In this document: piece after piece, positions 1 to 64,000 of the stretch
Layout of the letters: every line of letters begins with the position of its first letter
Position numbering within the stretch: position 1 is the stretch's first letter
Assembly (NCBI RefSeq): GCF_000585375.1
Contig: NZ_KK073874.1
Span: 7,098,894-7,162,893, forward strand
Source: Cryptosporangium arvum DSM 44712
GTDB taxonomy: Bacteria; Actinomycetota; Actinomycetes; Mycobacteriales; Cryptosporangiaceae
Length of the DNA stretch: 64,000 nucleotides
Reading direction: 5' to 3'
The notes under the pieces: generated by a model
The model's database searches: none
What the model was told of the DNA's origin: nothing
The model's input: only the letters and a program-made list of their open reading frames with translations
Made by a program: the position numbers and the translations under genes

Positions 1-1055
1 AGGTCGACGAGCATCACGTGCTCGGCGCGCTCCTTCGGGTCGGCGATCAGCTCGGCGGCCAGCCGCACGTCCTCCTCGGGTGTGGCACCCCTCCAGCGCG
101 TCCCGGCGATCGGGTGCAGCAGCGCCCGGCCGTCGGTGACCTTGACGTGCGCCTCCGGCGACGACCCGACGATGTCGAACCCGTCGAAGCGCAGCAGGTA
201 CATGTACGGGCTCGGGTTCGTCGTGCGCAGCACCCGGTAGACGTCGAGCGGGTCGGCCTCGGTGGCCACCTCGAACCGCTGGCTCGGCACGATCTGGAAG
301 CACTCGCCGGCCCGGATCGCCTCCTTGGCGACCTCCACGGCCTTCGGGAACTCGCCCTCCGGCGTCCGGCTGCGGAACGAGCCCGGGCCGAGCCGGGTCA
401 TCGTCGCGACACCGGGCGGTGTCGGCCGGGACAGCGCGGTGGTCATCGACTCCAGCCGGCCGACCGCCCGGTAGTAGGCCTCCGAGACCGCTTCCGGCGA
501 CGCACCGGCGGGCACGATCGCGTTGGCGATCAGCAGCAGCGAGCCGTCGGTGTGGTCGAGCACGGCCAGGTCGGTGGCGAGCATCATGCCCAGTTCGGGC
601 AGCTCCAGGTCGTCGATACCGTTGCTCGGCAGTTTCTCGATCCGGCGGACGATGTCGTACGCCAGGTAACCGACCATCCCCCCGGTGAGCGTGGGCAGCC
701 CGGGCAGCACCGGCGACTCCAACGCCGAGACGACCTCGCCGAGCACGGCCAGCGGATCCCCGGAGACGGGCACTCCCGGCGGCGGGTCGCCCAGCCAGTG
801 GGCGGAACCGTCCCGGCTGGTCAGGGTGGCCACGCTGCGCACGCCGACGAACGAGTAGCGCGACCAGACGCCGCCGTGCTCGGCCGACTCGAGCAGGAAC
901 GTGCCCGGTCCTCCGGCCAGCTTGCGGTAGAGCCCGACGGGGGTCTCGCCGTCGGCGAGCAGACGTCGGGTCACCGGGACGACCCGCCGGTCGCGGACCA
1001 GGCGGGCGAACTCGTCGCGGTCGGGGCTGAACGTGCCGTCGGTGCCAGTAGTCAC
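1..1055 (-). CDS. trpE: Anthranilate synthase component I, C-terminus cut by window edge
   Basis: First committed step of tryptophan synthesis: chorismate plus ammonia or glutamine to anthranilate, working with the TrpG amidotransferase. I translated the minus strand by hand: GTG at 1055 gives MTTGTDGTFSPDRDEF, then the N-terminal feedback-site segment FLLESAEHGGVWSRYSFVG, and the chorismate-binding segments FQIVPSQRFE, NPSPYMYLL, GSSPEA and PIAGTRWRG, up to AEHVMLVDL at the edge. 351 codons are visible; the family is about 500 residues, so the catalytic C-terminus lies to the left. An ATG 9 nt upstream of the GTG runs into a stop after three codons, which fixes the GTG start. A CACAAT hexamer sits 6 nt before it, so the mRNA may be leaderless. 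Only 52 nt separate it from the divergent phosphatase gene, leaving no room for a trp leader-peptide attenuator. Confidence 0.95.
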   Translation of the reverse strand, partial: MTTGTDGTFSPDRDEFARLVRDRRVVPVTRRLLADGETPVGLYRKLAGGPGTFLLESAEHGGVWSRYSFVGVRSVATLTSRDGSAHWLGDPPPGVPVSGDPLAVLGEVVSALESPVLPGLPTLTGGMVGYLAYDIVRRIEKLPSNGIDDLELPELGMMLATDLAVLDHTDGSLLLIANAIVPAGASPEAVSEAYYRAVGRLESMTTALSRPTPPGVATMTRLGPGSFRSRTPEGEFPKAVEVAKEAIRAGECFQIVPSQRFEVATEADPLDVYRVLRTTNPSPYMYLLRFDGFDIVGSSPEAHVKVTDGRALLHPIAGTRWRGATPEEDVRLAAELIADPKERAEHVMLVD

Positions 1056-1061
1056 GAACCC

Positions 1062-1067
1062 ATTGTG
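1062..1067 (-). promoter_or_regulatory. Possible -10 box for leaderless trpE transcript
   Basis: CACAAT on the minus strand lies exactly 6 nt before the GTG start of trpE, the same geometry seen at several other starts here. It lacks the consensus first T, so this is a weak call. Confidence 0.35.
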
Positions 1068-1107
1068 GCCGACGGGAGAATTCGCGGCAGCCGGGTAACC
1101 CAGGGGC

Positions 1108-2307
1108 ATGGGCGACCTCGGTGAGGAAATGTTCGACGGTCTGCTGCACGGTTCCCATCGCTGCCATCCCGAGGATCTGATCGATCTGGTGGCCACTCAC
1201 GCCACCCCGGTCGGGCTGCACGATCCGCAGCTCTACCTGGCCGATCTGCAGCAGGTGAACCTGGTGCGGGTGCCGCGTGGCCGGGTGGGGACGCCGGTGC
1301 GGCCGGTCGAACGGATCCCGATCGACACCACGTCGGTCGGCCGGGTGTTCCGCCGGACCGGGGTCCAGTACGTGCCGGCCGGGGGCGACCGGACCCACGT
1401 GTGGCTCCCGCTGCTGGAAGGCGCCGAGCGGCTCGGCGTGTTGCGGCTGACGGTCGAGGGACGCGACCGCGACCACGTCGACCCGGTGATCAAGCGACGG
1501 GCCCGCCGGCTCGCCTCGCTGGTCGGGCTCCTGGTCGTGACGAAGCGGGCCTACAGCGACACGCTCGTGGGGCTCACCCGGCACAACGACATGACGCTCT
1601 CGGCCGAGATGCAGTGGGGGCTGCTGCCGCCGCTGACGTTCGCGACCGACCGGATCGTGGTCGCCGGTGCGCTCGAGCCGGCGTACAAGGTGGCCGGCGA
1701 CACGTTCGACTACGGCGTCATCGACGACGGCGTGCACCTGGCGTTGTTCGACGCGGCCGGGCACGACCTGAACTCGGCCGTGGTCGTCGGCCTGGCCGCG
1801 GCGGCGTACCGGCAGGGCCGCCGCCAGAGCCTCGGCCTGCGTGAGCTCGGGGACGCGATCGACGAGAAGGTCGCCGCCCGGTTCGGGCCGCCGGAGCTGG
1901 TCACCGGCGTCCTCGCGCACTTCGACGCCGGGTCCGGGAAACTCGAATGGGTGCTGCGGGGGCACCCGCCGCCCGTGCTGATCCGGGACGGCAAATGGGT
2001 GAAGACGCTCTGGCTCAAACCCGGCCTTCCGATGGGGATCGGGTTGCGCCGCCCGACCGAGCTGGGCTCCGTCCAGCTCGAACCGGGCGACCGGCTGCTG
2101 TTCTACACCGACGGGGTCACCGAGGCCCGCGACGCCGACGGCAACGAGTTCGGGCTGGACCGCCTGGTTGACTTCGTGATCAAGCGGGAGGCCGACGCGC
2201 TACCGGCGACCGAGGCGCTGCGCCGGCTGATCCGGTCGATCCTCGATCACCAGCACGGCCACCTCCAGGACGACGCGACCGTGCTACTCGTCGAGTGGGG
2301 CGGTTAG
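1108..2307 (+). CDS. SpoIIE/RsbU-type PP2C serine phosphatase with N-terminal GAF-like region
   Basis: 399 residues. The C-terminal half (about 175-399) is a PP2C-like SpoIIE domain: the segment [11 protein letters not shown] holds the first metal-binding Asp, ALFDAAGHD the second, and [15 protein letters not shown] plus [10 protein letters not shown] the last ones. Such phosphatases usually dephosphorylate anti-anti-sigma factors (RsbV/SpoIIAA type) in partner-switching control of sigma factors. Residues about 1-160 look like a sensory GAF-type domain, inferred from length and position only. No anti-sigma kinase or STAS gene is nearby, so the partner is elsewhere. The 3' end overlaps the convergent hisI by 24 nt. 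It sits between hisI and trpE. Confidence 0.85.
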
Positions 2308-2640
2308 CAGCTTCGTGGCGTCGAAACACGTCCGGTCGCCGGTGTGGCAGGCCGCGCCTTCCTGATCGACGGTGACGAGCAGCGTGTCGCCGTCGCAGTC
2401 CAGGGCCACGGCCTTGACCCACTGGCGGTGACCGGACGTCTCGCCCTTGACCCAGTACTCCTTCCGGCTGCGCGACCAGTAGGTCGCCCGGCCGGTGGTG
2501 AGCGTGCGGTGCAGCGCCTCGTCGTCCATCCAGCCGACCATCAGCACCTCGCCGGTGTCGTGCTGCTGGACCACCGCGGTGACCAGGCCGGAGTCGTCAC
2601 GTTTGAGCTGGGCGGCGATTGCCGGATCGAGAGCGGTCAC
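2284..2640 (-). CDS. hisI: Phosphoribosyl-AMP cyclohydrolase
   Basis: Opens the purine ring of phosphoribosyl-AMP (third step of histidine synthesis); Zn and Mg dependent. 118 residues, normal for the stand-alone cyclohydrolase without a fused HisE domain. Diagnostic segments: [32 protein letters not shown], the metal-binding DCDGD and the Cys pair in [15 protein letters not shown] start overlaps the stop of the upstream merR-type gene by 4 nt (GTGA), so both are probably translated together. It lies apart from the main his operon, which ends at 6941, with an exporter cassette in between. The stop end overlaps the convergent phosphatase gene. Confidence 0.95.
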
Positions 2641-3008
2641 GGTTCGATCTTAAGTCGCTGCTCGTAGACGGCGATCTTGTCGTCGATGACCGCGAGGTCG
2701 GCGGTGAGCTCGGCCACCCGGGCGGCGAGCGCGACCCGGTGGTCGCGCAGCAGGTCCAGCCGCTCGGCGTCGGCGCGACCGGACTTCACCAGCTCCGCGT
2801 AGCGCAGCATCCCTGCGATCGGCATCCCGGTCGCCCGCAGCCGCGTCAGCAGTACCAGCCAGTCGACCTGACCGGACGTGTAGCGCCGGTGCCCGGCGGC
2901 GTCCCGCTCCACGCCCCAGATCAGCCCGACGCGCTCGTAGTACCGGAGGGTGTGGGCGGTCAGCCCGGTCTTGTCGGCGGTGTCCGCGACCGTGAGCCCT
3001 GGCGTCAT
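2637..3008 (-). CDS. MerR-family transcriptional regulator
   Basis: 123 residues from the ATG at 3008; an upstream in-frame start at 3038 would add ten Arg/Gly-rich residues and is less likely because AGGGAG lies a normal distance before 3008. N-terminal winged helix shows the family signature [16 protein letters not shown] and [12 protein letters not shown], followed by a C-terminal dimerising coiled coil (about 75-120). No Cys ligands, so a metal-sensing role is unlikely; small-molecule or general sensing of the YyaN/soluble-ligand subgroup fits better. Divergent from the ABC exporter gene at 3088, with a 12-bp palindrome in the shared 79-nt promoter gap, so it may control the exporter. It is co-transcribed with hisI, an unusual pairing. 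Confidence 0.88.
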
Positions 3009-3052
3009 GCGATCAAGTCTCCCTCTTCCGCGAGCCACGGATTTCCACTACC

Positions 3053-3064
3053 GTTGAATTCAAC
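3053..3064. promoter_or_regulatory. 12-bp palindrome, candidate operator
   Basis: GTTGAATTCAAC is a perfect 12-bp palindrome in the gap between the divergent merR-type gene (start 3008) and the exporter ATPase gene (start 3088). Position suggests an operator for the MerR or the TetR regulator of this cassette. No biochemical basis beyond symmetry and location. Confidence 0.5.
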
Positions 3065-3087
3065 AGCTGATGACTTCAGGAGGAGCC

Positions 3088-3810
3088 ATGGAACCGGCAA
3101 TAGTGGTCGACGATCTGGTCGTCGACCGCGGGAAGCGGCGGGTGCTGCACGGAATCGGTTTCCGGGCCGCGCCCGGCTCGGTCGTGGGCCTGCTCGGCCC
3201 GAGCGGCTGCGGCAAGACCACGCTCATGCGGTGCCTGGTGGGCGTCCAGAAAGTCCGGTCGGGCACGGTCACGGTGCTGGGCGAGCCGGCCGGCAGCGCC
3301 TCCCTCCGCCGCCGGGTCGGCTACGTCACCCAGGCGCCCTCCGTCTACACCGACCTCACGGTGCGGGAGAACGCCCGCTACTTCGCCACCGTCCTCGGCG
3401 TCCCGGTGGCCGAGGCCGACCGCGCGGTCCGGAACGTCGGGCTGGAGAGCCACGCCGGTCAGCTGGTCGGCGCGCTCTCCGGCGGTCAGCGCACCCGGGC
3501 CTCGCTCGCGTGCGCGCTGGTGGGCCGGCCCGAGGTCCTGGTGCTCGACGAGCCGACCGTCGGTCTCGACCCGGTGTTGCGCCACGAGCTCTGGCAGCAG
3601 TTCCACGAGCTGGCCGCGGCCGGTACCGCGCTCGTCGTCTCCAGCCACGTGATGGACGAGGCCGGCCGGTGCGACCGGCTGCTGCTGATGCGTGAGGGCC
3701 GTCTCGTCGCCGACGACACCCCGGACGCGCTCCGCGCCGAGACCGGCACCGACGACCTCGAGGAAGCGTTCCTCCGCCTGATCCGCTCCGCGTCGATGGA
3801 GGTGGCCTGA
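3088..3810 (+). CDS. ABC exporter ATP-binding subunit (ABC-2 type)
   Basis: 240 residues from the ATG at 3088, preceded by AGGAGG with a 4-nt spacer; this is chosen over an in-frame ATG at 3070. Walker A GPSGCGKTTL (about 38-47), signature LSGGQRT, Walker B VLVLDEPTVGLDP and the H-loop VSSHVMDEA are all intact, so it should hydrolyse ATP. Close to DrrA/YadG-like ATPases. The permease gene starts 1 nt after its stop, so together they form a half-size exporter. A TetR gene follows, the usual arrangement for a drug or lipid exporter responding to its substrate. Substrate unknown. Confidence 0.92.
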   Translation: MEPAIVVDDLVVDRGKRRVLHGIGFRAAPGSVVGLLGPSGCGKTTLMRCLVGVQKVRSGTVTVLGEPAGSASLRRRVGYVTQAPSVYTDLTVRENARYFATVLGVPVAEADRAVRNVGLESHAGQLVGALSGGQRTRASLACALVGRPEVLVLDEPTVGLDPVLRHELWQQFHELAAAGTALVVSSHVMDEAGRCDRLLLMREGRLVADDTPDALRAETGTDDLEEAFLRLIRSASMEVA

Positions 3811-3811
3811 G

Positions 3812-4546
3812 ATGTCCCCCCGCGTCACCGCGGCGACGGCCCGCCGGGTGCTCACCCAGCTGCTGCGTGACCGCCGCACGGTCGCGATGCTGCTCGTCGT
3901 CCCGAGCGTCCTGATGGTGCTGCTGCGCTACGTCTTCAACAGCGAAGCGCTGTTCGACCGCCTCGCTCCGGCGCTGCTCGGCGTCTTCCCGTTCATCATC
4001 ATGTTCCTGGTCACCAGCGTCGCGATGCTGCGGGAGCGCACCAGCGGCACGCTGGAGCGCCTGCTCACCACGCCACTGGGCAAGCTCGACCTGCTGCTCG
4101 GCTACGGGATCGCATTCGCGCTCGCGGCCGCCGTCCAGGCCACGGTGGCGTGCGCGACCGCGTACTGGCTGCTCGGGTTGGCGACGCGCGGCCAGGCCTG
4201 GCTGGTCGTCGTCATCGCGGTCGCCGACGCGGTGCTCGGCATGGCGCTCGGGCTGTGGGTCAGCGCGTTCGCCCGCACCGAGTTCCAGGCCGTGCAGTTC
4301 ATGCCGGCGTTCGTGCTGCCCCAGCTCCTGCTCTGCGGGTTGTTCGCACCGCGCGAGGCGATGGCCGGTTGGCTCGAAGCGATCAGTAACGTGCTACCGA
4401 TGAGTTATGCGGTGGACGCGCTCAACGAGGTCACCGCGCAGACCGACATCACCGGCGTGCTGGTGCGCGACATCGTCATCGTGAGCGGTGCGGCGCTCGC
4501 CGCGCTGGCGCTCGCGGCCGCGACCCTGCGGCGCCGCACAGAATAG
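3812..4546 (+). CDS. ABC-2 type transporter permease
   Basis: 244 residues, membrane partner of the ATPase at 3088-3810. About six hydrophobic segments are visible, beginning with TVAMLLVVPSVLMVLLRYVF, then LLGVFPFIIMFLVTSVAML, and the ABC-2 signature region LRERTSGTLERLLTTPLGKLDL between them, typical of DrrB/YhgE-type efflux permeases. Last segment runs through IVIVSGAALAALALAAATL. Starts immediately after the ATPase stop and is followed 12 nt later by the TetR gene, so the three read as one operon. Confidence 0.9.
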   Translation: MSPRVTAATARRVLTQLLRDRRTVAMLLVVPSVLMVLLRYVFNSEALFDRLAPALLGVFPFIIMFLVTSVAMLRERTSGTLERLLTTPLGKLDLLLGYGIAFALAAAVQATVACATAYWLLGLATRGQAWLVVVIAVADAVLGMALGLWVSAFARTEFQAVQFMPAFVLPQLLLCGLFAPREAMAGWLEAISNVLPMSYAVDALNEVTAQTDITGVLVRDIVIVSGAALAALALAAATLRRRTE

Positions 4547-4558
4547 GAACCGCACTGC

Positions 4559-5161
4559 ATGGCACGGACCGGACGACGACCGGGCGGCGGTTCGGGGACG
4601 CAGGAGGCGATCCTCGACGCCGCCCGCGCCGCGTTCAGCGAAGCCGGTTACGACGGAGCGACGATCCGGGGCATCGCCGGCAAGGCCGCGGTCGACCCCG
4701 CGCTCGTGCACCACTACTACGGCACGAAGGAGCAGCTCTTCGTCGCGGCGATGGAGCTCCCGTTCGATCCGAGCGCGGTGCTCCCGGCGCTCCTCGAGCC
4801 CGGCCTGGACGGCATCGGCGAGCGGATCGTCCGGCTGATGGTGACGCTCTGGGACTCCGCCGGCGACTACAACCCGTTCGCCGCGCTGCTGCGTAGCGCG
4901 ATGACCCAGGAGAAGGCGGCCACGATGTTCCGCGAGTTCGCCACCCGGGCGATCTTCGCGAACGTGGTCAAGGCGATCGACGCCGACCGGCCCGAGCTCC
5001 GCACCGGCCTGGTGGCATCCCAGATGGCCGGCCTGATCATGACCCGGTACCTGCTCAAGCTGCCCGCGATGGTGCAGGCCACTCCGGACGAACTCGTCGC
5101 CGGCATCGGCCCGACGCTGCAGCGCTACTTGACCGATCCGCTGGACCTGCCGAGCGGCTAG
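4559..5161 (+). CDS. TetR-family transcriptional regulator
   Basis: 200 residues. N-terminal helix-turn-helix (about 14-60) with AILDAARAAFSEAGYDGATI, GIAGKAAVDPALVHHYYGTKEQLF, the classic TetR DNA-reading region. The C-terminal ligand domain resembles TetR_C_17-type domains of actinobacterial regulators (MAGLIMTRYLLKLPAM). Last gene of the exporter operon, so probably a ligand-responsive repressor of the ATPase/permease pair. Together with the divergent MerR gene the cassette has two regulators. Confidence 0.92.
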   Translation: MARTGRRPGGGSGTQEAILDAARAAFSEAGYDGATIRGIAGKAAVDPALVHHYYGTKEQLFVAAMELPFDPSAVLPALLEPGLDGIGERIVRLMVTLWDSAGDYNPFAALLRSAMTQEKAATMFREFATRAIFANVVKAIDADRPELRTGLVASQMAGLIMTRYLLKLPAMVQATPDELVAGIGPTLQRYLTDPLDLPSG

Positions 5162-5169
5162 TGCGGGTC

Positions 5170-5175
5170 TAGGCT
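5170..5175 (+). promoter_or_regulatory. -10 box for leaderless TIGR03085 gene
   Basis: TAGGCT ends 6 nt before the ATG at 5182, with no Shine-Dalgarno in between. This TANNNT-N6-start geometry is typical of leaderless actinobacterial transcripts. It implies that this gene has its own promoter directly after the TetR stop. Confidence 0.55.
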
Positions 5176-5181
5176 GCGGGC

Positions 5182-5814
5182 ATGCCGACGATCGCCCAGT
5201 CCGAGCGCGCCGCCCTCGCCGACCTGTTCGAGGCCCTGGGCCCGGACGCCCCGACGCTCTGCGCCGGTTGGACCACCGCCGACCTGGCCGCTCACCTGGT
5301 CGTCCGGGAGCGACGCCCGGACAGCCTGCCGGGCGTCCGCCTCGCCGCGTTCGCCGGGTACACCGACCGCGTCCGGCTGAGCGCGCTGCGCGGGCGCGGC
5401 TTCGAGCGGCTGGTCCGGGAGCTCCGTTCCGGCCCGCCGCGGCTGAGCCCGTTCGGGCTCCCCGGGGTCGACGGGATCGCGAACACCGCGGAGATGTTCA
5501 TCCACCACGAGGACGTCCGGCGGGCGCAGGACGGGTGGGAGCCGCGTCCGCTGGACCCGGCCGTCCAGAAAGAACTCTGGGGGACGCTGCGCGCGGCCAA
5601 GGTGCTGCTGCGATCCGCACCGGCCGGCGTGCGATTGGTGTCACCGGGCCACGGCGAGCGGATCGCCAAGGCGGGTGAGCCGATGCTGCGGGTGGCGGGC
5701 GAACCGGCCGAGCTGGTGCTGTTCTGTTTCGGCCGCCAGGAGCACGCCCGGGTGACGATCGAGGGTGACGAGGACGCGATCGCCCGGCTGCGCGGCAGCG
5801 ACCTGGGGGTGTGA
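5182..5814 (+). CDS. TIGR03085-family (DinB/maleylpyruvate-isomerase-like) protein
   Basis: 210 residues. It opens with ERAALADLFEALGPDAPTLCAGWTTADLAAHLVVRERRPD, the N-terminal helix and His-containing segment of the actinobacterial DinB-like/MDMPI superfamily; a second conserved segment NTAEMFIHHEDVRRAQ supplies further His/Asp ligands, so a divalent metal or thiol-dependent chemistry is plausible. Real function unknown. In many actinobacteria this family sits beside hisI/hisF and trpE, so its position here supports an ancestral his-trp neighbourhood. A TAGGCT box 6 nt upstream suggests leaderless expression. Confidence 0.8.
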   Translation: MPTIAQSERAALADLFEALGPDAPTLCAGWTTADLAAHLVVRERRPDSLPGVRLAAFAGYTDRVRLSALRGRGFERLVRELRSGPPRLSPFGLPGVDGIANTAEMFIHHEDVRRAQDGWEPRPLDPAVQKELWGTLRAAKVLLRSAPAGVRLVSPGHGERIAKAGEPMLRVAGEPAELVLFCFGRQEHARVTIEGDEDAIARLRGSDLGV

Positions 5815-6020
5815 CCGCCACCGGAAAACACGAGTCACCGGAATAGCCCCTGGTAACGTGCGTTTCCGGTGCCGGCGATCCGGGGGTTCGCCGGAGCCGC
5901 CGCTGGGCCCCGTTTTCCCGGACGATACCGTCGCCCCGCGGTTACCCGAGGTTGCCGTCGGCGCGGGGATCAACCGCCGGCCGGCGCCTCGCGGTCCGTC
6001 ATGAGGAGAGGACCTTTCAG

Positions 6021-6899
6021 ATGCAACCCGGTGACCGTTCGCGGACGTCCCTTGCCGGGTCCGACCCGTCGGGCCAGTCGGCCGAGGAGGTCGTCGACAA
6101 CCTCTGGGCGGCCCTACAACGGAGCAAAGGACAGGAGTCTCGAGTGCCAGACGTCGACACGAGCGACCGGCCGGGTGACAGCACCCGCAGCACGCCGCCG
6201 GTGACGCCGGCTCAGCGCGGTCCCGGAGCGCCGGGCAGCAGTGCGTCCCCGTCGTCCTCCCCCGGCAGCTCGTCGAGCGGATCGTCGACCACGCCGGCCG
6301 GCGGCACCAGCACGCCGAGCCCGAACCCGACGTTCGGTTCCGGTTCGCCGGCCACGGGCACCCCGGGCCCGGGGTCGGCCGGGGCCGGCAGCCCCGGAAC
6401 CGGATCGCCGGCCGGAGCGGGCGGTCCCGGCGCGGGATCGACGTCCGGAGCGGGCGGTCCCGGTGTCGGTGCGCCCGGGGCCGGTGCGCCCGGGGCCGGT
6501 ACCTCCGGTGCGGGATCGACGTCCGGGGACGGCACCGCGGGCCTGGTGCCCGCCGGTCGTCCCGCCGGCGCCGGCGGAGCCCGCCCGGGCCTCAACGGCG
6601 GACGTGACGCCGGTGGCGCAGCCGCCCGCCCGGACGTCCAGCCGCTGCTGGAGGCCGAGTACGCGGCGACCGTGCGCGAACGGTGGTTCGGGGTGCAGTC
6701 GGCGTTCGTCGACGACCCGGAGAGCGCGGTGCGTGAGGCCAGCGTCGTGCTGGAGGACTCGATCGGCGAGATCGGGCGCGGCCTGGAGCGGCTGCGCCGA
6801 TCGGTGACCGACGCCGCCGAGGCGGCCGACGGCACCGAGGACCTCCGCGTCGCCCTCCTCCGCCACCGCGAAGTGATCGGCCGGCTGCTGCAGCTCTGA
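6021..6899 (+). CDS. Low-complexity protein with conserved helical C-terminus, unknown function
   Basis: 292 residues from the ATG at 6021, which has GAGGAGAGGACC before it; an upstream in-frame start at 5952 is less likely. Three parts: residues 1-50 with a helical stretch SAEEVVDNLWAALQRSKGQ; about 60-205 a Gly/Pro/Ser/Ala-rich linker with degenerate repeats such as GAGGPGAGSTS and GAPGAG; about 210-292 a charged helical domain (EAEYAATVRERWFGVQSAF, then EDSIGEIGRGLERLRRSV). The C-terminal part resembles a small domain in unannotated actinobacterial proteins near hisF, known to me only as hypothetical. No signal peptide or membrane segment. It ends at a strong bidirectional terminator shared with hisF. 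Confidence 0.7.
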   Translation: MQPGDRSRTSLAGSDPSGQSAEEVVDNLWAALQRSKGQESRVPDVDTSDRPGDSTRSTPPVTPAQRGPGAPGSSASPSSSPGSSSSGSSTTPAGGTSTPSPNPTFGSGSPATGTPGPGSAGAGSPGTGSPAGAGGPGAGSTSGAGGPGVGAPGAGAPGAGTSGAGSTSGDGTAGLVPAGRPAGAGGARPGLNGGRDAGGAAARPDVQPLLEAEYAATVRERWFGVQSAFVDDPESAVREASVVLEDSIGEIGRGLERLRRSVTDAAEAADGTEDLRVALLRHREVIGRLLQL

Positions 6900-6902
6900 G
6901 CG

Positions 6903-6940
6903 CACGACGAAGCCCCCGCCGAGGCGGGGGCTTCGTCGTG
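6903..6940. terminator. Bidirectional terminator between low-complexity gene and hisF
   Basis: A 17-18 bp perfect stem (arms 6903-6920 and 6924-6940) with a GAG loop lies between two convergent genes: 3 nt after one stop and directly against the hisF stop codon at 6941. AAG/CTT tracts in the arms serve both strands. Confidence 0.85.
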
Positions 6941-7711
6941 TCAGCGCACCGGGGTGCCGTCCGCGCGGAGGGCGGCTTTCACCTCGCCGATCGTGAGTTC
7001 CCCGAAGTGGAAGACGCTCGCGGCGAGGACGGCGTCGGCCCCGGCGGCGATCGCGGGCGGGAAGTGCTCGAGGGCCCCGGCGCCGCCGGACGCGATCACC
7101 GGCACGTCGACGACCGCGCGCACCGCGGTGATCAGCGGCAGGTCGTACCCGTCCTTCGTCCCGTCGCCGTCCATCGAGTTCAGCAGGATCTCGCCGACGC
7201 CGTACTCCTGGCCGCGGGCCGCCCACTCGACCGCGTCGATCCCGGTGCCCCGCCGGCCCCCGTGCGTCGTCACCTCGAAGCCGCTCGGCGTGGGCGGGCC
7301 GTCGACCACCCGCCGGGCGTCCACCGACAGCACGACGCACTGCGAGCCGAACCGCTCGGCCGCTTCACGCAGGAGTTCCGGCCGGGCGATCGCCGCGGTG
7401 TTGATGCCGACCTTGTCGGCGCCGGCCCGCAGGAGCGCGTCGACGTCGTCGGTGGTGCGTACCCCGCCACCGACGGTCAGCGGGATGAAGACCGTCTCGG
7501 CCGTGCGCCGCACCACGTCGTAGGTGGTCTCCCGCCCGGACGAGGACGCGGTGATGTCGAGGAACGTCAGCTCGTCGGCCCCGGCCGCGTCGTAGGCCCT
7601 GGCCAGCTCGACCGGGTCACCGGCGTCACGCAGCCGGGTGAAGTTGACGCCCTTGACGACCCGGCCCTTGTCGACGTCCAGACACGGGATGACCCGGACC
7701 GCGACCGTCAT
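6941..7711 (-). CDS. hisF: Imidazole glycerol phosphate synthase, cyclase subunit
   Basis: 256 residues, standard length. With HisH it converts PRFAR and glutamine-derived ammonia to imidazole glycerol phosphate and AICAR. A (beta/alpha)8 barrel with the two catalytic Asp segments visible: [12 protein letters not shown] near the start and VLSVDARR mid-protein; phosphate-binding GGGVRTTDD and [11 protein letters not shown] are present. ATG start overlaps the priA stop by 4 nt. Last gene of the his operon and directly followed by a terminator. Confidence 0.98.
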
Positions 7712-8433
7712 TCCGCGACCGCCGACAGCGCCTCGGGCAGCGTGAACGCCCCGGCGTAGAGCGCCTTGCCGACGATCGCGCCCTCGACGCCGATCGGCAC
7801 CAGCGTCGCGAGCTCACGCAGGTCGTCCAGCGTGGACACCCCGCCGGACGCGATCACCGGCCGGTCGGTCGCCGCGCACACCGACTTCAGCAGCTCGACG
7901 TTCGGGCCGGTCAGCGTCCCGTCGCGGCGCACATCGGTGACGACGTAGCGCGCGCAGCCCTCGGCGTCGAGCCGGGCCAGCACCTCGAACAGCTCACCGC
8001 CGTCCTTCGTCCAGCCCCGCGCGGACAGCGTCGTGCCCCGGACGTCGAGGCCGACCGCGATCCGGTCGCCGTGCTCGGCGATGGCCTTGGCGCACCACTC
8101 GGGGTCCTCCAGCGCGGCGGTGCCGATGTTGACCCGCCGGCAGCCGGTGGCCAGCGCGGCACGCAGTGAGGCGTCGTCGCGGATGCCGCCGGAGAGCTCG
8201 ACCTGCACGTCGAGCGCCCGGACGACCTCGGCCAGCTGGGCGGCGTTGGAGCCACGGCCGAACGCCGCGTCGAGGTCGACGAGGTGGATCCACTCGGCAC
8301 CGTCGCGCTGCCAGGTGAGGGCGGCCTCCAGCGGGTCGCCGTACGACGTCTCGCTGCCGGCCTCCCCCTGCACCAGCCGGACGGCCTGGCCGTCGGCGAC
8401 GTCGACCGCGGGGAGCAGCTCGAGCCTGGTCAT
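7708..8433 (-). CDS. priA: Bifunctional phosphoribosyl isomerase A (HisA/TrpF)
   Basis: 241 residues, a (beta/alpha)8 barrel. In actinobacteria this enzyme isomerises both ProFAR (histidine) and phosphoribosylanthranilate (tryptophan), replacing TrpF. Catalytic Asp in [11 protein letters not shown] near residue 10, the loop [12 protein letters not shown] with the PriA-type Arg/Trp, and the second Asp in [15 protein letters not shown] are visible. The last two segments match PriA rather than plain HisA. The trpE at the window start makes the dual role fitting. It starts 2 nt after the small membrane protein gene and overlaps hisF by 4 nt. Confidence 0.95.
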
Positions 8434-8435
8434 AT

Positions 8436-8840
8436 CTAGCGCACACTCCGGGAGTAATCAGTACGGGTCAGAGCAAGCAGGACCGGGGTCAGCAGTAACG
8501 CGAGAACGACCGCGCCGATCCGCAGGGCCCACGAGTCGATCGTGACGAACACGACGAGGATCAGGACGAGCAGGCCCATCGCGATCGCGGCGACCTGCGC
8601 GCGATCACGCCGCGAACGCATCTTTCCGGTGCGCCCCCGCCCGAGGAAGCCGCGCCCGGATCGTCCGCGCCCGGATCCGGGGCGACCGGACGCCGTGCGG
8701 CCGGGGAGCAGCGCGCGGACCGCACGGTAGGGGGCGGTGAGGATCGCCCGCCGCCGGGCGCGGCGCTCGGCCTCGCGCCGCAACCGCTCGGCCTCGGCCT
8801 CGCGTGCGGCCCGCGCCAGCGCGCGCGCCTTGCTGGTCAT
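8436..8840 (-). CDS. Small two-helix membrane protein inside the his operon
   Basis: 134 residues from the ATG at 8840. Residues 1-35 form a highly charged Ala/Arg/Glu helix ([19 protein letters not shown]); 45-75 are Gly/Arg/Ser-rich; then two hydrophobic helices, [18 protein letters not shown] and [17 protein letters not shown], end near the C-terminus. Reads as an inner-membrane protein with a basic cytoplasmic tail that could bind nucleic acid or ribosomes. Located between hisH (19 nt upstream) and priA (2 nt downstream), so co-transcribed with histidine synthesis genes. Unannotated membrane proteins at this place occur in other actinobacterial his operons; role unknown. An alternative ATG at 8863 hits a stop after eight codons. 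Confidence 0.8.
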
Positions 8841-8859
8841 CGGGGTTCCGCCGTGGTCG

Positions 8860-9471
8860 TCATGACAACGCTCGTACCCAGTTCGCGAGCACCGCAGCAC
8901 CGGCGTCGCCGGACTTCTCCGGGTGGAACTGGGTCGCCGCCACCGCGTCGCGTTCGATCGCGGCCAGGAACGGCTCGTCGTGGGTGGCGGTGGTGAGCAC
9001 CCCGTCGACGCCGGACGCCGGGGCGGCGTAGGAGTGGACGAAGTAGAACCGCTCGTCCTCGACGCCACGGAAGAGCTGCGAGCCCGCGCCGACGTCGATC
9101 GTGTTCCAGCCCATGTGCGGGATACGCCGCGCGGTCAGCCGGGTGACACCACCGGCGAAGACACCCAGCCCGTGCGTGCGCACCCCGTGCTCGACGCCGT
9201 AGTCGAACAGCACCTGCATGCCGACGCAGATGCCGAGCACCGGCCGGGAATCGGCGACCCGCGCGTGGATGACCTCCTGCGCGCCGAGCTTCTCGATCCC
9301 GGCCATGACCGCCGCGAACGCCCCGACGCCGGGCACGACCAGTCCGTCGGCCTCGGCGGCGGCGGCTAGGTCGGGGGTGACCGTGACGTCGGCACCGGCC
9401 CGCTCGAGTGCCCGCTCGGCCGAGCGGAGGTTGCCCGACCCGTAGTCCAGTACGACGACCCGCGGGCTCAT
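8860..9471 (-). CDS. hisH: Imidazole glycerol phosphate synthase, glutaminase subunit
   Basis: 203 residues, class I glutamine amidotransferase that feeds ammonia to HisF. The nucleophile is Cys82 in [10 protein letters not shown]; the His/Glu pair lies in [10 protein letters not shown] near the C-terminus. N-terminal [12 protein letters not shown] is typical. ATG start overlaps the hisB stop by 4 nt. Confidence 0.98.
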
Positions 9472-10070
9472 CCGGACAACCGCCCCTTCGTCGACGGGAT
9501 GCCGCTCACCCGCGGGTCGAACGCGGTCGCGTCACGCAGCGCCCTGGCGACGGCCTTGAACTGCGACTCCGCGATGTGGTGCGGGTCGCGGCCGGAGCGG
9601 ACGAGCACGTGCAGCGCGATCGAGGCGTTGTGGGTGAACGCCTCCCAGATGTGCCGGACCAGCGTCGCCGGGAAGGCGGGGCCGATCGTGGCCACCTCCA
9701 TCACCGCGGGCTCCTCGTGCACCAGGTAGGGACGCCCGGCCAGGTCGACCGCGACCTGCACCAGGGCCTCGTCGAGCGGCACCAGCGCGTCGCCGAACCG
9801 GCGGATGCCGGCCTTGTCGCCGAGCGCCTGGTTGAACGCCTGCCCGAGCGCGATCGCGGTGTCTTCCACCGTGTGGTGCGCGTCGATGTGCAGGTCCCCG
9901 ACGGTCTGCACGGTCAGGTCGAACCCGCCGTGCTTCCCGAGCTGGTTGAGCATGTGGTCGTAGAAGCCGACGCCGGTGGAGATGTCACACGTCCCCGACC
10001 CGTCGAGGTCGATCTCCACGAGTACCTTCGACTCGCCGGTCGCCCGCTCGATCCGCCCGGTGCGGCTCAT
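9468..10070 (-). CDS. hisB: Imidazoleglycerol-phosphate dehydratase
   Basis: 200 residues, the monofunctional dehydratase without the N-terminal phosphatase domain of enteric HisB. Manganese-binding segments [15 protein letters not shown] and [13 protein letters not shown] are intact. Histidinol-phosphate phosphatase must therefore be encoded elsewhere. Overlaps hisC and hisH by 4 nt each. Confidence 0.98.
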
Positions 10071-11212
10071 GCTTCGCCTTTCGTGGTGGTGGCGGCGCCT
10101 TCGAGTGACTCGGTGAGGGCCGCGAGGAACGCGTCGGTCTCGGCCGGGGTGCCCGCGGTGACCCGCAGGTGGCCGGGCAGGCCGACGTCACGGATGAGGA
10201 CCCCGTGCTCGAGCACCCGCTGCCAGACCGCTTTCTGGTCGCCGAGGCCACCGAACAGCACGAAGTTCGCGTCGCTGGGGACGACGTCGAGGCCGCGCGC
10301 GGTCAGCTCGGCGACGATCCGGTCGCGCTGCTCCTTGATCGCCTCGACCGTGGCGAGCAGCACGTCGGCGTGCGCGAGCGCCGCGCGGGCCGCGGCCTGG
10401 GTGATCGACGAGAGGTGGTAGGGCAACCGGACCAGCCGGATCGCGTCGACCACCGCCGGATCGGCGGCCAGATAACCGAGCCGGGCACCGGCCAGCGCGA
10501 ACGCCTTGCTCATCGTGCGGGTGACGACCAGCCGGTGGCTCGCGCCGAGCAACGACAGCGCGCTCGGCGTGCCCTCGCGGGCGAACTCCGCGTAGGCCTC
10601 GTCGACGACGACGACGCCGCGGGCCGCGTCCAGCACGGCTTCGACGACGTCGAGCCCGAGCGCGGTACCGGTCGGGTTGTTCGGCGAGCAGAGGAACACG
10701 ACGTCGGGGTCGTGGCGGCGCACGTCGGCGGCGGCGCTCTCCGCGTCGACCGAGAAGTCGGCGTTGCGCCGGCCGTCGATCCACGCGGTGCCGGTGCCCA
10801 GCGCCAGGATCGGGTGCATCGAGTACGCGGGCGTGAAGCCCAGCGCGGTGCGCCCGGGGCCGCCGAACACCTGCAGCAGCTCCTGCAGCACCTCGTTGGA
10901 GCCGTTGGCGGCCCAGAGATTGTGGACGGTGAGCCCGTGCCCGACGTAACGCGCCAGATCCTCGCGGAGCGCGACGGCCTCGCGGTCGGGGTACCGGTTG
11001 AGGCCGGCCGCCTCCGCGCGGACCGCGGCCACGATCGCCTCGACGACGACGTCGGGCACCGGATACGAGTTCTCGTTCGTGTTTAGCGCCACCGGGACGT
11101 CCAGCTGCGGCGCACCGTACGGCTCGCTGCCCTTGAGTTCGTCGCGGATCGGGAGTTCGGCGAGCGTCACGCTGCGGCCCGCCCACCGCCCGTCGGGGCC
11201 GGGAGCGCTCAT
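10067..11212 (-). CDS. hisC: Histidinol-phosphate aminotransferase
   Basis: 381 residues, fold-type I PLP enzyme. PLP lysine in [18 protein letters not shown]; Asn/Asp cofactor contacts in [10 protein letters not shown] and [11 protein letters not shown]-terminal [12 protein letters not shown] typical of HisC. Uses glutamate to aminate imidazole acetol phosphate. The ATG at 11212 overlaps the hisD stop, continuing the run of 4-nt overlaps in this operon. Confidence 0.97.
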
Positions 11213-12537
11213 CGGGCGAACCTGGCCCGGACGGCCGCGCCGTGCGCCGGGAGGTCCTCGGCGTCGGCGAGCGTCGTGACGTGACCGGCCACCTCGCGCA
11301 GTGCCTCCTCGGTGTACTCCACGACGTGGACACCACGCAGGAACGTCTGCACCGACAGCCCGGACGAATGCCGCGCGCAGCCGCCGGTGGGCAGCACGTG
11401 GTTGGACCCCGCGCAGTAGTCGCCGAGCGACACCGGCGACCAGGGCCCGACGAAGATCGCGCCGGCGTTGCGGACCCGCGCGGCGACCGCAGCGGCGTCG
11501 GCGGTCTGGATCTCCAGGTGCTCGGCGGCGTAGGCGTCGACGACACGAAGGCCCTGCTCCAGGTCGTCGACGAGCACGACGCCCGACTGCGGCCCGGAGA
11601 GCGCGGCTCGCACCCGCTCGACGTGCTTGGTGACCGCCACCTGCCGGACGACCTCGGCCTCGACCGCGTCGGCCAGTTCGGTGGACGCGGTGACCAGCAC
11701 CGACGCGGCGGCCGGGTCGTGCTCGGCCTGGCTGATCAGGTCGGCGGCGACGTGCACCGGATCGGCGGTGTCGTCGGCGAGCACGGCGATCTCGGTGGTG
11801 CCGGCCTCCGAGTCGATGCCGATGATCCCGCGCAGCAGCCGCTTCGCCGCGGTGACGTAGATGTTGCCGGGGCCGGTGACGACGTCGACCGGCTCGACCG
11901 GGCTCGCGCCGTCGCCGGCGTCGGCGAGCCCGTACGCGAACACCGCGATCGCCTGCGCGCCGCCGACCGCGTACACCTCGTCGACGCCGAGCAGCGCGCA
12001 GGCCGCCAGGATCGTCGGGTGGGGCAGGCCGCCGAACTCCTTCTGCGGCGGCGACGCGACGGCCAGCGACGGGACCCCGGCCTCCTGGGCCGGCACCACG
12101 TTCATCACGACGCTGGACGGGTAGACGGCCAGGCCGCCGGGAACGTAGAGGCCGACGCGGCCGGCCGGCACGAACCGCTCGGTGACGGTGCCGCCGGGCA
12201 CGACCCGGGTGGTGACGTCGGTGCGCCGCTGATCGGCGTGGACCAGCCGGGCGCGCCGGATCGACTCGCGCAGCGCCGCGCGCACACCGTCGTCGAGGCC
12301 CGCTTCGGCCGCCGCGATCGCCTCGGCCGGCACGCGGACGCCGGTGGCCTCCACGCCGTCGAACCGGCGGGTCGCGTCGAGCACGGCGGGCAGGCCGTCG
12401 CGATGAATCGCCGACACGACCGGCCGGACCCGTTCGACGGCGGAGTCGACGTCGAAGGCGGCGCGGGGCAGTACTCCCCGCAGGTCGGCGGTGCTGCGAT
12501 CGGCAGCGGTCCCGCGGAGGTCGATTCGGGTCAGCAC
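11209..12537 (-). CDS. hisD: Histidinol dehydrogenase
   Basis: 442 residues, NAD-dependent two-step oxidation of histidinol to histidine. Signature segments: [42 protein letters not shown], the metal/catalytic [13 protein letters not shown] and AEHLEIQT. First gene of the operon. The GTG start is preceded by TAGACT with a 7-nt gap and no Shine-Dalgarno, so the whole operon probably begins as a leaderless mRNA. hisG and hisE are not in the window. Confidence 0.98.
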
Positions 12538-12544
12538 GGGTAAG

Positions 12545-12550
12545 AGTCTA
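12545..12550 (-). promoter_or_regulatory. -10 box of the his operon
   Basis: TAGACT on the minus strand ends 7 nt before the hisD GTG, consistent with transcription starting at the start codon. No histidine-rich leader peptide or attenuator fits in this geometry, so the operon is unlikely to use his attenuation. Confidence 0.55.
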
Positions 12551-12670
12551 CGGAGCGGCCCGACAGGTTTTGCCCGGTGGTGACGCGGCCAACCGACCCG
12601 CCTACCCCGAACTGATTGTGGTAACCGACGCAGCGCACGATTTCAGCGCGCACGCTTGCGGCCGCGCTCC

Positions 12671-12676
12671 TACGCT
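12671..12676 (+). promoter_or_regulatory. -10 box for leaderless Lon-N-domain gene
   Basis: TACGCT lies 6 nt before the GTG at 12683. The spacing supports this GTG as the true start instead of the in-frame TTG at 12656, which lies upstream of the -10 box. Confidence 0.5.
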
Positions 12677-12682
12677 GGGGAC

Positions 12683-13414
12683 GTGGCCGAGATCATCCCG
12701 CTGTTTCCGCTCGGCACCGTCCTGTTCCCGGGAGTGGTGCTCCCGCTGCACATCTTCGAGCCCCGGTACCGGGCGTTGATCCGCGATCTGATGACGGCCG
12801 ACACCCGGTCCCGTCAGTTCGGGGTGTGTGCGATCCGGCAGGGCTGGGAGGTCGGCGAGGACGCCGTGACCGCTCTGTACGACGTGGGCTGCACGGCGGA
12901 GCTCCGGCAGGTCCACCCTTACCGCGACGGGCGGTTCGACGTGGTGAACGTCGGCCGGGACCGGTTCCGGCTGCTGGAGGTACTGCCGTCCGACGGTGAC
13001 GTGCCCTACCTCCGCGCGCGGATCGAGCGGCTGCCGGAGGTGACGGCCGAGGCCCCCGCGGACGAGGAGGCCGAGGTGCTGGCGGCCGGGGTGCGCGAGG
13101 TGTTCGCCCGCTGCCGCACGCTCCTGCACGCGACGCTGCGCGCCGGCGAGGACCGCGCGGCCCGCGACGACGACGGCCACCCCGTGCTGCCTGCCCTCCC
13201 GCTGCCCAACGACCCGTCGATGCTGTCGTACCTGGTCGGGTCAGCCGCACCGCTGACGCTCGACGACCAGCAGAGCCTGCTGGCGATCGACGAGCCGGTG
13301 AGCCGGCTGCGCCGAGAGCTGCGGTTGCTGAAGCGGGAAGCCACCATGCTCTCGCGGCTGCACGCGGTGCCGGTGCCGCTCGCGGAGCTCCAGGTCGTGC
13401 AGTCCCCCAACTGA
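12683..13414 (+). CDS. Lon N-terminal (substrate-binding) domain protein
   Basis: 243 residues from GTG 12683. IIPLFPLGTVLFPGVVLPLHIFEPRY is the hallmark opening of the Lon-N/PUA-like domain found in Lon protease and in short stand-alone proteins (LON_substr_bdg, COG2802). No AAA+ or protease domain follows; the C-terminal part is helical (LRRELRLLKREATMLSRL). Likely a protein-binding adaptor or folding-related factor; actual role unknown. Divergent from hisD and convergent with the membrane protein gene that ends 4 nt after its stop. Confidence 0.88.
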   Translation: MAEIIPLFPLGTVLFPGVVLPLHIFEPRYRALIRDLMTADTRSRQFGVCAIRQGWEVGEDAVTALYDVGCTAELRQVHPYRDGRFDVVNVGRDRFRLLEVLPSDGDVPYLRARIERLPEVTAEAPADEEAEVLAAGVREVFARCRTLLHATLRAGEDRAARDDDGHPVLPALPLPNDPSMLSYLVGSAAPLTLDDQQSLLAIDEPVSRLRRELRLLKREATMLSRLHAVPVPLAELQVVQSPN

Positions 13415-13418
13415 ACCG

Positions 13419-14288
13419 TCACTGGTCCGGCGGGCGGGCTCCCCAGTGGCGTCCGTGCGCGCGGTTGAGCGTCGGGTCGGCTTTCAGATCGGGGTAACGC
13501 GACCAGGCGGCCACCAGCACGTACCCGAGCACCGCGACGAGCGGCTCGAGGAACAGCAGGCCGCGGGCGTCCAACTCCACCGGCATCGTGAACTCGCGGC
13601 CCGGCGCGGCGGTCTGCAGCAGCGACTCGTACTCCGACTGCCCGACCCAGACGCCGAACTTCCAGCTGATCCACGCGGCCGCGAGGCCGCCCGCGGCCAG
13701 CCCGATCAGCACGATCGGCCCGCGGCGGCGGCGGATCACGTAGGCGATCGGGCCGGCGAGCAGGCCGGCCGCGAGCGCCAGCCCGCCGAAGGTCGCCTGC
13801 TGACCGACCGAGGACTCGCCGTAGTACTCGGCGAGGATCGGCCCGTTCGCCGTCATCAGCACCGGCACGTGCGGCCCGATCCAGGACCAGAGGGCCCCGG
13901 TGCCGACCCCGGTCGCGGCGACCACCAGGGCCAGGATCACGGCCGCGACCACGTCGCCCCAGGCCACCGAGGCGCGCAGGCCGGCCAGGAGGGCCGCGGG
14001 CGAGAGGGCCACCGGGTCGTCGGGCTCGTCGTCGGCACCGTGCCGGCGACGGTTCACCGGCACGAGCTCCGCGCCGGTGTTTCTGCTCGGGTCGGGACTC
14101 GTGTACTGGCCGGGGCCGGCGCTCGGGCCGGTGTTCGGGCCGGTGTTCGGGCTGGGGCCGGTGTTCGGGCCGATCAGGTAGCGGCCGGTGTCGGGGGCGC
14201 TGCCGGGATTTTCCGGCTGGGCCGGGCCGGGCGGGTGCGCGGGCGGCGGGGTCACGCCGTCCGACGGCCTCGGCGATTCCTGGCGCAC
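13419..14288 (-). CDS. Four-helix membrane protein (DUF2567-like) with repetitive N-terminus
   Basis: 289 residues. Residues 1-75 are cytoplasmic, Pro/Gly/Asn-rich with NTGPSPNTGPNTGPS repeats. Four hydrophobic segments follow: WGDVVAAVILALVVAATGVG, FGGLALAAGLLAGPIAYVI, PIVLIGLAAGGLAAAWISW and FLEPLVAVLGYVLVAAW, with an extracytoplasmic loop between the first two. The layout matches actinobacterial DUF2567 proteins as I remember them; confidence in that name is moderate. The GTG start has TATGGT 6 nt upstream, so translation is probably leaderless although the ATPase gene ends only 17 nt away. Function unknown. Confidence 0.75.
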   Translation of the reverse strand: MRQESPRPSDGVTPPPAHPPGPAQPENPGSAPDTGRYLIGPNTGPSPNTGPNTGPSAGPGQYTSPDPSRNTGAELVPVNRRRHGADDEPDDPVALSPAALLAGLRASVAWGDVVAAVILALVVAATGVGTGALWSWIGPHVPVLMTANGPILAEYYGESSVGQQATFGGLALAAGLLAGPIAYVIRRRRGPIVLIGLAAGGLAAAWISWKFGVWVGQSEYESLLQTAAPGREFTMPVELDARGLLFLEPLVAVLGYVLVAAWSRYPDLKADPTLNRAHGRHWGARPPDQ

Positions 14289-14294
14289 ACGTCA

Positions 14295-14300
14295 ACCATA
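14295..14300 (-). promoter_or_regulatory. -10 box for leaderless membrane protein gene
   Basis: TATGGT lies 6 nt before the GTG at 14288, within the 17-nt gap after the ATPase gene stop. It would give the downstream gene its own leaderless transcript. Confidence 0.45.
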
Positions 14301-14304
14301 GTGC

Positions 14305-15354
14305 TCAACGTCCCCAACCCTGGACGAGGGCGGCGGACGCATCCAGCCAGGCGCGGCGGGTGACGTCCGCGATCTGGGAGAACGCGATCGTCGACCCGGA
14401 CTCCAGCGCCGGGTCGTAGGGAATGACGGCGACCGCCCGGGTGCGCTGGGCGAAGTGCTCCACCAACTCCTCGAGCAGCGGAGAACGGATCGGGCTGGGG
14501 CAGCTCAGCACCGTGACCGCGTCGGCGACCAGGTCGGCGTGGCCGTCCGCCTCGAGCAGGTCGAGCATCCAGTCGGCGGTGAACGCCGCGTCCTCGCGGG
14601 GCAGCGTCGTGACCACCATCCGGTCGCTCTGCTGGATCACGGTCTTCCAGTTCGCGCTCTCGACGTTGTTCCCGGTGTCGACGCACACGATGTCGTACGC
14701 GCTGGTCAGCAACTTCATCAGGCGCTCGACGACGTCGGGGTTGAGGTGCCTGGCGACCCGCGGGTCCTCGTCGCCGGCCAGGACGTCGAACGACCCGTCG
14801 GACGAGTGGCGCAAGTAGTTCTCCAACACGTCCTGGACGGGTTGCCCCTGCGCGATCGCGGTCTCGACGCCCGGCAGATCACCGATCAGGTGCTTGATCG
14901 TCCGGGCGTGCCGTGCGGTGCCCGCGCGCAACCCGAGCGTGCCGCGCAGCTCGTTGTCGTCCCAGGCCAGCACCCCGCCGCCGCGCACGCTGCCGAGCGT
15001 CGCGGCGGCCAGCACGGTGGCGGTGGTCTTGTGGACGCCGCCCTTGGGGTTGACGAACGCCACCGCTTTCGACGAACCGACGTCGGCCCGGACCATCTCG
15101 AGCGCCTGCGGGATCGGCACCGTGCCCACGAGCGCCGGCGGTAACGGCGGCGCGACCGGCTGGGCCGGAGGCCGGGGTACCTCGCCGACCCGCTGCGCCG
15201 GCGGCACCGGCGTCGGCGCGGGAGGCGGCGGGAGCAGCGGAGGCACGAGCGGTGGCGCGGAACCCGCCGGGCGCGGCCGGCTGCGCGACCGGCCGAGTAA
15301 CGCGCGCCAGCTCCGGACCGCTTCGCCCCGGTCGGCGGGCTCAGTGGGCCCCAC
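14305..15354 (-). CDS. MinD/ParA-like ATPase with proline-rich N-terminus
   Basis: 349 residues from GTG 15354, chosen because GGGAGG sits 5 nt before it; a GTG at 15360 is flush against that site. Residues 1-85 are Arg/Pro-rich and disordered. The ATPase domain has a deviant Walker A, NPKGGVHKTTA, with His where most MinD/ParA proteins have Gly; VLAWDDNELRGTLGLRA and DIVCVDTGNNVES follow as the switch segments. A similar KGG-x-HKT box occurs in actinobacterial EspI/type-VII-associated ATPases, so roles in cell polarity, secretion or partitioning are all possible. No ParB or parS is visible, and the chromosomal ParA locus normally sits at oriC. It is flanked by unrelated genes. Confidence 0.8.
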   Translation of the reverse strand: MGPTEPADRGEAVRSWRALLGRSRSRPRPAGSAPPLVPPLLPPPPAPTPVPPAQRVGEVPRPPAQPVAPPLPPALVGTVPIPQALEMVRADVGSSKAVAFVNPKGGVHKTTATVLAAATLGSVRGGGVLAWDDNELRGTLGLRAGTARHARTIKHLIGDLPGVETAIAQGQPVQDVLENYLRHSSDGSFDVLAGDEDPRVARHLNPDVVERLMKLLTSAYDIVCVDTGNNVESANWKTVIQQSDRMVVTTLPREDAAFTADWMLDLLEADGHADLVADAVTVLSCPSPIRSPLLEELVEHFAQRTRAVAVIPYDPALESGSTIAFSQIADVTRRAWLDASAALVQGWGR

Positions 15355-15447
15355 CGGCACCTCCCGTTCGGACGCTTCGTGCGGTCAGCTCACCGCAAGA
15401 CTACGTATCTTCTGCCCCGTTGTGCTCGTCGGTCGCGATCTCCTCGC

Positions 15448-16416
15448 TCATCCGGCGAGATCCGCGGTGTACGGAAACGTCTTCACGAACGGGTACTCGA
15501 CCGTGTCGGACAGATCGTGCAGCTCTCGGTGGCCCGGCAGCCGGGTGTACCCGAGCCGGGCGTAGAACCGGTGGGCGTCGGCGAAGCGGGTGTCGGTCCA
15601 CAGCTCCAGCTGACGCACGCCGCGAGCGAGGGCGTCGTCCTCCACCAGCGAGGTGAGCACCTCACCGAGCCCGTGCCGGCGCGCGGCCGCCCCGACGTAG
15701 AGGCTCTTGAGCTCGGCCGTGTCGTCGGGACCGGGCCGGAGGGCGATCGAGCCGACGATCGCGCCGCGCAGCTCCGCCACCCACATCCGCCCGCCGTTGG
15801 CGGCGTAGTAGCTACCCGGCGCCCGCAGCCACGGTTCCTCGCCGTCGATGTCGAGGACGCAGCCGGGGTACTCGCCCCAGGTGGTGCCGATCAGCTCGAT
15901 CAGCCCCGCCGAGTCGGCGTCGGTGACCGGCCGGACAAGCGGGAGATCCTTGCGCATCTCGACGTGCCGGATGCCGGCCTCCTCGAACTCCGGCCCGGCC
16001 GTCGTGTAGCCGGCCTTCTCGTAGAACGCGGCGGCGTGCAGCTGCGCGTGGAGCACGATCTCCGGGTTGCCCCGGCGCATCGCGGCCCGCTCGAGGCCGC
16101 GGAGCACCGCCGTGCCCACCCCGGCGCGCCGGGCGTCGGCGCGGACGGCCATCCGCCCGACCCGGCCGGGCCCCGGTGGTTCGCCGACCAGCCGGCCGGT
16201 GCCGACCAGCCGGGGCTGGGCTCCGGCCGGGGCCGCCGGATCGGCCTCGTAGGCGCCGACGTGCACCGCGGTCTCGTCGAGCTCGTCACGCTCGATGTCG
16301 ACCGGCACCCCCTGACCGACGACGAAGACTTCGTGACGCAGCGCGAACACGGCAGGCAACTCCGCACGGGCCGCCACCGTCACCCAGAGTGATCCGAGAG
16401 GGGTCTTCATGTGCAT
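15448..16416 (-). CDS. Tandem GNAT N-acetyltransferase
   Basis: 322 residues with two GNAT domains. Domain 1 (about 8-155) resembles ElaA/YjcF-type acyltransferases: FALRHEVFVVGQGVPVDIERDELD and the acetyl-CoA motif ADARRAGVGTAVLRGLE. Domain 2 (about 160-315) has LKSLYVGAAARRHGLGEVLTSLVED and HRFYARLGYTRLPGHRE. Both acetyl-CoA pyrophosphate loops look intact, so both may be active, perhaps on a small molecule such as an antibiotic or amino acid. Substrate not predictable. AGGAAGG 9 nt before ATG 16416 supports that start. Stands alone between two minus-strand genes. Confidence 0.85.
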   Translation of the reverse strand: MHMKTPLGSLWVTVAARAELPAVFALRHEVFVVGQGVPVDIERDELDETAVHVGAYEADPAAPAGAQPRLVGTGRLVGEPPGPGRVGRMAVRADARRAGVGTAVLRGLERAAMRRGNPEIVLHAQLHAAAFYEKAGYTTAGPEFEEAGIRHVEMRKDLPLVRPVTDADSAGLIELIGTTWGEYPGCVLDIDGEEPWLRAPGSYYAANGGRMWVAELRGAIVGSIALRPGPDDTAELKSLYVGAAARRHGLGEVLTSLVEDDALARGVRQLELWTDTRFADAHRFYARLGYTRLPGHRELHDLSDTVEYPFVKTFPYTADLAG

Positions 16417-16477
16417 GCTCGAGAGCCTTCCTGAGTGGGCGGGGTGGGGCGCGGAACGACGTTCGGGTCGGTGCGGC

Positions 16478-17257
16478 TCAGCCGGCGGCCGTCGGGGACG
16501 GCGTCGTGCTCGGGCCGGCTGAATTATCGGACGGCGGACCGACAGTTCCGGATTGCTCCGGCAGCAACGGCACGAACGTCGCCCGATCCAACCGGGTGAC
16601 CTCGGGCGCCGGATCGATCACCCGGATCCCCGGCCGCTGAGCCAGTGCCCGCAGCCGGTCGGGCGCCGCGCGGACCACGGCCGCGTACACGCACGCGCAC
16701 AGCTGCCGGTAGGCGGCCGCCTCCCGGCGCTGCACGTCGGCCGCCGCCGTGTAGACCGCGGTCAGGTCGGGCGTCGCGGCGGACTTCGCTGCGGTGGCGG
16801 CGTCCGCGGCGGCCCGCTCCTTGTCCGACGCGGTCCGGTTCATCCCGGCCGGCACGTCCACGGCCAGCCGGTCGACGACGAGCGTCACCAGCTGGGTCTG
16901 GACGCCCGGGAGAGGGACCCGGGCCACCACCCGGTTCACCGTGTACCCGTCGAGCAGCGCCGGCAGGGCGTCCGGCCGCTGGTAGGCCGCCAGCCCGACC
17001 AACGCCCAGACCGGCTTCCCGGCCGGCAGGGCAGCCAGCTCGGCCGACGCCGCCGACCGGTAGGCGTCGACTACCTGGCCGTCGGCCGGCCCGACCCGCG
17101 GCACGTTCCCGACCGTGTCGTCGAAGGGCGCCGTCCGGGTTCCCGCCCGGTAGGCGGCGACGACGAGCGCCGCCACCAGCACGAACGTGATCAGCGCGGT
17201 CCACGACCGGGACAGCCGGAGAGCCCCGCGGCGGAGCCGGAGCAGTACGGCTCTCAC
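16478..17257 (-). CDS. Membrane-anchored extracytoplasmic protein, unknown function
   Basis: 259 residues; the GTG at 17257 overlaps the stop of the RluA-type gene (GTGA), so the longer frame to 17440 is rejected. Basic N-terminus ([15 protein letters not shown]) and one hydrophobic helix [17 protein letters not shown], then an Ala-rich soluble domain with a few Cys ([11 protein letters not shown]) and a Ser/Thr/Pro tail. Reads as a type II anchored or signal-anchored protein outside the membrane. I do not recognise the family. Translational coupling puts it at the distal end of the lspA - pseudouridine synthase unit. Confidence 0.7.
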
Positions 17258-18198
17258 GACTCCGCGCGGACCGTGTCCAGCGCCGCCTGCAGGTCGGCCG
17301 GGTACTCGCTGGTGAACTCGACCCACTCGCCGGTGTCGGGGTGGTCGAAGCCGAGCCGCATCGCGTGCAGCCACTGCCGGGTGAGCCCGAGCCGGGCCGA
17401 CAGCGTGGGGTCGGCGCCGTAGGTCAGGTCCCCGACGCACGGGTGACGCAGGGCCGAGAAGTGCACCCGGATCTGGTGGGTACGACCGGTCTCCAACGTC
17501 ACCTCGAGCAGCGACGCCGCCCGGAAGGCCTCCAGCGTGTCGTAGTGGGTGACGCTCGGCTTGCCGCCGGCCACCACCGCGAACCGCCAGTCCGACGAGG
17601 GGTGCCGGTCGATCGGCGCGTCGATCGTGCCGCGCGACGGGTCGGGATGGCCCTGCACCAGCGCGTGGTAGACCTTGCTGACCTCCCGCTCCTTGAACGC
17701 CCGCTTGAGCAGCGTGTACGCGCGCTCGCTGGTGGCCAGCACCATCAAGCCGGTGGTTCCGGCGTCGAGCCGGTGCACGACGCCCTGCCGCTCGGCCGCG
17801 CCGGACGTGGCGATGCGGTAGCCCATGGCCGCGACGCCACCGACCACCGTGGGGCCGGTCCAGCCGGGGCTCGGGTGCGCGGCGACCCCGACCGGTTTGT
17901 CGACGACGACGATGTGGTCGTCGGAGTACACGACGCGCAGACCGGGAACGGGCTCCGGGTTCGCGGTCGGCGGTGCGGGCGGCGCGGGCAGCGTCACGTC
18001 GAGCCAGGCTCCCCCGGAGACCCGGTCGGACTTCGCGGCCGGAGAGCCGTCGAGGTACACGTCACCGGACTCGATCACGCCGGCGGCCACGGTGCGCGAC
18101 AGGCCGAACAAGCGGGCAAGCGCGGCGTCCAGGCGCATTCCCTCCAGCCCGTCGGGGACCGGAAGGGAACGGTGCTCGCCGGGGACGACTTCAGTCAT
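17254..18198 (-). CDS. rluD: RluA-family 23S rRNA pseudouridine synthase (RluD-like)
   Basis: 314 residues. N-terminal S4 RNA-binding domain ([20 protein letters not shown], about 20-85) followed by the catalytic domain with the conserved [14 protein letters not shown] box (catalytic Asp) and the RTHQIRVH motif. This family isomerises uridines in large-subunit rRNA; which position is modified is inferred from family only. It starts 3 nt after the lspA stop, the usual lspA-rluD pairing in actinobacteria. Confidence 0.92.
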
Positions 18199-18201
18199 CC
18201 C

Positions 18202-18867
18202 TCAATTGTGCCCCGGCGGGTCTTCGGCCACCGAAGCCCGCCCGGCCTTCGTCGCTCGCGAACCGTCGATCCGGCGCCCGGTCAGCTCCATCCCCACCAG
18301 GATCGCGACGCCGACGCACAGGCACGCGTCGGCGATGTTGAACACCGGCCACGGCGGGTCGAACGGGTCGACGATCGCGAAGAAGTCGACGACCCCACCG
18401 CCGGTACGGAACAGCCGATCGACGACGTTCCCGCAGGCCCCACCCAGGATCAGACCGAGGGCGACCGCCCAGCCGGTGGAGGCCAGCCGCCGCGCGCTGC
18501 GGATGATGACCAGGATGACGACGAGCGCGATCGCGGTCAGGACGTAGGTGTAGCTCGAGCCGAGCGAGAACGCCGCGCCCGTGTTCCGGGTGTGCACCAG
18601 GTAGAGGACGTCGGGTAGAAGCTGGACCGGCGGATGGCCGGTGTCTTCGAGCTCCGCGACGACGAGCAGCTTGCTGCCCAGGTCGAGCGCCAGGGCGACG
18701 AGCGCCACGACCGCGAACGTCCACCGTCCACGGGTGGTGGAGGGCGCACTGTTCGCGCGCGTCGCAGTGCCTGTGGGCGTCGCGGTGCCCGTGGGCGCGG
18801 TCGTCGCGTCCGGCTCGGCGGATTCCGTGTTCAGCGGCGTTCTTCGATCTGCTTGCAGCTCACGCAC
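18202..18867 (-). CDS. lspA: Lipoprotein signal peptidase (signal peptidase II)
   Basis: 221 residues from GTG 18867. Aspartyl peptidase that removes the signal peptide of diacylglyceryl-modified prolipoproteins. Four membrane helices; the catalytic pair is Asp150 in ACGNVVDRLF and Asp180 in VFNIADACL, both intact, with TRNTGAAFSL as further landmark. A Thr/Ala/Gly-rich 40-residue cytoplasmic N-terminus precedes helix 1. The start is uncertain: GTG 18867 lies inside the upstream zinc-finger gene (37-nt overlap); the next in-frame candidates are a CTG at 18834 and nothing else before helix 1. Confidence 0.93.
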   Translation of the reverse strand: MRELQADRRTPLNTESAEPDATTAPTGTATPTGTATRANSAPSTTRGRWTFAVVALVALALDLGSKLLVVAELEDTGHPPVQLLPDVLYLVHTRNTGAAFSLGSSYTYVLTAIALVVILVIIRSARRLASTGWAVALGLILGGACGNVVDRLFRTGGGVVDFFAIVDPFDPPWPVFNIADACLCVGVAILVGMELTGRRIDGSRATKAGRASVAEDPPGHN

Positions 18868-19376
18868 AGCGTCACGCTCGGGAAGGCCTCGAGCCGGGCC
18901 GTCGGGATCGGGTTGCCGCACCGCTCGCACGAGCCGTACTTGCCCTCGGCCAGCCGCGCCAGCGCGTGCTCCACCTGCTGGACGCGTTCACGCAGCCCGT
19001 GGACGAGCGACAGCTCCTGCTCGCGCTCGAACGTCTTGGTGCCCGTGTCGGCCTGGTCGTCGCCCGCCCCGTCGGCCACCCGGCTGCGCTGAAGGTCGGT
19101 CAGCGCGACGACCGCCTCGTCGTACTCGGTGGTGAGCTCGTGCAGCCGCGCCTCGAGGACGCTGCGCAGCTCCTCGTGCCGACCGTCGGCGGCCGGACCC
19201 GCCGCGGCCTTCCGGCCCGACGCGGGTGCCGCGGACTCGGATTTGGCCCGGGTCCGCGGAGCAGGTGCCTCCGCCGCCGTGCCGCCCGCCGCCGCGGTAC
19301 GCGTCGTCCGGCGGGTGCCGGTCTTCGCCGCCGCCCGACGTGGGGTCTCCTTCGTGGCCTTCGCCTGCTCGGCCAT
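18831..19376 (-). CDS. TraR/DksA-type C4 zinc-finger protein
   Basis: 181 residues from ATG 19376, which has GGAGG about 9 nt upstream; the longer frame to 19556 has no support. Residues 1-65 are Lys/Arg/Ala-rich and histone-H1-like; 70-135 form the coiled-coil (TEYDEAVVALTDLQRSRV, FEREQELSLVHGLRERVQQ); the C-terminal finger has CERCGNPI and CVSCKQ. DksA-type proteins enter the RNA polymerase secondary channel, but this actinobacterial branch may instead bind DNA or ppGpp-independent targets. Sits directly upstream of lspA as in many actinobacteria. Confidence 0.88.
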   Translation of the reverse strand: MAEQAKATKETPRRAAAKTGTRRTTRTAAAGGTAAEAPAPRTRAKSESAAPASGRKAAAGPAADGRHEELRSVLEARLHELTTEYDEAVVALTDLQRSRVADGAGDDQADTGTKTFEREQELSLVHGLRERVQQVEHALARLAEGKYGSCERCGNPIPTARLEAFPSVTLCVSCKQIEERR

Positions 19377-19484
19377 ACGCGGCCACCTCCGCCCAGGTTC
19401 GCCGTGCCTAGCCCGGCGGTTGGTCAGAGCGCTCAGGATACGTAGCCGATGCCCGCCCGACAATGCGACGCGCACCAATGCTGA

Positions 19485-19507
19485 CGCCGTACACGCTCGT
19501 GTCGGCG
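19485..19507. terminator. Possible terminator hairpin after DUF167 gene
   Basis: CGCCG-T-ACAC / GTGT-CGGCG forms a 9-bp stem with one bulge in the 217-nt gap between the DUF167 stop and the zinc-finger gene start. No U-tract. The rest of this gap holds a TATCCT element near 19441 on the minus strand that could be a -10 box for the zinc-finger gene. Confidence 0.35.
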
Positions 19508-19593
19508 AACAGCCTCCGTCAGTTGGCGCCTGTTCGCACTGTGAGTCTTCTCTCACATACCGTGACGAACGGGATTCTCAAACCTGGAGGGCT

Positions 19594-19890
19594 TCAGTCC
19601 GCACGCAGAGCGGCCAGTCTCGACGCCGCATCCGGCGGGGCCGGGGACAGCGCGATCAGCTTGTCCCGGCTGGTCCGACCGGCGAGCAGGGTGGCGCGCG
19701 ACGGGCGGACCCCGAAGGCCTCGGCCACGGCGTCGAGCACCGCCCGGGTCGCCCGGCCCTCGACCGCACGGGCGGTGACCGCGACGACGAGCGCGGAGCC
19801 GTGCGAGCCGCCGACCCGAGGCCGCGAGGCACCGGGCTTCACCCGGACCGGAACAACGAAGTGGTCGGGCTCGCCCTTACGCTGTGTCAC
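19594..19890 (-). CDS. DUF167 (YggU-like) protein
   Basis: 98 residues from GTG 19890, overlapping the stop of the upstream giant gene (GTGA). The conserved DUF167 segments VPVRVKPGASR, LVVAVTARAVEGRATRAVLDAVAEAFGV and LLAGRTSRDKLIAL are clear. Small alpha/beta fold of unknown function, often encoded near yggT in actinobacteria and proteobacteria, as here. Confidence 0.88.
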   Translation of the reverse strand: MTQRKGEPDHFVVPVRVKPGASRPRVGGSHGSALVVAVTARAVEGRATRAVLDAVAEAFGVRPSRATLLAGRTSRDKLIALSPAPPDAASRLAALRAD

Positions 19891-22800
19891 CGACGAAGGG
19901 TGACGAGGAGTCGAGTCGCCGCGGCGCACCGACTACACGGAGTGAACCCCAGATCGATCGCGGTGCCTGCGGTCAGCTGGGTGGTGGTCCGGTTGTCGAG
20001 CTGGGGGCAGGGTTCGAGGTGGTAGCGGGGCCGCCCGTCGACGACGAGGACCGGCTCTTCCGCCCCGGCGAGCTTCTTCTTCTCCGAGGAGAGCAGAAGC
20101 TCAGCGGCAGGTTCCGGGTCGGTGTCGTCCCCGGTCGGGCTCGGGAAGGTGCCACCGGGCGAAGATCCCGAAGGTGTCGCAGCGGGCCCAGCGGGCGATC
20201 CACTCGCCCCGGAGGGCGAAGCGCTCCGCGCGGAGGGTGAATCGCTCGGCCCGGAGGCCGAAGCGCTCTGGGCGGGGGCCGCGGCGCCAAGTGGCGTGGT
20301 CGACCCGGCTCGCGGGGATGACGCGGGGTTCGCAGCGCTGGGATCGCCCCCGGGCGCCGAGTAGCCGGTGTTCGAAGCGGTGGGCGCGCCGCCCGACGGC
20401 GGGTACCCGGCACTTGGAGCAGTGGGCGCGCTGCCCGGCGCCGAGTAGCCGGCGCTCGCGGCGGTCGATGAGGTGTTCGGAGCCGCGTACGCGCTGTTCG
20501 GCGGGGCGGAGGCGAAGGCGCTCGGTGCTTCCGGCTCGCGCGGGGCGGGCGTTTCGGCGGGCCCGGGCTGGTCGCCACCTCCGAACCAGCGGGATTCGGC
20601 CGCTGCGCGGGCCGGGCTCGGTCGGGAGGCAGGATCGGCCGGAGCTTCGGCGCGATTCGTCGCCTCGGTCCGGGCCGACGGGATCGTGAACGGCTCGGTG
20701 ACGGGTTCGGTCTCCCCCGAAGCCTCCGGCCCCCATTCCGCACGCCGCGCAGCTTCCGCCCGCCGCTCGGACTCGGCCCGACGCGCGGCTTCCGCTCGTC
20801 GCTCGGACTCACCTCGGCGTTCCGCTTCGGCCCGCCGCTCGGACTCCGCTCGCCGCTCAGCCTCGATCCGACGCTCCGACTCGATCCGACGCTCCGACTC
20901 GGCCCGCCGCTCGGACTCGGCCCAGCGATCATCCTGGACCGACCGCTCGGCCCCGCCCCGGCGATCGGGCTCCGGTCGACGACTACCCTCACCACCACGG
21001 CCAGCCGCGCGACCCCGATCCGGCTCGCCACCACGGCCAGCCTCGTGACCCCGATCCGGCTCACCACCGCGACCCGGCTCACCACGACGACCACGATCGG
21101 CCTCGCCACTGCGGCCAGCGCCGCGACCGCGATCGATCTCACCATCACGGCCCGGCTCACCACCGCGGCCAACCCCATGGCCCCAATCCGCCGCGCCACC
21201 ACGGCCCGGCTCACCACCACGGCCCGACTCCGCGCCACGACGGCCTGGCTCACCACCACGGCCCGGCTCACCACCACGGCCCGGCTCCGCACCACGACCA
21301 GCCCCATGACCACGCTCGGCCTCGCCACCGCGGGTCGGCTCGCCGCGGTAGCCCGGCTCGCGACCCCGGCCGGCCTCGCCGACACGGCCACCGTCACGGC
21401 CACGGGTCCCACCATCACGACCCGACCCACCATCACGACCAGACCCGTTGCGGCTGGGTTCGCCTCGGCGGCCTGGGTCGCCGCCGCGGGTGGGATCGTC
21501 GGCGTGCGTGGGGGCGGTGCGGCGGTCGGGCGCGGGACTCTGGGGCGGGGAGTCCGGTTCCACGCGGGTGGAGGACACCAGTAGCACCGGCTGGGCATCC
21601 AGGACGACGGTGTCGGTGGGCTCGCCCTCGCCCGTCTGCTCGGCGTCGGGTGGGAAGTTGGAGGTGGGCGTGTCGATGACCTCGGCCACGACGTCCGCGT
21701 CGGTGACCACGACCGTTTCGGCGGTCTCGGAGGTCACCCGCTCGGCGGCGGTGGCCCGGGCCTCGTTGATCACGTCCGCGGGCACCGCGTACATGTCCCG
21801 GTCGCGCTCGGGCCGGATCGTCCCGCGCTGCTGCCCCGGATACGGCTGCCCCGGTGATTGCCCCGGCCGACCGGCCCGCGACGGTCCGGACGCATGCGGC
21901 CCACCCGAAGGAGTCCCCGCCGCATGAGGCCCACCCACATGCGGCCCAGCGGCGCTCGGCCCGGAGGCGTGTGGCCCAGAAGGATGCGGCCCAAAAGAGT
22001 GCGAGCCCGGCGATTGCGATCCAGCCGCATGCGGCCCGGAAGAATGTGAGCCCGGCGCCTGCGACCCGGAGGAAGGCGACCCGGAGGAAGGCGGCGGTGC
22101 CGAGCGCGCCCGAGGATGGCCCCCGAACTGCTGGTCTTCCGTCGACGGCCGGGTCGGAACCCCGTGGCCGATATCGCCAGGGTTCGGGCGCCCGGACCCG
22201 TAGCCCCGGTCGCCGACGTCACCCTCGCGGGGGTGCGGCGGCCGGTGCCCACCCGTGGGCTGGTGCACCGAAGAGGGCGAGACGGGCCGCCCCGGAACCT
22301 GCTGTTGCCGGTTGTGCCGCGCGGCCTCCGCCCAGGGGTCGGACGGCCGGGAAGTGTGCCCGGATGCACCCGACGAAGCGTGCGCGGGCCCACCCGAAGT
22401 CTGCCCGCCCCCACTCGACCCCGCGTGCGAAGGCCCGCCCGGACCCGCATGCCCGGCCCCACCCGAAGCCGCGTGCGCGGGCCCACCCGAAGTCGAGCGC
22501 GCCTGCGCCGCCGCCGGTTGCTGGTCGGCGCGCCGGTACGGCTCGTGGCGATAGTCGGGCCGGTACTCCTCGTGCGACCGCGGCGGTGCCGGCCGGCTCG
22601 GCTGCTCCGCCCGCGTCGCGTACTCGGGCCGCCCCTGGTGATCGGGCCGCCCCTGGTGATCGGACCACCCGCCGCGCTCGGCCCGGCCGGAGAGGTCCGG
22701 CCGACCCGGAGAGACAGGACGCTCCGACGAAGGAGGCCGGTACTGCTGGTCGTCCGGACGCCGAGCGTCGGGACGGAAAGACGCGTCCGGAGCCGACCGC

Positions 22801-23060
22801 TGATCGGCCGGCTCCTCCACGGCGATGAGCCGCTCCGCTTTGACCCGTAACAGCGCCGGAGCCGCGCTCGTCTCCGGCTCTCCGGGCGCAGCCGCTGCTG
22901 CCACACGGGCGCGTTGCCGGCGGATGCCGAACGCCAGGAACACGCCCGCGAGCAGACAGGTTGCGATGGAGGCCAGAACGAAGCCATCACTCGTCTGCAC
23001 GACCCCCGCGCCCAATAGCACGGCTGACGCGCAGACGAAGAGAAGGCTGACGATGATCAC
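19887..23060 (-). CDS. Giant intrinsically disordered membrane protein with C-terminal His/Cys motif
   Basis: 1057 residues, GTG start, 38 nt downstream of wag31. Two N-terminal membrane helices (IIVSLLFVCASAVLLGAGV and FVLASIATCLLAGVFLAFGI) are followed by about 930 residues of repeats without a folded domain: a GPHASG/GGPAHA-type region (about 190-420), a short acidic stretch (about 440-510), a GRGGEP region (about 540-700), a charged RRAESERRAEAE region (about 710-790) and an Ala/Pro/Ser region (about 830-980). The last 70 residues look conserved, with YHLEPC and PCSRC giving His1014, Cys1018, Cys1042 and Cys1045, like the metal-binding pattern of Ada-type and related small domains. Shorter unannotated proteins with the same ends occur beside wag31 in related genomes, to my recollection. 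Role in polar growth is inferred from neighbours. The frame is open throughout, with strong GC3 bias. Confidence 0.75.
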   Translation of the reverse strand: MIIVSLLFVCASAVLLGAGVVQTSDGFVLASIATCLLAGVFLAFGIRRQRARVAAAAAPGEPETSAAPALLRVKAERLIAVEEPADQRSAPDASFRPDARRPDDQQYRPPSSERPVSPGRPDLSGRAERGGWSDHQGRPDHQGRPEYATRAEQPSRPAPPRSHEEYRPDYRHEPYRRADQQPAAAQARSTSGGPAHAASGGAGHAGPGGPSHAGSSGGGQTSGGPAHASSGASGHTSRPSDPWAEAARHNRQQQVPGRPVSPSSVHQPTGGHRPPHPREGDVGDRGYGSGRPNPGDIGHGVPTRPSTEDQQFGGHPRARSAPPPSSGSPSSGSQAPGSHSSGPHAAGSQSPGSHSFGPHPSGPHASGPSAAGPHVGGPHAAGTPSGGPHASGPSRAGRPGQSPGQPYPGQQRGTIRPERDRDMYAVPADVINEARATAAERVTSETAETVVVTDADVVAEVIDTPTSNFPPDAEQTGEGEPTDTVVLDAQPVLLVSSTRVEPDSPPQSPAPDRRTAPTHADDPTRGGDPGRRGEPSRNGSGRDGGSGRDGGTRGRDGGRVGEAGRGREPGYRGEPTRGGEAERGHGAGRGAEPGRGGEPGRGGEPGRRGAESGRGGEPGRGGAADWGHGVGRGGEPGRDGEIDRGRGAGRSGEADRGRRGEPGRGGEPDRGHEAGRGGEPDRGRAAGRGGEGSRRPEPDRRGGAERSVQDDRWAESERRAESERRIESERRIEAERRAESERRAEAERRGESERRAEAARRAESERRAEAARRAEWGPEASGETEPVTEPFTIPSARTEATNRAEAPADPASRPSPARAAAESRWFGGGDQPGPAETPAPREPEAPSAFASAPPNSAYAAPNTSSTAASAGYSAPGSAPTAPSAGYPPSGGAPTASNTGYSAPGGDPSAANPASSPRAGSTTPLGAAAPAQSASASGPSDSPSARSASPSGASGSPAGPAATPSGSSPGGTFPSPTGDDTDPEPAAELLLSSEKKKLAGAEEPVLVVDGRPRYHLEPCPQLDNRTTTQLTAGTAIDLGFTPCSRCAAATRLLVTLRR

Positions 23061-23098
23061 GGCTTAGCGGAATCCTGGCGGCCCATGGCGGCCCAGGG

Positions 23099-23938
23099 TC
23101 AGCGACCGTGGGTGTCGGCGATGTCCCCGGAGCGCGGCAGGCCACTGTGCGGCCCGCCGAACGCACCGGAAAGGCTGGACGTGCCGACGCCCTCGCGGCT
23201 GATCTCGGCCTCGGTGGCCTGACCGCGCGCCTCGAGGTCGCGCAGCTGGCTCTCCAGGTAGGCCTTCAGACGGGTGCGGTACTCGCGCTCGAACGCCTTG
23301 AGCTGCTCGATGTGCTTCTGCAGCGCGGTGCGCTTGGCCTCGAGGCCACCCATGGCCTCCTGGTGACGCTGACGCGCGTCGCGCTCGAGGGCCTCGGCCT
23401 TCGCCCGGGCATCCCGGGTGAGCTCCTCGGCGTTGGCGCGGGCCTCGGAGAGCAGCTTGTCGGCCTCGCGGCGCGCGTCGGCGACGTGGTCGTCGGCGGT
23501 GCGCTGCGCGAGCATCAGCACGCGGAGGGCCTTCTCGCCCTGGTCGTCGCCGCCGCCACCCGGCACGGCGGGCAGGGCACCGCTGGTGACCTGGCTCTGC
23601 GCGCTCTGGGCCTGCTGCTGCGCCGCCGCGGCGGCCTGCTTGGCCTGCTGGGTCTCCTGACGGAGACGCTCGACCTGGTTCTTGAGCTCGCCGTTCTCGG
23701 CGTGCAGCCGACGGACGTCGGGGTCGCCGCCGGCCGGTGCCACGGGCGCCGCCGCCGGACCACCGGTACGGCCCCGCTCCACCTGAGCCTTGAGGTCGTT
23801 GTTCTCCTCGATCAGCCGGGCGAGCTCCCGCTCCACCTCGTCGAGGAAGGCGTCGACATCGTCCTCGTCGTAACCGCGCTTGCCGATCGGCGGTTTCTTG
23901 AAGACGACGTTATGAACGTCGGCGGGGGTCAGCGGCAT
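23099..23938 (-). CDS. wag31: Polar growth and division scaffold Wag31/DivIVA
   Basis: 279 residues from ATG 23938; GGAGGAG 7 nt upstream decides this start over a GTG at 23956, where that site would be translated. N-terminal membrane-binding domain [40 protein letters not shown] is the DivIVA signature. Then a coiled coil (about 40-60 and 85-125), a Gly-rich hinge, and a second long coiled coil (about 140-240, Ala/Arg/Glu rich). It marks cell poles and directs peptidoglycan insertion in actinobacteria; phosphorylated in mycobacteria. Part of the dcw tail after sepF and yggT. Confidence 0.95.
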
Positions 23939-23981
23939 CGAAACTCCTCCGGACACATCTGGGTGGCTGGACGGCGTGCGG

Positions 23982-24281
23982 TCAGTATGCCGTCTCGGAC
24001 AGCCGTCGGACCACGCTCATGAGGATGGTGACGATCATGAGCAGCAACAGGAAACCGAGGTCGAGGCTAACGCTTCCGATCCTCAGCGGGGGGATCACCC
24101 GACGCAGCGCCTTGAGTGGCGGATCGGTAGTGCTGTAAACGACCTCGAGCGCCGCGGACGCTGCGCGGCCCGGCCGCCAGCGTCGAGCGAAGACAAGCAC
24201 GTACTCCGCCACAAGTCGCCCAAGCAGTACCAAAAGGAACAAGTAGAGCAGCAGATAGGCAAGCTGCCACACGAGCAACAC
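23982..24281 (-). CDS. YggT-family membrane protein
   Basis: 99 residues with the two-helix YggT layout: [23 protein letters not shown] at the N-terminus and [19 protein letters not shown] at the C-terminus, separated by the conserved [20 protein letters not shown]. Located between sepF and wag31, as in most actinobacteria; probably helps division or osmotic balance, function not settled. GTG start. Confidence 0.92.
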
Positions 24282-24295
24282 GGAGTACGTCGTCC

Positions 24296-24898
24296 TTAGC
24301 TCTGGTTGAAGAAGCCGCCCTCGGCGATCCGAGCCTTTTCCTCCGCGGTGACGGTGACGTTGGCCGGCGAGAGCAGGAAGACCCTGTTGGTCACACGCTC
24401 GATGCTACCGCGCAGGCCGAAGGTGAGTCCGGCCGCGAAGTCAACCAGTCGCTTGGCATCCGCCTCATCCATTTCGGTGAGGTTCAGGATCACCGGAATG
24501 TGATTGCGGAACTGCTCTCCGATCATCCGCGCTTCGTTGTAGTTCGTCGGATGAAGCGTGGTGATCCGATACGACGTCTCTTCGGGCTCGCTCACGTCAC
24601 TCACCACCGCCCTCTCGCGAAGTGACAACTGCGGCGCGAGTGCGAGGTTGTCGTGGGTCGGCGGCGCCGGCGTAACCGGAACACGGCTGACCGGCCGGGC
24701 CGGAGTGCGCTCCAGGCGCGTGGGCCGGGGCGCAGGCTCCTCGAACTCGTCCTCATAGGTATCGAGATCGTCATCCGCATAGCGTCGATCGTCGAAGCGC
24801 CGCGACTCATACCGACCGTCCTCGTACGGACCGTCCTCGTAGCGCGGGTCGTCCTCGACGAGGCCGAGCCAGACGCCTGCCTTCCGCCATGCACCCAT
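24296..24898 (-). CDS. sepF: Cell division protein SepF
   Basis: 200 residues. Starts with an amphipathic membrane helix ([14 protein letters not shown]), then an acidic Asp/Arg/Tyr linker (about 16-95) and the SepF domain (about 105-190) with [20 protein letters not shown] and [19 protein letters not shown]. SepF anchors FtsZ to the membrane and is essential where FtsA is lacking, as here. Start supported by GGAGGGGGCG upstream. Confidence 0.95.
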
Positions 24899-24968
24899 GG
24901 AGCGCCCCCTCCTCCTCGTCGGCGATAGATACGACCGAACTAAATGACACCCGTGTGATTCCGCTTTT

Positions 24969-25724
24969 TCAAGGCCTCACACTACCGTGTCCGGACACTC
25001 GTTTCCCGAGCAAAGCCGATCCGACACGCACATGAGTCGCTCCGTGTCGCACAGCCGACTCCAGATCCCCGCTCATGCCCGCCGAAATCCACGTCGCGTC
25101 CTCGTGGTCGTTGCGGAGAGCGACGCTCACGTCGGCCAGCCGGGCGAAGGCCGCGTCGGGATCGGCGCCTAACGGCGCGACGGCCATCAGCCCGACGAGA
25201 CGGAGCGAGCCCGACGCGGCCACCTCGGACGCCAGCGACGCCACCGCGGACGGCGCGACACCGCCCCGCCCGGCCGACGAGCCCTCGTCCAGGTCCACTT
25301 GGAGCAGAACGTCCAGCGGATTCTCCCGGTGACGCGAGGCCGCGCCGGCCAGCGCGGTCACCAGCTCGGGCCGGTCGACGCTGTGCACGACGTCGGCGTA
25401 GCGCACCACCGAACGCGCCTTGTTGCGCTGCAGCTGCCCCACGAAGTGCCAGCGCACGTCCAGGGACGCGAGCGACGCGAACTTCGCCCGGGCCTCCTGG
25501 TCCTTGTTCTCGGCCACGTCGCGCACACCGAGTGAGGCCAGCGCCGCGACGTCGGACGCCGGCCACGTCTTGGTGACCGCGATCAACGTCACACCGGCCG
25601 GGTCGCGCCCCGCGTCCGCACAGGCGGCAGCGATGCGCTCCCTGACGTCGGCCAGACCGGCCGCGAGTTCCGCCCGCCGTTCCGCCGACGCTTCCGGCGG
25701 AACGGCTTCCGACGAAGAACTCAC
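24969..25724 (-). CDS. yggS: YggS-family PLP homeostasis protein
   Basis: 251 residues; GTG 25724 overlaps the ftsZ stop, so the longer frame reaching into ftsZ is rejected. PLP-binding lysine in [15 protein letters not shown], then [26 protein letters not shown], and GLMAVAPLG plus [12 protein letters not shown] near the C-terminus. PLPBP/YlmE proteins buffer pyridoxal phosphate and have no known catalytic turnover. In actinobacteria a laccase-domain gene (ylmD/pgeF) usually lies between ftsZ and this gene; it is absent. Confidence 0.93.
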
Positions 25725-26896
25725 GCGCCGTTCTTGAGGAAGTCGGGGACGTCGACGTCGTCGAAGATGACGCGCTTGGGCTGCGGAGCGGGCTCCGGCG
25801 CCGGCGGCTGCGGAGCGGGAGCCGGGGCCGGCGCCGCCGAGACGGGCTGGTTGGCCGGCTGCCGCGGCGCGTAGCCGGACTGGTCGGTGTAGCGCTGCTG
25901 GTGCTGCTCGGCGTAGCTGACCCGGGTCGTCGCCGCCCGGTACGCCGGTGCGCCGCTGTCGAACCCGGCCGCGATGACCGTCACGCGCACCTCGTCGCCG
26001 AGCGCGTCGTCGATGACGGTACCGAAGATGATGTTCGCGTCCTGGTGCGCGGCGTCCGCGACCAGCGATGCGGCTTCGTTGATCTCGAACAGGCCCAGGT
26101 CGGACCCACCGGCGATGGAGAGCAGCACGCCGTGCGCACCCTCCATGCTGGCCTCCAGCAGCGGGCTGGAGATGGCGGCCTCGGCGGCCTCGACGGCGCG
26201 GTTCTCTCCGCGCGCACTCCCTATTCCCATCAACGCCGACCCGGCCCCGCTCATGACGCTCTTCACGTCGGCGAAGTCCAGGTTGATCAGACCCGGCGTG
26301 GTGATCAGGTCGGTGATGCCCTGAACACCCTGCAGCAACACCTGGTCGGCCATCTTGAACGCGTCCATCATGCTGATGTCGCGGTCGCCCAGGGAGAGCA
26401 GGCGGTCGTTCGGGATGACGATCAGCGTGTCGCACTCGTTGCGCAGGTCGTCGATACCGGTCTCGGCCTGCACCGCGCGACGGCGGCCCTCGAACGCGAA
26501 CGGCCGGGTGACCACGCCGATGGTCAGCGCGCCGAGCTTGCGCGCGATGCTGGCCACGACCGGCGCGCCGCCGGTGCCCGTGCCGCCACCCTCGCCGGCG
26601 GTGACGAACACCATGTCCGCGCCTTTGAGGACCTCTTCGATCTCGTCCTTGTGATCCTCGGCGGCCTTCCGGCCGACGTCGGGGTTCGCGCCCGCGCCGA
26701 GGCCCCGCGTGAGTTCGCGGCCGACGTCGAGCTTGACGTCGGCGTCGCTCATCAGCAGTGCTTGAGCGTCGGTGTTGATCGCGATGAATTCGACCCCTTT
26801 GAGGCCCACCTCGATCATCCGGTTGACGGCGTTGACACCGCCGCCGCCGATGCCGACGACCTTGATGACCGCCAGGTAGTTGTGCGGAGGTGTCAT
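25721..26896 (-). CDS. ftsZ: Tubulin-like cell division GTPase FtsZ
   Basis: 391 residues. GTPase domain: [15 protein letters not shown], the tubulin signature [17 protein letters not shown], and T7-loop [12 protein letters not shown] Pro/Ala/Gln linker (about 315-370) leads to the C-terminal peptide [10 protein letters not shown], which binds SepF and FtsW. Polymerises at mid-cell to form the division ring. AGGAAGG 9 nt before the ATG is the ribosome site. A 350-bp AT-richer gap upstream carries its own promoter. Confidence 0.98.
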
Positions 26897-27246
26897 CGGT
26901 GTGCCTTCCTAGTGAGCATGGTCCCGTGAGCGATGGAGGCCAGCGTCACGTGGCCGAACTCTCACCCTCTAGTAGAGCGTTACTGTTATGTCAAGTGTTG
27001 ATGTAGTCGGACGGTAGGCGTCTGCGCGGCCGTGATTCAAGCAGCCACGCGGGCGTGTCTCGTGAGGATCGCCGCGCCCGCCCCTATCCGACCATCAATG
27101 CCACATTGTTCCCTAGAAGAGATAAATGTCCAAAGTGATCGTTGTTGACCGGTCTCAACCGGTCGGCGAGGTCAAGCCTTACGCAACAGGAGAACGGTCC
27201 GCCACCCCGTGCGGTTCCGCCACTCCAGTTATAGCGCGAAACTCAA
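26897..27246. other. ftsZ upstream regulatory region (no gene)
   Basis: 350 nt between ftsQ and ftsZ without an ORF. It is visibly AT-richer than the neighbourhood. It holds the ftsZ promoter near 26966-26994 and a 7-bp inverted repeat GACCGGT-CTCA-ACCGGTC at 27147-27164 that could end ftsQ transcripts or bind a regulator. Confidence 0.7.
26966..26994 (-). promoter_or_regulatory. Putative ftsZ promoter
   Basis: Minus-strand TTGACA (26994-26989), a 17-nt spacer and TAGAGG (26971-26966), about 65 nt before the ftsZ ATG. The -35 is a perfect vegetative-sigma consensus. Independent ftsZ promoters in this gap are known in Streptomyces and mycobacteria. Confidence 0.55.
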
Positions 27247-28023
27247 CTAACGAACCGTAACGACATCCGGAGCGCTGACGTCGATCCGCTTCCCCGACTC
27301 CTCCAGCAGCGCGGTAGCGATCTTCGCCTTGCGCGGACTGTCGGCCGATGTGCCCCAGAACACCATCCGCCCGTCGGTGAGCCGCACCTCGACCCGCTGC
27401 GAGCTCGCCGCGACCACGATCGACGTCAACTCGCGCAGGTCGGGCGTGAGGGCACTCGCGACGGTCAACGCGGCCCGGGTCGAAGGATCGCCGGCCTTCG
27501 GATCGGACACCCGGATCAGCGGCAGCCCCGCCGGCCGGCTCGTGACCGTCCGGAACGGAAAGCCCCCCGGGTCGAGCAGGACGAAGTTGCGCCCGCGCCC
27601 GGCCACGGCCACCGCCTGACGCTCGGCGATCGTCACCACCACCGTGTTCGGCCACGCCCGCTGCACCTGGACCGACGCGACCGCGGGCAACGCCCCGATC
27701 CGGCCGGCCGCCGCGGCGGTGTCCAACCGGGCCAGCGGCGTCCCGACCGGGATCGCGGCGGCGCGGGCGATCTGCTCGGTGGTGACGGTGCGCTCGCCCC
27801 GCACGGAGATCGTGCGGACGCCGAGCAGCGCCGAACCCAGCAACGCCCAGACCGCCACCGACGAGACCGCGACCACCGCGGCGACGAGCGCGTACGGCGC
27901 CACCGCACGCAGACCGCGACGACTACGCCGCAGCGCCCGCCGGCTCCCGGCCCGCGCCGAAGGGTTGACCGCGTCCCGGCGGAGCCGCCAGCGCCGCGCC
28001 GGACGATCGGCTTTGCCGGTCAC
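27247..28023 (-). CDS. ftsQ: Cell division protein FtsQ
   Basis: 258 residues, GTG start with GGAGGAGG upstream. Basic cytoplasmic tail (1-45), one membrane helix (PYALVAAVVAVSSVAVWALLG), POTRA domain beginning VRTISVRGERTVTTEQIARAA, then the beta domain (WPNTVVVTIAERQAVAV; LLDPGGFPFRTV). Bridges the FtsL/FtsB complex and the FtsWI synthase at the septum. Confidence 0.93.
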   Translation of the reverse strand: MTGKADRPARRWRLRRDAVNPSARAGSRRALRRSRRGLRAVAPYALVAAVVAVSSVAVWALLGSALLGVRTISVRGERTVTTEQIARAAAIPVGTPLARLDTAAAAGRIGALPAVASVQVQRAWPNTVVVTIAERQAVAVAGRGRNFVLLDPGGFPFRTVTSRPAGLPLIRVSDPKAGDPSTRAALTVASALTPDLRELTSIVVAASSQRVEVRLTDGRMVFWGTSADSPRKAKIATALLEESGKRIDVSAPDVVTVR

Positions 28024-28069
28024 GCTCGCCTCCTCCGCGACGGGAACGACGAGCGTACCGACGCGGCCC

Positions 28070-29497
28070 TCACCGGGCGTGCCGACCCACCGGCTGCTCC
28101 TCGAGTGCGGCGAGGATCTCGGTGCCCAGCATCGAGATCGGCGGCGCGCCCATCGTCACGACCAGATCGCCGGGACGGGCCCGGCTCACCACCTCGGCGG
28201 CCACCGCCGACCACGATGGTTCGAACACGACGTTCTCGGCGGGCAGCGGAACCGCCCGGGCGAGCGGCGCGCCACCCTGGCCGGGTTCGCGCACCTCCCC
28301 CGGCCCGAAGACCTCCATCACGACGACGTCGTCGGCCAGCGCCAGCGACTGCGCGATCTCGTCCTGGAAGGCGACCGTTCGGTACATCCGGTAGGGCTGG
28401 AACGCGACGATCAGCCTCCCGGTGCCGGCCAGCGTGCGCAGCGTCGTGAGCGCACCGGTCATCGACGTCGGGTGGTAGGCGTACTCGTCGTACACCCGCA
28501 CGCCGGCCGCCACGCCCTTGAGCTCGAAGCGGCGCCGCACCCCCCGGAACTGGCCGAGCGACTCCACGGCCTTGCCCGGGTCGAGGTCCAGCTTCACCGC
28601 CGCCAGCAACGCGGCGGCCGAGTTCAGCGCCAGGTACCCGCCCGGCACCGGCACGCTGACCGCGCCGAGCTTCTCGCCGGCCAGCCGGGCCACGTAGGAC
28701 GTCCCGGCGACGTCACCGGCCTCCTCGGTCAGCCGCAGGTCGGCTTCCTCGGAGCGTCCGTAGGAGAAGACCTGACGCCCGGTGGACCGGGCGTAGTCAC
28801 CCAGCCGGACCGCCCCGGCGTCGTCGGCGCAGACGACCACGAAGCCCTTCGGGTGGACGCGGTCGACGAACTCGCGGAACGCGGCCTCCAGGCCGGCCAT
28901 GTCGCCGTAGGTGTTGAGGTGATCGGCCTCGAGGTTGGTGAGGATCGCGACGAACGGCGAGTAGAGCAGGAACGATCGGTCGCTCTCGTCGGCCTCGACC
29001 ACGAAGTGCTGCCCGGAACCGTGGTGCGCACCGACCCCGGCGTCGGCGAACTCGCCGCCGATGAAGAACGACGGGTCGACGCCGCAGTGCTGCAGCACGG
29101 TGGTGACCATCGACGTCGTCGTGGTCTTGCCGTTCGTCCCGGCGATCGCGATCACCTGGCGGCCGTTCATCGCGGTGACCAGCGCCTCGGCGCGGTGCAG
29201 CACCCGCAGGCCCAGCCGCCGGGCCTCGACCAGCTCGACGTTGTCGGCCGGGATCGCGGTGGAGTACACGACCGTGTCGACGCCGTGGACGTTCCCGGCG
29301 GTCTGTCCGAGCTGGATCGTCGCGCCGAGCGCACGGAGCGTCTCCAGCGCCGGCCACTCCTTGATGTCACTGCCGCTGACCGGGATGCCACGGGTGAGCA
29401 GCAGCCGCGCGACGCCGAGCATGCCGACGCCACCGATGCCGATCACGTGGACCCGTCCCAGGTCCTCCGCCGAGAGCCTCGAGAGGTCTTCGGTCAT
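28070..29497 (-). CDS. murC: UDP-N-acetylmuramate--L-alanine ligase
   Basis: 475 residues. Rossmann start VHVIGIGGVGMLGVARLLL, ATP loop [13 protein letters not shown], central ligase segments EADESDRSFLLYSP and NLEADHLNTYGD, C-terminal YDEYAYHPTSMTG. Adds the first amino acid of the stem peptide. Overlaps the murG stop by 4 nt; a 46-nt gap leads to ftsQ. No ddl follows. Confidence 0.97.
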   Translation of the reverse strand: MTEDLSRLSAEDLGRVHVIGIGGVGMLGVARLLLTRGIPVSGSDIKEWPALETLRALGATIQLGQTAGNVHGVDTVVYSTAIPADNVELVEARRLGLRVLHRAEALVTAMNGRQVIAIAGTNGKTTTTSMVTTVLQHCGVDPSFFIGGEFADAGVGAHHGSGQHFVVEADESDRSFLLYSPFVAILTNLEADHLNTYGDMAGLEAAFREFVDRVHPKGFVVVCADDAGAVRLGDYARSTGRQVFSYGRSEEADLRLTEEAGDVAGTSYVARLAGEKLGAVSVPVPGGYLALNSAAALLAAVKLDLDPGKAVESLGQFRGVRRRFELKGVAAGVRVYDEYAYHPTSMTGALTTLRTLAGTGRLIVAFQPYRMYRTVAFQDEIAQSLALADDVVVMEVFGPGEVREPGQGGAPLARAVPLPAENVVFEPSWSAVAAEVVSRARPGDLVVTMGAPPISMLGTEILAALEEQPVGRHAR

Positions 29498-30606
29498 GCT
29501 GACACCTCCCGTTGGTTCTCCCGCACCGCCTGGTACACCAGCGCGAGCAGGGCCTCGTCACCGTCCCGGCGACCGTATCCGGCGGCGGCGCGCCCCATGG
29601 CGCTTGTCCGGTCGGGTTCACCCAACAGCGGTATCACGTTCTCCTCCAGCCACGACGCGGACAACTCCGCGTCCTCCACCAGCAGTCCTCCACCGGCCCG
29701 CGTCACCGGCAGCGCATTACGTCGTTGTTCGCCGTTGCCCCACGGCAGTGGGACGTAGACCGCGGGTAACCCCACCGCCGCGACCTCCGCGCAGGTCATC
29801 GCACCGCCCCGGCACAGCATCAGGTCGGCGGCGGCGTAACCGAGGTCCATCCGGTCGAGGAACGGCATCGTCACGTACTTCGTACCGGTCGCCTCGGGCA
29901 TGATGTCGAGGGTGTTGCGGGCCCCGATGACGTGCAACACCTGAATGTTCGCCGCGGCCAGTGCGGGTGCGGCGGCGGTGACCGCCAGGTTGAGCGAGCG
30001 GGCGCCCTGGGAGCCACCGGAGACGAACAGCACCGGCTTGTCCGGGTCGAGCCCGAAGTGCTCCCGGGCGGCGGCACGCGTGGCGCTCCGGTCCAGCGAA
30101 GCGATCGTGGAACGCAGCGGCACCCCCACCACGGTTCCGTTGCGCAGCGTCACGTGCTCACCGCCGAGGCCGACGAACGGCGTCAGCCGGGCGCCGACCT
30201 TGTTGGCGATGCCGGCCGGATCGTTGACCTCGTGCACCACGAGCGGCAGCTTCGCCCGGCGCGCGGCCAGGTAGGCCGGGAGCGCGACGTACCCGCCGAA
30301 CCCGACGACGACCTCCGCGCCGACCCGTTCGAGTACCTCGGTCACAGCCGCGACGCTGCGCCGGACGCGGCCGGGCGTCCGGGCCAGATCGGCGTTCGGG
30401 CGGCGGGGCAGCGGATACGCGGGGACGAGTTCGAGATCCCAGCCGCGGGCCGGGATGATCTCGGCTTCCAGCCCTTTGGGCGTGCCGAGACAGGTGATCC
30501 GGGCATCGGGGTGGTACCGCCGGACGCATTCGGCCAGTGCGAGCGCGGGCTCGATGTGCCCGCCCGTACCGCCACCGGCGAGGACGACGGAGCGCAACGG
30601 CGTCAC
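29494..30606 (-). CDS. murG: UDP-GlcNAc:undecaprenyl-PP-MurNAc-pentapeptide GlcNAc transferase
   Basis: 370 residues from GTG 30606, which overlaps the ftsW stop; the open frame extends upstream but is antisense-like noise. GT-B fold: glycine loop VVLAGGGTGGHIEPALALAE, membrane-facing FGGYVALPAYLAA, donor site VSGGSQGARSLN and CRGGAMTCAEVAAVGLPAVYVPLP. Makes lipid II on the inner membrane face. Confidence 0.97.
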   Translation of the reverse strand: MTPLRSVVLAGGGTGGHIEPALALAECVRRYHPDARITCLGTPKGLEAEIIPARGWDLELVPAYPLPRRPNADLARTPGRVRRSVAAVTEVLERVGAEVVVGFGGYVALPAYLAARRAKLPLVVHEVNDPAGIANKVGARLTPFVGLGGEHVTLRNGTVVGVPLRSTIASLDRSATRAAAREHFGLDPDKPVLFVSGGSQGARSLNLAVTAAAPALAAANIQVLHVIGARNTLDIMPEATGTKYVTMPFLDRMDLGYAAADLMLCRGGAMTCAEVAAVGLPAVYVPLPWGNGEQRRNALPVTRAGGGLLVEDAELSASWLEENVIPLLGEPDRTSAMGRAAAGYGRRDGDEALLALVYQAVRENQREVSA

Positions 30607-31931
30607 CGACGACCTCCTGTCCTTGCCCGATAGTGGCCTAATGGGCGCCCGGCCCGGCCCGACCGTAACGCCTGCCGGGCCCGGCCCGGACGCCCGGGCA
30701 GCTCCGGGAGCGGAATACCCGACCATCGCACCCACCAGGCCCGGCCGCGGGCGTGCAGCGCCAGCACGGCCTCGGGCTCGTGGCGGGCGAAGCTGGCGAG
30801 CATGCCGATCACGAACATCGTCAGCACCAGCGAGCTGCCACCGGCCGACATCAGCGGCAGCGGGACGCCGGTGATCGGCAGCAGCCCCACCACGCCTCCC
30901 ATGTTCACCAGCGCCTGTCCGGCCAGCCAGACCGTACCGGCGGACGCGACCAGCCGGCGGAACGGGTCGTCCACCCGGGACGCGATCCGGATACCGGCGT
31001 AGGTCAGCACCCCGAACAACAGGACGACGACGAGGCAGCCGAGGACGCCGAGCTCCTCGCCGATGATCGCGAAGATGAAGTCGTTGTGGGCCTCGGGCAG
31101 CCCGCCCCACTTCTCCCGGCTCTGGCCGAGCCCGAGACCGAGCCAGCCGCCGGTACCCAGCGAGTAGAAGCCGCGCACGACCTGGTACCCGCAGGTGTCC
31201 TGGTGGGCGAACGGGTCGGTGAAGCAGGTCAGCCGGGAGATGCGCTCGGGCTTCGTGGCGACCAGCGGCACCAGGCCGACGAACGCGATCGCGCCGAGCG
31301 TCGCGAACACCCGGAACCGCACCCCGGCGGTGAACAGCAGCGCGACGAGGATGAACAGCAGCAGCATCATGCCGCCGAAGTCCTCCAGGCCCACCAGGCC
31401 GAACAGCACCGCCGACCCGGCCAGCAGCGGCACCGCCAGGTGCCGCCACTCGGTCAGCAGCGGACGCTTGCGCACGAGCACCGCGGAACCCCACAGCGCC
31501 AGCGCGAGCTTGGCCACCTCGACCGGCTGGATCTGGATCGGGCCCAGCGCCAGCCACAGCTTCGCGCCGTTCACCTCTTTGCCGAAGAACGGCAACAGCA
31601 CCAGCAGGATCATCGAGACGACGACGAGCGGCCAGCCGAGCATCGGCCACAGGCGCATCGGCAGGCGCAGCGCCAGCCAGAACGCCGGTATACCGAGCAG
31701 CGCGAACGTGAGCTGCTTGGTGAACTGCGTGAACGCGCTCCCGGAGTTGGCGTACGAGTCGATGCTGGAGGCCGAGAGCACCATGATCAAGCCGAGCCCC
31801 AGCAGCAGCCCCGCGCTCCCCAGCAGCAGGTAGTACGACGCCATCGGGCGGCGCAGCAGACCGGCCACCACACCGACGGCCCGGCCGGGCGCGACGTGGG
31901 CATCCCGGTCCAGGCCCGCCGGCGCCGCCAT
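30603..31931 (-). CDS. ftsW: SEDS peptidoglycan glycosyltransferase FtsW
   Basis: 442 residues, about ten membrane helices. SEDS landmarks: YYLLLGSAGLLLGLGLIMVL, the large loop with GAKLWLALGPIQIQPVEVAK, the catalytic-Asp region LVGLEDFGGMM, AHNDFIFAIIGEELG, and GVPLPLMSAGGSSL. Partner of PBP2/FtsI at the septum. A 70-residue Arg/Pro-rich C-terminal tail follows the last helix. Starts 2 nt after murD. Confidence 0.96.
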   Translation of the reverse strand: MAAPAGLDRDAHVAPGRAVGVVAGLLRRPMASYYLLLGSAGLLLGLGLIMVLSASSIDSYANSGSAFTQFTKQLTFALLGIPAFWLALRLPMRLWPMLGWPLVVVSMILLVLLPFFGKEVNGAKLWLALGPIQIQPVEVAKLALALWGSAVLVRKRPLLTEWRHLAVPLLAGSAVLFGLVGLEDFGGMMLLLFILVALLFTAGVRFRVFATLGAIAFVGLVPLVATKPERISRLTCFTDPFAHQDTCGYQVVRGFYSLGTGGWLGLGLGQSREKWGGLPEAHNDFIFAIIGEELGVLGCLVVVLLFGVLTYAGIRIASRVDDPFRRLVASAGTVWLAGQALVNMGGVVGLLPITGVPLPLMSAGGSSLVLTMFVIGMLASFARHEPEAVLALHARGRAWWVRWSGIPLPELPGRPGRARQALRSGRAGRPLGHYRARTGGRR

Positions 31932-31933
31932 CG

Positions 31934-33316
31934 TCAGGAGTCCTGCAGCTTCTCGACCGCGTCGGCGAAGGCGAGCCCGCGGGCGGCGTAGCTGCCGAAC
32001 ATGTCCAGCGACGCCGCGGCCGGGGCGAGCAGCACGGTGTCGCCGGGGTCGGCCAGCGCGACGGCGGCGGCCACGACATCGGTCATGGCCCCATCATCGG
32101 TCCTGTCCACCTCACGCACGGGGACGTGCGGGGCGTGTCGGCGCAGCGCGTCCGCCACCTCGGCCCGGTCGACGCCGAGCAGCACCGCGCCGGCGAGCCG
32201 GTCGGCGACCGTCTCGACGAGCGGCGCGATGTCGACGCCCTTGAGCTGACCGCCGGCGACCCAGACCACGCGCGGGTAGGCGCGCAACGACGCTTCGGCC
32301 GCGTGCGGGTTCGTCGCCTTGCTGTCGTCGACCCAGGTCACGCCGTTCTTCTCGGCGACGAACGCGTTGCGGTGCGGCTCCGGCCGGTACTCCGCCAGCC
32401 CCGCGACGACGGCGTCCGGGCCGACGCCGTGCGAGCGGGCCAGCGCGGCGGCGGCCAGCGCGTTCGCGACGTTGTGCGGACCGGGCGGGCGGACGTCGGT
32501 GACCGACCCCACTTCGAAGGCCTGCGACGGGTCGGCGGTGAACGCGCGGTCGACGAGCAGCGTCTGCACGACGCCGAACTCGCCGGGCAGCGGCGCCTCG
32601 AGCGTGAACCCGACGGCGGTGCCGGGTGCGGTCGCGAGCAACGCCGCCACGCGGGGATCCTGGGCGTTTCCGACGGCGACCGTCGACGGGAACTGCCAGA
32701 GCTTCGCCTTCGCGGCCGCGTACCGCGCGAAGTCGCCGTGCCACGAGAGGTGGTCGTCGGCCAGGTTGAGCAGCGCGGCGGCGGCCGGGGCCAGCGTCGA
32801 GGACCAGTGCAGCTGGTAGCTGGACAGCTCGACGGCGAGCACGTCGTAGGGCTCGGGGTCCAGGACGGCATCGATCAGGGGCACACCGATGTTGCCCACG
32901 GCGGTGGTCCGCAGGCCGGCGCGCTCGAGGATCGTCGCCAGCATGGTCGTGGTCGTGGTTTTGCCGTTGGTGCCGGTGACGGTGAGCCAGGGGACGTCGC
33001 CGGGGCGCAGGCGCCAGGCCAGCTCGGGTTCGCTGAACACCTCGATCCCGGCGGCGAGCGGCCCGGCCAGCAGCGGATGGTCCGGCCGGAAGCCCGGCGA
33101 GACGATCACCTGGTCGGTGTCGCCGGGCAGCTCGGCCGGGTCGATCAGGATCCCGGCACCGGATTCCTGGATCGCACGCAGGGCCGGCGAGTCGACCCGG
33201 TCGAACACCGTCACCCGCGCGCCGACCGACTGCAGCGCACGGGTCACCGCCGCACCGGTCACGCCGGTGCCGCCGACGAGGACGTGGCGACCCGGGTACC
33301 AGGAGCGCGCGGTCAC
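31934..33316 (-). CDS. murD: UDP-N-acetylmuramoylalanine--D-glutamate ligase
   Basis: 460 residues. N-terminal [20 protein letters not shown] loop [42 protein letters not shown]-terminal [17 protein letters not shown]. Adds D-Glu to UDP-MurNAc-L-Ala. The ATG/GTG region overlaps the mraY stop by 4 nt. Confidence 0.97.
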
Positions 33317-34389
33317 TGCTGCAGCACGTTCAGGTAGTCGGCGAAGAAGATGCCGAGCCCGGCCGCGACGAAGAAGCCCGCGATGATCCAGAACCGGACC
33401 ACGATCGTGGTCTCCTGCCAGCCCGCCAGTTCGAAGTGGTGCTGCAGCGGCGCCATCCGGAACACCCGTTTACCGGTGCTGCGGAACGAGATGATCTGGA
33501 TGACGACCGACATCGTCACGATGACGAACAGCCCGCCGAGGATCAGCAGCAGCAGCGTGGTGCGGGTGGTGAGCGCCAGGCCGGCGATCAGGCCGCCGAT
33601 GCCGAGCGCGCCGGTGTCGCCCATGAACAGCCGGGCCGGGGGCGCGTTCCACCACAGGAACCCCGCCAGCGCACCGGCCGCGGCCGCGGCGATCAGCGCG
33701 GTGTCGAGCGGGTCGCGCACCGTGTAGCAGTAGCCGTTCGGGCCGGCGACCTCGCCGCAGATGTGCCGGTACTGCCAGAAGCCGATCAGGACGTAGCCCA
33801 GCAGCACCATGATCGACGGGCCGGTGGCCAGGCCGTCCAACCCGTCGGTGAGGTTGACGCCGTTGGCCGCCGCGATCACGACGAACGCGAAGAACAGCGC
33901 CGCGCCGACCTGGGTGAGGTGCGCCCAGTCGAGGTCCCGGATGAACGAGAGCTTCTCCGACGCGATCGTGTAGCCCTGCTCGTCGGGCAGGTTCAGCGCC
34001 AGGAACGCGAACGCGGCCGCGACGACGGCCTGGCCGATCAGCTTGCCCCGCTTGTTCAGGCCGAGGCTGCGCTTCTTGCGGATCTTGATGTAGTCGTCGA
34101 CGAAACCGACCGCGCCCATGCCGACGAAGAGGCCGAGCAGCGTCACCGCGGTCGGGCTGATCCGGTGGTCACCGATGACGATCTGGGCGACCACGTACGC
34201 GATGACCGTGGCGAGGATGAAGACGATGCCGCCCATCGTGGGCGTACCGCGCTTGGACTGGTGGTGCTTGGGGCCCTCCTCGCGGATCTCCTGCCCGAAC
34301 TTCAGCCGGTGCAGGTATCGGATCGCGACGGGCGTACCGAAGATGGAGACGACGAAGGCCACGAACGCCGCGGCCAGAACACTCCTCAC
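33313..34389 (-). CDS. mraY: Phospho-MurNAc-pentapeptide transferase
   Basis: 358 residues, ten-helix polyprenyl-phosphate transferase making lipid I. Catalytic segments: [18 protein letters not shown] (Asp pair), [13 protein letters not shown] and [13 protein letters not shown]-terminal [15 protein letters not shown] typical of MraY. Overlaps murF and murD by 4 nt each. Confidence 0.98.
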
Positions 34390-35834
34390 GCCCGGCCACC
34401 CCCGGGCGCCGGCGTGGCCACCGGCCCGGCCAGCAGGGCGTCCACGACGCGGTCGAGCCGCGCCGACCGGGACCCCTTCACCAGCACCACGTCGCCCGGT
34501 GCGAGCTGGTTGCCCAGCAACTCCACCGCGGCGTCCACGTCCGGCACGTGCACCGACTCCTCTCCCCAGGACCCTTCCAGAACCGCACCGGCGTGGATCG
34601 CGCCGGCGTCGGGCCCCACTACGACCAGACGGTCGATGTCCAACCGGACGGCGAGCCGCCCGATCGCGTCGTGCTCTTCCCGGCTGGTCTCGCCCAGCTC
34701 GGCCATGTGGCCCAGGACGGCCCAGACCCGCCGCCGCCCGCGCGGCTCCTCGCCCTGGTTCGGGGCCGGCGTGGCCATCGCGCGCAGCGCCTTCAGCGCG
34801 GCGCGCACCGAGTCGGGGTTCGCGTTGTAGCTGTCGTCGACGACCGTCACGCCGTCGACCCGCTCGGTGACCTCCATCCGGCGCCGGCTCACCGGGGTGG
34901 CCTCGCTCAGCACCGCGGCGACCTCGTCCAGGCCGAGCCCCAGCTCGAGGCCGACCGCGGCCGCCGCCAGCACGTTGCCGACGTGGTGCTCGCCGTGCAG
35001 CTTCAACTGGACGTGCGCCCGGGCGTCACCCACGTGGATCGTGAAGCCCGGGCGCCCGATGCCGTCGAGCGTGACGTCGCTCGCCCGCACGTCGGCGTCG
35101 GGGGCCAGGCCCACCTGCACGACCCGGGCCTTGGTGCGCGAGGCCATCGCGCGCACGCGGCCGTCGTCGGCGTTGAGCACCGCGAGCCCTTCCGCGGGCA
35201 GCGCCTCGACCAGTTCGCCCTTCGCCTGCGCGGTCGCCTCGATCGAACCGAACTCCCCGGCGTGCGCGGCGCCGACGTTGAGCACCACACCGATCCGGGG
35301 CGGGGCGACCTCGGTGAGCCACCGGACGTGCCCGACGCCACGCGCGCTCTTCTCCAGCACCAGGTACCGGGTGTCGGCGTCGGCACGCAGCACCGTCCAC
35401 GGGTGGCCGAGCTCGTTGTTGAACGACCCCGGCGGCGCCACCGTCGCGCCGAGGCGTCCGCACACCGCGGCCAGCAGGTCCTTGGTGGACGTCTTGCCGC
35501 TGGACCCGGTGACACCGACGATCGTCAGGTCGGGCAGGCGGTCGACGACCGCGCGCGCCAGCTTGCCCAGGGCGACGAGCGCGTCGTCGACGAGGATCGA
35601 CGGCACCCCGTCCAGCGGGCGGGTGGCCAGCACCACCGCCACCCCGGCCTCGACCGCGCCGGCCGCGAAGTCGTGGCCGTCGACACGCTCGCCGGTCAAC
35701 GCGACGAACACCCCGCCCGCGGTCACCCGGCGCGAGTCGTACTCGACCGTCCCGGTCACCACCGTGCCCGGGTCGGCGTTGCGGAGGTCACCGTCGGTCG
35801 CGGCCGCGACCTCGGCCAGCGTGAGCGCGATCAT
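34386..35834 (-). CDS. murF: UDP-N-acetylmuramoyl-tripeptide--D-Ala-D-Ala ligase
   Basis: 482 residues. N-terminal domain with [28 protein letters not shown] loop [49 protein letters not shown], and the C-terminal [12 protein letters not shown]. Completes the cytoplasmic UDP-MurNAc-pentapeptide. ATG overlaps the murE stop. Confidence 0.97.
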
Positions 35835-37357
35835 GCCCGTGCTCCCCGGGTGCCGACGGCGGCGAGCGCGGCCGCGAGCACCTCCCGGTCGTCGAACGGG
35901 TGCACCACTCCTGCGACCTCCTGGCCCTGCTCATGTCCCTTGCCCAGCACGGCGACGCAGTCGCCCGGCCCGGCCTGTTCGACCGCGGCGGCGATCGCTG
36001 CCGCCCGGTCACCGACTTCCACGACCTCGGCCCGTTCCGCGGCCGGTACCCGGGCGACGCCGCCCAGCATCGCGGTGCGGATCGTCGCCGGGTCCTCGGA
36101 ACGCGGGTTGTCGTCGGTCGCGACGAACACGTCCGCTCCCCGAGCCGCGGCTTCGCCCATCAGCGGACGCTTGCCGGCGTCCCGGTCGCCCCCGCAACCC
36201 AGCACACAGATCAGTTTTCCGGCCGTGACCGGGCGCAGCGCGGCCAGCGCGGCCGCGACCGAACCCGGGTCGTGCGCGTAGTCCACCACACCGGCCGGAC
36301 CCGCCGCCGACCCGGTCACCCGCTCCATGCGGCCCGGCAGCTGGCCGGCGTCGGCCACACCCGCCACCGCGGTCGCCAGCGGCACGTCGACCGAGCGCAG
36401 CACGGCCAGCGCCAGCACGGCGTTCTCGATGCTGTAGGCGCCGGGCATCGCGACCCGGGCGGCGGTGTGCGCGCCGTCGGGGCCCTCGACGACGAAGTCC
36501 TGGACGAACCCGTCCGGCCCGCGCTCGACGACCCGCCAGGTGGCGTCGGGCGCGCCGGCCGCCGAGACCGTGATCACTCCCGGGCGCACGAGACGCCGGC
36601 CCGCGGCGTCGTCGACGTTGACCACCACGCGCTCGGAGCGGCCGTCGAACAGCCGGGCCTTGGCTTGGAAGTAGTCCTCGACGTCGGCGTGGAAATCCAG
36701 GTGGTCGACGCCGAGGTTGGTGAACGCGCCGACCGCGAACCGCACCGCGGCCACCCGGTCCAGCGCGAGCGCGTGGCTGGAGACCTCCATCACCACCGCG
36801 GTGACACCGCGTTCCCGGGCGACCGCGAGCAACGCCTGCAGGTCGGGCGCTTCCGGGGTGGTCCGCGCCGACGCCAGGCGCTCGCCCGCGATGCGGGTCT
36901 CCACGGTCCCCAGCAGGGCCGTGACGTGCCCGGCGGCGCGCAGGCCGGCCTCGACCAGGTAGGCGGTGGTGGTCTTGCCGTTCGTGCCGGTGATGCCGAC
37001 GACGGTCAGCGCGGCGCTGGGGTCGCCGTAGACACGGGCGCTGACGGTGCCGAGCACCGCCCGCGGATCGTCGACGAGGAGCACCGGGACACCGTGGACG
37101 GACTCGGCGCCTGCGGGGTCGGTGAGAACGGCCACCGCTCCGGCTTCGACCGCGCGGGCCGCGAACCGGGCCCCGTGCGTGCGTGCGCCCGGGAGCGCCG
37201 CGAAGAGATCGCCGGGACGAACGGCTGAGCTGTCATGGGTGACACCGGTGACGACCGCGTCACCGGTGGTACTGCCGCCGACGAGCCCGGCGAGTTCCGT
37301 CACCGGAACGGCTGCCGGGGACGCAGGCCGCGGGACGCTGGCGTTGGACACGGCCAC
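35831..37357 (-). CDS. murE: UDP-MurNAc-tripeptide synthetase, meso-DAP adding
   Basis: 508 residues from GTG 37357, 16 nt after the PBP2 stop (a second GTG at 37351 is possible; a start at 37474 would overlap PBP2). ATP loop [44 protein letters not shown], and the C-terminal DNPR box in VATDDNPRSEDP, which selects meso-diaminopimelate over lysine. This tells that the cell wall is DAP type. Confidence 0.95.
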   Translation of the reverse strand: MAVSNASVPRPASPAAVPVTELAGLVGGSTTGDAVVTGVTHDSSAVRPGDLFAALPGARTHGARFAARAVEAGAVAVLTDPAGAESVHGVPVLLVDDPRAVLGTVSARVYGDPSAALTVVGITGTNGKTTTAYLVEAGLRAAGHVTALLGTVETRIAGERLASARTTPEAPDLQALLAVARERGVTAVVMEVSSHALALDRVAAVRFAVGAFTNLGVDHLDFHADVEDYFQAKARLFDGRSERVVVNVDDAAGRRLVRPGVITVSAAGAPDATWRVVERGPDGFVQDFVVEGPDGAHTAARVAMPGAYSIENAVLALAVLRSVDVPLATAVAGVADAGQLPGRMERVTGSAAGPAGVVDYAHDPGSVAAALAALRPVTAGKLICVLGCGGDRDAGKRPLMGEAAARGADVFVATDDNPRSEDPATIRTAMLGGVARVPAAERAEVVEVGDRAAAIAAAVEQAGPGDCVAVLGKGHEQGQEVAGVVHPFDDREVLAAALAAVGTRGARA

Positions 37358-37373
37358 AGACCCTACCGCCGAC

Positions 37374-40049
37374 CTACCTGTACAAGGTGATCGGTGGGGC
37401 CGGGACGCCGGATGGTGACACCCCGTAGCGCCGGAGCGTGAATCCGGCCAGGTCAGCGAAGGTCGGCCCGGCAATCGCCCCCCCGACCCCGTTACTGGGC
37501 GTGTGCACGATCACGCTGATCACGTATCGGGGCGAATCGGCCGGAACGATACCGATGAACGACGTCACGTTGCCGTCCAGATAACGGTTGCCCTCGGCCC
37601 GCGAGCCGGTGCCGGTCTTGCCGGAGACGATGTAGCCGGGAACCGCCGCCAGCGGCGCCGTGCCCTCGCCGGTGGCGATGGCGGTCATGTCCCGGACCAC
37701 GGTGTCCGCGGCCTCCTTGCTCACGACCCGCTTGGGCTTCGCCCGCTCGGTGGGCTTGGCGGTGCCGTCCGCCCCCACGACGCTCTTGACCAGCGTCGGC
37801 TGGACCTTCATGCCGCCGTTGGCCAGCGTCGCGTAGAGCGCGGTCATCTGCAGCGGGGTCACCGCCACCCCGAGCCCGATCGGGATCGAGCCCGCCGACG
37901 AACCACTCCAGTTCGTCGGCGGCTGGACGATGCCCGCGGACTCGCCGGGCAGCCCGACGCCGGTCTTGCTGCCCAGCCCGAACGCACGCTGGTAGTCGTA
38001 GAGGCGCTTGGCCCCGAGCCGGTCGGCGATCTCGATCGTGCCGACATTGCTGGACTGGGCGAGGATGCCCATCAGCGTGTAGTCCGGCTTCGCGTGCTTG
38101 TGGGTGTCCCGGTAGGTGTAGCCGCCCTTGGTGACCGTCTCCGGCAGCGTGAGGATCGAGTCCGGCTCGATCACCCCGGCGTCCAGGCCGCCGGCCACCG
38201 TCAGGGCCTTGTGGACCGAGCCGGGCTCGACGACCGCCGCGGTGGCCAGGTCGAGCGTCGTGCCCTTCTTCGCGGTCCTCGGATCGGACGCGTCGTAGGT
38301 CGGCACGCTCGACATCGCGAGGATCTCACCGGTGTGGGCGTCCATGACGATCGCGGTGCCCATGTAGGCCTTCGTGGCCGCCACGCGCTCGGCCAGCAGC
38401 TTCTGGGTCTGGTACTGCAGGTCCCGGTCGATCGTGAGGACGAGATCGGAGCCCGCTTTCGCCGGCGTGGTCTTGTGGTAGCCGTCCGGGATCTCCTGAC
38501 CGCCGGTTCCCTCGTCGTAGATCCGCTCGCCGTTGACGCCCTCGAGCAGCTCGTTGTAGCTCGACTCGAGGCCGGCCAGGCCGGTGCCGTCGACGCCGGT
38601 GTACCCGAGCAGGTTCGCCGCGAACGGACCGCCTGGCACCTCGCGGACCTGGTCCTCCTGGACGATCAGGCCCGGGATCTTCTCCCGGAGCGCGTTGATC
38701 CGGTCGCCGACCGCGAGCGGCACCTTCTTCTTCAGGACGACGTAGCGGTTCTTGGTGCCGTCGGGGTGGGTGTCGCGGGAGAGCTTCTCGGCGACGGCCG
38801 CGACGGTCATGCCCAGCACCGGGGCCACGGCTGCGGCGACCTCGCCGGGGTTCTTGATGTACCCGGGGTCGGCCGCGATCGTGGCACCCTGCACGTCCTG
38901 CGCGAGGACGTTGCCGTCACGGTCGAAGATCGAGCCCCGCGGGGCAAAGATCTCGACGCTGGCGCGGCGGGAGTCGGCGGCGAGCGCGGCGTACTGGGAG
39001 CCCTCGGTGGACTGGATCTGCACGAGGCGGCCGCCGACCGCGGCGAAGAGCGCCAGCAGCACGGCGAGGCTGACGCGGAGGCGGACGCCCGGATTGCCGA
39101 GGCGGGCGATGCCACGCGAACGGCGGGACGGGGGGTGGAGCTGACGCCGGCGAGGGGGTGGCGGGCCTTCCGCGTGCCGGGTGGTGACGCTGCGGCCGGT
39201 GCGCCGCACGGTGCCGCCACGCCGCACGGTCCCGCCACGGGCCGTCGATCCGCGCGCGGTGGATGCACGCGCCGTCGATCCACGCCCGGTGGCGCCACGC
39301 CCGGTGGTGCCACGCCCGGTCGTGCCGCGCGCCGAGCCCTCTCGGCCGGAGGCGCTGCTCGAGGACCCGCCACGGCCGGTGCCGCCAGTCCCCGACGCAC
39401 GGCCGGTACCGCCGCTGGAGGACCCACCACGGCCAGTACCGCCGCTTCCCGCCCCACGGCTGGTGCCGCTGCTTCCCGACCCACGGCCGGTACCGCCGTT
39501 GGACGACCCACGGCCGGTGCCGCTGCTTCCCGACCCACGGCCGGTGCCGCCGCTTCCCGACCCACGGCCGGTACCGCCGTTGGACGACCCACGGCCGGTG
39601 CCGCCTGCGGACGAGCCGCGGGCGGAGGCACTGGTCGTGGAGGTGGTGCGGGCCGAGGTGGAGCGGGTGGTGCTTCCGGTGCGGGCACCGGTCGAGCGGC
39701 CGGTCGAGCCGGAGCGGGCTTCCACCCCTCCGCTCTCGGCGGCCGTCCCGGACGCGGTCGAGCCGCGGGCGCGGCCGGAGCCGGCGGCGGGCTGGCGAGG
39801 GGTGCGGGCGGACTCGGCGCTCTCCCGGACCGTGCGGCCCCGTGGGTGGTACTGCTGCGCCTCGGAGAGCCGGCTCCGCCCCTCCCGGGACCGCGACCCA
39901 CCCGGCTCCCGCGACCCACCCGATTCGCGGGGCCGGAACGGCACGACGTTCTCGTCCGCCGGGTTCTCGTCCGCGGGGTTCCCGCGCGCGGGCCGTCCGG
40001 ACCCACCGGGCTTCCGACGCCCGTCACGCGGCGGCGGTGGCGCCATCAC
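37374..40049 (-). CDS. ftsI: Septal class B penicillin-binding protein (FtsI/PBP2) with giant repetitive N-terminus
   Basis: 891 residues; family members are usually about 550-700. GTG 40049 overlaps the ftsL stop. Residues 1-320 are cytoplasmic and disordered: Arg/Gly/Ser-rich with tandem GTGRGSSNG/GTGRGSGSG units (about 145-230) and TGRGTTGRG/ARGSTAR units (about 235-275). One membrane helix follows (VSLAVLLALFAAVGGRLVQI, about 325-345), then the dimerisation domain (PRGSIFDRDGNVLAQDV) and the transpeptidase: SxxK is Ser611-Val-His-Lys, SxN is Ser666-Ser-Asn668, KTG starts at Lys811. All catalytic elements are intact, so it should crosslink septal peptidoglycan with FtsW. The extension faces the cytoplasm and could meet Wag31 or the FtsZ ring; that is inference. 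Confidence 0.95.
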   Translation of the reverse strand: MMAPPPPRDGRRKPGGSGRPARGNPADENPADENVVPFRPRESGGSREPGGSRSREGRSRLSEAQQYHPRGRTVRESAESARTPRQPAAGSGRARGSTASGTAAESGGVEARSGSTGRSTGARTGSTTRSTSARTTSTTSASARGSSAGGTGRGSSNGGTGRGSGSGGTGRGSGSSGTGRGSSNGGTGRGSGSSGTSRGAGSGGTGRGGSSSGGTGRASGTGGTGRGGSSSSASGREGSARGTTGRGTTGRGATGRGSTARASTARGSTARGGTVRRGGTVRRTGRSVTTRHAEGPPPPRRRQLHPPSRRSRGIARLGNPGVRLRVSLAVLLALFAAVGGRLVQIQSTEGSQYAALAADSRRASVEIFAPRGSIFDRDGNVLAQDVQGATIAADPGYIKNPGEVAAAVAPVLGMTVAAVAEKLSRDTHPDGTKNRYVVLKKKVPLAVGDRINALREKIPGLIVQEDQVREVPGGPFAANLLGYTGVDGTGLAGLESSYNELLEGVNGERIYDEGTGGQEIPDGYHKTTPAKAGSDLVLTIDRDLQYQTQKLLAERVAATKAYMGTAIVMDAHTGEILAMSSVPTYDASDPRTAKKGTTLDLATAAVVEPGSVHKALTVAGGLDAGVIEPDSILTLPETVTKGGYTYRDTHKHAKPDYTLMGILAQSSNVGTIEIADRLGAKRLYDYQRAFGLGSKTGVGLPGESAGIVQPPTNWSGSSAGSIPIGLGVAVTPLQMTALYATLANGGMKVQPTLVKSVVGADGTAKPTERAKPKRVVSKEAADTVVRDMTAIATGEGTAPLAAVPGYIVSGKTGTGSRAEGNRYLDGNVTSFIGIVPADSPRYVISVIVHTPSNGVGGAIAGPTFADLAGFTLRRYGVSPSGVPAPPITLYR

Positions 40050-40714
40050 CGGCCCGCCGACGGCGTCGGGGTGGTCCCGCCGTCACCGTCCGCACCACTG
40101 GCGTCCGCGTCGTCCCCGCCCGTCGCGTCCTCGGACGTCGCGTCCCCGGCCGTGGCGTCGGTTCCGGCGCCCGAGGACGGGGACGACGAGGTACGGGGCG
40201 AGGCCGCGGACGGAGTGGGCGACGGCGGAGCCTTGGCCGGAACCGGCGTCCCCACGACCTTCCCCTCGGGCAGCACGACGAACCCGGGGTCCCCCGCCGG
40301 CACCAGCCCCAGATCCTTGGCCCGGTCGGCCAGCTTCTTCGGCGACTCCTGATCCTGCAGCGCCTGCTGGAGCCGCTGCTCCTCCTTGTCCAGGCGCGAC
40401 TGCTCGGTGTCCAGGTCGTGCAGCCGGAACGCGTTCTCGTTCACCGCGGTGTTGAGCAGCACCAACCCGATCAACCCACCGGCGGCCAGCACGAGCACGA
40501 GCACGATGAACGGAGCCCGTGACCCGGCGGTCACCCGCCGGGTCGGCGTGGACGGCGAGGGCGGCACACTGATCGGCGTCGCCTCCCGGCGTCGCTGGGC
40601 CGCTGTCGGCCGGGCCGACCGCGCGGCCTTCGTCGCCGTGTTCTTCGGCAGCGGGCGTCCTTCTCGGACCACACCCGGACGCGACCGCAGGCCGGCACGT
40701 GAGCTCGACATCAT
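40046..40714 (-). CDS. ftsL: FtsL-type septum protein
   Basis: 222 residues from ATG 40714, one nt after the rsmH stop (second ATG at 40711). Basic cytoplasmic tail (1-65), one membrane helix (PFIVLVLVLAAGGLIGLVLLN), a leucine-zipper-like coiled coil (about 90-130: HDLDTEQSRLDKEEQRLQQ) and DRAKDLGLVPAGDPGFVVLPEG, then an unusual Ser/Thr/Asp/Gly-rich tail of about 70 residues. Position between rsmH and ftsI plus topology identify it, although sequence conservation in this family is low. Anchors the FtsQLB complex. Confidence 0.88.
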   Translation of the reverse strand: MMSSSRAGLRSRPGVVREGRPLPKNTATKAARSARPTAAQRRREATPISVPPSPSTPTRRVTAGSRAPFIVLVLVLAAGGLIGLVLLNTAVNENAFRLHDLDTEQSRLDKEEQRLQQALQDQESPKKLADRAKDLGLVPAGDPGFVVLPEGKVVGTPVPAKAPPSPTPSAASPRTSSSPSSGAGTDATAGDATSEDATGGDDADASGADGDGGTTPTPSAGR

Positions 40715-40715
40715 G

Positions 40716-41738
40716 TCACCTCGCCCTCGCTGGAAGTTGTTCGGTCTCACGAGCCTGGGAAAGACGTTCGACTGCTCGTAGCCGCACCGATGCGGCTCGG
40801 GGGTTCGCGGCGATCTCCGCCGGGCTCGCGACTTCGGCGCCGCGGGTCAGGTTCCGGAAGCTCGGCGCGTACTCCGGGAGCGGCACCGGCAGCTCGGCCG
40901 GGGTGCGATCCCGGGTGACCTCGGCGAACGCCTGCTTGACCAGCCGGTCTTCCAACGACTGGTACGACATCACGACGATGCGCCCACCCGGCCGGACGGC
41001 GTCCAGCGCGGCCGGCAACGCGTCGCGCAGCGCGTCCAACTCGCCGTTGACCTCGATGCGCAGCGCCTGGAACGTCCGCTTGGCCGGATTGCCCCCGGTG
41101 CGGCGGGCCGCCGCCGGGATCGCGTTACGCACGAGTTCGACGAGCCGCGCGCTGGACTGCAGCGGCGTGGTCTCCCGCTCGCGCAGAACTGCCGACGCGA
41201 TCCGCGGCGCGAACTTCTCCTCGCCGTACGCCCGCAGGATCCGGGCCAGGTCGCCGTGCGAGTACGTGTTGAGCACGTCGGCCGCGGTGATCCCGCGTGA
41301 CGTGTCCATCCGCATGTCGAGGGGCGCGTCCCGGGCGTACGAGAAGCCGCGGTCGTCCTCGTCGAGCTGCAGGGACGAGACCCCGAGATCGAACAGGAAC
41401 CCGTCCGCCGACGAGACGCCGGCCTGCTCCAGGGCGTCGGAGATCCGGTCGTACACCGCGTGGACGAAGTGGACGCGGCTCGCGTCGGCACCGAGGCGTT
41501 CGGCGGCGCGACGCAACGCGTCGGGATCGCGGTCGATACCGATCACGGTCGCGTCGGGATGGGCCTCGAGCATCGCGGCCGTGTGGCCGCCGAGGCCGAG
41601 CGTGCCGTCGACCACCACCGCGCCGGGGCGGCTCAGGACGGGCGCGAGCAGTTCCAGGCAGCGGTCGAGCAAGACCGGGCGGTGTATCTGGGAATGCGGG
41701 GAAATGCCGGACTGAGGATGAGTCTCCTCCTCGGCCAT
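40716..41738 (-). CDS. rsmH: 16S rRNA (cytosine-1402-N4)-methyltransferase
   Basis: 340 residues. [16 protein letters not shown] site [16 protein letters not shown] and [13 protein letters not shown], catalytic-site [21 protein letters not shown], and [15 protein letters not shown] are the MraW/RsmH landmarks. Second gene of the dcw cluster. ATG start with AAGGGGG upstream. It is separated from mraZ by 187 nt. Confidence 0.97.
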
Positions 41739-41925
41739 GCCGCCCCCTTGGATCCGGTGCCCGGTCGCATCCGGTGTACGAAGGGGCCGGGTCGCTCACC
41801 GTGTCGCCAGGTCCCCATCCGCTTCGCGTGGCCTGGCGCCGGGGAAGGTGCGCCAGGAGTATCGCCAAGCGGCTGGAGACCTCACGTCACGGGACTCGGC
41901 CGGCCCCGAACGAAACTCGCCGCGG

Positions 41926-42357
41926 TCAGAAAATCCCGGGCAGCACCTCCTCTTCGACCTCTGCGAACGCTTCCTCGGACTCGGCGAGGTAGTTGTCCCA
42001 CGCCTGCCGATCCCAAATTTCGACCCTGGTACTCGCCCCGATCACCACGCAGTCCCGGTCGAGACCGGCGTACTCCCGGAGATGGGCGGGGATCGTGATG
42101 CGCCCCTGCCGGTCAGGGACTTCGTCGTGTGCGCTGGCGAAAAACACCCGGCTGTAGGCCCGGGCAGCCTTGTGCGTCATCGGAGCCGCGCGAAGCTGCT
42201 CGGCGACTCGGCTGAATTCGGTCATCGGGAAGACGAAGAGGCATCGTTCCTGCCCTTTCGTCACCACCAGTCCTCCAGCCAGCTCGTCGCGGAACTTCGC
42301 CGGCAGGAAGAGCCGACCCTTGTCATCCAGTCGGGGCGTGTGCGTGCCAAGGAACAC
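41926..42357 (-). CDS. mraZ: Transcriptional regulator MraZ
   Basis: 143 residues with two AbrB-like MraZ repeats: [22 protein letters not shown] at the start and [22 protein letters not shown] in the second half; the DxKGR and DxQGR loops bind DNA. MraZ forms octamer or dodecamer rings and represses its own dcw promoter by binding direct TGGG-type repeats. Four such repeats lie just upstream. GTG start with GGAGG 8 nt before. Confidence 0.96.
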
Positions 42358-42390
42358 GGCACCCGCCTCCCCCTGGATAAGAGCATCCCA

Positions 42391-42430
42391 GACGCTCCAT
42401 CACGCCCCACTGTACTCCACTTCCCCCCAC
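42391..42430 (-). promoter_or_regulatory. MraZ operator: four 10-bp direct repeats
   Basis: Reading the minus strand, TGGGG, TGGAG, TGGGG and TGGAG occur with exact 10-bp period (5-nt spacers), the arrangement described for MraZ sites in E. coli (TGGGN boxes with 5-nt gaps). They cover the -35/-10 spacer and the start site of the mraZ promoter, so binding would repress the dcw cluster. Confidence 0.75.
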
Positions 42431-42436
42431 CGTCAA
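42409..42436 (-). promoter_or_regulatory. Promoter of mraZ and the dcw cluster
   Basis: TTGACG (42436-42431), 16-nt spacer, TACAGT (42414-42409), giving a start near 42402 and a leader of about 45 nt before the mraZ GTG. It overlaps the MraZ boxes. Confidence 0.6.
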
Positions 42437-42600
42437 CGACTCAAACCCGTAGCCGCCAGGTGTCACACGGATGTCTTCGCAGGTCAGCGTGGTGGAGCGT
42501 GAGTGGGGCGAGTTGGCACCCCGAGGGAGCTCTCCCCTACCACCCCTCCGGTGTGCATCGGGAAGTGCAGCGAATGGGGTTCCCGGGCGCTAACACACTT

Positions 42601-42638
42601 CGGGCCGGTGACCCCGACCACTCGGGGGCACCGGCCCG
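42601..42638. terminator. leuS terminator hairpin
   Basis: CGGGCCGGTG-A-CCCCGA / TCGGGG-G-CACCGGCCCG forms a 16-bp stem with one mismatch and a CCAC loop, 20 nt after the leuS stop. No U-tract follows, common for actinobacterial terminators. Confidence 0.7.
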
Positions 42639-42657
42639 GTGAACTACATCACTCTTA

Positions 42658-45525
42658 CTAGACGACGACCGTCACGATCCGGCCCGGCACGACGATCAGC
42701 TTGCGGGGCTCCTTGCCGCCCAGGAAGGCGGCGACCTTGGGCTCGGCCAGCGCGGCGGCGCCCACCGCGGCCTGATCGGCGTCGGCCGGAACCGTGATGC
42801 GGCCCCGCACCTTGCCGTTGACCTGCACCGGGTATTCGATCTCGGCCGCGGTCAGCAGAGCCGGGTCGGCGACCGGGAACGAGTGGTAGGTCAGCGTCTC
42901 CTCGTGGCCCAGCTTCGCCCACAGCTCCTCGGCCAGGTGCGGGGCGAACGGCGCGACCATCAGCACCATCGGCTCGACGACCTCGCGCGGCGTCGCGGCC
43001 TTCCCGGAGTAGACCGACGTCACCTGGTTGGTCAGCTCGATCAGCTTCGAGACCGCGGTGTTGGTGCGCAGCCCTTCCAGGTCGCCCCGGACGCCGTCGA
43101 TGGTCCGGTGCAGCAGCCGCTTGGTCGCGTCGTCGGCCTCCTCGTCGCCGACCCGCAGCTCACCGGTCTCCTCGTCGACCGCGGTGCGCCACAGCCGCTG
43201 CAGGAACCGCATCGAGCCGACGACCGCCCGGGTCTCCCACGGACGCGAGACGTCCAGCGGGCCCATCGACATCTCGTACACCCGGAACGTGTCGGCGCCG
43301 TACTCGGCGCACATGTCGTCGGGAGTGACGACGTTCTTCAGGGATTTGCCCATCTTGCCGTACTCGCGGTTCACCGGCTGGCCGTGCCAGGTGTAGGTGC
43401 CGTCCTGCTCCGCCACCTCGTCGGCGGGCACGTAGGCGCCCCGCGCGTCGGTGTAGGCGAACGCCTGGATGTAGCCCTGGTTGTACAGGCGGCCGAACGG
43501 CTCGGACGAGCGCAGGTGCCCGCGGTCGAACAGCACCTTGTGCCAGAACCGCGCGTACAGCAGGTGCAGCACGGCGTGCTCGACGCCGCCGATGTACAGA
43601 TCGACGCCGCCGGCGGGCTTCGCCGCCGTCGGGCCCATCCAGTACTGCTCGTTCGCCGGGTCGACGAACTCGGCCTCGTCGGACGGGTCCAGGTAACGCA
43701 GCTCGTACCAGCACGAGCCGGCCCACTGCGGCATCGTGTTGGTCTCGCGACGGTACTGCTTCGGGCCGTCGCCCAGGTCCAGCGTGACGTTCACCCACTC
43801 GTCGGCCCGCGCCAGCGGCGGCTCCGGGTCGGTGTCGGCGTCATCGGGGTCGAACGTCCGCGGCGCGTAGTCGTCGATCTCCGGCAGGACGATCGGCAGC
43901 ATCGACTCCGGCACCGCGACCGGCAGCCCGTCCTCGTCGTACAGCACCGGGAACGGCTCGCCCCAGTAGCGCTGCCGGCTGAACAGCCAGTCGCGCAGCT
44001 TGTACGTCGTGGTGGCCTCGCCGTGGTTGTTCTCGACCAGCCAGTCGATGATCCGGGCCTTGGCCTCGGCGACACCCAGCCCGTCCAGGAAGCCGGAGTT
44101 GATCGCCGGACCGTCACCGGTGAACGCCTTGCCGTCGAAGCCCTCGCTGGGCTGCACGGTGCGGACGATCGGCAGGTCGAAGACCTCGGCGAACTCCCAG
44201 TCACGCTCGTCCTGGCCGGGCACCGCCATGATCGCGCCGGTGCCGTAGCCGGTCAGCACGTAGTCGGCGACGAACACCGGGACCTTCGCGCCGTTGACCG
44301 GGTTGACCGCGTAGGAGCCGGTGAAGACACCGGTCTTCTTGCGCGCGTCGGCGGACCGCTCGATGTCGGACTTGGCCGCGGCCTGGGCCTGGTAGGCGGC
44401 GACGGCGGTGGAGGGGTCGTCAGCGGTCTTCCACGCCGGCGGCACGTCGGCCGGCCATTCGTCCGGGACGATCGCGTCCAGCAGTGGGTGCTCCGGCGCC
44501 ACGACCAGGTAGGTGGCACCGAACACGGTGTCGGGCCGGGTGGTGAACACCCGGATGGGCGCGTTCGGGGCACTGTGCCGCTTCTTGGGCGCGGCGTCGC
44601 TTATCGCGAAGTCGATGTACGCACCGGTCGAGCGTCCGATCCAGTTGCGCTGCATGACCTTTATCGACTCCGGCCAGTCCACCTGGTCCAGGTCGTCGGC
44701 CAGCCGGTCGGCGTAGGCGGTGATGCGCATCATCCACTGCCGCAGCCGACGCTTGAAGACCGGGAAGTTGCCACGCTCGGAGCGCCCGTCGGCGGTGACC
44801 TCCTCGTTGGCCAGCACGGTGCCCAGGCCGGGACACCAGTTGACCGGCGCCTCGGACAGATAGGCCAGGCGATGCGAGTCGATCAGCCGGCGCTGGCCCG
44901 TGCGGTCCAGTTCGTCCCAGGCCTTGCCGGGGGCCGTCCGGGCGCCGGCGGCGAACTCCGCCTCCAGCTCCTCGATCGGACGGGCCTTGCCGGCCTCGGC
45001 GTCGTACCAGGAGTTGTAGATCTGCAGGAAGATCCACTGCGTCCAGCGGTAGTAGGTGACGTCGGTGGTGGCCAGCTGGCGGCGGCTGTCGTGGCCGAAC
45101 CCCAGCCGACGCAGCTGCGCCTTGTACCGGTCGATGTTCTCGTCGGTGGTTTTGCGGGGGTGAGTGCCGGTCTGCACCGCGTACTGCTCGGCGGGCAGGC
45201 CGAACGCGTCGAAACCCATCGGGTGCAGGACGTTGTAGCCCAGCATCCGGTGGTAGCGCGCGTAGACGTCGGTGCCGATGTACCCCAGCGGGTGGCCGAC
45301 GTGCAGCCCGGCGCCGGACGGGTACGGGAACATGTCCATGACGAACATCGGCTTGCCGCCGTCGTTGTGCCAACCCGGCGACGGAGCGGCCAGCGGACCG
45401 GAGGGGTTCGGCGAGTGGAACGTGCCGTCGGCCTCCCAGCGGTCCTGCCAGCGCTCCTCGATCGCTGCGGCCAGCGCTGCCGTATAGCGGTGCGCGGGCG
45501 CGTCGGTGGAGTTCTGCTCGCTCAT
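42658..45525 (-). CDS. leuS: Leucyl-tRNA synthetase
   Basis: 955 residues, class Ia synthetase. HIGH-type motif in [15 protein letters not shown], editing (CP1) domain with [19 protein letters not shown] and [19 protein letters not shown], and the KMSKS box as KMGKS in [14 protein letters not shown]-terminal anticodon and tail regions end in [15 protein letters not shown]. Charges tRNA-Leu and edits mischarged products. Translation start ATG has AAGGA before it. The 240-nt leader holds a leader peptide and a terminator, see there. Confidence 0.98.
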
Positions 45526-45573
45526 CGTGGGATTCCTTGACTGAAGGCTGGATAGTGGCGGGCTCGAGACACG

Positions 45574-45598
45574 AAAAAACCCCTCGCTATGGAGGGGT
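45574..45598 (-). terminator. Intrinsic terminator/attenuator in the leuS leader
   Basis: On the minus strand a 7-bp stem ACCCCTC/GAGGGGT with a 6-nt loop is followed directly by six Ts. It lies 49 nt upstream of the leuS ATG and downstream of the leader peptide, so it would stop leuS transcription unless opened. Confidence 0.8.
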
Positions 45599-45600
45599 CG

Positions 45601-45685
45601 CCGTGCTGACCGATCGCGTGGTGGCTACTCCGTCCGGCTGCTGTTCAGGCAGCACGACCGACGGATCAGCCGCGCGTCAGCACGG
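45601..45685 (-). promoter_or_regulatory. Nested stems of the leuS attenuator
   Basis: Arms 45676-45685 and 45601-45610 are perfect 10-nt complements (CCGTGCTGAC / GTCAGCACGG). Inside are 45660-45671 with 45623-45634 (9 of 12 paired) and an apical 5-bp stem 45639-45643 with 45650-45654. The upstream arm covers the last codons and stop of the leader peptide, so ribosome position would decide whether this long stem forms. GGGTGCC-type sequence within the peptide gene can also pair with the 5' side of the terminator. Confidence 0.6.
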
Positions 45686-45754
45686 CACGATAAGGAGCCC
45701 GGCACCCTTGCGGCAGGGACCGGCCACGGGGGTTGGAACCTCGGCGCTCACCAT
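45677..45754 (-). CDS. leuS leader peptide with Leu-Leu-Ile-Val codons
   Basis: 25 residues: begins MVSAEVPTPVAG and ends GLLIVPC followed by TGA. The ATG has no Shine-Dalgarno but a TATAGT box 6 nt before it, so it is probably translated leaderless from the transcript's first nucleotide. CTC-CTT-ATC-GTG codons near its end would stall ribosomes when Leu-tRNA is short. Its stop overlaps the first arm of the downstream stem. Known ribosome-mediated attenuators of branched-chain genes use the same layout; the assignment here is inference from sequence. Confidence 0.65.
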   Translation of the reverse strand: MVSAEVPTPVAGPCRKGAGLLIVPC

Positions 45755-45985
45755 GGGTGCACTATACCGCTCCGCCGATTCGGCCGCCGACGCGTATAAC
45801 GCGAGAGACGAAACGGCACACACTGGTACGGATGTGTTGAGCAATGCCGATCGCCTGGCGGTCGGGCCGGATCCTGGAACAATAGTCGCCGGGCCTCGCG
45901 CTTCCGCGCCGCCTTTCGCAGGCCTTTCGCACGTGCAGGTAAATATGTGGATCCGCGCTGGGCGGATCGAGGAAGAGGGCAGTCG
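45755..45985. other. Divergent gap between leuS leader and moxR-type gene
   Basis: Contains the leuS leader promoter on the minus strand. On the plus strand, GAGGAAGAGGG near 45968-45979 is the ribosome site for the MoxR gene; its promoter is not obvious (an AACAATAGT element near 45880 is a candidate). No other gene. Confidence 0.6.
45761..45766 (-). promoter_or_regulatory. -10 box of the leuS leader transcript
   Basis: TATAGT, close to consensus, ends 6 nt before the leader-peptide ATG. No clear -35 is visible. Confidence 0.6.
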
Positions 45986-46990
45986 GTGACGACGCACGGC
46001 ACGCTGGAGAACTACGGTCCCCCGGTCGACCTTGGGAGCGTTCGACTCGTCACCGACCGCATCGTCGCGAACGTCGAGCGGGTGATCGAGGGCAAGACGT
46101 CGACGATCTCGCTGGCGGTCGCCGTTCTCCTCGCCGAAGGCCACCTCTTGATCGAGGACGTGCCCGGCGTCGGAAAGACGAAGCTCGCGAAGGCGCTCGC
46201 GCGGTCGATCGACGGATCGGTACGGCGGATCCAGTTCACCCCTGACCTGCTGCCCTCCGACGTCACCGGGGTGAGCATCTACAACCCGGAGAACCGGTCG
46301 TTCGAGTTCAAGCCCGGGCCGGTGTTCGCGAACCTGGTCGTCGGGGACGAGATCAACCGGGCCTCGCCGCACGCGCAGTCCGCGCTGCTCGAGTGCATGG
46401 AAGAGCGTCAGGTGACGGTCGACGGCATCACCTATCCGCTGCAGAACCCGTTCATGGTGGTCGCCACCCAGAACCCGACGCAGATGGCGGGCACCTACCC
46501 GCTGCCCGAGGCGCAGCGCGACCGGTTCACCGCGCGCCTGGCGATGGGGTACCCCGACCGCCGCTCCGAGCTCGCGATGCTCGACGGCCACGGCGAGCAG
46601 GACCCGCTCGACGGCCTGCGGCCGGTGTGCGACGGCAACGAGATCCGCCTGCTGATCGAGGCGGTCCGGCGGGTGCACGTGGCCGAGCCGGTCAAGTGGT
46701 ACGTCATCGACCTGGTGAGCGCCACCCGCAACAACCCCGACCTGCGGCTCGGTGCGAGCCCGCGGGCCAGCCTGCAGCTGCTGCGCACGGCCCGCGCGTT
46801 CGCCGCGGTCGAGGGCCGGGACTACGTGCTCCCCGACGACATCCAACGGCTGGCGGCGCCGGTGCTCACCCACCGCCTGATCCCCACCGAAGAGGCCGTG
46901 TTCAACCGGCGGACGGCGGACGTGATCCTGGCCGATCTCGTCGCCCGGGTGCCGGTGCCGGACGCCCGGGGTGGGCGTCGGACGCGGTGA
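45986..46990 (+). CDS. MoxR-family AAA+ ATPase
   Basis: 334 residues from GTG 45986 (GAGGAAGAGGG just upstream; an ATG-in-frame start at 45947 is less likely). Walker A EDVPGVGKTKLAKALA, Walker B LVVGDEINRASP, sensor MVVATQNPTQMAGTYPLPEAQRDRF and SPRASLQLLRTARAFA are typical of the MoxR proper subgroup. These act as chaperone-like ATPases with DUF58/VWA partners. Overlaps the DUF58 gene by 4 nt; the three-gene operon moxR-DUF58-TgpA is widely conserved in actinobacteria. Confidence 0.95.
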   Translation: MTTHGTLENYGPPVDLGSVRLVTDRIVANVERVIEGKTSTISLAVAVLLAEGHLLIEDVPGVGKTKLAKALARSIDGSVRRIQFTPDLLPSDVTGVSIYNPENRSFEFKPGPVFANLVVGDEINRASPHAQSALLECMEERQVTVDGITYPLQNPFMVVATQNPTQMAGTYPLPEAQRDRFTARLAMGYPDRRSELAMLDGHGEQDPLDGLRPVCDGNEIRLLIEAVRRVHVAEPVKWYVIDLVSATRNNPDLRLGASPRASLQLLRTARAFAAVEGRDYVLPDDIQRLAAPVLTHRLIPTEEAVFNRRTADVILADLVARVPVPDARGGRRTR

Positions 46991-48363
46991 TCCGAGCCGC
47001 CCTACGCGGGCTGACGACGCGGGGCCGGAGTTTCCTGGCCGCCGCGGCGGCCGCGACCGTCTCCGCGTTCGTCCTCGGCGAGCGGGAGTTGCTGCAGGTC
47101 GCGGGGCTGCTGGCGGCGCTGCCGATCCTGGCCGTGATCGCGGTCGCGCGCACCCGCTACCGGCTGTCCTGCACGCGCGCGGTCCATCCCGGCCGGATCC
47201 AGGCCGGCAACCCCGCCTCGGTCGCGCTCCGGCTGGAGAACCTGTCCCGGGTCCCGACCGGCGTGCTGCTGCTCGAGGAGCAGCTGCCGCCGGCGCTGGG
47301 CGAACCGCCCCGGTTCGTGCTCGACCGGCTGGCGAGCCGGCAATGGAGCAGCGTCGAGTACCCGATCCGGGTCGACGTGCGCGGCCGCTACGAGATCGGG
47401 CCGCTGACCGTCCGCCTCACCGACCCGTTCGGCCTGTGCGAGCTGACCCGCTCGTTCACCCGCACCGAACGCATCATCGTGACTCCGCAGGTGACGCCGC
47501 TGGCGTCGATCCCGCTGGAGGGCGACCAGTCCGGGATGTCGCCGAACCAGCCCCGCTCGACGGTCGCCCGCGGCGAGGACGCGGCCAGCACCCGGGAGTA
47601 CCGGGTCGGCGACGACCTGCGCCGGGTGCACTGGAAGTCGACCGCGCGCACGGGTGAGCTGATGGTGCGGCGGGAGGAGCAGCCGCGGGAGTCGCGCGGC
47701 ACCGTGCTCGTCGACACCCGGTTCAGCGCCCACCGCGGCACCGGCCCGGCGTCCAGCTTGGAGTGGGCGATCGGGTCGGCCGCCAGCATCACCTGTCATC
47801 TGCTGCGCGCCGGGTTCGACCTGCACCTGGTCACCGACGCCGGTATCGACCAGGAGCTGCGGCCGGAGAGCGGGGAGAACATCGCCCTCGGGATCCTGGC
47901 CGAGGCCGAGGCGAGCCGCATCCAGTCGCTGGGGATGGCACTCGACCGGCTGCAGCACGAGCGCGACCAGCTGCTGGTGGCGGTCGTGGGCCTGCTCACA
48001 CCGGAGGAGTGTTCCCGGCTGGCCGCCGCGCGCACCGGTGGCACGTCGATCGCGGTGCTCGTCGACTCGACCGCGTGGGCGTCGCTGCCGGGCGCGGCGA
48101 AGTCCGACGCCGAACGTCGCTATCAGGAGAACGTCGCCCGGCTCGCGGCCGCGGGGTGGAAGGTGCTTCCGGCGAAGCCGGGAGCACGGATCAGCAGCCT
48201 GTGGACGCTGGCCGGAACGGCCGGTGGCGGGGCTTCGTTGGTGGGCGGTGGCTCGGATGCCGCCTCGAACGACCGTGGAGCTCCGAACGGGCACGGTGCT
48301 CCGAACGGGCACGGGGCCCCGAACGGGCACTGGTCGTCGACCGGATCTGGAGTTCTTCGATGA
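46987..48363 (+). CDS. DUF58 protein with repetitive C-terminal tail
   Basis: 458 residues from GTG 46987, overlapping the moxR stop. Two N-terminal hydrophobic helices (SFLAAAAAATVSAFVLG and LAALPILAVIAVA), an extracellular-type beta region, then the DUF58 core with STREYRVGDDLRRVHWKSTARTG and LMVRREEQPRESRGTVLVD, a VWA-like fold without a full MIDAS. The tail carries three GAPNGH repeats (18-bp DNA units). Works with MoxR, possibly in envelope assembly. ATGA overlap with the transglutaminase gene. Confidence 0.92.
   Translation: MIRAALRGLTTRGRSFLAAAAAATVSAFVLGERELLQVAGLLAALPILAVIAVARTRYRLSCTRAVHPGRIQAGNPASVALRLENLSRVPTGVLLLEEQLPPALGEPPRFVLDRLASRQWSSVEYPIRVDVRGRYEIGPLTVRLTDPFGLCELTRSFTRTERIIVTPQVTPLASIPLEGDQSGMSPNQPRSTVARGEDAASTREYRVGDDLRRVHWKSTARTGELMVRREEQPRESRGTVLVDTRFSAHRGTGPASSLEWAIGSAASITCHLLRAGFDLHLVTDAGIDQELRPESGENIALGILAEAEASRIQSLGMALDRLQHERDQLLVAVVGLLTPEECSRLAAARTGGTSIAVLVDSTAWASLPGAAKSDAERRYQENVARLAAAGWKVLPAKPGARISSLWTLAGTAGGGASLVGGGSDAASNDRGAPNGHGAPNGHGAPNGHWSSTGSGVLR
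48280..48333 (+). repeat. Three 18-bp in-frame repeats in DUF58 gene
   Basis: GCTCCGAACGGGCACGGT and two near copies at 48280-48297, 48298-48315 and 48316-48333 encode GAPNGH each. They lie at the extreme 3' end, so copy changes would be tolerated. Confidence 0.85.
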
Positions 48364-50687
48364 ACCGACGGACCTACGTCTCGGTGGTCGCCGGCGTCGC
48401 GACCCTGCTCTGCGCCACCTCGCTGCGTGGCGTGCTGGAAGGCTGGTCGTGGCTGCCGGTGGTGGGCGGCGGGGTCGTCGTCGTGACGCTGGCCGGTATC
48501 GGCGCCCGCGCGCTGCGCACCCCGTCCTGGCTGCAGCCGGTGGTCGGTGCCCTCGCCGTGCTGCTCTACACCACGATCGTCTTCGGCCACGACCGCTTCC
48601 TCGGCGTCATCCCGACGCCGGCGACGATCGTCGGCCTGCGTGCCGACGTCTCCAACGCGTTCGCCGACATCGCCGAACTGGCGGCTCCGGTGCCGGCGCG
48701 GCCCGGGATCCTGCTGCTGACGGTCGGCGGGGTCGGCCTGGTCGCGATCCTGGTCGACGTGCTGGCATCGGTGCTGGGCCGGGCCGCGCTGGCCGGCCTG
48801 CCGCTGCTGGGCCTGTACACGGTGCCGGTCGCCGTCGACCGTGACGGCATCGGCTGGCTCCCGTTCGCGCTCGGCGCCGGCGGCTTCTGCTGGCTGCTCG
48901 CGGCCGAACACGGCACCACGATCCGCCGCTGGGGGCGTCCGTTCCACGCCGGCACCGCGGGGGCGGAACCCGCGCGCACCGGCGGCGGGTCGCTCGTCGC
49001 CGGCCGGCTGGCGATCTTCGGCATCGTGCTGGCCGTGCTGATCCCGGCCGGGGTGCCCGCGCTCTCCGCCGAGGGCCTGCACTCGCTGTTCGAGAACGGC
49101 CTGCCGGGCAGCGGCAGCGGCCGCACGGTGACCGCGATCAACCCGGTCACCGAGCTCCGCGGGCAGCTCACCCAGGACGACCCGGTCAACCTGCTGCGCG
49201 TACGCACGAGCGATCAGCAACCGTTCTACCTGCGGCTGGCCACGCTCGAGCGGTTCACCGGCAGCGGCTGGACGCTGCGCGACATGACCGCCAAGCAGGA
49301 GGCCAGGGTCCGCCGGGGCGTGCCGAACGTGTCGGGCATCAGCGGCGGCACCCCGACGCTGTCGCAGCAGACCTCGATCGAGATCCTCGGGCTGACCCAG
49401 TCGCGCTACCTGCCGCTCTACTCGAACCCGTCGTCGATCGACGTGGACGGCGACTGGCGGTTCGACCGCGGGTCCGAGGCGGTGTTCAGCACCGTCGACA
49501 CCACCGAGGGCCTCCGGTACCGCTTCGAGTCCCGGCGGGTGAACTACAGCCCCGGCCTGCTCCGCGACGCGGCGCAGCCCAACCCGGGTGACAGCACGGT
49601 CAAGCGGTACACCGAGCTCAAGGACCCCGACCCCAGCGTCAAGCAGCAGGTCGCCCAGATCGTCGCCGGCAAGTCGACGGAGTACGACAAGGCCGTCGCG
49701 ATCAACAACTTCTTCTCGAAAGAGAACGGGTTCGAGTACGACCTGCAGACCGCGGCCGGCACCAGCGAGAGCGCGATCGTCTCGTTCCTCGACAACCGGC
49801 GCGGCTACTGCGAGCAGTACGCGTCGGCGATGGCGTACATGGCCCGGATCGCCGGGCTGCCCGCCCGGGTGGCGATCGGCTTCGGGTACGGCACCCAGCA
49901 GGGCGGATCCTGGCTGGTCACCAGCCACGACGCGCACGCCTGGGTCGAGATCATGTTCCCGGGCATCGGCTGGGTGCCGTTCGACCCGACGCCGCCCAGC
50001 GGCGCCGGCAACACCGGCGACCTGTCCTGGGTCGACGGCGGCGTGTCCGACCCGGGTACGTCCACCGAGCAGACCCCGGTCGAGCAGGAGCAGGCCGCCC
50101 CCGCGCCCAGCGAGGAAGCGGCGGCTCCGGAGCCGAGCGACCCCGCCGCCATCGCCGCGGCGAAGAAGAAGGACGAGGACAAGGACGAGGCCTGGTACGA
50201 GAAGGTCGTCCCCTACCTCGGCTGGGCGGCACTGCCGGTGGGCCTGATCCTGGGCTGCGTGTTCTGGGGCTCGCTGCGCCGTCACGTCCGCGCCCGGCGC
50301 TTCGCGGTCATGAACGGCAGCGGCGACGCCACCGCGGCCGCCCACGCGGCCTGGGACGAGGTCGTCGACACCCTGGTCGACCTGAACGGCCAGCCGGTGG
50401 AGACGGCAGAAACCCCCCGCGGTCTGTCGACGCGTCTCCGTGCGGACGGACTGGACGAGTCGGCGCAGGGAGCACTGACGTTGATCGCCAGCGCGGAGGA
50501 ACAGGCCCGGTACGCAGCACGCGTGCATGCGATGCCGGGGTTGGTGGAGGCGGTCGTGACGGTGCGGGCGGCCCTGCATCAGCGGTCCCCCCGAGGGCGC
50601 CGGGTGCTGGCGGAGTTGTTGCCGCCTTCGACGCGGGCCAGGGCCCGGTCAGCTTTGCTGTCCCTTCCGGCTAAGGCTCGCCGGTAG
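48360..50687 (+). CDS. TgpA-like membrane transglutaminase
   Basis: 775 residues from ATG 48360 (ATGA with the DUF58 stop). Six hydrophobic helices in residues 1-240 (DUF3488 region), an extracytoplasmic transglutaminase-like domain with the triad Cys484 (RRGYCEQYASA), His526 (SHDAHAW) and Asp542 (VPFDPTPP), a Pro/Glu-rich linker, a final helix (YLGWAALPVGLILGCVFW) and a DUF4129 cytoplasmic tail. The triad is complete, so it may crosslink or hydrolyse peptides outside the membrane. Known homologue TgpA is essential in Pseudomonas. Last gene of the operon; followed by the repeat region. Confidence 0.94.
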   Translation: MNRRTYVSVVAGVATLLCATSLRGVLEGWSWLPVVGGGVVVVTLAGIGARALRTPSWLQPVVGALAVLLYTTIVFGHDRFLGVIPTPATIVGLRADVSNAFADIAELAAPVPARPGILLLTVGGVGLVAILVDVLASVLGRAALAGLPLLGLYTVPVAVDRDGIGWLPFALGAGGFCWLLAAEHGTTIRRWGRPFHAGTAGAEPARTGGGSLVAGRLAIFGIVLAVLIPAGVPALSAEGLHSLFENGLPGSGSGRTVTAINPVTELRGQLTQDDPVNLLRVRTSDQQPFYLRLATLERFTGSGWTLRDMTAKQEARVRRGVPNVSGISGGTPTLSQQTSIEILGLTQSRYLPLYSNPSSIDVDGDWRFDRGSEAVFSTVDTTEGLRYRFESRRVNYSPGLLRDAAQPNPGDSTVKRYTELKDPDPSVKQQVAQIVAGKSTEYDKAVAINNFFSKENGFEYDLQTAAGTSESAIVSFLDNRRGYCEQYASAMAYMARIAGLPARVAIGFGYGTQQGGSWLVTSHDAHAWVEIMFPGIGWVPFDPTPPSGAGNTGDLSWVDGGVSDPGTSTEQTPVEQEQAAPAPSEEAAAPEPSDPAAIAAAKKKDEDKDEAWYEKVVPYLGWAALPVGLILGCVFWGSLRRHVRARRFAVMNGSGDATAAAHAAWDEVVDTLVDLNGQPVETAETPRGLSTRLRADGLDESAQGALTLIASAEEQARYAARVHAMPGLVEAVVTVRAALHQRSPRGRRVLAELLPPSTRARARSALLSLPAKARR

Positions 50688-50791
50688 GTGGTGGGGGCGG
50701 GCCTGCGGGCCTGTTCTCGTGCGCAGGGCGGGACACAGCCGCGAGGGCGTTGGATCGACGGCATTGGGCGAGGCCCGAGGGCGTGGCCCAG

Positions 50792-50918
50792 ACGCGAGAG
50801 CGACGCCGTAGCGCGAGGGCGACGCCGTAGCGCGAGGGCGACGCCGTAGCGCGAGGGCGACGCCGTAGCGCGAGGGCGACGCCGTAGCGCGAGGGCGACG
50901 CCGTAGCGCGAGGGCGAG
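50792..50918. repeat. 19-bp tandem repeat array
   Basis: Five perfect copies of GCGCGAGGGCGACGCCGTA (50811-50905), with a near copy before and a partial one after. 19 is not a multiple of 3, so it reads through all frames and is not a coding repeat. Confidence 0.95.
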
Positions 50919-51627
50919 GGTGTGCCGAAGTGGTGGCGCATGCACGCGGTGCCTGAATGGCGAGGCCAGTCCGGCGGTGCCTGAATGGCGGCGTTGGATT
51001 GGCGGCGGTGACCGGGCGACCGCGCGGCCCGATGCCGGGCAGCAGTGCTAGGCAGCAGTGCGGCGCAGGCGAGTGCGAGGCGGCTTGGGGCTGGCCCGGC
51101 GGCGCCCGCACGGCGTTCTGCGCGCATTACAACGGGTGGCCCGAACTGAGTGCGCTGGGATGGCGACCTACGCCCGCTCAGCGCACGCCGGAACCGGAGC
51201 CCCAGCATCAGGCCTGGATCGGAGCAGCACGAACGCGGATCGTGGCCGATCCAGCAGTGCGGCATGAGGCAGGTCCGACACGACCTCGCGGCACATCATC
51301 TCAGCCGCGAGAACGAGGACGGCGCATACCGGGCGCGCCATGAGCGCGGCCTGGTCCGGGTGTGCCACGAGTACGGCCCGGACTCCTTTCAGCGCAGCGA
51401 ACACATGTATACCGTGACCGCAGCGCAGGCTAGGTACGCCGTGATCGCAGCGTGGTCAGGCACAGAACGAGCGCGCCACCGGCGGAAGGAGTGAGAGAGG
51501 TGCGGGCGCCGCGTATACCGGGTGCACCAGAAGGACGGCTCGGTCCGAGTACCCGCGAGCACAGCGAAGACCAAGTACACCCTGGGCACCATGAGCGGGC
51601 TGCGGTCACAAGTGCAGCAAGGTGGCG

Positions 51628-51823
51628 TGACCCAAGAGGGGCACTGGCTGACCCAAGGGCATCGGATGACCCAGGGCATCGGATGACCCAGGGCATCGGA
51701 TGACCCAGGGCACTGGCTGACCCAAGGACACCGGCTGACCCAGAGCACCGACTGGCACAGGGGCACCGGCTGACCCAAAGAGCACCGGCTGACGCAGGGG
51801 CACCGTTTGGCACAGCGCTCCGG
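51628..51823. repeat. 17-18 bp degenerate tandem repeats
   Basis: About ten units of the type TGACCCAGGGCATCGGA (two identical neighbours of 17 bp, others 17-21 bp with substitutions such as CACCGGC). Variable unit length argues against coding. Confidence 0.9.
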
Positions 51824-52082
51824 CGCGACGCAGAGGCCGACTACGGCCTGCAAGCGTGGCGAAAGCGCTGGGGCAGGTGCGTGCTGTGTGGCTTCACGGT
51901 GCGGTGGGGCACGGGTGCGGCGCCGGCTCAGCGTGAGGGCGGCACGGGCCGGCGCGCGACCCGGATGACGGCGCGCCACGGCGAAACCTCGACCAAGCCG
52001 TAGGCGGAACCACCAAGAGCACCGCACTACCCGGTCGCGCCCCAGCCAGAGCCGCACCATCCGGCGCGACGGCACAACACGG

Positions 52083-52205
52083 CCCGAACCCAGCACGACC
52101 CAGCACGACCCAGCCCGAACCCAGCCCGAACCCAGCCCGAACCCAGCCCGAACCCAGCCCGAACCCAGCCCGAACCCAGCACGACCCAGCGCGAACCCAG
52201 CCCGA
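52083..52205. repeat. 11-bp tandem repeat array
   Basis: Six consecutive perfect copies of CCCGAACCCAG starting at 52114 (period exactly 11), flanked by 10-bp variants CACGACCCAG. One unit per DNA turn, so all copies face the same side of the helix. Confidence 0.92.
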
Positions 52206-52495
52206 CATGGCCCGAACCCAGCACGACACGGCCCAGGCCCACGGCACCGCACGAACTCAGCGCCACACAGCGCGAGCCCAGCACCACCCAGGCGCGATAC
52301 AGCCGGAACGCGGCACGACCAGAAGCGCGGCACGAAGGCAGGCGCACATGCGGCACAGGCCCGGAGCTAAGCACGAACGCGAACGCGATCCGGTCCCAGG
52401 CACGATCACGAGCGGGCGCGACGCACGCTGAGCCCGCCCACACCCCACCCCGAACCACCCCCCACAGACACCGCCCCAAGGTGATGGAAAACACC

Positions 52496-52524
52496 CCGGC
52501 CACTGCCTGGTAGGCAGCGGCCGG
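52496..52524. terminator. Hairpin, probable terminator of the dinB/DUF3040 unit
   Basis: CCGGCC-A-CTGCCT / AGGCAG-C-GGCCGG, 12 bp with one mismatch and a GGT loop. On the minus strand it is followed by a short GTGTTTT tract, so it fits the end of the DUF3040 transcript 108 nt after its stop. Confidence 0.65.
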
Positions 52525-52552
52525 AGTGACGGCAGCGTCAGGAGAGACGCGT

Positions 52553-52579
52553 GCGCTGACCGGGGGAACCGGTCAGCGC
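52553..52579. terminator. Second hairpin after DUF3040 gene
   Basis: GCGCTGACCGG / CCGGTCAGCGC is a perfect 11-bp stem with a 5-nt GGGAA loop, between the DUF3040 stop and the first hairpin. No U-tract; acts perhaps with its neighbour as a tandem terminator. Confidence 0.6.
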
Positions 52580-52631
52580 GAGTACTACCCCGGGGGAGAG
52601 CCGAACCTCCGCGCTCCCCCGTTCGCTTCGA

Positions 52632-53048
52632 TCAACGATCCTCGTCGGCCCTACGACGCCACCGTTCCTCGAGCCGATCGAGAAGCGACGACCGATGTCC
52701 CCGGCTGCGGTTGCGAGCTTTGGGCTCACTCCCGACGGCGTGCAGTGGCTTCTGCTCGCCGCGACCGGTGTACAGGTAGGACTGGACTCCCAGTACCGCG
52801 GCACCGAACATCACCACGAAACCGAGAATCCCCAGCAGCGGCACTCCCCCGGGAGCGATCTTGCTGACCAGGCCGAACACCATGATCGCAACACCAACGA
52901 GGAACAGAGCGACCGCGAGCGCACCGCGTCGGACCGCGCGATGCCGAGGGTCGGTCGAGCGCACCTTGTCCGCGAACTTAGGGTCGTCCGCGAGCAAACC
53001 GCGCTCGATCTGCTCGAGCAGCCTTTGCTCGTTCTCAGAGAGCGGCAC
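52632..53048 (-). CDS. DUF3040 membrane protein
   Basis: 138 residues. MPLSENEQRLLEQIERGLLADDPKFA is the conserved DUF3040 opening (amphipathic helix), followed by two membrane helices GALAVALFLVGVAIMVFGL and LLGILGFVVMFGAAVLGVQSYL and a basic tail (DRLEERWRRRADEDR). Small actinobacterial family of unknown function, often beside dinB, as here. GTG start with GGGGAGGAG upstream. Confidence 0.92.
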   Translation of the reverse strand: MPLSENEQRLLEQIERGLLADDPKFADKVRSTDPRHRAVRRGALAVALFLVGVAIMVFGLVSKIAPGGVPLLGILGFVVMFGAAVLGVQSYLYTGRGEQKPLHAVGSEPKARNRSRGHRSSLLDRLEERWRRRADEDR

Positions 53049-53131
53049 GGCACTCCTCCCCGCTCTTCAGGGCCGCTCCAACCGATCCGGAAGCCCGGAC
53101 ATGGGCGACCGCCGTGGAACGGCCGTTGCGG

Positions 53132-53174
53132 CTTTCCGACCATGAGTTTACGAGCGGTGCGCGATGTCGGAAAG
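53132..53174. other. 9-bp inverted repeat in dinB-DUF3040 gap
   Basis: CTTTCCGAC (53132-53140) and GTCGGAAAG (53166-53174) are perfect inverted copies 25 nt apart in the 182-nt gap. Either a loose terminator after dinB or a binding site upstream of the DUF3040 gene. Confidence 0.45.
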
Positions 53175-53230
53175 ACAGACGGCCACGCTCGTAGTCGGGG
53201 ACCGGACAGCCGTCGGTCACAGGCTCGTTT

Positions 53231-54535
53231 TCACTGCTCCGATACCCGATCACGGCTCCCGTTTTCCTCCTTTTGGACCCGGTTAGGGCCCTTCTGACCA
53301 GTTCTTTCCCCGCGATCCGTCGGACGCACCAGCGCCGCCGGACGAACCGCTCCGCTTCCGAACCGGCGGATCGCGGCGTCCACCGCCCGATCCGCCTCGG
53401 TCCAGCCGCGGTCCGGCTCGCCGAGGGTCGGCTGCCGAGCGACGGACGACGACGCACCGAGCCCTTCGACACGCACACCGACCAGTCGGATCGGCATGGC
53501 AGCCGACAAACCAACATACAATCGCCGCGCTGTGTCGTAGATCTCTTGGGTGCCATCGGTGGGAGACTGGAGCGTCCGCGACCGGTTGACGGTGGAGAAG
53601 TCGGCATATCGCACTTTGATCACGACCGTCCTCCCCACTTGCCCGGACGAGCGCAAGCGCGCCGCGGTCTTCTCCGACAGCCGGAGTAGTTCCCGGTTGA
53701 TGGTGTCCTTATCCGTCTGGTCGACGTCGAACGTCTCCTCTGCCCCGATCGACTTGTCCGCCGTGTCGGGCACGACCGAACGCGGGTCACGCGCCCAGGC
53801 GAGCGCATGGAGATGCGCGGCTTGCGCCTCTCCTACTGAACGACGCAGAACACCCGGGGAAAGTTGCGCGAGATCGCCCACTGTCTTGAGACCGAGCCGG
53901 TCGAGCTGCTCGGCCGTGCGGTCCCCGACGCCCCAGAGCGCGCCGACCGGCAGCGGATGCAGGAACTCCAGCGCGCCGTCGGCCGGCACGACCAGCAGGC
54001 CGTCGGGCTTGCAGCGGGTGGAGGCCAGCTTCGCGATGAACTTGGTGCTGGCCACCCCGACCGAACAGGTGATCTGTTGCTCGTCGTGCACCCGCTCGCG
54101 GATCAACTGCCCGATGCGCGCCGGCGAACCGAGCAACCGCCGGGCCCCCGCGACGTCGAGGAACGCCTCGTCCAGGCTGAGCGGCTCGACCAGCGGCGTG
54201 ACGTCGCGGAAGATGCTCATCACCGCGGCTGAGACCTCGCCGTAGCGGCCGTGCTCGGGCTGGATGTAGACGGCCTGCGGGCACAGCCGGCGCGCCCGGG
54301 CCGTCGGCATCGCGCTGCGGACGCCGAACACGCGGGCCTCGTAGCTCGCCGACGACACGACCCCGCGCGGCCCGGTGCCGCCGACCACGACCGGCCGCCC
54401 ACGCAGCGACGGATCCCGCTGGACCTCGACCGACACGAAGAACGCGTCCATGTCGACGTGCAGGATCGTGCACCCGGTGTCGTCAGCGTCACCGCCCCCG
54501 GGACCGACCCGGGGCAGCGACTGGCTCCTACCCAC
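53231..54535 (-). CDS. dinB: DNA polymerase IV (Y family)
   Basis: 434 residues. Palm signature ILHVDMDAFFVSVEVQRDPSL, SSASYEARVFGVRSAMP, catalytic SLDEAFLDVAG (Asp-Glu), helix-hairpin-helix region and little-finger domain (KVRYADFSTVNRSRTL). Translesion polymerase of low fidelity. The first about 28 residues before the conserved ILHVDMD are dispensable in the family, so the start may be internal. Starts 10 nt after the phosphatase-superfamily gene, so it shares the transcript of the mutasome genes. Confidence 0.96.
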   Translation of the reverse strand: MGRSQSLPRVGPGGGDADDTGCTILHVDMDAFFVSVEVQRDPSLRGRPVVVGGTGPRGVVSSASYEARVFGVRSAMPTARARRLCPQAVYIQPEHGRYGEVSAAVMSIFRDVTPLVEPLSLDEAFLDVAGARRLLGSPARIGQLIRERVHDEQQITCSVGVASTKFIAKLASTRCKPDGLLVVPADGALEFLHPLPVGALWGVGDRTAEQLDRLGLKTVGDLAQLSPGVLRRSVGEAQAAHLHALAWARDPRSVVPDTADKSIGAEETFDVDQTDKDTINRELLRLSEKTAARLRSSGQVGRTVVIKVRYADFSTVNRSRTLQSPTDGTQEIYDTARRLYVGLSAAMPIRLVGVRVEGLGASSSVARQPTLGEPDRGWTEADRAVDAAIRRFGSGAVRPAALVRPTDRGERTGQKGPNRVQKEENGSRDRVSEQ

Positions 54536-54545
54536 GTCCCGGAGC

Positions 54546-55679
54546 CTAACGACCGGTTACGACAGAACCGGCTCGCGCCAGCAGGAGTGGCACTTCCAGG
54601 TCGGCGGGAGCGATCGAGCCGTGCAGCCCGACCAGGCGGGACTCACGGGGTTCGCGCTCGGTCGCGATCAGCGCGGTGTCGGGTCCGGCGGCGACGATCA
54701 CGTCGCCGAGCCGCGCGAGCAGCTCCGGCCGCACGGTCGGGCCGAACCACCCCGCGTCGACCGCGGCCTCCCGGGAAAGGACCCACGCCGCGTCCCCGAG
54801 GATCGACGTCCAGGCCGCCAGCACGTCGTCGGACGCCCCCGGCACCGTGTAGACGTGCCGCGCCCTGGCCTCGCCGCCGAGCAGCGCCACGCCCTCGGAC
54901 AGCGCCGGGTCGGCGTCCAGATCGATCCGGACCGACGGGTCCACCATCCCGTGGTCGCCGACGACGATCAGCAGGGCGTCCGGCGGCAGCGCGCCGGCCA
55001 GCCGCTCGACCATCCGGTCGGCGACCGCGAGCTCGTGCCGCCAGGCTGCCGACCGCGAGCCGTGGACGTGTCCCGCGTGGTCGACGCTGGAGTAATAGGC
55101 GACGGTCAGCGAGCGGGGCTCCTGGGCCACCGCAGCGGCGGTCTCCGCGATCAGCACACCCGGGCTGTCGGCCGGACGGTACTCCGCTCCCCGCCAGACC
55201 GCCCGGGTGAGCGGCGACTGCGCGAACGCGGCCGGGCCCACGTGGAACCCGGGGAGCCCGAGCGCGGCCGCCCGCTCGAACACTGTCGGCCGGGGCTGCC
55301 ACTCCTCCGGCACCGTGACCCGGTCCCAGCGCAGCAGGTTCAGCAGGACGTTCCGCGACGGATCCCGGACCTGGTAGCCGAACATCCCGTGCTCCCCCGG
55401 TGGGAGCCCGGTGCCGTAGCCGGCCATGCTCGTCGCGGTCGTGGACGGGAAGCCCACGGTCAGCGGAGGCGCCCCGTCCAGCGACGCGAGGAACGGCGCG
55501 TCGGCGGTGTGCGTCCGCAGCAGCGCCGAGCCCAGCCCGTCGACGATCAGGACGCACACCCGGTCGGCGGCGGGCAGGCGCAGCCCCTCGTCGGCTCCGG
55601 GGAAGCCGAGTGAACGCACCGCGGCCGGCAGCAGGTCCGCCGCGGACCGCTGACCGTACGCGGGCGCGGCCGGTCTCAC
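54546..55679 (-). CDS. Alkaline phosphatase superfamily (nucleotide pyrophosphatase/PglZ-like) protein
   Basis: 377 residues from GTG 55679, overlapping the methyltransferase stop. Metal-binding and nucleophile segments: RVCVLIVDGLGSALL (Asp), GFPSTTATSMAGYGTGLPPGEHGM (nucleophile Thr and His), YYSSVDHAGHVHGS and VVGDHGMVDP. No signal peptide, so cytoplasmic. Likely hydrolyses a phosphodiester or pyrophosphate; substrate unknown. Homologues occur in the same position near dinB in other actinobacteria, as far as I recall. Confidence 0.88.
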   Translation of the reverse strand: MRPAAPAYGQRSAADLLPAAVRSLGFPGADEGLRLPAADRVCVLIVDGLGSALLRTHTADAPFLASLDGAPPLTVGFPSTTATSMAGYGTGLPPGEHGMFGYQVRDPSRNVLLNLLRWDRVTVPEEWQPRPTVFERAAALGLPGFHVGPAAFAQSPLTRAVWRGAEYRPADSPGVLIAETAAAVAQEPRSLTVAYYSSVDHAGHVHGSRSAAWRHELAVADRMVERLAGALPPDALLIVVGDHGMVDPSVRIDLDADPALSEGVALLGGEARARHVYTVPGASDDVLAAWTSILGDAAWVLSREAAVDAGWFGPTVRPELLARLGDVIVAAGPDTALIATEREPRESRLVGLHGSIAPADLEVPLLLARAGSVVTGR

Positions 55680-56383
55680 CGGCGGGCCAGCACGTGCAGC
55701 TGGGTCGCGATGTCGCGGTAGGGCGGCCGCTCGGCGAGCGCGAGCTCCAGGGCCACCAGCGCCTCCTCCGCGTCCGGTTCGACGTCGACGACCGCCCCGG
55801 GCACCAGGTCGGCGAGCACGCGCACGCCGTGCCAGCGCTCCGGTACCAGCCCGGCCTTCGTGACCAGCGTCGAGAGAGCGTCCAGGTCGTAGCGGCGCGG
55901 TTCGAGGTCGCCGGAGAGCGCCTCCTGGGCCGACGCGAAGTGCCCGGACAGCGCCCTGGCCACCACGGCGGCGACCCGGTTGGCGACCAGCACGCTCGCG
56001 CAGCCCCCGGTGCGTAGCACGCCGGCCACCGCGGCCAGGGTGCGCGCCGGGTCGTCGACGACCTCCAGCACGCTGTGGCACAGCACCACGTCCGCGGTGC
56101 CGGGCTCGATGAAGCCCGGCAGGTCGTCGGCGTCGCCCTGGTGGGCGGTGATGCGGTCGGCGACGCCCCGCTCGGCGGCCCGGCGCGCCAGCGCGGCGAG
56201 CGCGTCGGGGCTCGGGTCGACGACCGTGACCCGGTGGCCGGCCTGGGCCAGCGGCACGGCGAACCCTCCGGTGCCACCACCGGCGTCGACGACGTGCGCG
56301 GGACCGCGGCGGTCGAGCTCCGCGTTCAGCACCGCCCACACCACGGCGTAACGCGGACCGGCGTGCGTGCGGGAACGCGGCAC
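55676..56383 (-). CDS. Class I SAM-dependent methyltransferase
   Basis: 235 residues, GTG start with GGAGGTG upstream. SAM-binding VVDAGGGTGGFAVPLAQAGHRVTVVDPSP, then VVLCHSVLEVVDDPARTLAAV and LRTGGCASVLVANR, the order of a class I fold of the UbiE/CmoM type. No target-specific motif. 40 nt after dnaE2 and coupled to the next gene, so part of the mutasome-dinB transcript. Confidence 0.9.
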   Translation of the reverse strand: MPRSRTHAGPRYAVVWAVLNAELDRRGPAHVVDAGGGTGGFAVPLAQAGHRVTVVDPSPDALAALARRAAERGVADRITAHQGDADDLPGFIEPGTADVVLCHSVLEVVDDPARTLAAVAGVLRTGGCASVLVANRVAAVVARALSGHFASAQEALSGDLEPRRYDLDALSTLVTKAGLVPERWHGVRVLADLVPGAVVDVEPDAEEALVALELALAERPPYRDIATQLHVLARR

Positions 56384-56423
56384 AGGGACACCTCCGAGAT
56401 AGACCTCAGAAAGACCCTAATGC

Positions 56424-59400
56424 TCAGCGGAAATCCCGGGACGAAGTAGCCACCCGCAGCGGCAGCGGCTCCATCGTCTCGGCGGTCACCCCCACCACTT
56501 TCTCGACGTTCTGCAGCCGCCCGCGCACCAGCACCGCGGCCGAACCCCGGGCGATCCGGCGGTACCGCGTCCAAAAGCCCTGCGTGCAGACGACGTTGAG
56601 CATGCCGGTCTCGTCCTCGAGGTTGACGAACGTGACCCCGCCCGCGGTGGCCGGCCGCTGCCGATGCGTGATCACACCCCCGACGAGCACCCGCGCCCCG
56701 TCCGGCCGGTCCTTCAACGCCGCGATCGGCACGACACCCCGGGCGTCCAGCTGCTCCCGGACGAACTCGGTCGGGTAGCTGTCCGGCGACACCCCGGTCG
56801 CCCACACGTCCGCGACCGCTTCCTCCACGTCCGACATCCCGGGCAGCATCGGTGCCTCCACCCCGACCACGATCCCGGCCAGCCGGTCGGGCCGGCCCTG
56901 CGCCACCGCACCGGCGGCCCAGAGCGCGGCCCGCCGCGAGAGCCCGAAGCCCTCGAACGCCCCGGCGGTGGCCAGCGCCTCCACCTGCGCGGTGGTGAGC
57001 GCGACCCGCTGGGTCAGGTTCGTCATGTCGGTGTACGGGCCGTGTGCCTCGCGCTCGGCGACCAGCCGCGCGGCCAGATCCTCGCCGATCGTGCGCACCG
57101 CGGCCAGCCCCAGCCGCACGGCGTGGTCCAGCCGGGGAGCGGCTCCGGGTGAGGGCCAGCCAGAAAAGATGGGATTTATACCTTCTAGGGTCGCTTGTTC
57201 AAGGCTCAGGTTCAGGTCCGGCCCCCGCACCGTGACCCCGTGCCGCCGCGCGTCGGCGACCAGGGACTGCGGTGAGTAGAACCCCATCGGCTGGGACGCG
57301 AGCAGCGCGGCGCAGAACGCGGCCGGGTAGTACCGCTTGAACCAGGAGCTGTAGAGCACCAGCGCGGCGAAGCTCATCGAGTGGCTCTCCGGGAAGCCGA
57401 AGTTCGCGAACGCGGCGAGCTGACCGAAGATCTGATCGGCCAGCTCACCGGTGATGCCGTTCGTGGCCATCCCGGCGTAGAACCGGTCCTTCAGCGCGTC
57501 CATCCGCTCCGGTGACCGCTTCGAGCCGATCGCCCGGCGCAGCTGGTCGGCCTCGGCCGCGCTGAACCCCGCCACGTCGACCGCCATCTGCATCAGCTGT
57601 TCCTGGAACAGCGGGACGCCGAGCGTCTTGCTCAGCGAGTTCTCCAGCAGCGGATGGGCGTACCGGGCCTTCTCCAGCCCGTTCCGGCGCCGGATGTACG
57701 GGTGGACCGAGCCGCCCTGGATCGGGCCGGGCCGGATCAGCGCGACCTCGACGACCAGGTCGTAGAACTTGCGCGGCTTCAGCCGGGGCAGCGTCGCCAT
57801 CTGCGCGCGACTCTCCACCTGGAACACCCCGACCGAGTCGGCCTCGCAGAGCATCTCGTAGACCGCTTTGTCGTCGAGCGGAATCCGGAACAGGTCGACG
57901 TCGACGCCGTGGAAGTCGCGCACGAAGTCGCGGCAGTAGTGCAGCGCGGTGAGCATGCCCAGCCCGAGCAGGTCGAACTTGACCAGGCCGGCGCTGGCGC
58001 AGTCGTCCTTGTCCCACTGCAGCACCGTGCGGTTCTCCATCCGGGCCCACTCCACCGGGCAGACCTCGGTGACCGGCCGGTCGCAGAGCACCATGCCACC
58101 GGAGTGGATGCCCAGGTGGCGGGGGAAGTGCAGCAGCTGTTCGGCCATCTCGGTGACCGGCGTCGGAATCTCGGCGTCGCCGATCTTCCCCCAGTGCTCC
58201 AGCTGCTTGCTCCACGCGTCCTGCTGCCCCGGGGAAAAGCCAAAGGCTTTGGCGACGTCACGAATAGCCGATTTCGGGCGGTAGCTGATCACGTTCGCGA
58301 CCTGAGCGGCCCGGCGGCGCCCGTACTTCTCGTAGACGTGCTGGATGACCTCCTCCCGGCGACCGGACTCGATGTCGAGGTCGATGTCGGGTGGCCCGTC
58401 GCGCTCCGGCGCGAGGAACCGCTCGAACAGCAGCCCGTACTGCACCGCGTCGACGTTCGTGATGCCCAGCGCGTAACAGACCGCGGAGTTCGCGGCCGAG
58501 CCCCGGCCCTGGCAGAAGACGTCGTTCTGTTTGCACCAGCTGGTGATCGACTCGACGATCAGGAAGTAGCCGGGGAAGCCGAGCCGCTCGATGACGTCCA
58601 ACTCGTGCTCGATCTGGTCGTAGGCGTGCGGGAACTCCGCGCGGGAGCCGTACCGGGTCTTTGCGCCTTCGAACGTCAGGTGGCGCAGCCAGCTCATCTC
58701 GGTGTGGCCGGGGCCCACCTCGCATGCGGGCAGCTTCGGAGCGATCAGCTGCAGGTCGAACGCGCACTCGGCCGCGATGACGGCGGCGTTCGCGACCGCG
58801 CCCGGGTAGCGCGCGAACAGGTGCGCCATCTCCGCGCCGGACCGCAGGTGCGCGGTGGCGGCGGCCGGCAGCCAGCCCTCCATCTCGTCCAGGCTGCGCC
58901 GGGCCCGCACCGCGGCCAGTGCGGTGGCGAGCTTGCGCCGCGCCGGGGCGGCGTAGTGGACGTTGTTCGTCGCGACGCACCGCAGGCGGTGCTCGGCCGC
59001 GAGCCCGAACAGCACGTCGTTGTGTTCGGAGTCCAGCGGGTTGCCGTGGTCGGTGAGCTCGACGACGACGTTGTCCCGCCCGAAGCGGTCGACGAGTCGC
59101 GCCAGCGCCGCTCCCGGGTCCCGGGCACTGCGCACCGCGCCCTTGCGGCAGCCGGTGAGGATCAGCCAGTGACCGTCGGCGGCGTCGGCCAGCTCGTCGA
59201 GCCGGTAGACCGGCTTTCCCTTCTCCTTCCCGCGCAGGTGCGCCTCGCTCATCACCGAACAGAGCGCGTGGTAGCCGGCCGGGTCGCGCGCGAGCACCAG
59301 CAGATGTTCACCCTCCGGGTCGGCGACGCCGTTCTGCGGCCCCGACAGCCCCAGGCTCAGCTCGGCACCGAACACCGTGGCCAGGCCGTGCGCGGCGGCC

Positions 59401-59702
59401 GCCTCGGCGAACCGGACGACCCCGTACATCCCGTCGTGGTCGGTGAGCGCGAGGCCGGTCAGGCCCAGCCGGACGGCCTCCTCCACCAGCTCCTCCGGGT
59501 GGCTCGCGCCGTCGAGGAAGCTGAAGTTGGAGTGGCAGTGCAGCTCGGCGTACGGGATGGTCCTGCGGGGCTTCGGTGCCGCCGGAGCTTCGTACGCCGC
59601 ACGCTTGCGTGACCAGCCGGGCGCATCGCCGCCGTCGGGGATCTCGCCGGAGAGCGCCCGCTCCAGCTCCTTCCACGGCAGTACCGGGTTGTCGAATCCC
59701 AT
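56424..59702 (-). CDS. dnaE2: Error-prone DNA polymerase DnaE2 (ImuC)
   Basis: 1092 residues. N-terminal PHP domain (AELHCHSNFSFLDGASHPEEL), polymerase core with FCQGRGSAANSAVCYALGI and the catalytic-Asp segment GPPDIDLDIESGRREEVIQ, helix-hairpin-helix, and a C-terminal OB fold (LVGGVITHRQRPATAGGV). Length and C-terminus match the DnaE2/ImuC branch rather than replicative DnaE1. In mycobacteria it carries out damage-induced mutagenesis with ImuA' and ImuB. Start 1 nt before the imuB stop region. Confidence 0.96.
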   Translation of the reverse strand: MGFDNPVLPWKELERALSGEIPDGGDAPGWSRKRAAYEAPAAPKPRRTIPYAELHCHSNFSFLDGASHPEELVEEAVRLGLTGLALTDHDGMYGVVRFAEAAAAHGLATVFGAELSLGLSGPQNGVADPEGEHLLVLARDPAGYHALCSVMSEAHLRGKEKGKPVYRLDELADAADGHWLILTGCRKGAVRSARDPGAALARLVDRFGRDNVVVELTDHGNPLDSEHNDVLFGLAAEHRLRCVATNNVHYAAPARRKLATALAAVRARRSLDEMEGWLPAAATAHLRSGAEMAHLFARYPGAVANAAVIAAECAFDLQLIAPKLPACEVGPGHTEMSWLRHLTFEGAKTRYGSRAEFPHAYDQIEHELDVIERLGFPGYFLIVESITSWCKQNDVFCQGRGSAANSAVCYALGITNVDAVQYGLLFERFLAPERDGPPDIDLDIESGRREEVIQHVYEKYGRRRAAQVANVISYRPKSAIRDVAKAFGFSPGQQDAWSKQLEHWGKIGDAEIPTPVTEMAEQLLHFPRHLGIHSGGMVLCDRPVTEVCPVEWARMENRTVLQWDKDDCASAGLVKFDLLGLGMLTALHYCRDFVRDFHGVDVDLFRIPLDDKAVYEMLCEADSVGVFQVESRAQMATLPRLKPRKFYDLVVEVALIRPGPIQGGSVHPYIRRRNGLEKARYAHPLLENSLSKTLGVPLFQEQLMQMAVDVAGFSAAEADQLRRAIGSKRSPERMDALKDRFYAGMATNGITGELADQIFGQLAAFANFGFPESHSMSFAALVLYSSWFKRYYPAAFCAALLASQPMGFYSPQSLVADARRHGVTVRGPDLNLSLEQATLEGINPIFSGWPSPGAAPRLDHAVRLGLAAVRTIGEDLAARLVAEREAHGPYTDMTNLTQRVALTTAQVEALATAGAFEGFGLSRRAALWAAGAVAQGRPDRLAGIVVGVEAPMLPGMSDVEEAVADVWATGVSPDSYPTEFVREQLDARGVVPIAALKDRPDGARVLVGGVITHRQRPATAGGVTFVNLEDETGMLNVVCTQGFWTRYRRIARGSAAVLVRGRLQNVEKVVGVTAETMEPLPLRVATSSRDFR

Positions 59703-59703
59703 G

Positions 59704-62079
59704 TCAGTCGTACACCCCCGCCAGCAGCCAGGAGCCGCTCTCCAGCGCCAGCAGGAACGCCGACGGTTCCTCCCCGTCGAGCACCACCTGCATCCAGGCC
59801 CGCCGCCGGGCCTGCACCGGGCTCCACCAGCGCTCGTCGGCCGGCCAGGGACCGGCCCAGGCCAGCACGCTGCGCCCCGGGCCGTTGCCCAGGCTCACCC
59901 GGGCCGGGAGGCCGGTGAGCGCGTGACGGCCGGTGACGCCGACCGCCTCGCCGTCAGGCCCGACGACGCTGACCGGCGGCGACGAAGAAGGCACCGTGGC
60001 CGGAGCAGGCGGGGGGAGTTGCCCCGGCCACGGTGGTTCGAGGGGCAGCGACGGCTCCCGCGCGTCGCGCCAGGCGACGTACCGGACCCGGCTCTCCGGG
60101 TCGCGGCCGCCGCCGAGGACCGGCGTCACCACGGCTTCCGGGCCGAGCAGGCCCTGCACACGGGTCAGCGCCCGGTGCGCACGCTCGTCGTCGGCGCCGG
60201 TGTCGCCCCAGAGGCCCAGCTGGGCGCCGCCGTGCTCGACGACGTCCTCCGGGGCCAGCCGCACCAGGGTGACGCCCGCGGTCGGACGGTCCTCGCGGGC
60301 CCGGCCGGTCAGCCACCCGTCGAGCTGCCAGCGGACCCGGTCGGCGATGTCACCGACGCCCAGGACACCGTCGTGCCGCCAGGTGCGGCTCAGCTCCTCG
60401 CCGTTGGCGGTGACCGCTTCGATCACCAGCCGGGTGCAGGCCAGCCCGTGCGTGGCGAGCCTTTCGGCGAACTCCTCGGCGAGCGTCCGGGCGACGAACG
60501 CGACCGTGTCGACCCGCTCGGCCGGCGGATCGATCTCCCGGCGGGCCGAGAGGTCGACCGGCGGGAGGCGGGCCACCAGAGGACGGGGTTCGAGGCCACG
60601 GGCCAGCCGGTGGGCGGCGGCACCGTCGGGCCCGAAGCGGGCCAGCACGTCCTGGGCCGGAAGGGCGGCGAACGCGCCGACGGTGCGGATGCCGAGGCGT
60701 CGCATCAGGCTGACGAGGTCGAGGTGGTCTCCGGTCGTGAGGCCGGATGAGGCGAGGACCGCGAGGTCGAGCGGGGCGAGGAACGCCGGCGTGTCGCCCG
60801 GCGGCACGATACCGCCGTGGCGGGCGGCCAGCGCGGCCGCGAAGACCCCCTCGGCGATGCCGACCGCGGTTTCCACCCCGGTCTGCGCGGCGACCGTGTC
60901 GACGACCCGCTCGGCGACGGCCGGCTCGGACCCGAAGTAGCGAGCCGGCCCCCGCACCCGAAAAGCACACAGGCCCGGACGCACGATCTCGACGCCCGGC
61001 GACAACTCCTCGATCGCCGCGACCACCGGCTCGAAGGCCCGCGCGTCCCGATCGGGATCGTCGTCGAGCAGCACGAGCTCAGGACAGAGCGCCTGCGCAT
61101 CACGGCGACGCTGACCGCGGCGAACACCGTCCGCGCGGGCCACCTCGGAGCAGGCCACCACCCGGTTCGCGGCCAGCACCGCGATCGGCAGATGCAACGG
61201 AACATCAGCGCTCACCGCCGCCGCGACCACCGGCCAGTCCGGCGCCCAGACCGCCGCCACCCGAGCCGGCCCCCGCTTACTCCGAGCCCGCTCCCCCGCC
61301 GCCGACCTCTCCGCCGCCGACCTCTCTGCCGCCGACCTCTCTGCCGCCGAGTTTTCTGCCGTCGGTCTACCTACCGCCGGGCTACCTACCGCCGAGTTTT
61401 CTGCCGCGGAGTTTTCTGCCGCTGGGCTGCCAGCCGCTGCACTCTCTGCCGTAGCGCTCCCCACCGCCGGACTTCCCGCCGCCGGACTCCCTGCGGCAAC
61501 GCTCTCCGCCGCGATGGCCAACACATTGGTCGCCACAGTGCACTTCGCCGTAGCGGCATCCGCCGCAGTGGTCTCCGCCGCTGGACTCCCGGCCGCTGGG
61601 CTCTCCGTTGCTGCGCCTCGCGCCGCCGGGCTTTTCGCTGCGGTGGCCACCGCGATGGTTTCCGCCGCAGTGGTCTCCGCCGCCGGGCTCCCTACCGAAG
61701 AGCTCCCCGCCGCGGTGCTCTCTGCCCCGCTGTCCGCCGGAGTGCTCTCTGCCGCACCAGCCATCGCCGCGATGCTCGCCACTGGGTTCACCACCGCTAG
61801 GCTCCCCGCCCCGGTGGCCACCACGATGGTTTCCGCCGCGCCGGGCGCCGCAGAGGTCTTCGCCGCGTCGGGCGCCGCAGAGGTCTTCGCCGCGTCGGGC
61901 GCCGCAGAGGTCTTCGCCGCGCCGGGCGCCGCAGAGGTCTTCGCCGCGCCGGGCGCCGCAGAGGTCTTCGCCGCGTCGGGCGCCGCAGAGGTCTTCGCCG
62001 CGTCGGGCGCTGCGGTGGTCTTCGCTGGGCTGGACGCTGTGGTTGTCGCCTCGGGGTCGGGGCCTGATGGGCTGGTCAT
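59704..62079 (-). CDS. imuB: Y-family-like mutasome protein ImuB with long repetitive N-terminus
   Basis: 791 residues; homologues are about 520. Residues 1-272 are low complexity: seven 9-residue KTSAAPDAA/KTSAAPGAA units (27-bp DNA repeats), then Ala/Ser/Glu/Pro-rich degenerate units (GSPAAENSAAE, ERSAAERSAA). From about 273 the ImuB fold begins (VAAVWAPDWPVVAAAVSADVPL). The palm lacks the acidic pair of active polymerases, as usual for ImuB, which acts as clamp-binding hub between ImuA' and DnaE2. ATGA overlap with imuA' supports the long frame, but an internal start near 61300 cannot be excluded. Confidence 0.9.
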   Translation of the reverse strand: MTSPSGPDPEATTTASSPAKTTAAPDAAKTSAAPDAAKTSAAPGAAKTSAAPGAAKTSAAPDAAKTSAAPDAAKTSAAPGAAETIVVATGAGSLAVVNPVASIAAMAGAAESTPADSGAESTAAGSSSVGSPAAETTAAETIAVATAAKSPAARGAATESPAAGSPAAETTAADAATAKCTVATNVLAIAAESVAAGSPAAGSPAVGSATAESAAAGSPAAENSAAENSAVGSPAVGRPTAENSAAERSAAERSAAERSAAGERARSKRGPARVAAVWAPDWPVVAAAVSADVPLHLPIAVLAANRVVACSEVARADGVRRGQRRRDAQALCPELVLLDDDPDRDARAFEPVVAAIEELSPGVEIVRPGLCAFRVRGPARYFGSEPAVAERVVDTVAAQTGVETAVGIAEGVFAAALAARHGGIVPPGDTPAFLAPLDLAVLASSGLTTGDHLDLVSLMRRLGIRTVGAFAALPAQDVLARFGPDGAAAHRLARGLEPRPLVARLPPVDLSARREIDPPAERVDTVAFVARTLAEEFAERLATHGLACTRLVIEAVTANGEELSRTWRHDGVLGVGDIADRVRWQLDGWLTGRAREDRPTAGVTLVRLAPEDVVEHGGAQLGLWGDTGADDERAHRALTRVQGLLGPEAVVTPVLGGGRDPESRVRYVAWRDAREPSLPLEPPWPGQLPPPAPATVPSSSPPVSVVGPDGEAVGVTGRHALTGLPARVSLGNGPGRSVLAWAGPWPADERWWSPVQARRRAWMQVVLDGEEPSAFLLALESGSWLLAGVYD
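61834..62022 (-). repeat. 27-bp in-frame tandem repeats in imuB
   Basis: Seven units with period exactly 27 (ends at 61860, 61887, 61914 and so on to 62022). Units differ mainly at one base that switches Asp and Gly. The last unit is more diverged. Confidence 0.95.
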
Positions 62080-63449
62080 CTCGCCTCCGGGGCTGCTCGG
62101 AGGGCCGACCTGGGCTTCCGCGCCGAGGGCTGGGGCAACGCGGAGGCGGGCATCAGGCCGGGCAGGTCAGGCAGCACCGCCCGGATTCGCACTGCCGGGG
62201 CCCGACGCTCCGCACCCGATCGCTCGGCCGCGGCACCTGAGCGCCGTTCGACGGCAGCACTCGACCGGCGCTCAACGGCAGCACCCGGCCGCCGCTCAAC
62301 GGCAACACCTGGCCGCCGCTCAGCCGCAGCACCCGATCGCCGGTCGGCCGCAACGCCCGGCTGATGCTCGGCGGCGGCACCCGATCGGCGCTCAACGGCA
62401 GCACCCGGCTGCCGAGTGGCAGCAGCTGATTGTTGGGCGGCAGGGCCTAGGGCGACTGGCCCCAATGCGCCCGGCTCCAGCACGACGGACCCCAGGGCGG
62501 CCGGCTCCAGGACAGCCCGCTCCTGAACAGCTGGCCCTGGTGCGGCGGGATTCAAGGCCACAGGCTCCAGGGCCACCAGCCCTGAGACGGTGGGATTCAA
62601 AGCGGCGGATTCCAGCGCGACAGGCTCCAGCGCGACAGGCTCCAGCGCCACCGGCTCCAGCGCCACCGGCTCCAGGGCGGCTTGGTCTGGGGCGGCGGGT
62701 CGCAAGGGGGTGGGTGCGGGGAGGTGGGGATGGGTGAGCGGTGTCCGGTTCGGTTGAGGGGCATCCAGCGGGACCGGGTGGAGGGGGCGAACTGGAGTAG
62801 TGGGGTGGAAGGGGGCTATCCGGCCTTCGGGGGTGGGGAGCAGGACCACTACGTGGCGGGGGCGGGATGCGCTGCCTCGGCCCTCGGCGATGACGGTTAC
62901 CCGGCGTTGGCGCAGGCGTCCGTCGCCGCGGCCGGCGCCTTGCCAGAGTGCGTCGGTGAGGGAGAGCCGCAGGTCGGCGCTCGGCCAGGATCCGATTCCG
63001 ACCAGCACCGCGCCGCGCTGTCGTGCCCTTGCCGTGAGGCGGCGTACCTCGGCCAGCCCGAGGCCGCGGGGGTCGCCGACGACGACCAGGTCGAATCCGT
63101 CGAGCAGTGCGCCGACCACTCCGGCCGGGTCGGGGCCGGGGTCGCGCACCAGCGCCAGCCGGTCGACGGTGACGCCCGCCTCGGCCGCTGCCACCACGCC
63201 GAAGGCCGGTAGGCCCACCACCGCGCACCATGATCCGGCGCTCGAGACCGCGGCCAGGAGTGCGACCAGCAGGCTGCTCGAACGACCGACCGCAAGGGTG
63301 GAGCCTCGCGCCAGGCCTCCGGCCGGGAACAGGGTCAGTAGCGGCTCCGGTGCCGGTAGCAGGTCGGTGACCTGGTGCTTCTCGGTCAGCGTCGAGGCTG
63401 AGCGGACCGTCTCGACCAACGCGGCTCGCGCCGCTGCTTTCCCGCTCAC
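62076..63449 (-). CDS. imuA: Mutasome protein ImuA' with repetitive C-terminus
   Basis: 457 residues; mycobacterial ImuA' is near 250. Residues 1-215 form the RecA-like domain (LLTLFPAGGLARGSTLAVGRS; ALLDGFDLVVVGDPRGLGL; RQRGAVLVGIGSW). From about 230 onward it is repeats: ALEPV units (15 bp, about 255-280), then AAVERRSG/AAAERRPG units (24 bp, about 345-410). GTG 63449 overlaps the stop of a doubtful upstream ORF. No LexA-type SOS box is recognisable upstream. First clear gene of the mutasome operon. Confidence 0.88.
   Translation of the reverse strand: MSGKAAARAALVETVRSASTLTEKHQVTDLLPAPEPLLTLFPAGGLARGSTLAVGRSSSLLVALLAAVSSAGSWCAVVGLPAFGVVAAAEAGVTVDRLALVRDPGPDPAGVVGALLDGFDLVVVGDPRGLGLAEVRRLTARARQRGAVLVGIGSWPSADLRLSLTDALWQGAGRGDGRLRQRRVTVIAEGRGSASRPRHVVVLLPTPEGRIAPFHPTTPVRPLHPVPLDAPQPNRTPLTHPHLPAPTPLRPAAPDQAALEPVALEPVALEPVALEPVALESAALNPTVSGLVALEPVALNPAAPGPAVQERAVLEPAALGSVVLEPGALGPVALGPAAQQSAAATRQPGAAVERRSGAAAEHQPGVAADRRSGAAAERRPGVAVERRPGAAVERRSSAAVERRSGAAAERSGAERRAPAVRIRAVLPDLPGLMPASALPQPSARKPRSALRAAPEAR
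62240..62420 (-). repeat. 24-bp in-frame degenerate repeats in imuA'
   Basis: About seven copies encoding AAVERRSG or close variants, with CAG/CGG-rich units such as GCGCTCAACGGCAGCACCCGG. A second repeat family of 15 bp (GCTCCAGCGCCACCG type, encoding ALEPV) lies at about 62560-62690. Confidence 0.8.
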
Positions 63450-63667
63450 CGCGCCTCACCTGCCGCCGGCAGGCTGCCTTCACCCGCCGTGGACGGGCGA
63501 CCGCCGACCACCGCAGCCGACCCGTCGCCAGCTGCTGCGACCGGCCCGTCGCCGACTGCTATGACCGGCTCGCGGCCGGTCGCCGCGGATGACTCGATGC
63601 CCTCCGCCGTGGCCGGCTCGCTGCCGACCGTTCGGCTTGGCCGTGCTCTCCCCCGTCGCGCATCCAT
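63446..63667 (-). CDS. Doubtful small ORF upstream of imuA'
   Basis: 73 residues from ATG 63667 (MDARRGRARPSRTVGSEP), stop overlapping the imuA' start as GTGA. Ala/Gly-rich with loose 9-residue repeats (IAVGDGPVAAAGDGS). The frame stays open to the window edge, so it could be the 3' end of a longer gene. No family recognised. The overlap is the only argument for it being real. Confidence 0.3.
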   Translation of the reverse strand: MDARRGRARPSRTVGSEPATAEGIESSAATGREPVIAVGDGPVAAAGDGSAAVVGGRPSTAGEGSLPAAGEAR

Positions 63668-64000
63668 CGCGCCACGCCCCCTGATTTTCGCCCGCACTGC
63701 CACCCGGAACCGGCGACGCCGGTAGATCACACACGCCCGGCCGGCGAACCGGCCACGCTTCACCTCACGCCGAGCACCTGACCGGCCGAAACGGCCGGAA
63801 CAACCACACCGACCGGAACAACCACCGGCCTGCCTCACGCCGAGCCCCGACCCACCAGGCCGCCACCGCCACCGCCACCGCCAGCAAAGCCCGCCCAGCC
63901 GCCAGACCAACCGATCCGATCCGATCCGGCCAACCGATCCGGCCCGGCCCGGCCGATCCGGCCCAACCGATCCCGGCCCGGGCCAGCCCGGCCAACCCAC
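63668..64000. other. Repeat-rich right edge without recognisable gene
   Basis: Contains CCGGAACAACCACACCGACCGGAACAACCACC-type and CCGATCCGGCCC-type short repeats. Open frames exist on both strands but none looks like a protein. The promoter of the mutasome operon should lie here or beyond; I could not find a convincing one. Confidence 0.5.

Follow-up and report, generated by a model that had tools for sequence, protein, structure and literature searches.

The leuS gene of Cryptosporangium arvum DSM 44712 lies on the minus strand of the window, i.e., the whole stretch of 64,000 nucleotides that was analyzed (contig NZ_KK073874.1, positions 7,098,894 to 7,162,893), and is preceded by a short leader. 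In window positions, leader and gene comprise the following features:

45761..45766, minus strand: -10 box TATAGT of the leader promoter, as read from the sequence
45677..45754, minus strand: leader ORF of 25 codons, MVSAEVPTPVAGPCRKGAGLLIVPC-stop, with its start codon at the expected transcription start
45692..45697, minus strand: control codons CTC CTT (Leu-Leu), as read from the sequence
45676..45686, minus strand: arm A of stem P1, GCCGTGCTGAC, overlapping the leader stop codon
45600..45610, minus strand: arm B of P1, GTCAGCACGGC, its final base in contact with the terminator hairpin
45578..45599, minus strand: terminator hairpin GACCCCTC-CATAGC-GAGGGGTT, 8 bp including one G-U, with a 6-nt loop
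45574..45579, minus strand: U-tract of six Ts, the first two being able to close the base of the stem
45534..45538, minus strand: Shine-Dalgarno-like AAGGA of leuS, 8 nt 5' of the ATG
42658..45525, minus strand: leuS, leucyl-tRNA synthetase, 955 aa (TIGR00396, 903.3 bits)

The TATAGT box is spaced by 6 nt from the leader ATG at 45754, and the leader peptide is probably leaderless, as judged by its start codon coinciding with the expected transcription start. The TGA stop codon of the leader ORF (45679-45677) lies inside arm A. P1 consists of arm A (45686-45676) and arm B (45610-45600), which form 11 bp, all perfect, around a loop of 65 nt; zero bases separate P1 from the terminator. The last T of the U-tract lies 48 nt from the leuS ATG (45525). 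A sequence-only reading of this DNA had listed TATAGT, 6 nt, an ATG, a 25-codon ORF with its stop in a stem arm, and a six-T terminator before leuS, all of which are confirmed by reading the minus strand. It had given the stem as a perfect one of 10 bp and the terminator as 49 nt before leuS; the perfection of the stem and the position of the terminator hold, and both lengths are corrected by the values above.

The terminator is the sole terminator-like site within 44500-46500 on both strands (shuffles: mean 0.6). The fold of the leader beats 200 of 200 shuffles (z -4.05), and the 28-nt terminator by itself reaches -13.2 kcal/mol (z -3.86). The chance control comprises 405 kb of the same genome—the window and 20 further stretches—and features 43 terminator-like sites on both strands. 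A stem of at least 9 bp abuts 8 of these 43 sites, and the full element occurs at 2 of them: the leuS and the ilvB leaders. The reading of the leuS leader as a T-box was dropped because scanning the window against Rfam at gathering scores gives no T-box match and returns mraW RNA alone. This RNA (RF01746, window 41789-41898, minus strand, 62.7 bits) is expected upstream of a cell-division cluster.

Conservation was assessed in 163 leuS upstream regions, 80 being loci from named genomes (the best 80 of at least 584) and 83 being from the order, where 83 of 101 genomes have a leuS match above threshold, the window's own among them; one of the 163 regions (L158) is just 112 bases long. A script that demanded a terminator, P1, an ORF that contains Leu and ends close to P1, and a -10 box at 4-8 nt from the leader start finds the whole design in 85 of the 163 regions. 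Within the spacing so demanded, the TAnnnT box ends 6 nt from the leader start in 56 elements, 7 nt in 28, and 8 nt in 1. A -35 box is not seen, a TTGAC-like motif being present in 1 of the 85. The leader has a length of 11-13 codons in 74 of 85 elements. In 69 of 85, Leu codons occupy the precise positions -14, -11, and -8 relative to arm A; the stop codon begins at +7 of arm A in 77 of 85, and in 6 further elements, it begins 2-3 nt upstream of P1. Neither regularity was a criterion of the script in that form. The window carries its Leu codons at -11 and -8 only. P1 and the terminator both covary across leuS leaders: in 50 of the 85 sequences, P1 (10 pairs counted) is paired in 94.5% of cells with two-sided changes at 6 of 10 pairs, and the main stem of the terminator is paired in 91.4% of cells with two-sided changes at 4 of 7 pairs and 82.0% at the lowest pair. 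Six slid controls of the whole structure reach 41-57%.

The sequence-only reading had taken the region for a leader-peptide attenuator of leuS, probably leaderless, and this is supported by the conserved ORF, its Leu codons, the stem, the terminator, and the compensatory changes: a short ORF with Leu codons and compensatory stem changes are present upstream of leuS in relatives (the 85 of 163 regions). Of the Leu-Leu-Ile-Val signal that it had proposed, the Leu codons are conserved, whereas the Ile-Val pair is confined to 2 of the 85 leaders, those of the window and one sister species, and to a second sister species (L088) whose terminator the script missed. Sensing of Ile or Val is rejected since the Ile-Val codons are not conserved. 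Three Leu codons are found in the sister species and two in the window. In L088, the terminator loop carries an insertion of ~70 nt with both arms retained.

Covariance model R2 was trained on 38 sequences with the five genomes of family f1—which we take to be the Cryptosporangiaceae—excluded, and gives the window a score of 60.1 bits (E 4.6e-13). As judged by this score of a model trained without the window's family, the window's element is a divergent member of the actinobacterial leuS attenuator family (leuL2 type). R2 matches 57 of the 80 loci from named genomes (again the best 80 of at least 584) and 61 of the 83 from the order, its 38 training sequences included; this total of 118 of 163 regions stands against 85 by the script, which missed elements detected by R2. 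All five f1 genomes searched carry the element. Model R1, whose training set includes the window, finds one good copy in the genome of C. arvum (E 9.2e-12; next match 2.39) and matches 89 of 197 genomes of a class draw and 19 of 198 of a phylum draw, the two draws overlapping. The loci fetched with R1 number 104, namely the other 102 matches of the two draws and 2 chance matches of the own genome, and LeuS is found by tblastn at 80 of them. The remaining 24 comprise 9 loci of citramalate synthase, 7 of acetolactate synthase, 1 of 2-isopropylmalate synthase, 1 related locus (L207), 3 at contig ends, 1 tRNA gene, and the 2 chance matches, with proteins checked against NCBIfam at four loci (L202, L212, L214, and L219) and judged by eye at the others. 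As judged by these comparisons, the element before leuS is widespread and covarying with a fixed geometry.

The same leader stands before two LeuS lineages that are ~40% identical (L201, L203, L205, L208, L220, and others), as if the enzyme had been replaced while the leader stayed, or the leader had spread.

The codon at -8 is CTT in 80 of the 85 elements and CTC in 3. CTT makes up 57.9% of the leader Leu codons vs 0.3% of those in leuS (67 loci with leuS sequence), and the leader of the window uses CTC and CTT only. The own genome carries one tRNA-Leu gene each for GAG, CAG, TAG, CAA, and TAA, as typed in the ten of 67 tRNA matches that are longer than 80 nt. In standard decoding, tRNA-Leu(GAG) reads CTC and CTT, and the CAG and TAG isoacceptors read CTG. 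CTC and CTT account for 39% of Leu codons in the own-genome sample; therefore, tRNA-Leu(GAG) would meet the largest demand per gene. Selective-charging theory, as set out in the available part of PMC1183508, expects a high-demand isoacceptor to lose its charge early, and from codon demand this would be tRNA-Leu(GAG).

The element is likely to attenuate leuS transcription in a ribosome-mediated way, sensing the charging of tRNA-Leu(GAG), with P1 blocking the terminator sterically. RNA polymerase would start at or beside the leader ATG, the presumed start site in the window, and a ribosome would translate the leaderless peptide behind it. As long as tRNA-Leu(GAG) is charged, the ribosome would reach the stop codon in arm A and cover this arm; with P1 prevented, the terminator would fold and transcription would end before leuS. 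When tRNA-Leu(GAG) is uncharged, the ribosome would wait at the CTC/CTT codons, arm A would be left mostly free, and P1 could form. Fixed to the base of the hairpin, P1 may keep the last terminator pairs open at the RNA exit channel, and the blocked terminator would permit read-through into leuS and its presumed induction. A leuS with CTG only, being read by other tRNAs, would stay translatable in the very shortage that induces it. The steric step is the least certain part of this mechanism. A precedent is the block exerted by a ribosome beside a terminator in the available part of PMC4824070: termination falls from ~90% to <10% once a ribosome occupies a stop codon located 5 bp ahead of the terminator, and termination reportedly requires the final 2-3 bp of the hairpin to close. 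A result that counts against the mechanism is given in the accessible part of PMC1262725, where altered candidate regulatory codons in the ilvB leader of S. coelicolor are without effect.

The 85 elements were folded with a ribosome footprint of 13 nt that begins at the first base of the codon in the A site; according to the available text of PMC4824070, the ribosome covers ~10 nt past the A site. With the ribosome at the first, second, and last Leu codon, P1 is present in 85, 79, and 68 of the 85 minimum-energy folds, and at the last Leu codon, at least 6 P1 pairs are left in just 51. A ribosome at the stop codon abolishes P1 in all 85 folds, and P1 forms in 84 of 85 without a ribosome. Of the 85 folds, 82 contain the terminator with the ribosome at the first Leu codon, 81 at the second, 81 at the last, 79 at the stop codon, and 79 without a ribosome. 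In the window, 9 and 6 of the 11 P1 pairs remain with the ribosome at its two Leu codons, and the terminator is retained at the first. Of the proposal in the sequence-only reading that stalling changes the fold and spares the terminator, the first half agrees with the folds, P1 switching between 85 of 85 with the ribosome stalled at the first Leu codon and 0 of 85 with the ribosome at the stop; the second half does not, the stalled ribosome leaving the terminator in place in the window and in 82 of 85 folds. Because P1 forms without a ribosome, an untranslated leader would form it too, and the model predicts read-through without translation. In trp-type leaders, unlike in the leuS model, no read-through is expected without translation.

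Of the features by which an attenuator is judged, a predicted leader ORF with matching amino-acid codons is conserved in 85 of 163 regions, and an intrinsic terminator is located between leader and leuS. An alternative structure sharing bases with the terminator is lacking, since P1 and terminator coexist in the predicted folds; exclusion would, hence, have to be steric or kinetic. As modeled, the leuS leader probably works like a ribosome-mediated attenuator with other means of exclusion. The unpaired stretch between P1 and terminator in the predicted folds measures 0 nt in 62 of 85, 1 nt in 6, 2 nt in 12, 3 nt in 3, and 5 nt in 2; together with the 82 of 85 folds in which the terminator persists despite a ribosome at the first Leu codon, this argues against classical attenuation, in which P1 and terminator would compete for a few bases or by folding order and not sterically. 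Consensus folds with the ribosome-covered or the terminator columns masked likewise contain no conserved pairing beyond P1 and terminator. Classical attenuation is on the unlikely side but keeps some weight through some UAG-stop ilvB leaders, where the terminator base could share 1-2 nt with the end of P1, and through the available part of PMC1262725 (Seliverstov 2005), which names the two leuS hairpins antiterminator and terminator. An overlapping antiterminator was discarded as a candidate, none being conserved in masked consensus folds or single folds. Two pairings drawn by hand, one joining the Leu codons to the 3' arm of the terminator and one joining arm B to the terminator loop, were dropped as well; the latter is missing from the window and from L086. 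For the preferred attenuator with a steric block by P1, the abutting helix would be a simple and testable route to blocking an intrinsic terminator without base sharing.

Classical attenuators of leuS were predicted in 2005 for S. avermitilis and S. coelicolor (PMC1262725, available part). The accessible part of PMC8079986 (2021) describes leuL2, MRAVRLLLSEPR, before leuS of S. lividans TK24, as a leaderless transcript with a hairpin and a run of Us downstream. The sequence-only reading had considered such an attenuator novel, which these two reports contradict: a leaderless leader peptide for leuS is already known, and what is unexpected here is the codon exclusion described below. The Streptomyces attenuator shares with the window the gene, the Leu-run leader, the pair of hairpins with a terminator, and probably the leaderless start (mapped in S. 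lividans), and the MRAVRLLLSEPR peptide also occurs in Streptomyces loci of the leuS set, which the covariance models match. The window differs from leuL2 by its 25 codons vs 12, by two Leu codons followed by Ile-Val vs three Leu codons, and by its 65-nt P1 loop. Enteric leu, trp, and his attenuators feature control codons in a translated leader as well, and the position of the ribosome decides on the terminator; their antiterminators, however, share bases with the terminator, whereas P1 of leuS abuts it and shares none. The biased choice of control codons in enteric leaders, as treated in the available part of PMC1183508, resembles that of the leuS leader.

The LEU element of actinobacterial leuA also features a Leu-run leader but, according to the accessible text of PMC1262725, is proposed to form a pseudoknot and to pair with the Shine-Dalgarno box in place of using a terminator. 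Upstream of leuA in the own genome (216470-218227, minus strand; L293), there is a candidate leader, VRMVGLLLLCRGEAS, whose Leu codons are CTC CTC CTT CTC, i.e., CTC/CTT only. Actinobacterial ilvB leaders are similar in that the own-genome one has P1 beside a terminator, and differ by mixed Ile, Leu, and Val control codons; mutually exclusive folds are given for M. tuberculosis ilvB1 in the available part of PMC13236596. The own-genome ilvB leader (L275/L292, 5' of ilvB at 7318670-7320445, minus strand) encodes VRSTRILVLS with a GTG start. A candidate attenuator lies 5' of the citramalate synthase gene cimA of the own genome (7293843-7295432, minus strand; L283) and comprises an ORF MTGFCITS-stop, a P1-like stem, and a terminator. 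The gap between P1 and terminator is 1 in ilvB and 0 in cimA. Further citramalate synthase leaders with P1 beside the terminator, e.g., MFYGLLIIGRRAG and MPSQVVIIPGRAG of family f31, were found by the leuS model (L202, L204, L206, L212, L264, L267, L269, L271, and L272). Among the matches listed for open PMC papers, no paper on a citramalate synthase (cimA) leader attenuator was found. Of 18 folded loci of ilvB, cimA, leuA, and L207, 16 yield a fold, with a gap of 0 in 12, 1 in 2, and 3 in 2.

All 68 leucines of leuS in the window are encoded by CTG, and CTC/CTT by 0 of 68 (chance 1.5e-15). Across 215 genes of the own genome (those of 244 with at least 20 Leu codons, called by reading-frame composition and not by annotation), the share of CTC+CTT has a mean of 0.398 and an sd of 0.101, leuS being the lowest at 0. 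Second lowest is leuA at 0.093 (TIGR00970, 861 bits), and ilvB is sixth lowest at 0.19 (TIGR00118). CTC/CTT depletion is not a trait of every branched-chain gene: cimA (0.467), a putative leuB (0.424), and a putative ilvC (0.469) are undepleted. The codon shift in leuS is strong for Leu alone (p 1.7e-10; next Ile with 4.3e-4 and Gly with 0.019), the other amino acids being near the genome average with Ile and Gly slightly off.

The exclusion was followed across species in 130 leuS genes, i.e., 110 and 20 added from the class draw mainly without an R1 match, with a leader being counted at an R2 match of E up to 0.01. The median CTC+CTT share is 0.014 with leader (90 loci) vs 0.290 without (40 loci), and a share of at most 0.10 is found in 80 of 90 vs 4 of 40; the p-values of this comparison ignore kinship, which was corrected for only informally. 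Relative to flanking genes, the background in relatives being the genes next to leuS only, the median ratio is 0.031 with leader (81 loci) vs 0.683 without (30 loci). A strict element is present at 67 loci, of which 63 have a share of at most 0.10 and 35 a share of zero. A leuS tree of 110 rows, made by a quick method, contains 8 changes of the leader label, at least 6 of them according to starred branches. Leader-bearing Jiangella (0.014) and Occultella (0.015) lie in a mainly leader-less group with 0.10-0.55 around them, Pseudonocardia has 0.07 vs 0.29 in Actinomycetospora, and six rows of Mycobacteriaceae/Nocardiaceae without leader have 0.16-0.36, with an adjoining seventh row (L114) at ~0.03. 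One pair is reversed (L101 with leader at 0.24 vs L105 without at 0.145), and another differs little (L031 with leader at 0.055, L010 without at 0.079).

CTC/CTT exclusion in leuS, thus, goes with the presence of the leader, and the exceptions can be named. High shares occur with leaders of the strict test in L095 (0.27) and L101 (0.24), with a weak leader in L013 (0.30), and in five leader-bearing loci of the added sample (families f43 and f48; 0.20-0.36, flanks 0.44-0.51), whose terminators or Leu runs look eroded as judged after the shares were known. Low shares without a detected leader occur in L368 (0.023), L114 (0.028), L010 (0.079), and L072 (0.10). A poor U-tract as the cause of relaxed exclusion, examined only after the shares were known, fits several loci of f43, f48, and L013 and is contradicted by L025, which has a low share of 0.01 despite its poor U-tract. 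In the second LeuS type behind the leader (~40% identical), exclusion is weaker than in the window's type, with a mean share of 0.158 and 1 of 33 partial genes at zero, these values being without flanking control.

Ordinary translational selection on a well-expressed gene, which would leave the CTG-only leuS unrelated to its leader, is improbable as the source of this pattern. The shares of at most 0.10 in four leuS genes without a detected leader, and the ratio of 0.683 that marks leader-less leuS genes as somewhat poor in CTC/CTT vs their neighbors, would suit it; the ratio of 0.031 with leader, the confinement of the strong shift to Leu, and the ordinary shares of rpoB (0.398), rpoC (0.435), valS (0.36), ileS (0.289), and metG (0.327) in the own genome speak against it. 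That the 5' region is inert, with a promoter, a weak terminator, and an untranslated ORF, is highly improbable given that Leu codons, stop position, P1, and spacing are conserved in 85 of 163 regions, that P1 and terminator covary, and that a leaderless leader transcript is reported for S. lividans in the available part of PMC8079986.

Beyond the attenuator of leuS, it is tentatively proposed, at somewhat less than an even chance, that the leucine attenuators of Actinobacteria make up a single codon-partition system with their target genes. The leaders would use the codons that are read by tRNA-Leu(GAG), which is likely to be the first isoacceptor to become uncharged, with leuS fully and leuA nearly purged of them and the trait gained or lost with the leader; an antiterminator abutting the terminator helix would be a layout common to the leuS, ilvB, cimA, and leuA leaders. 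Neither the codon exclusion nor the abutting layout was recognized as described in open PMC papers, among the matches listed. If the codon partition holds true, it would be a very clean natural case of selective-charging theory, in which the leader codons reveal the sensed tRNA and the regulated enzyme is immune to the shortage that it must cure.
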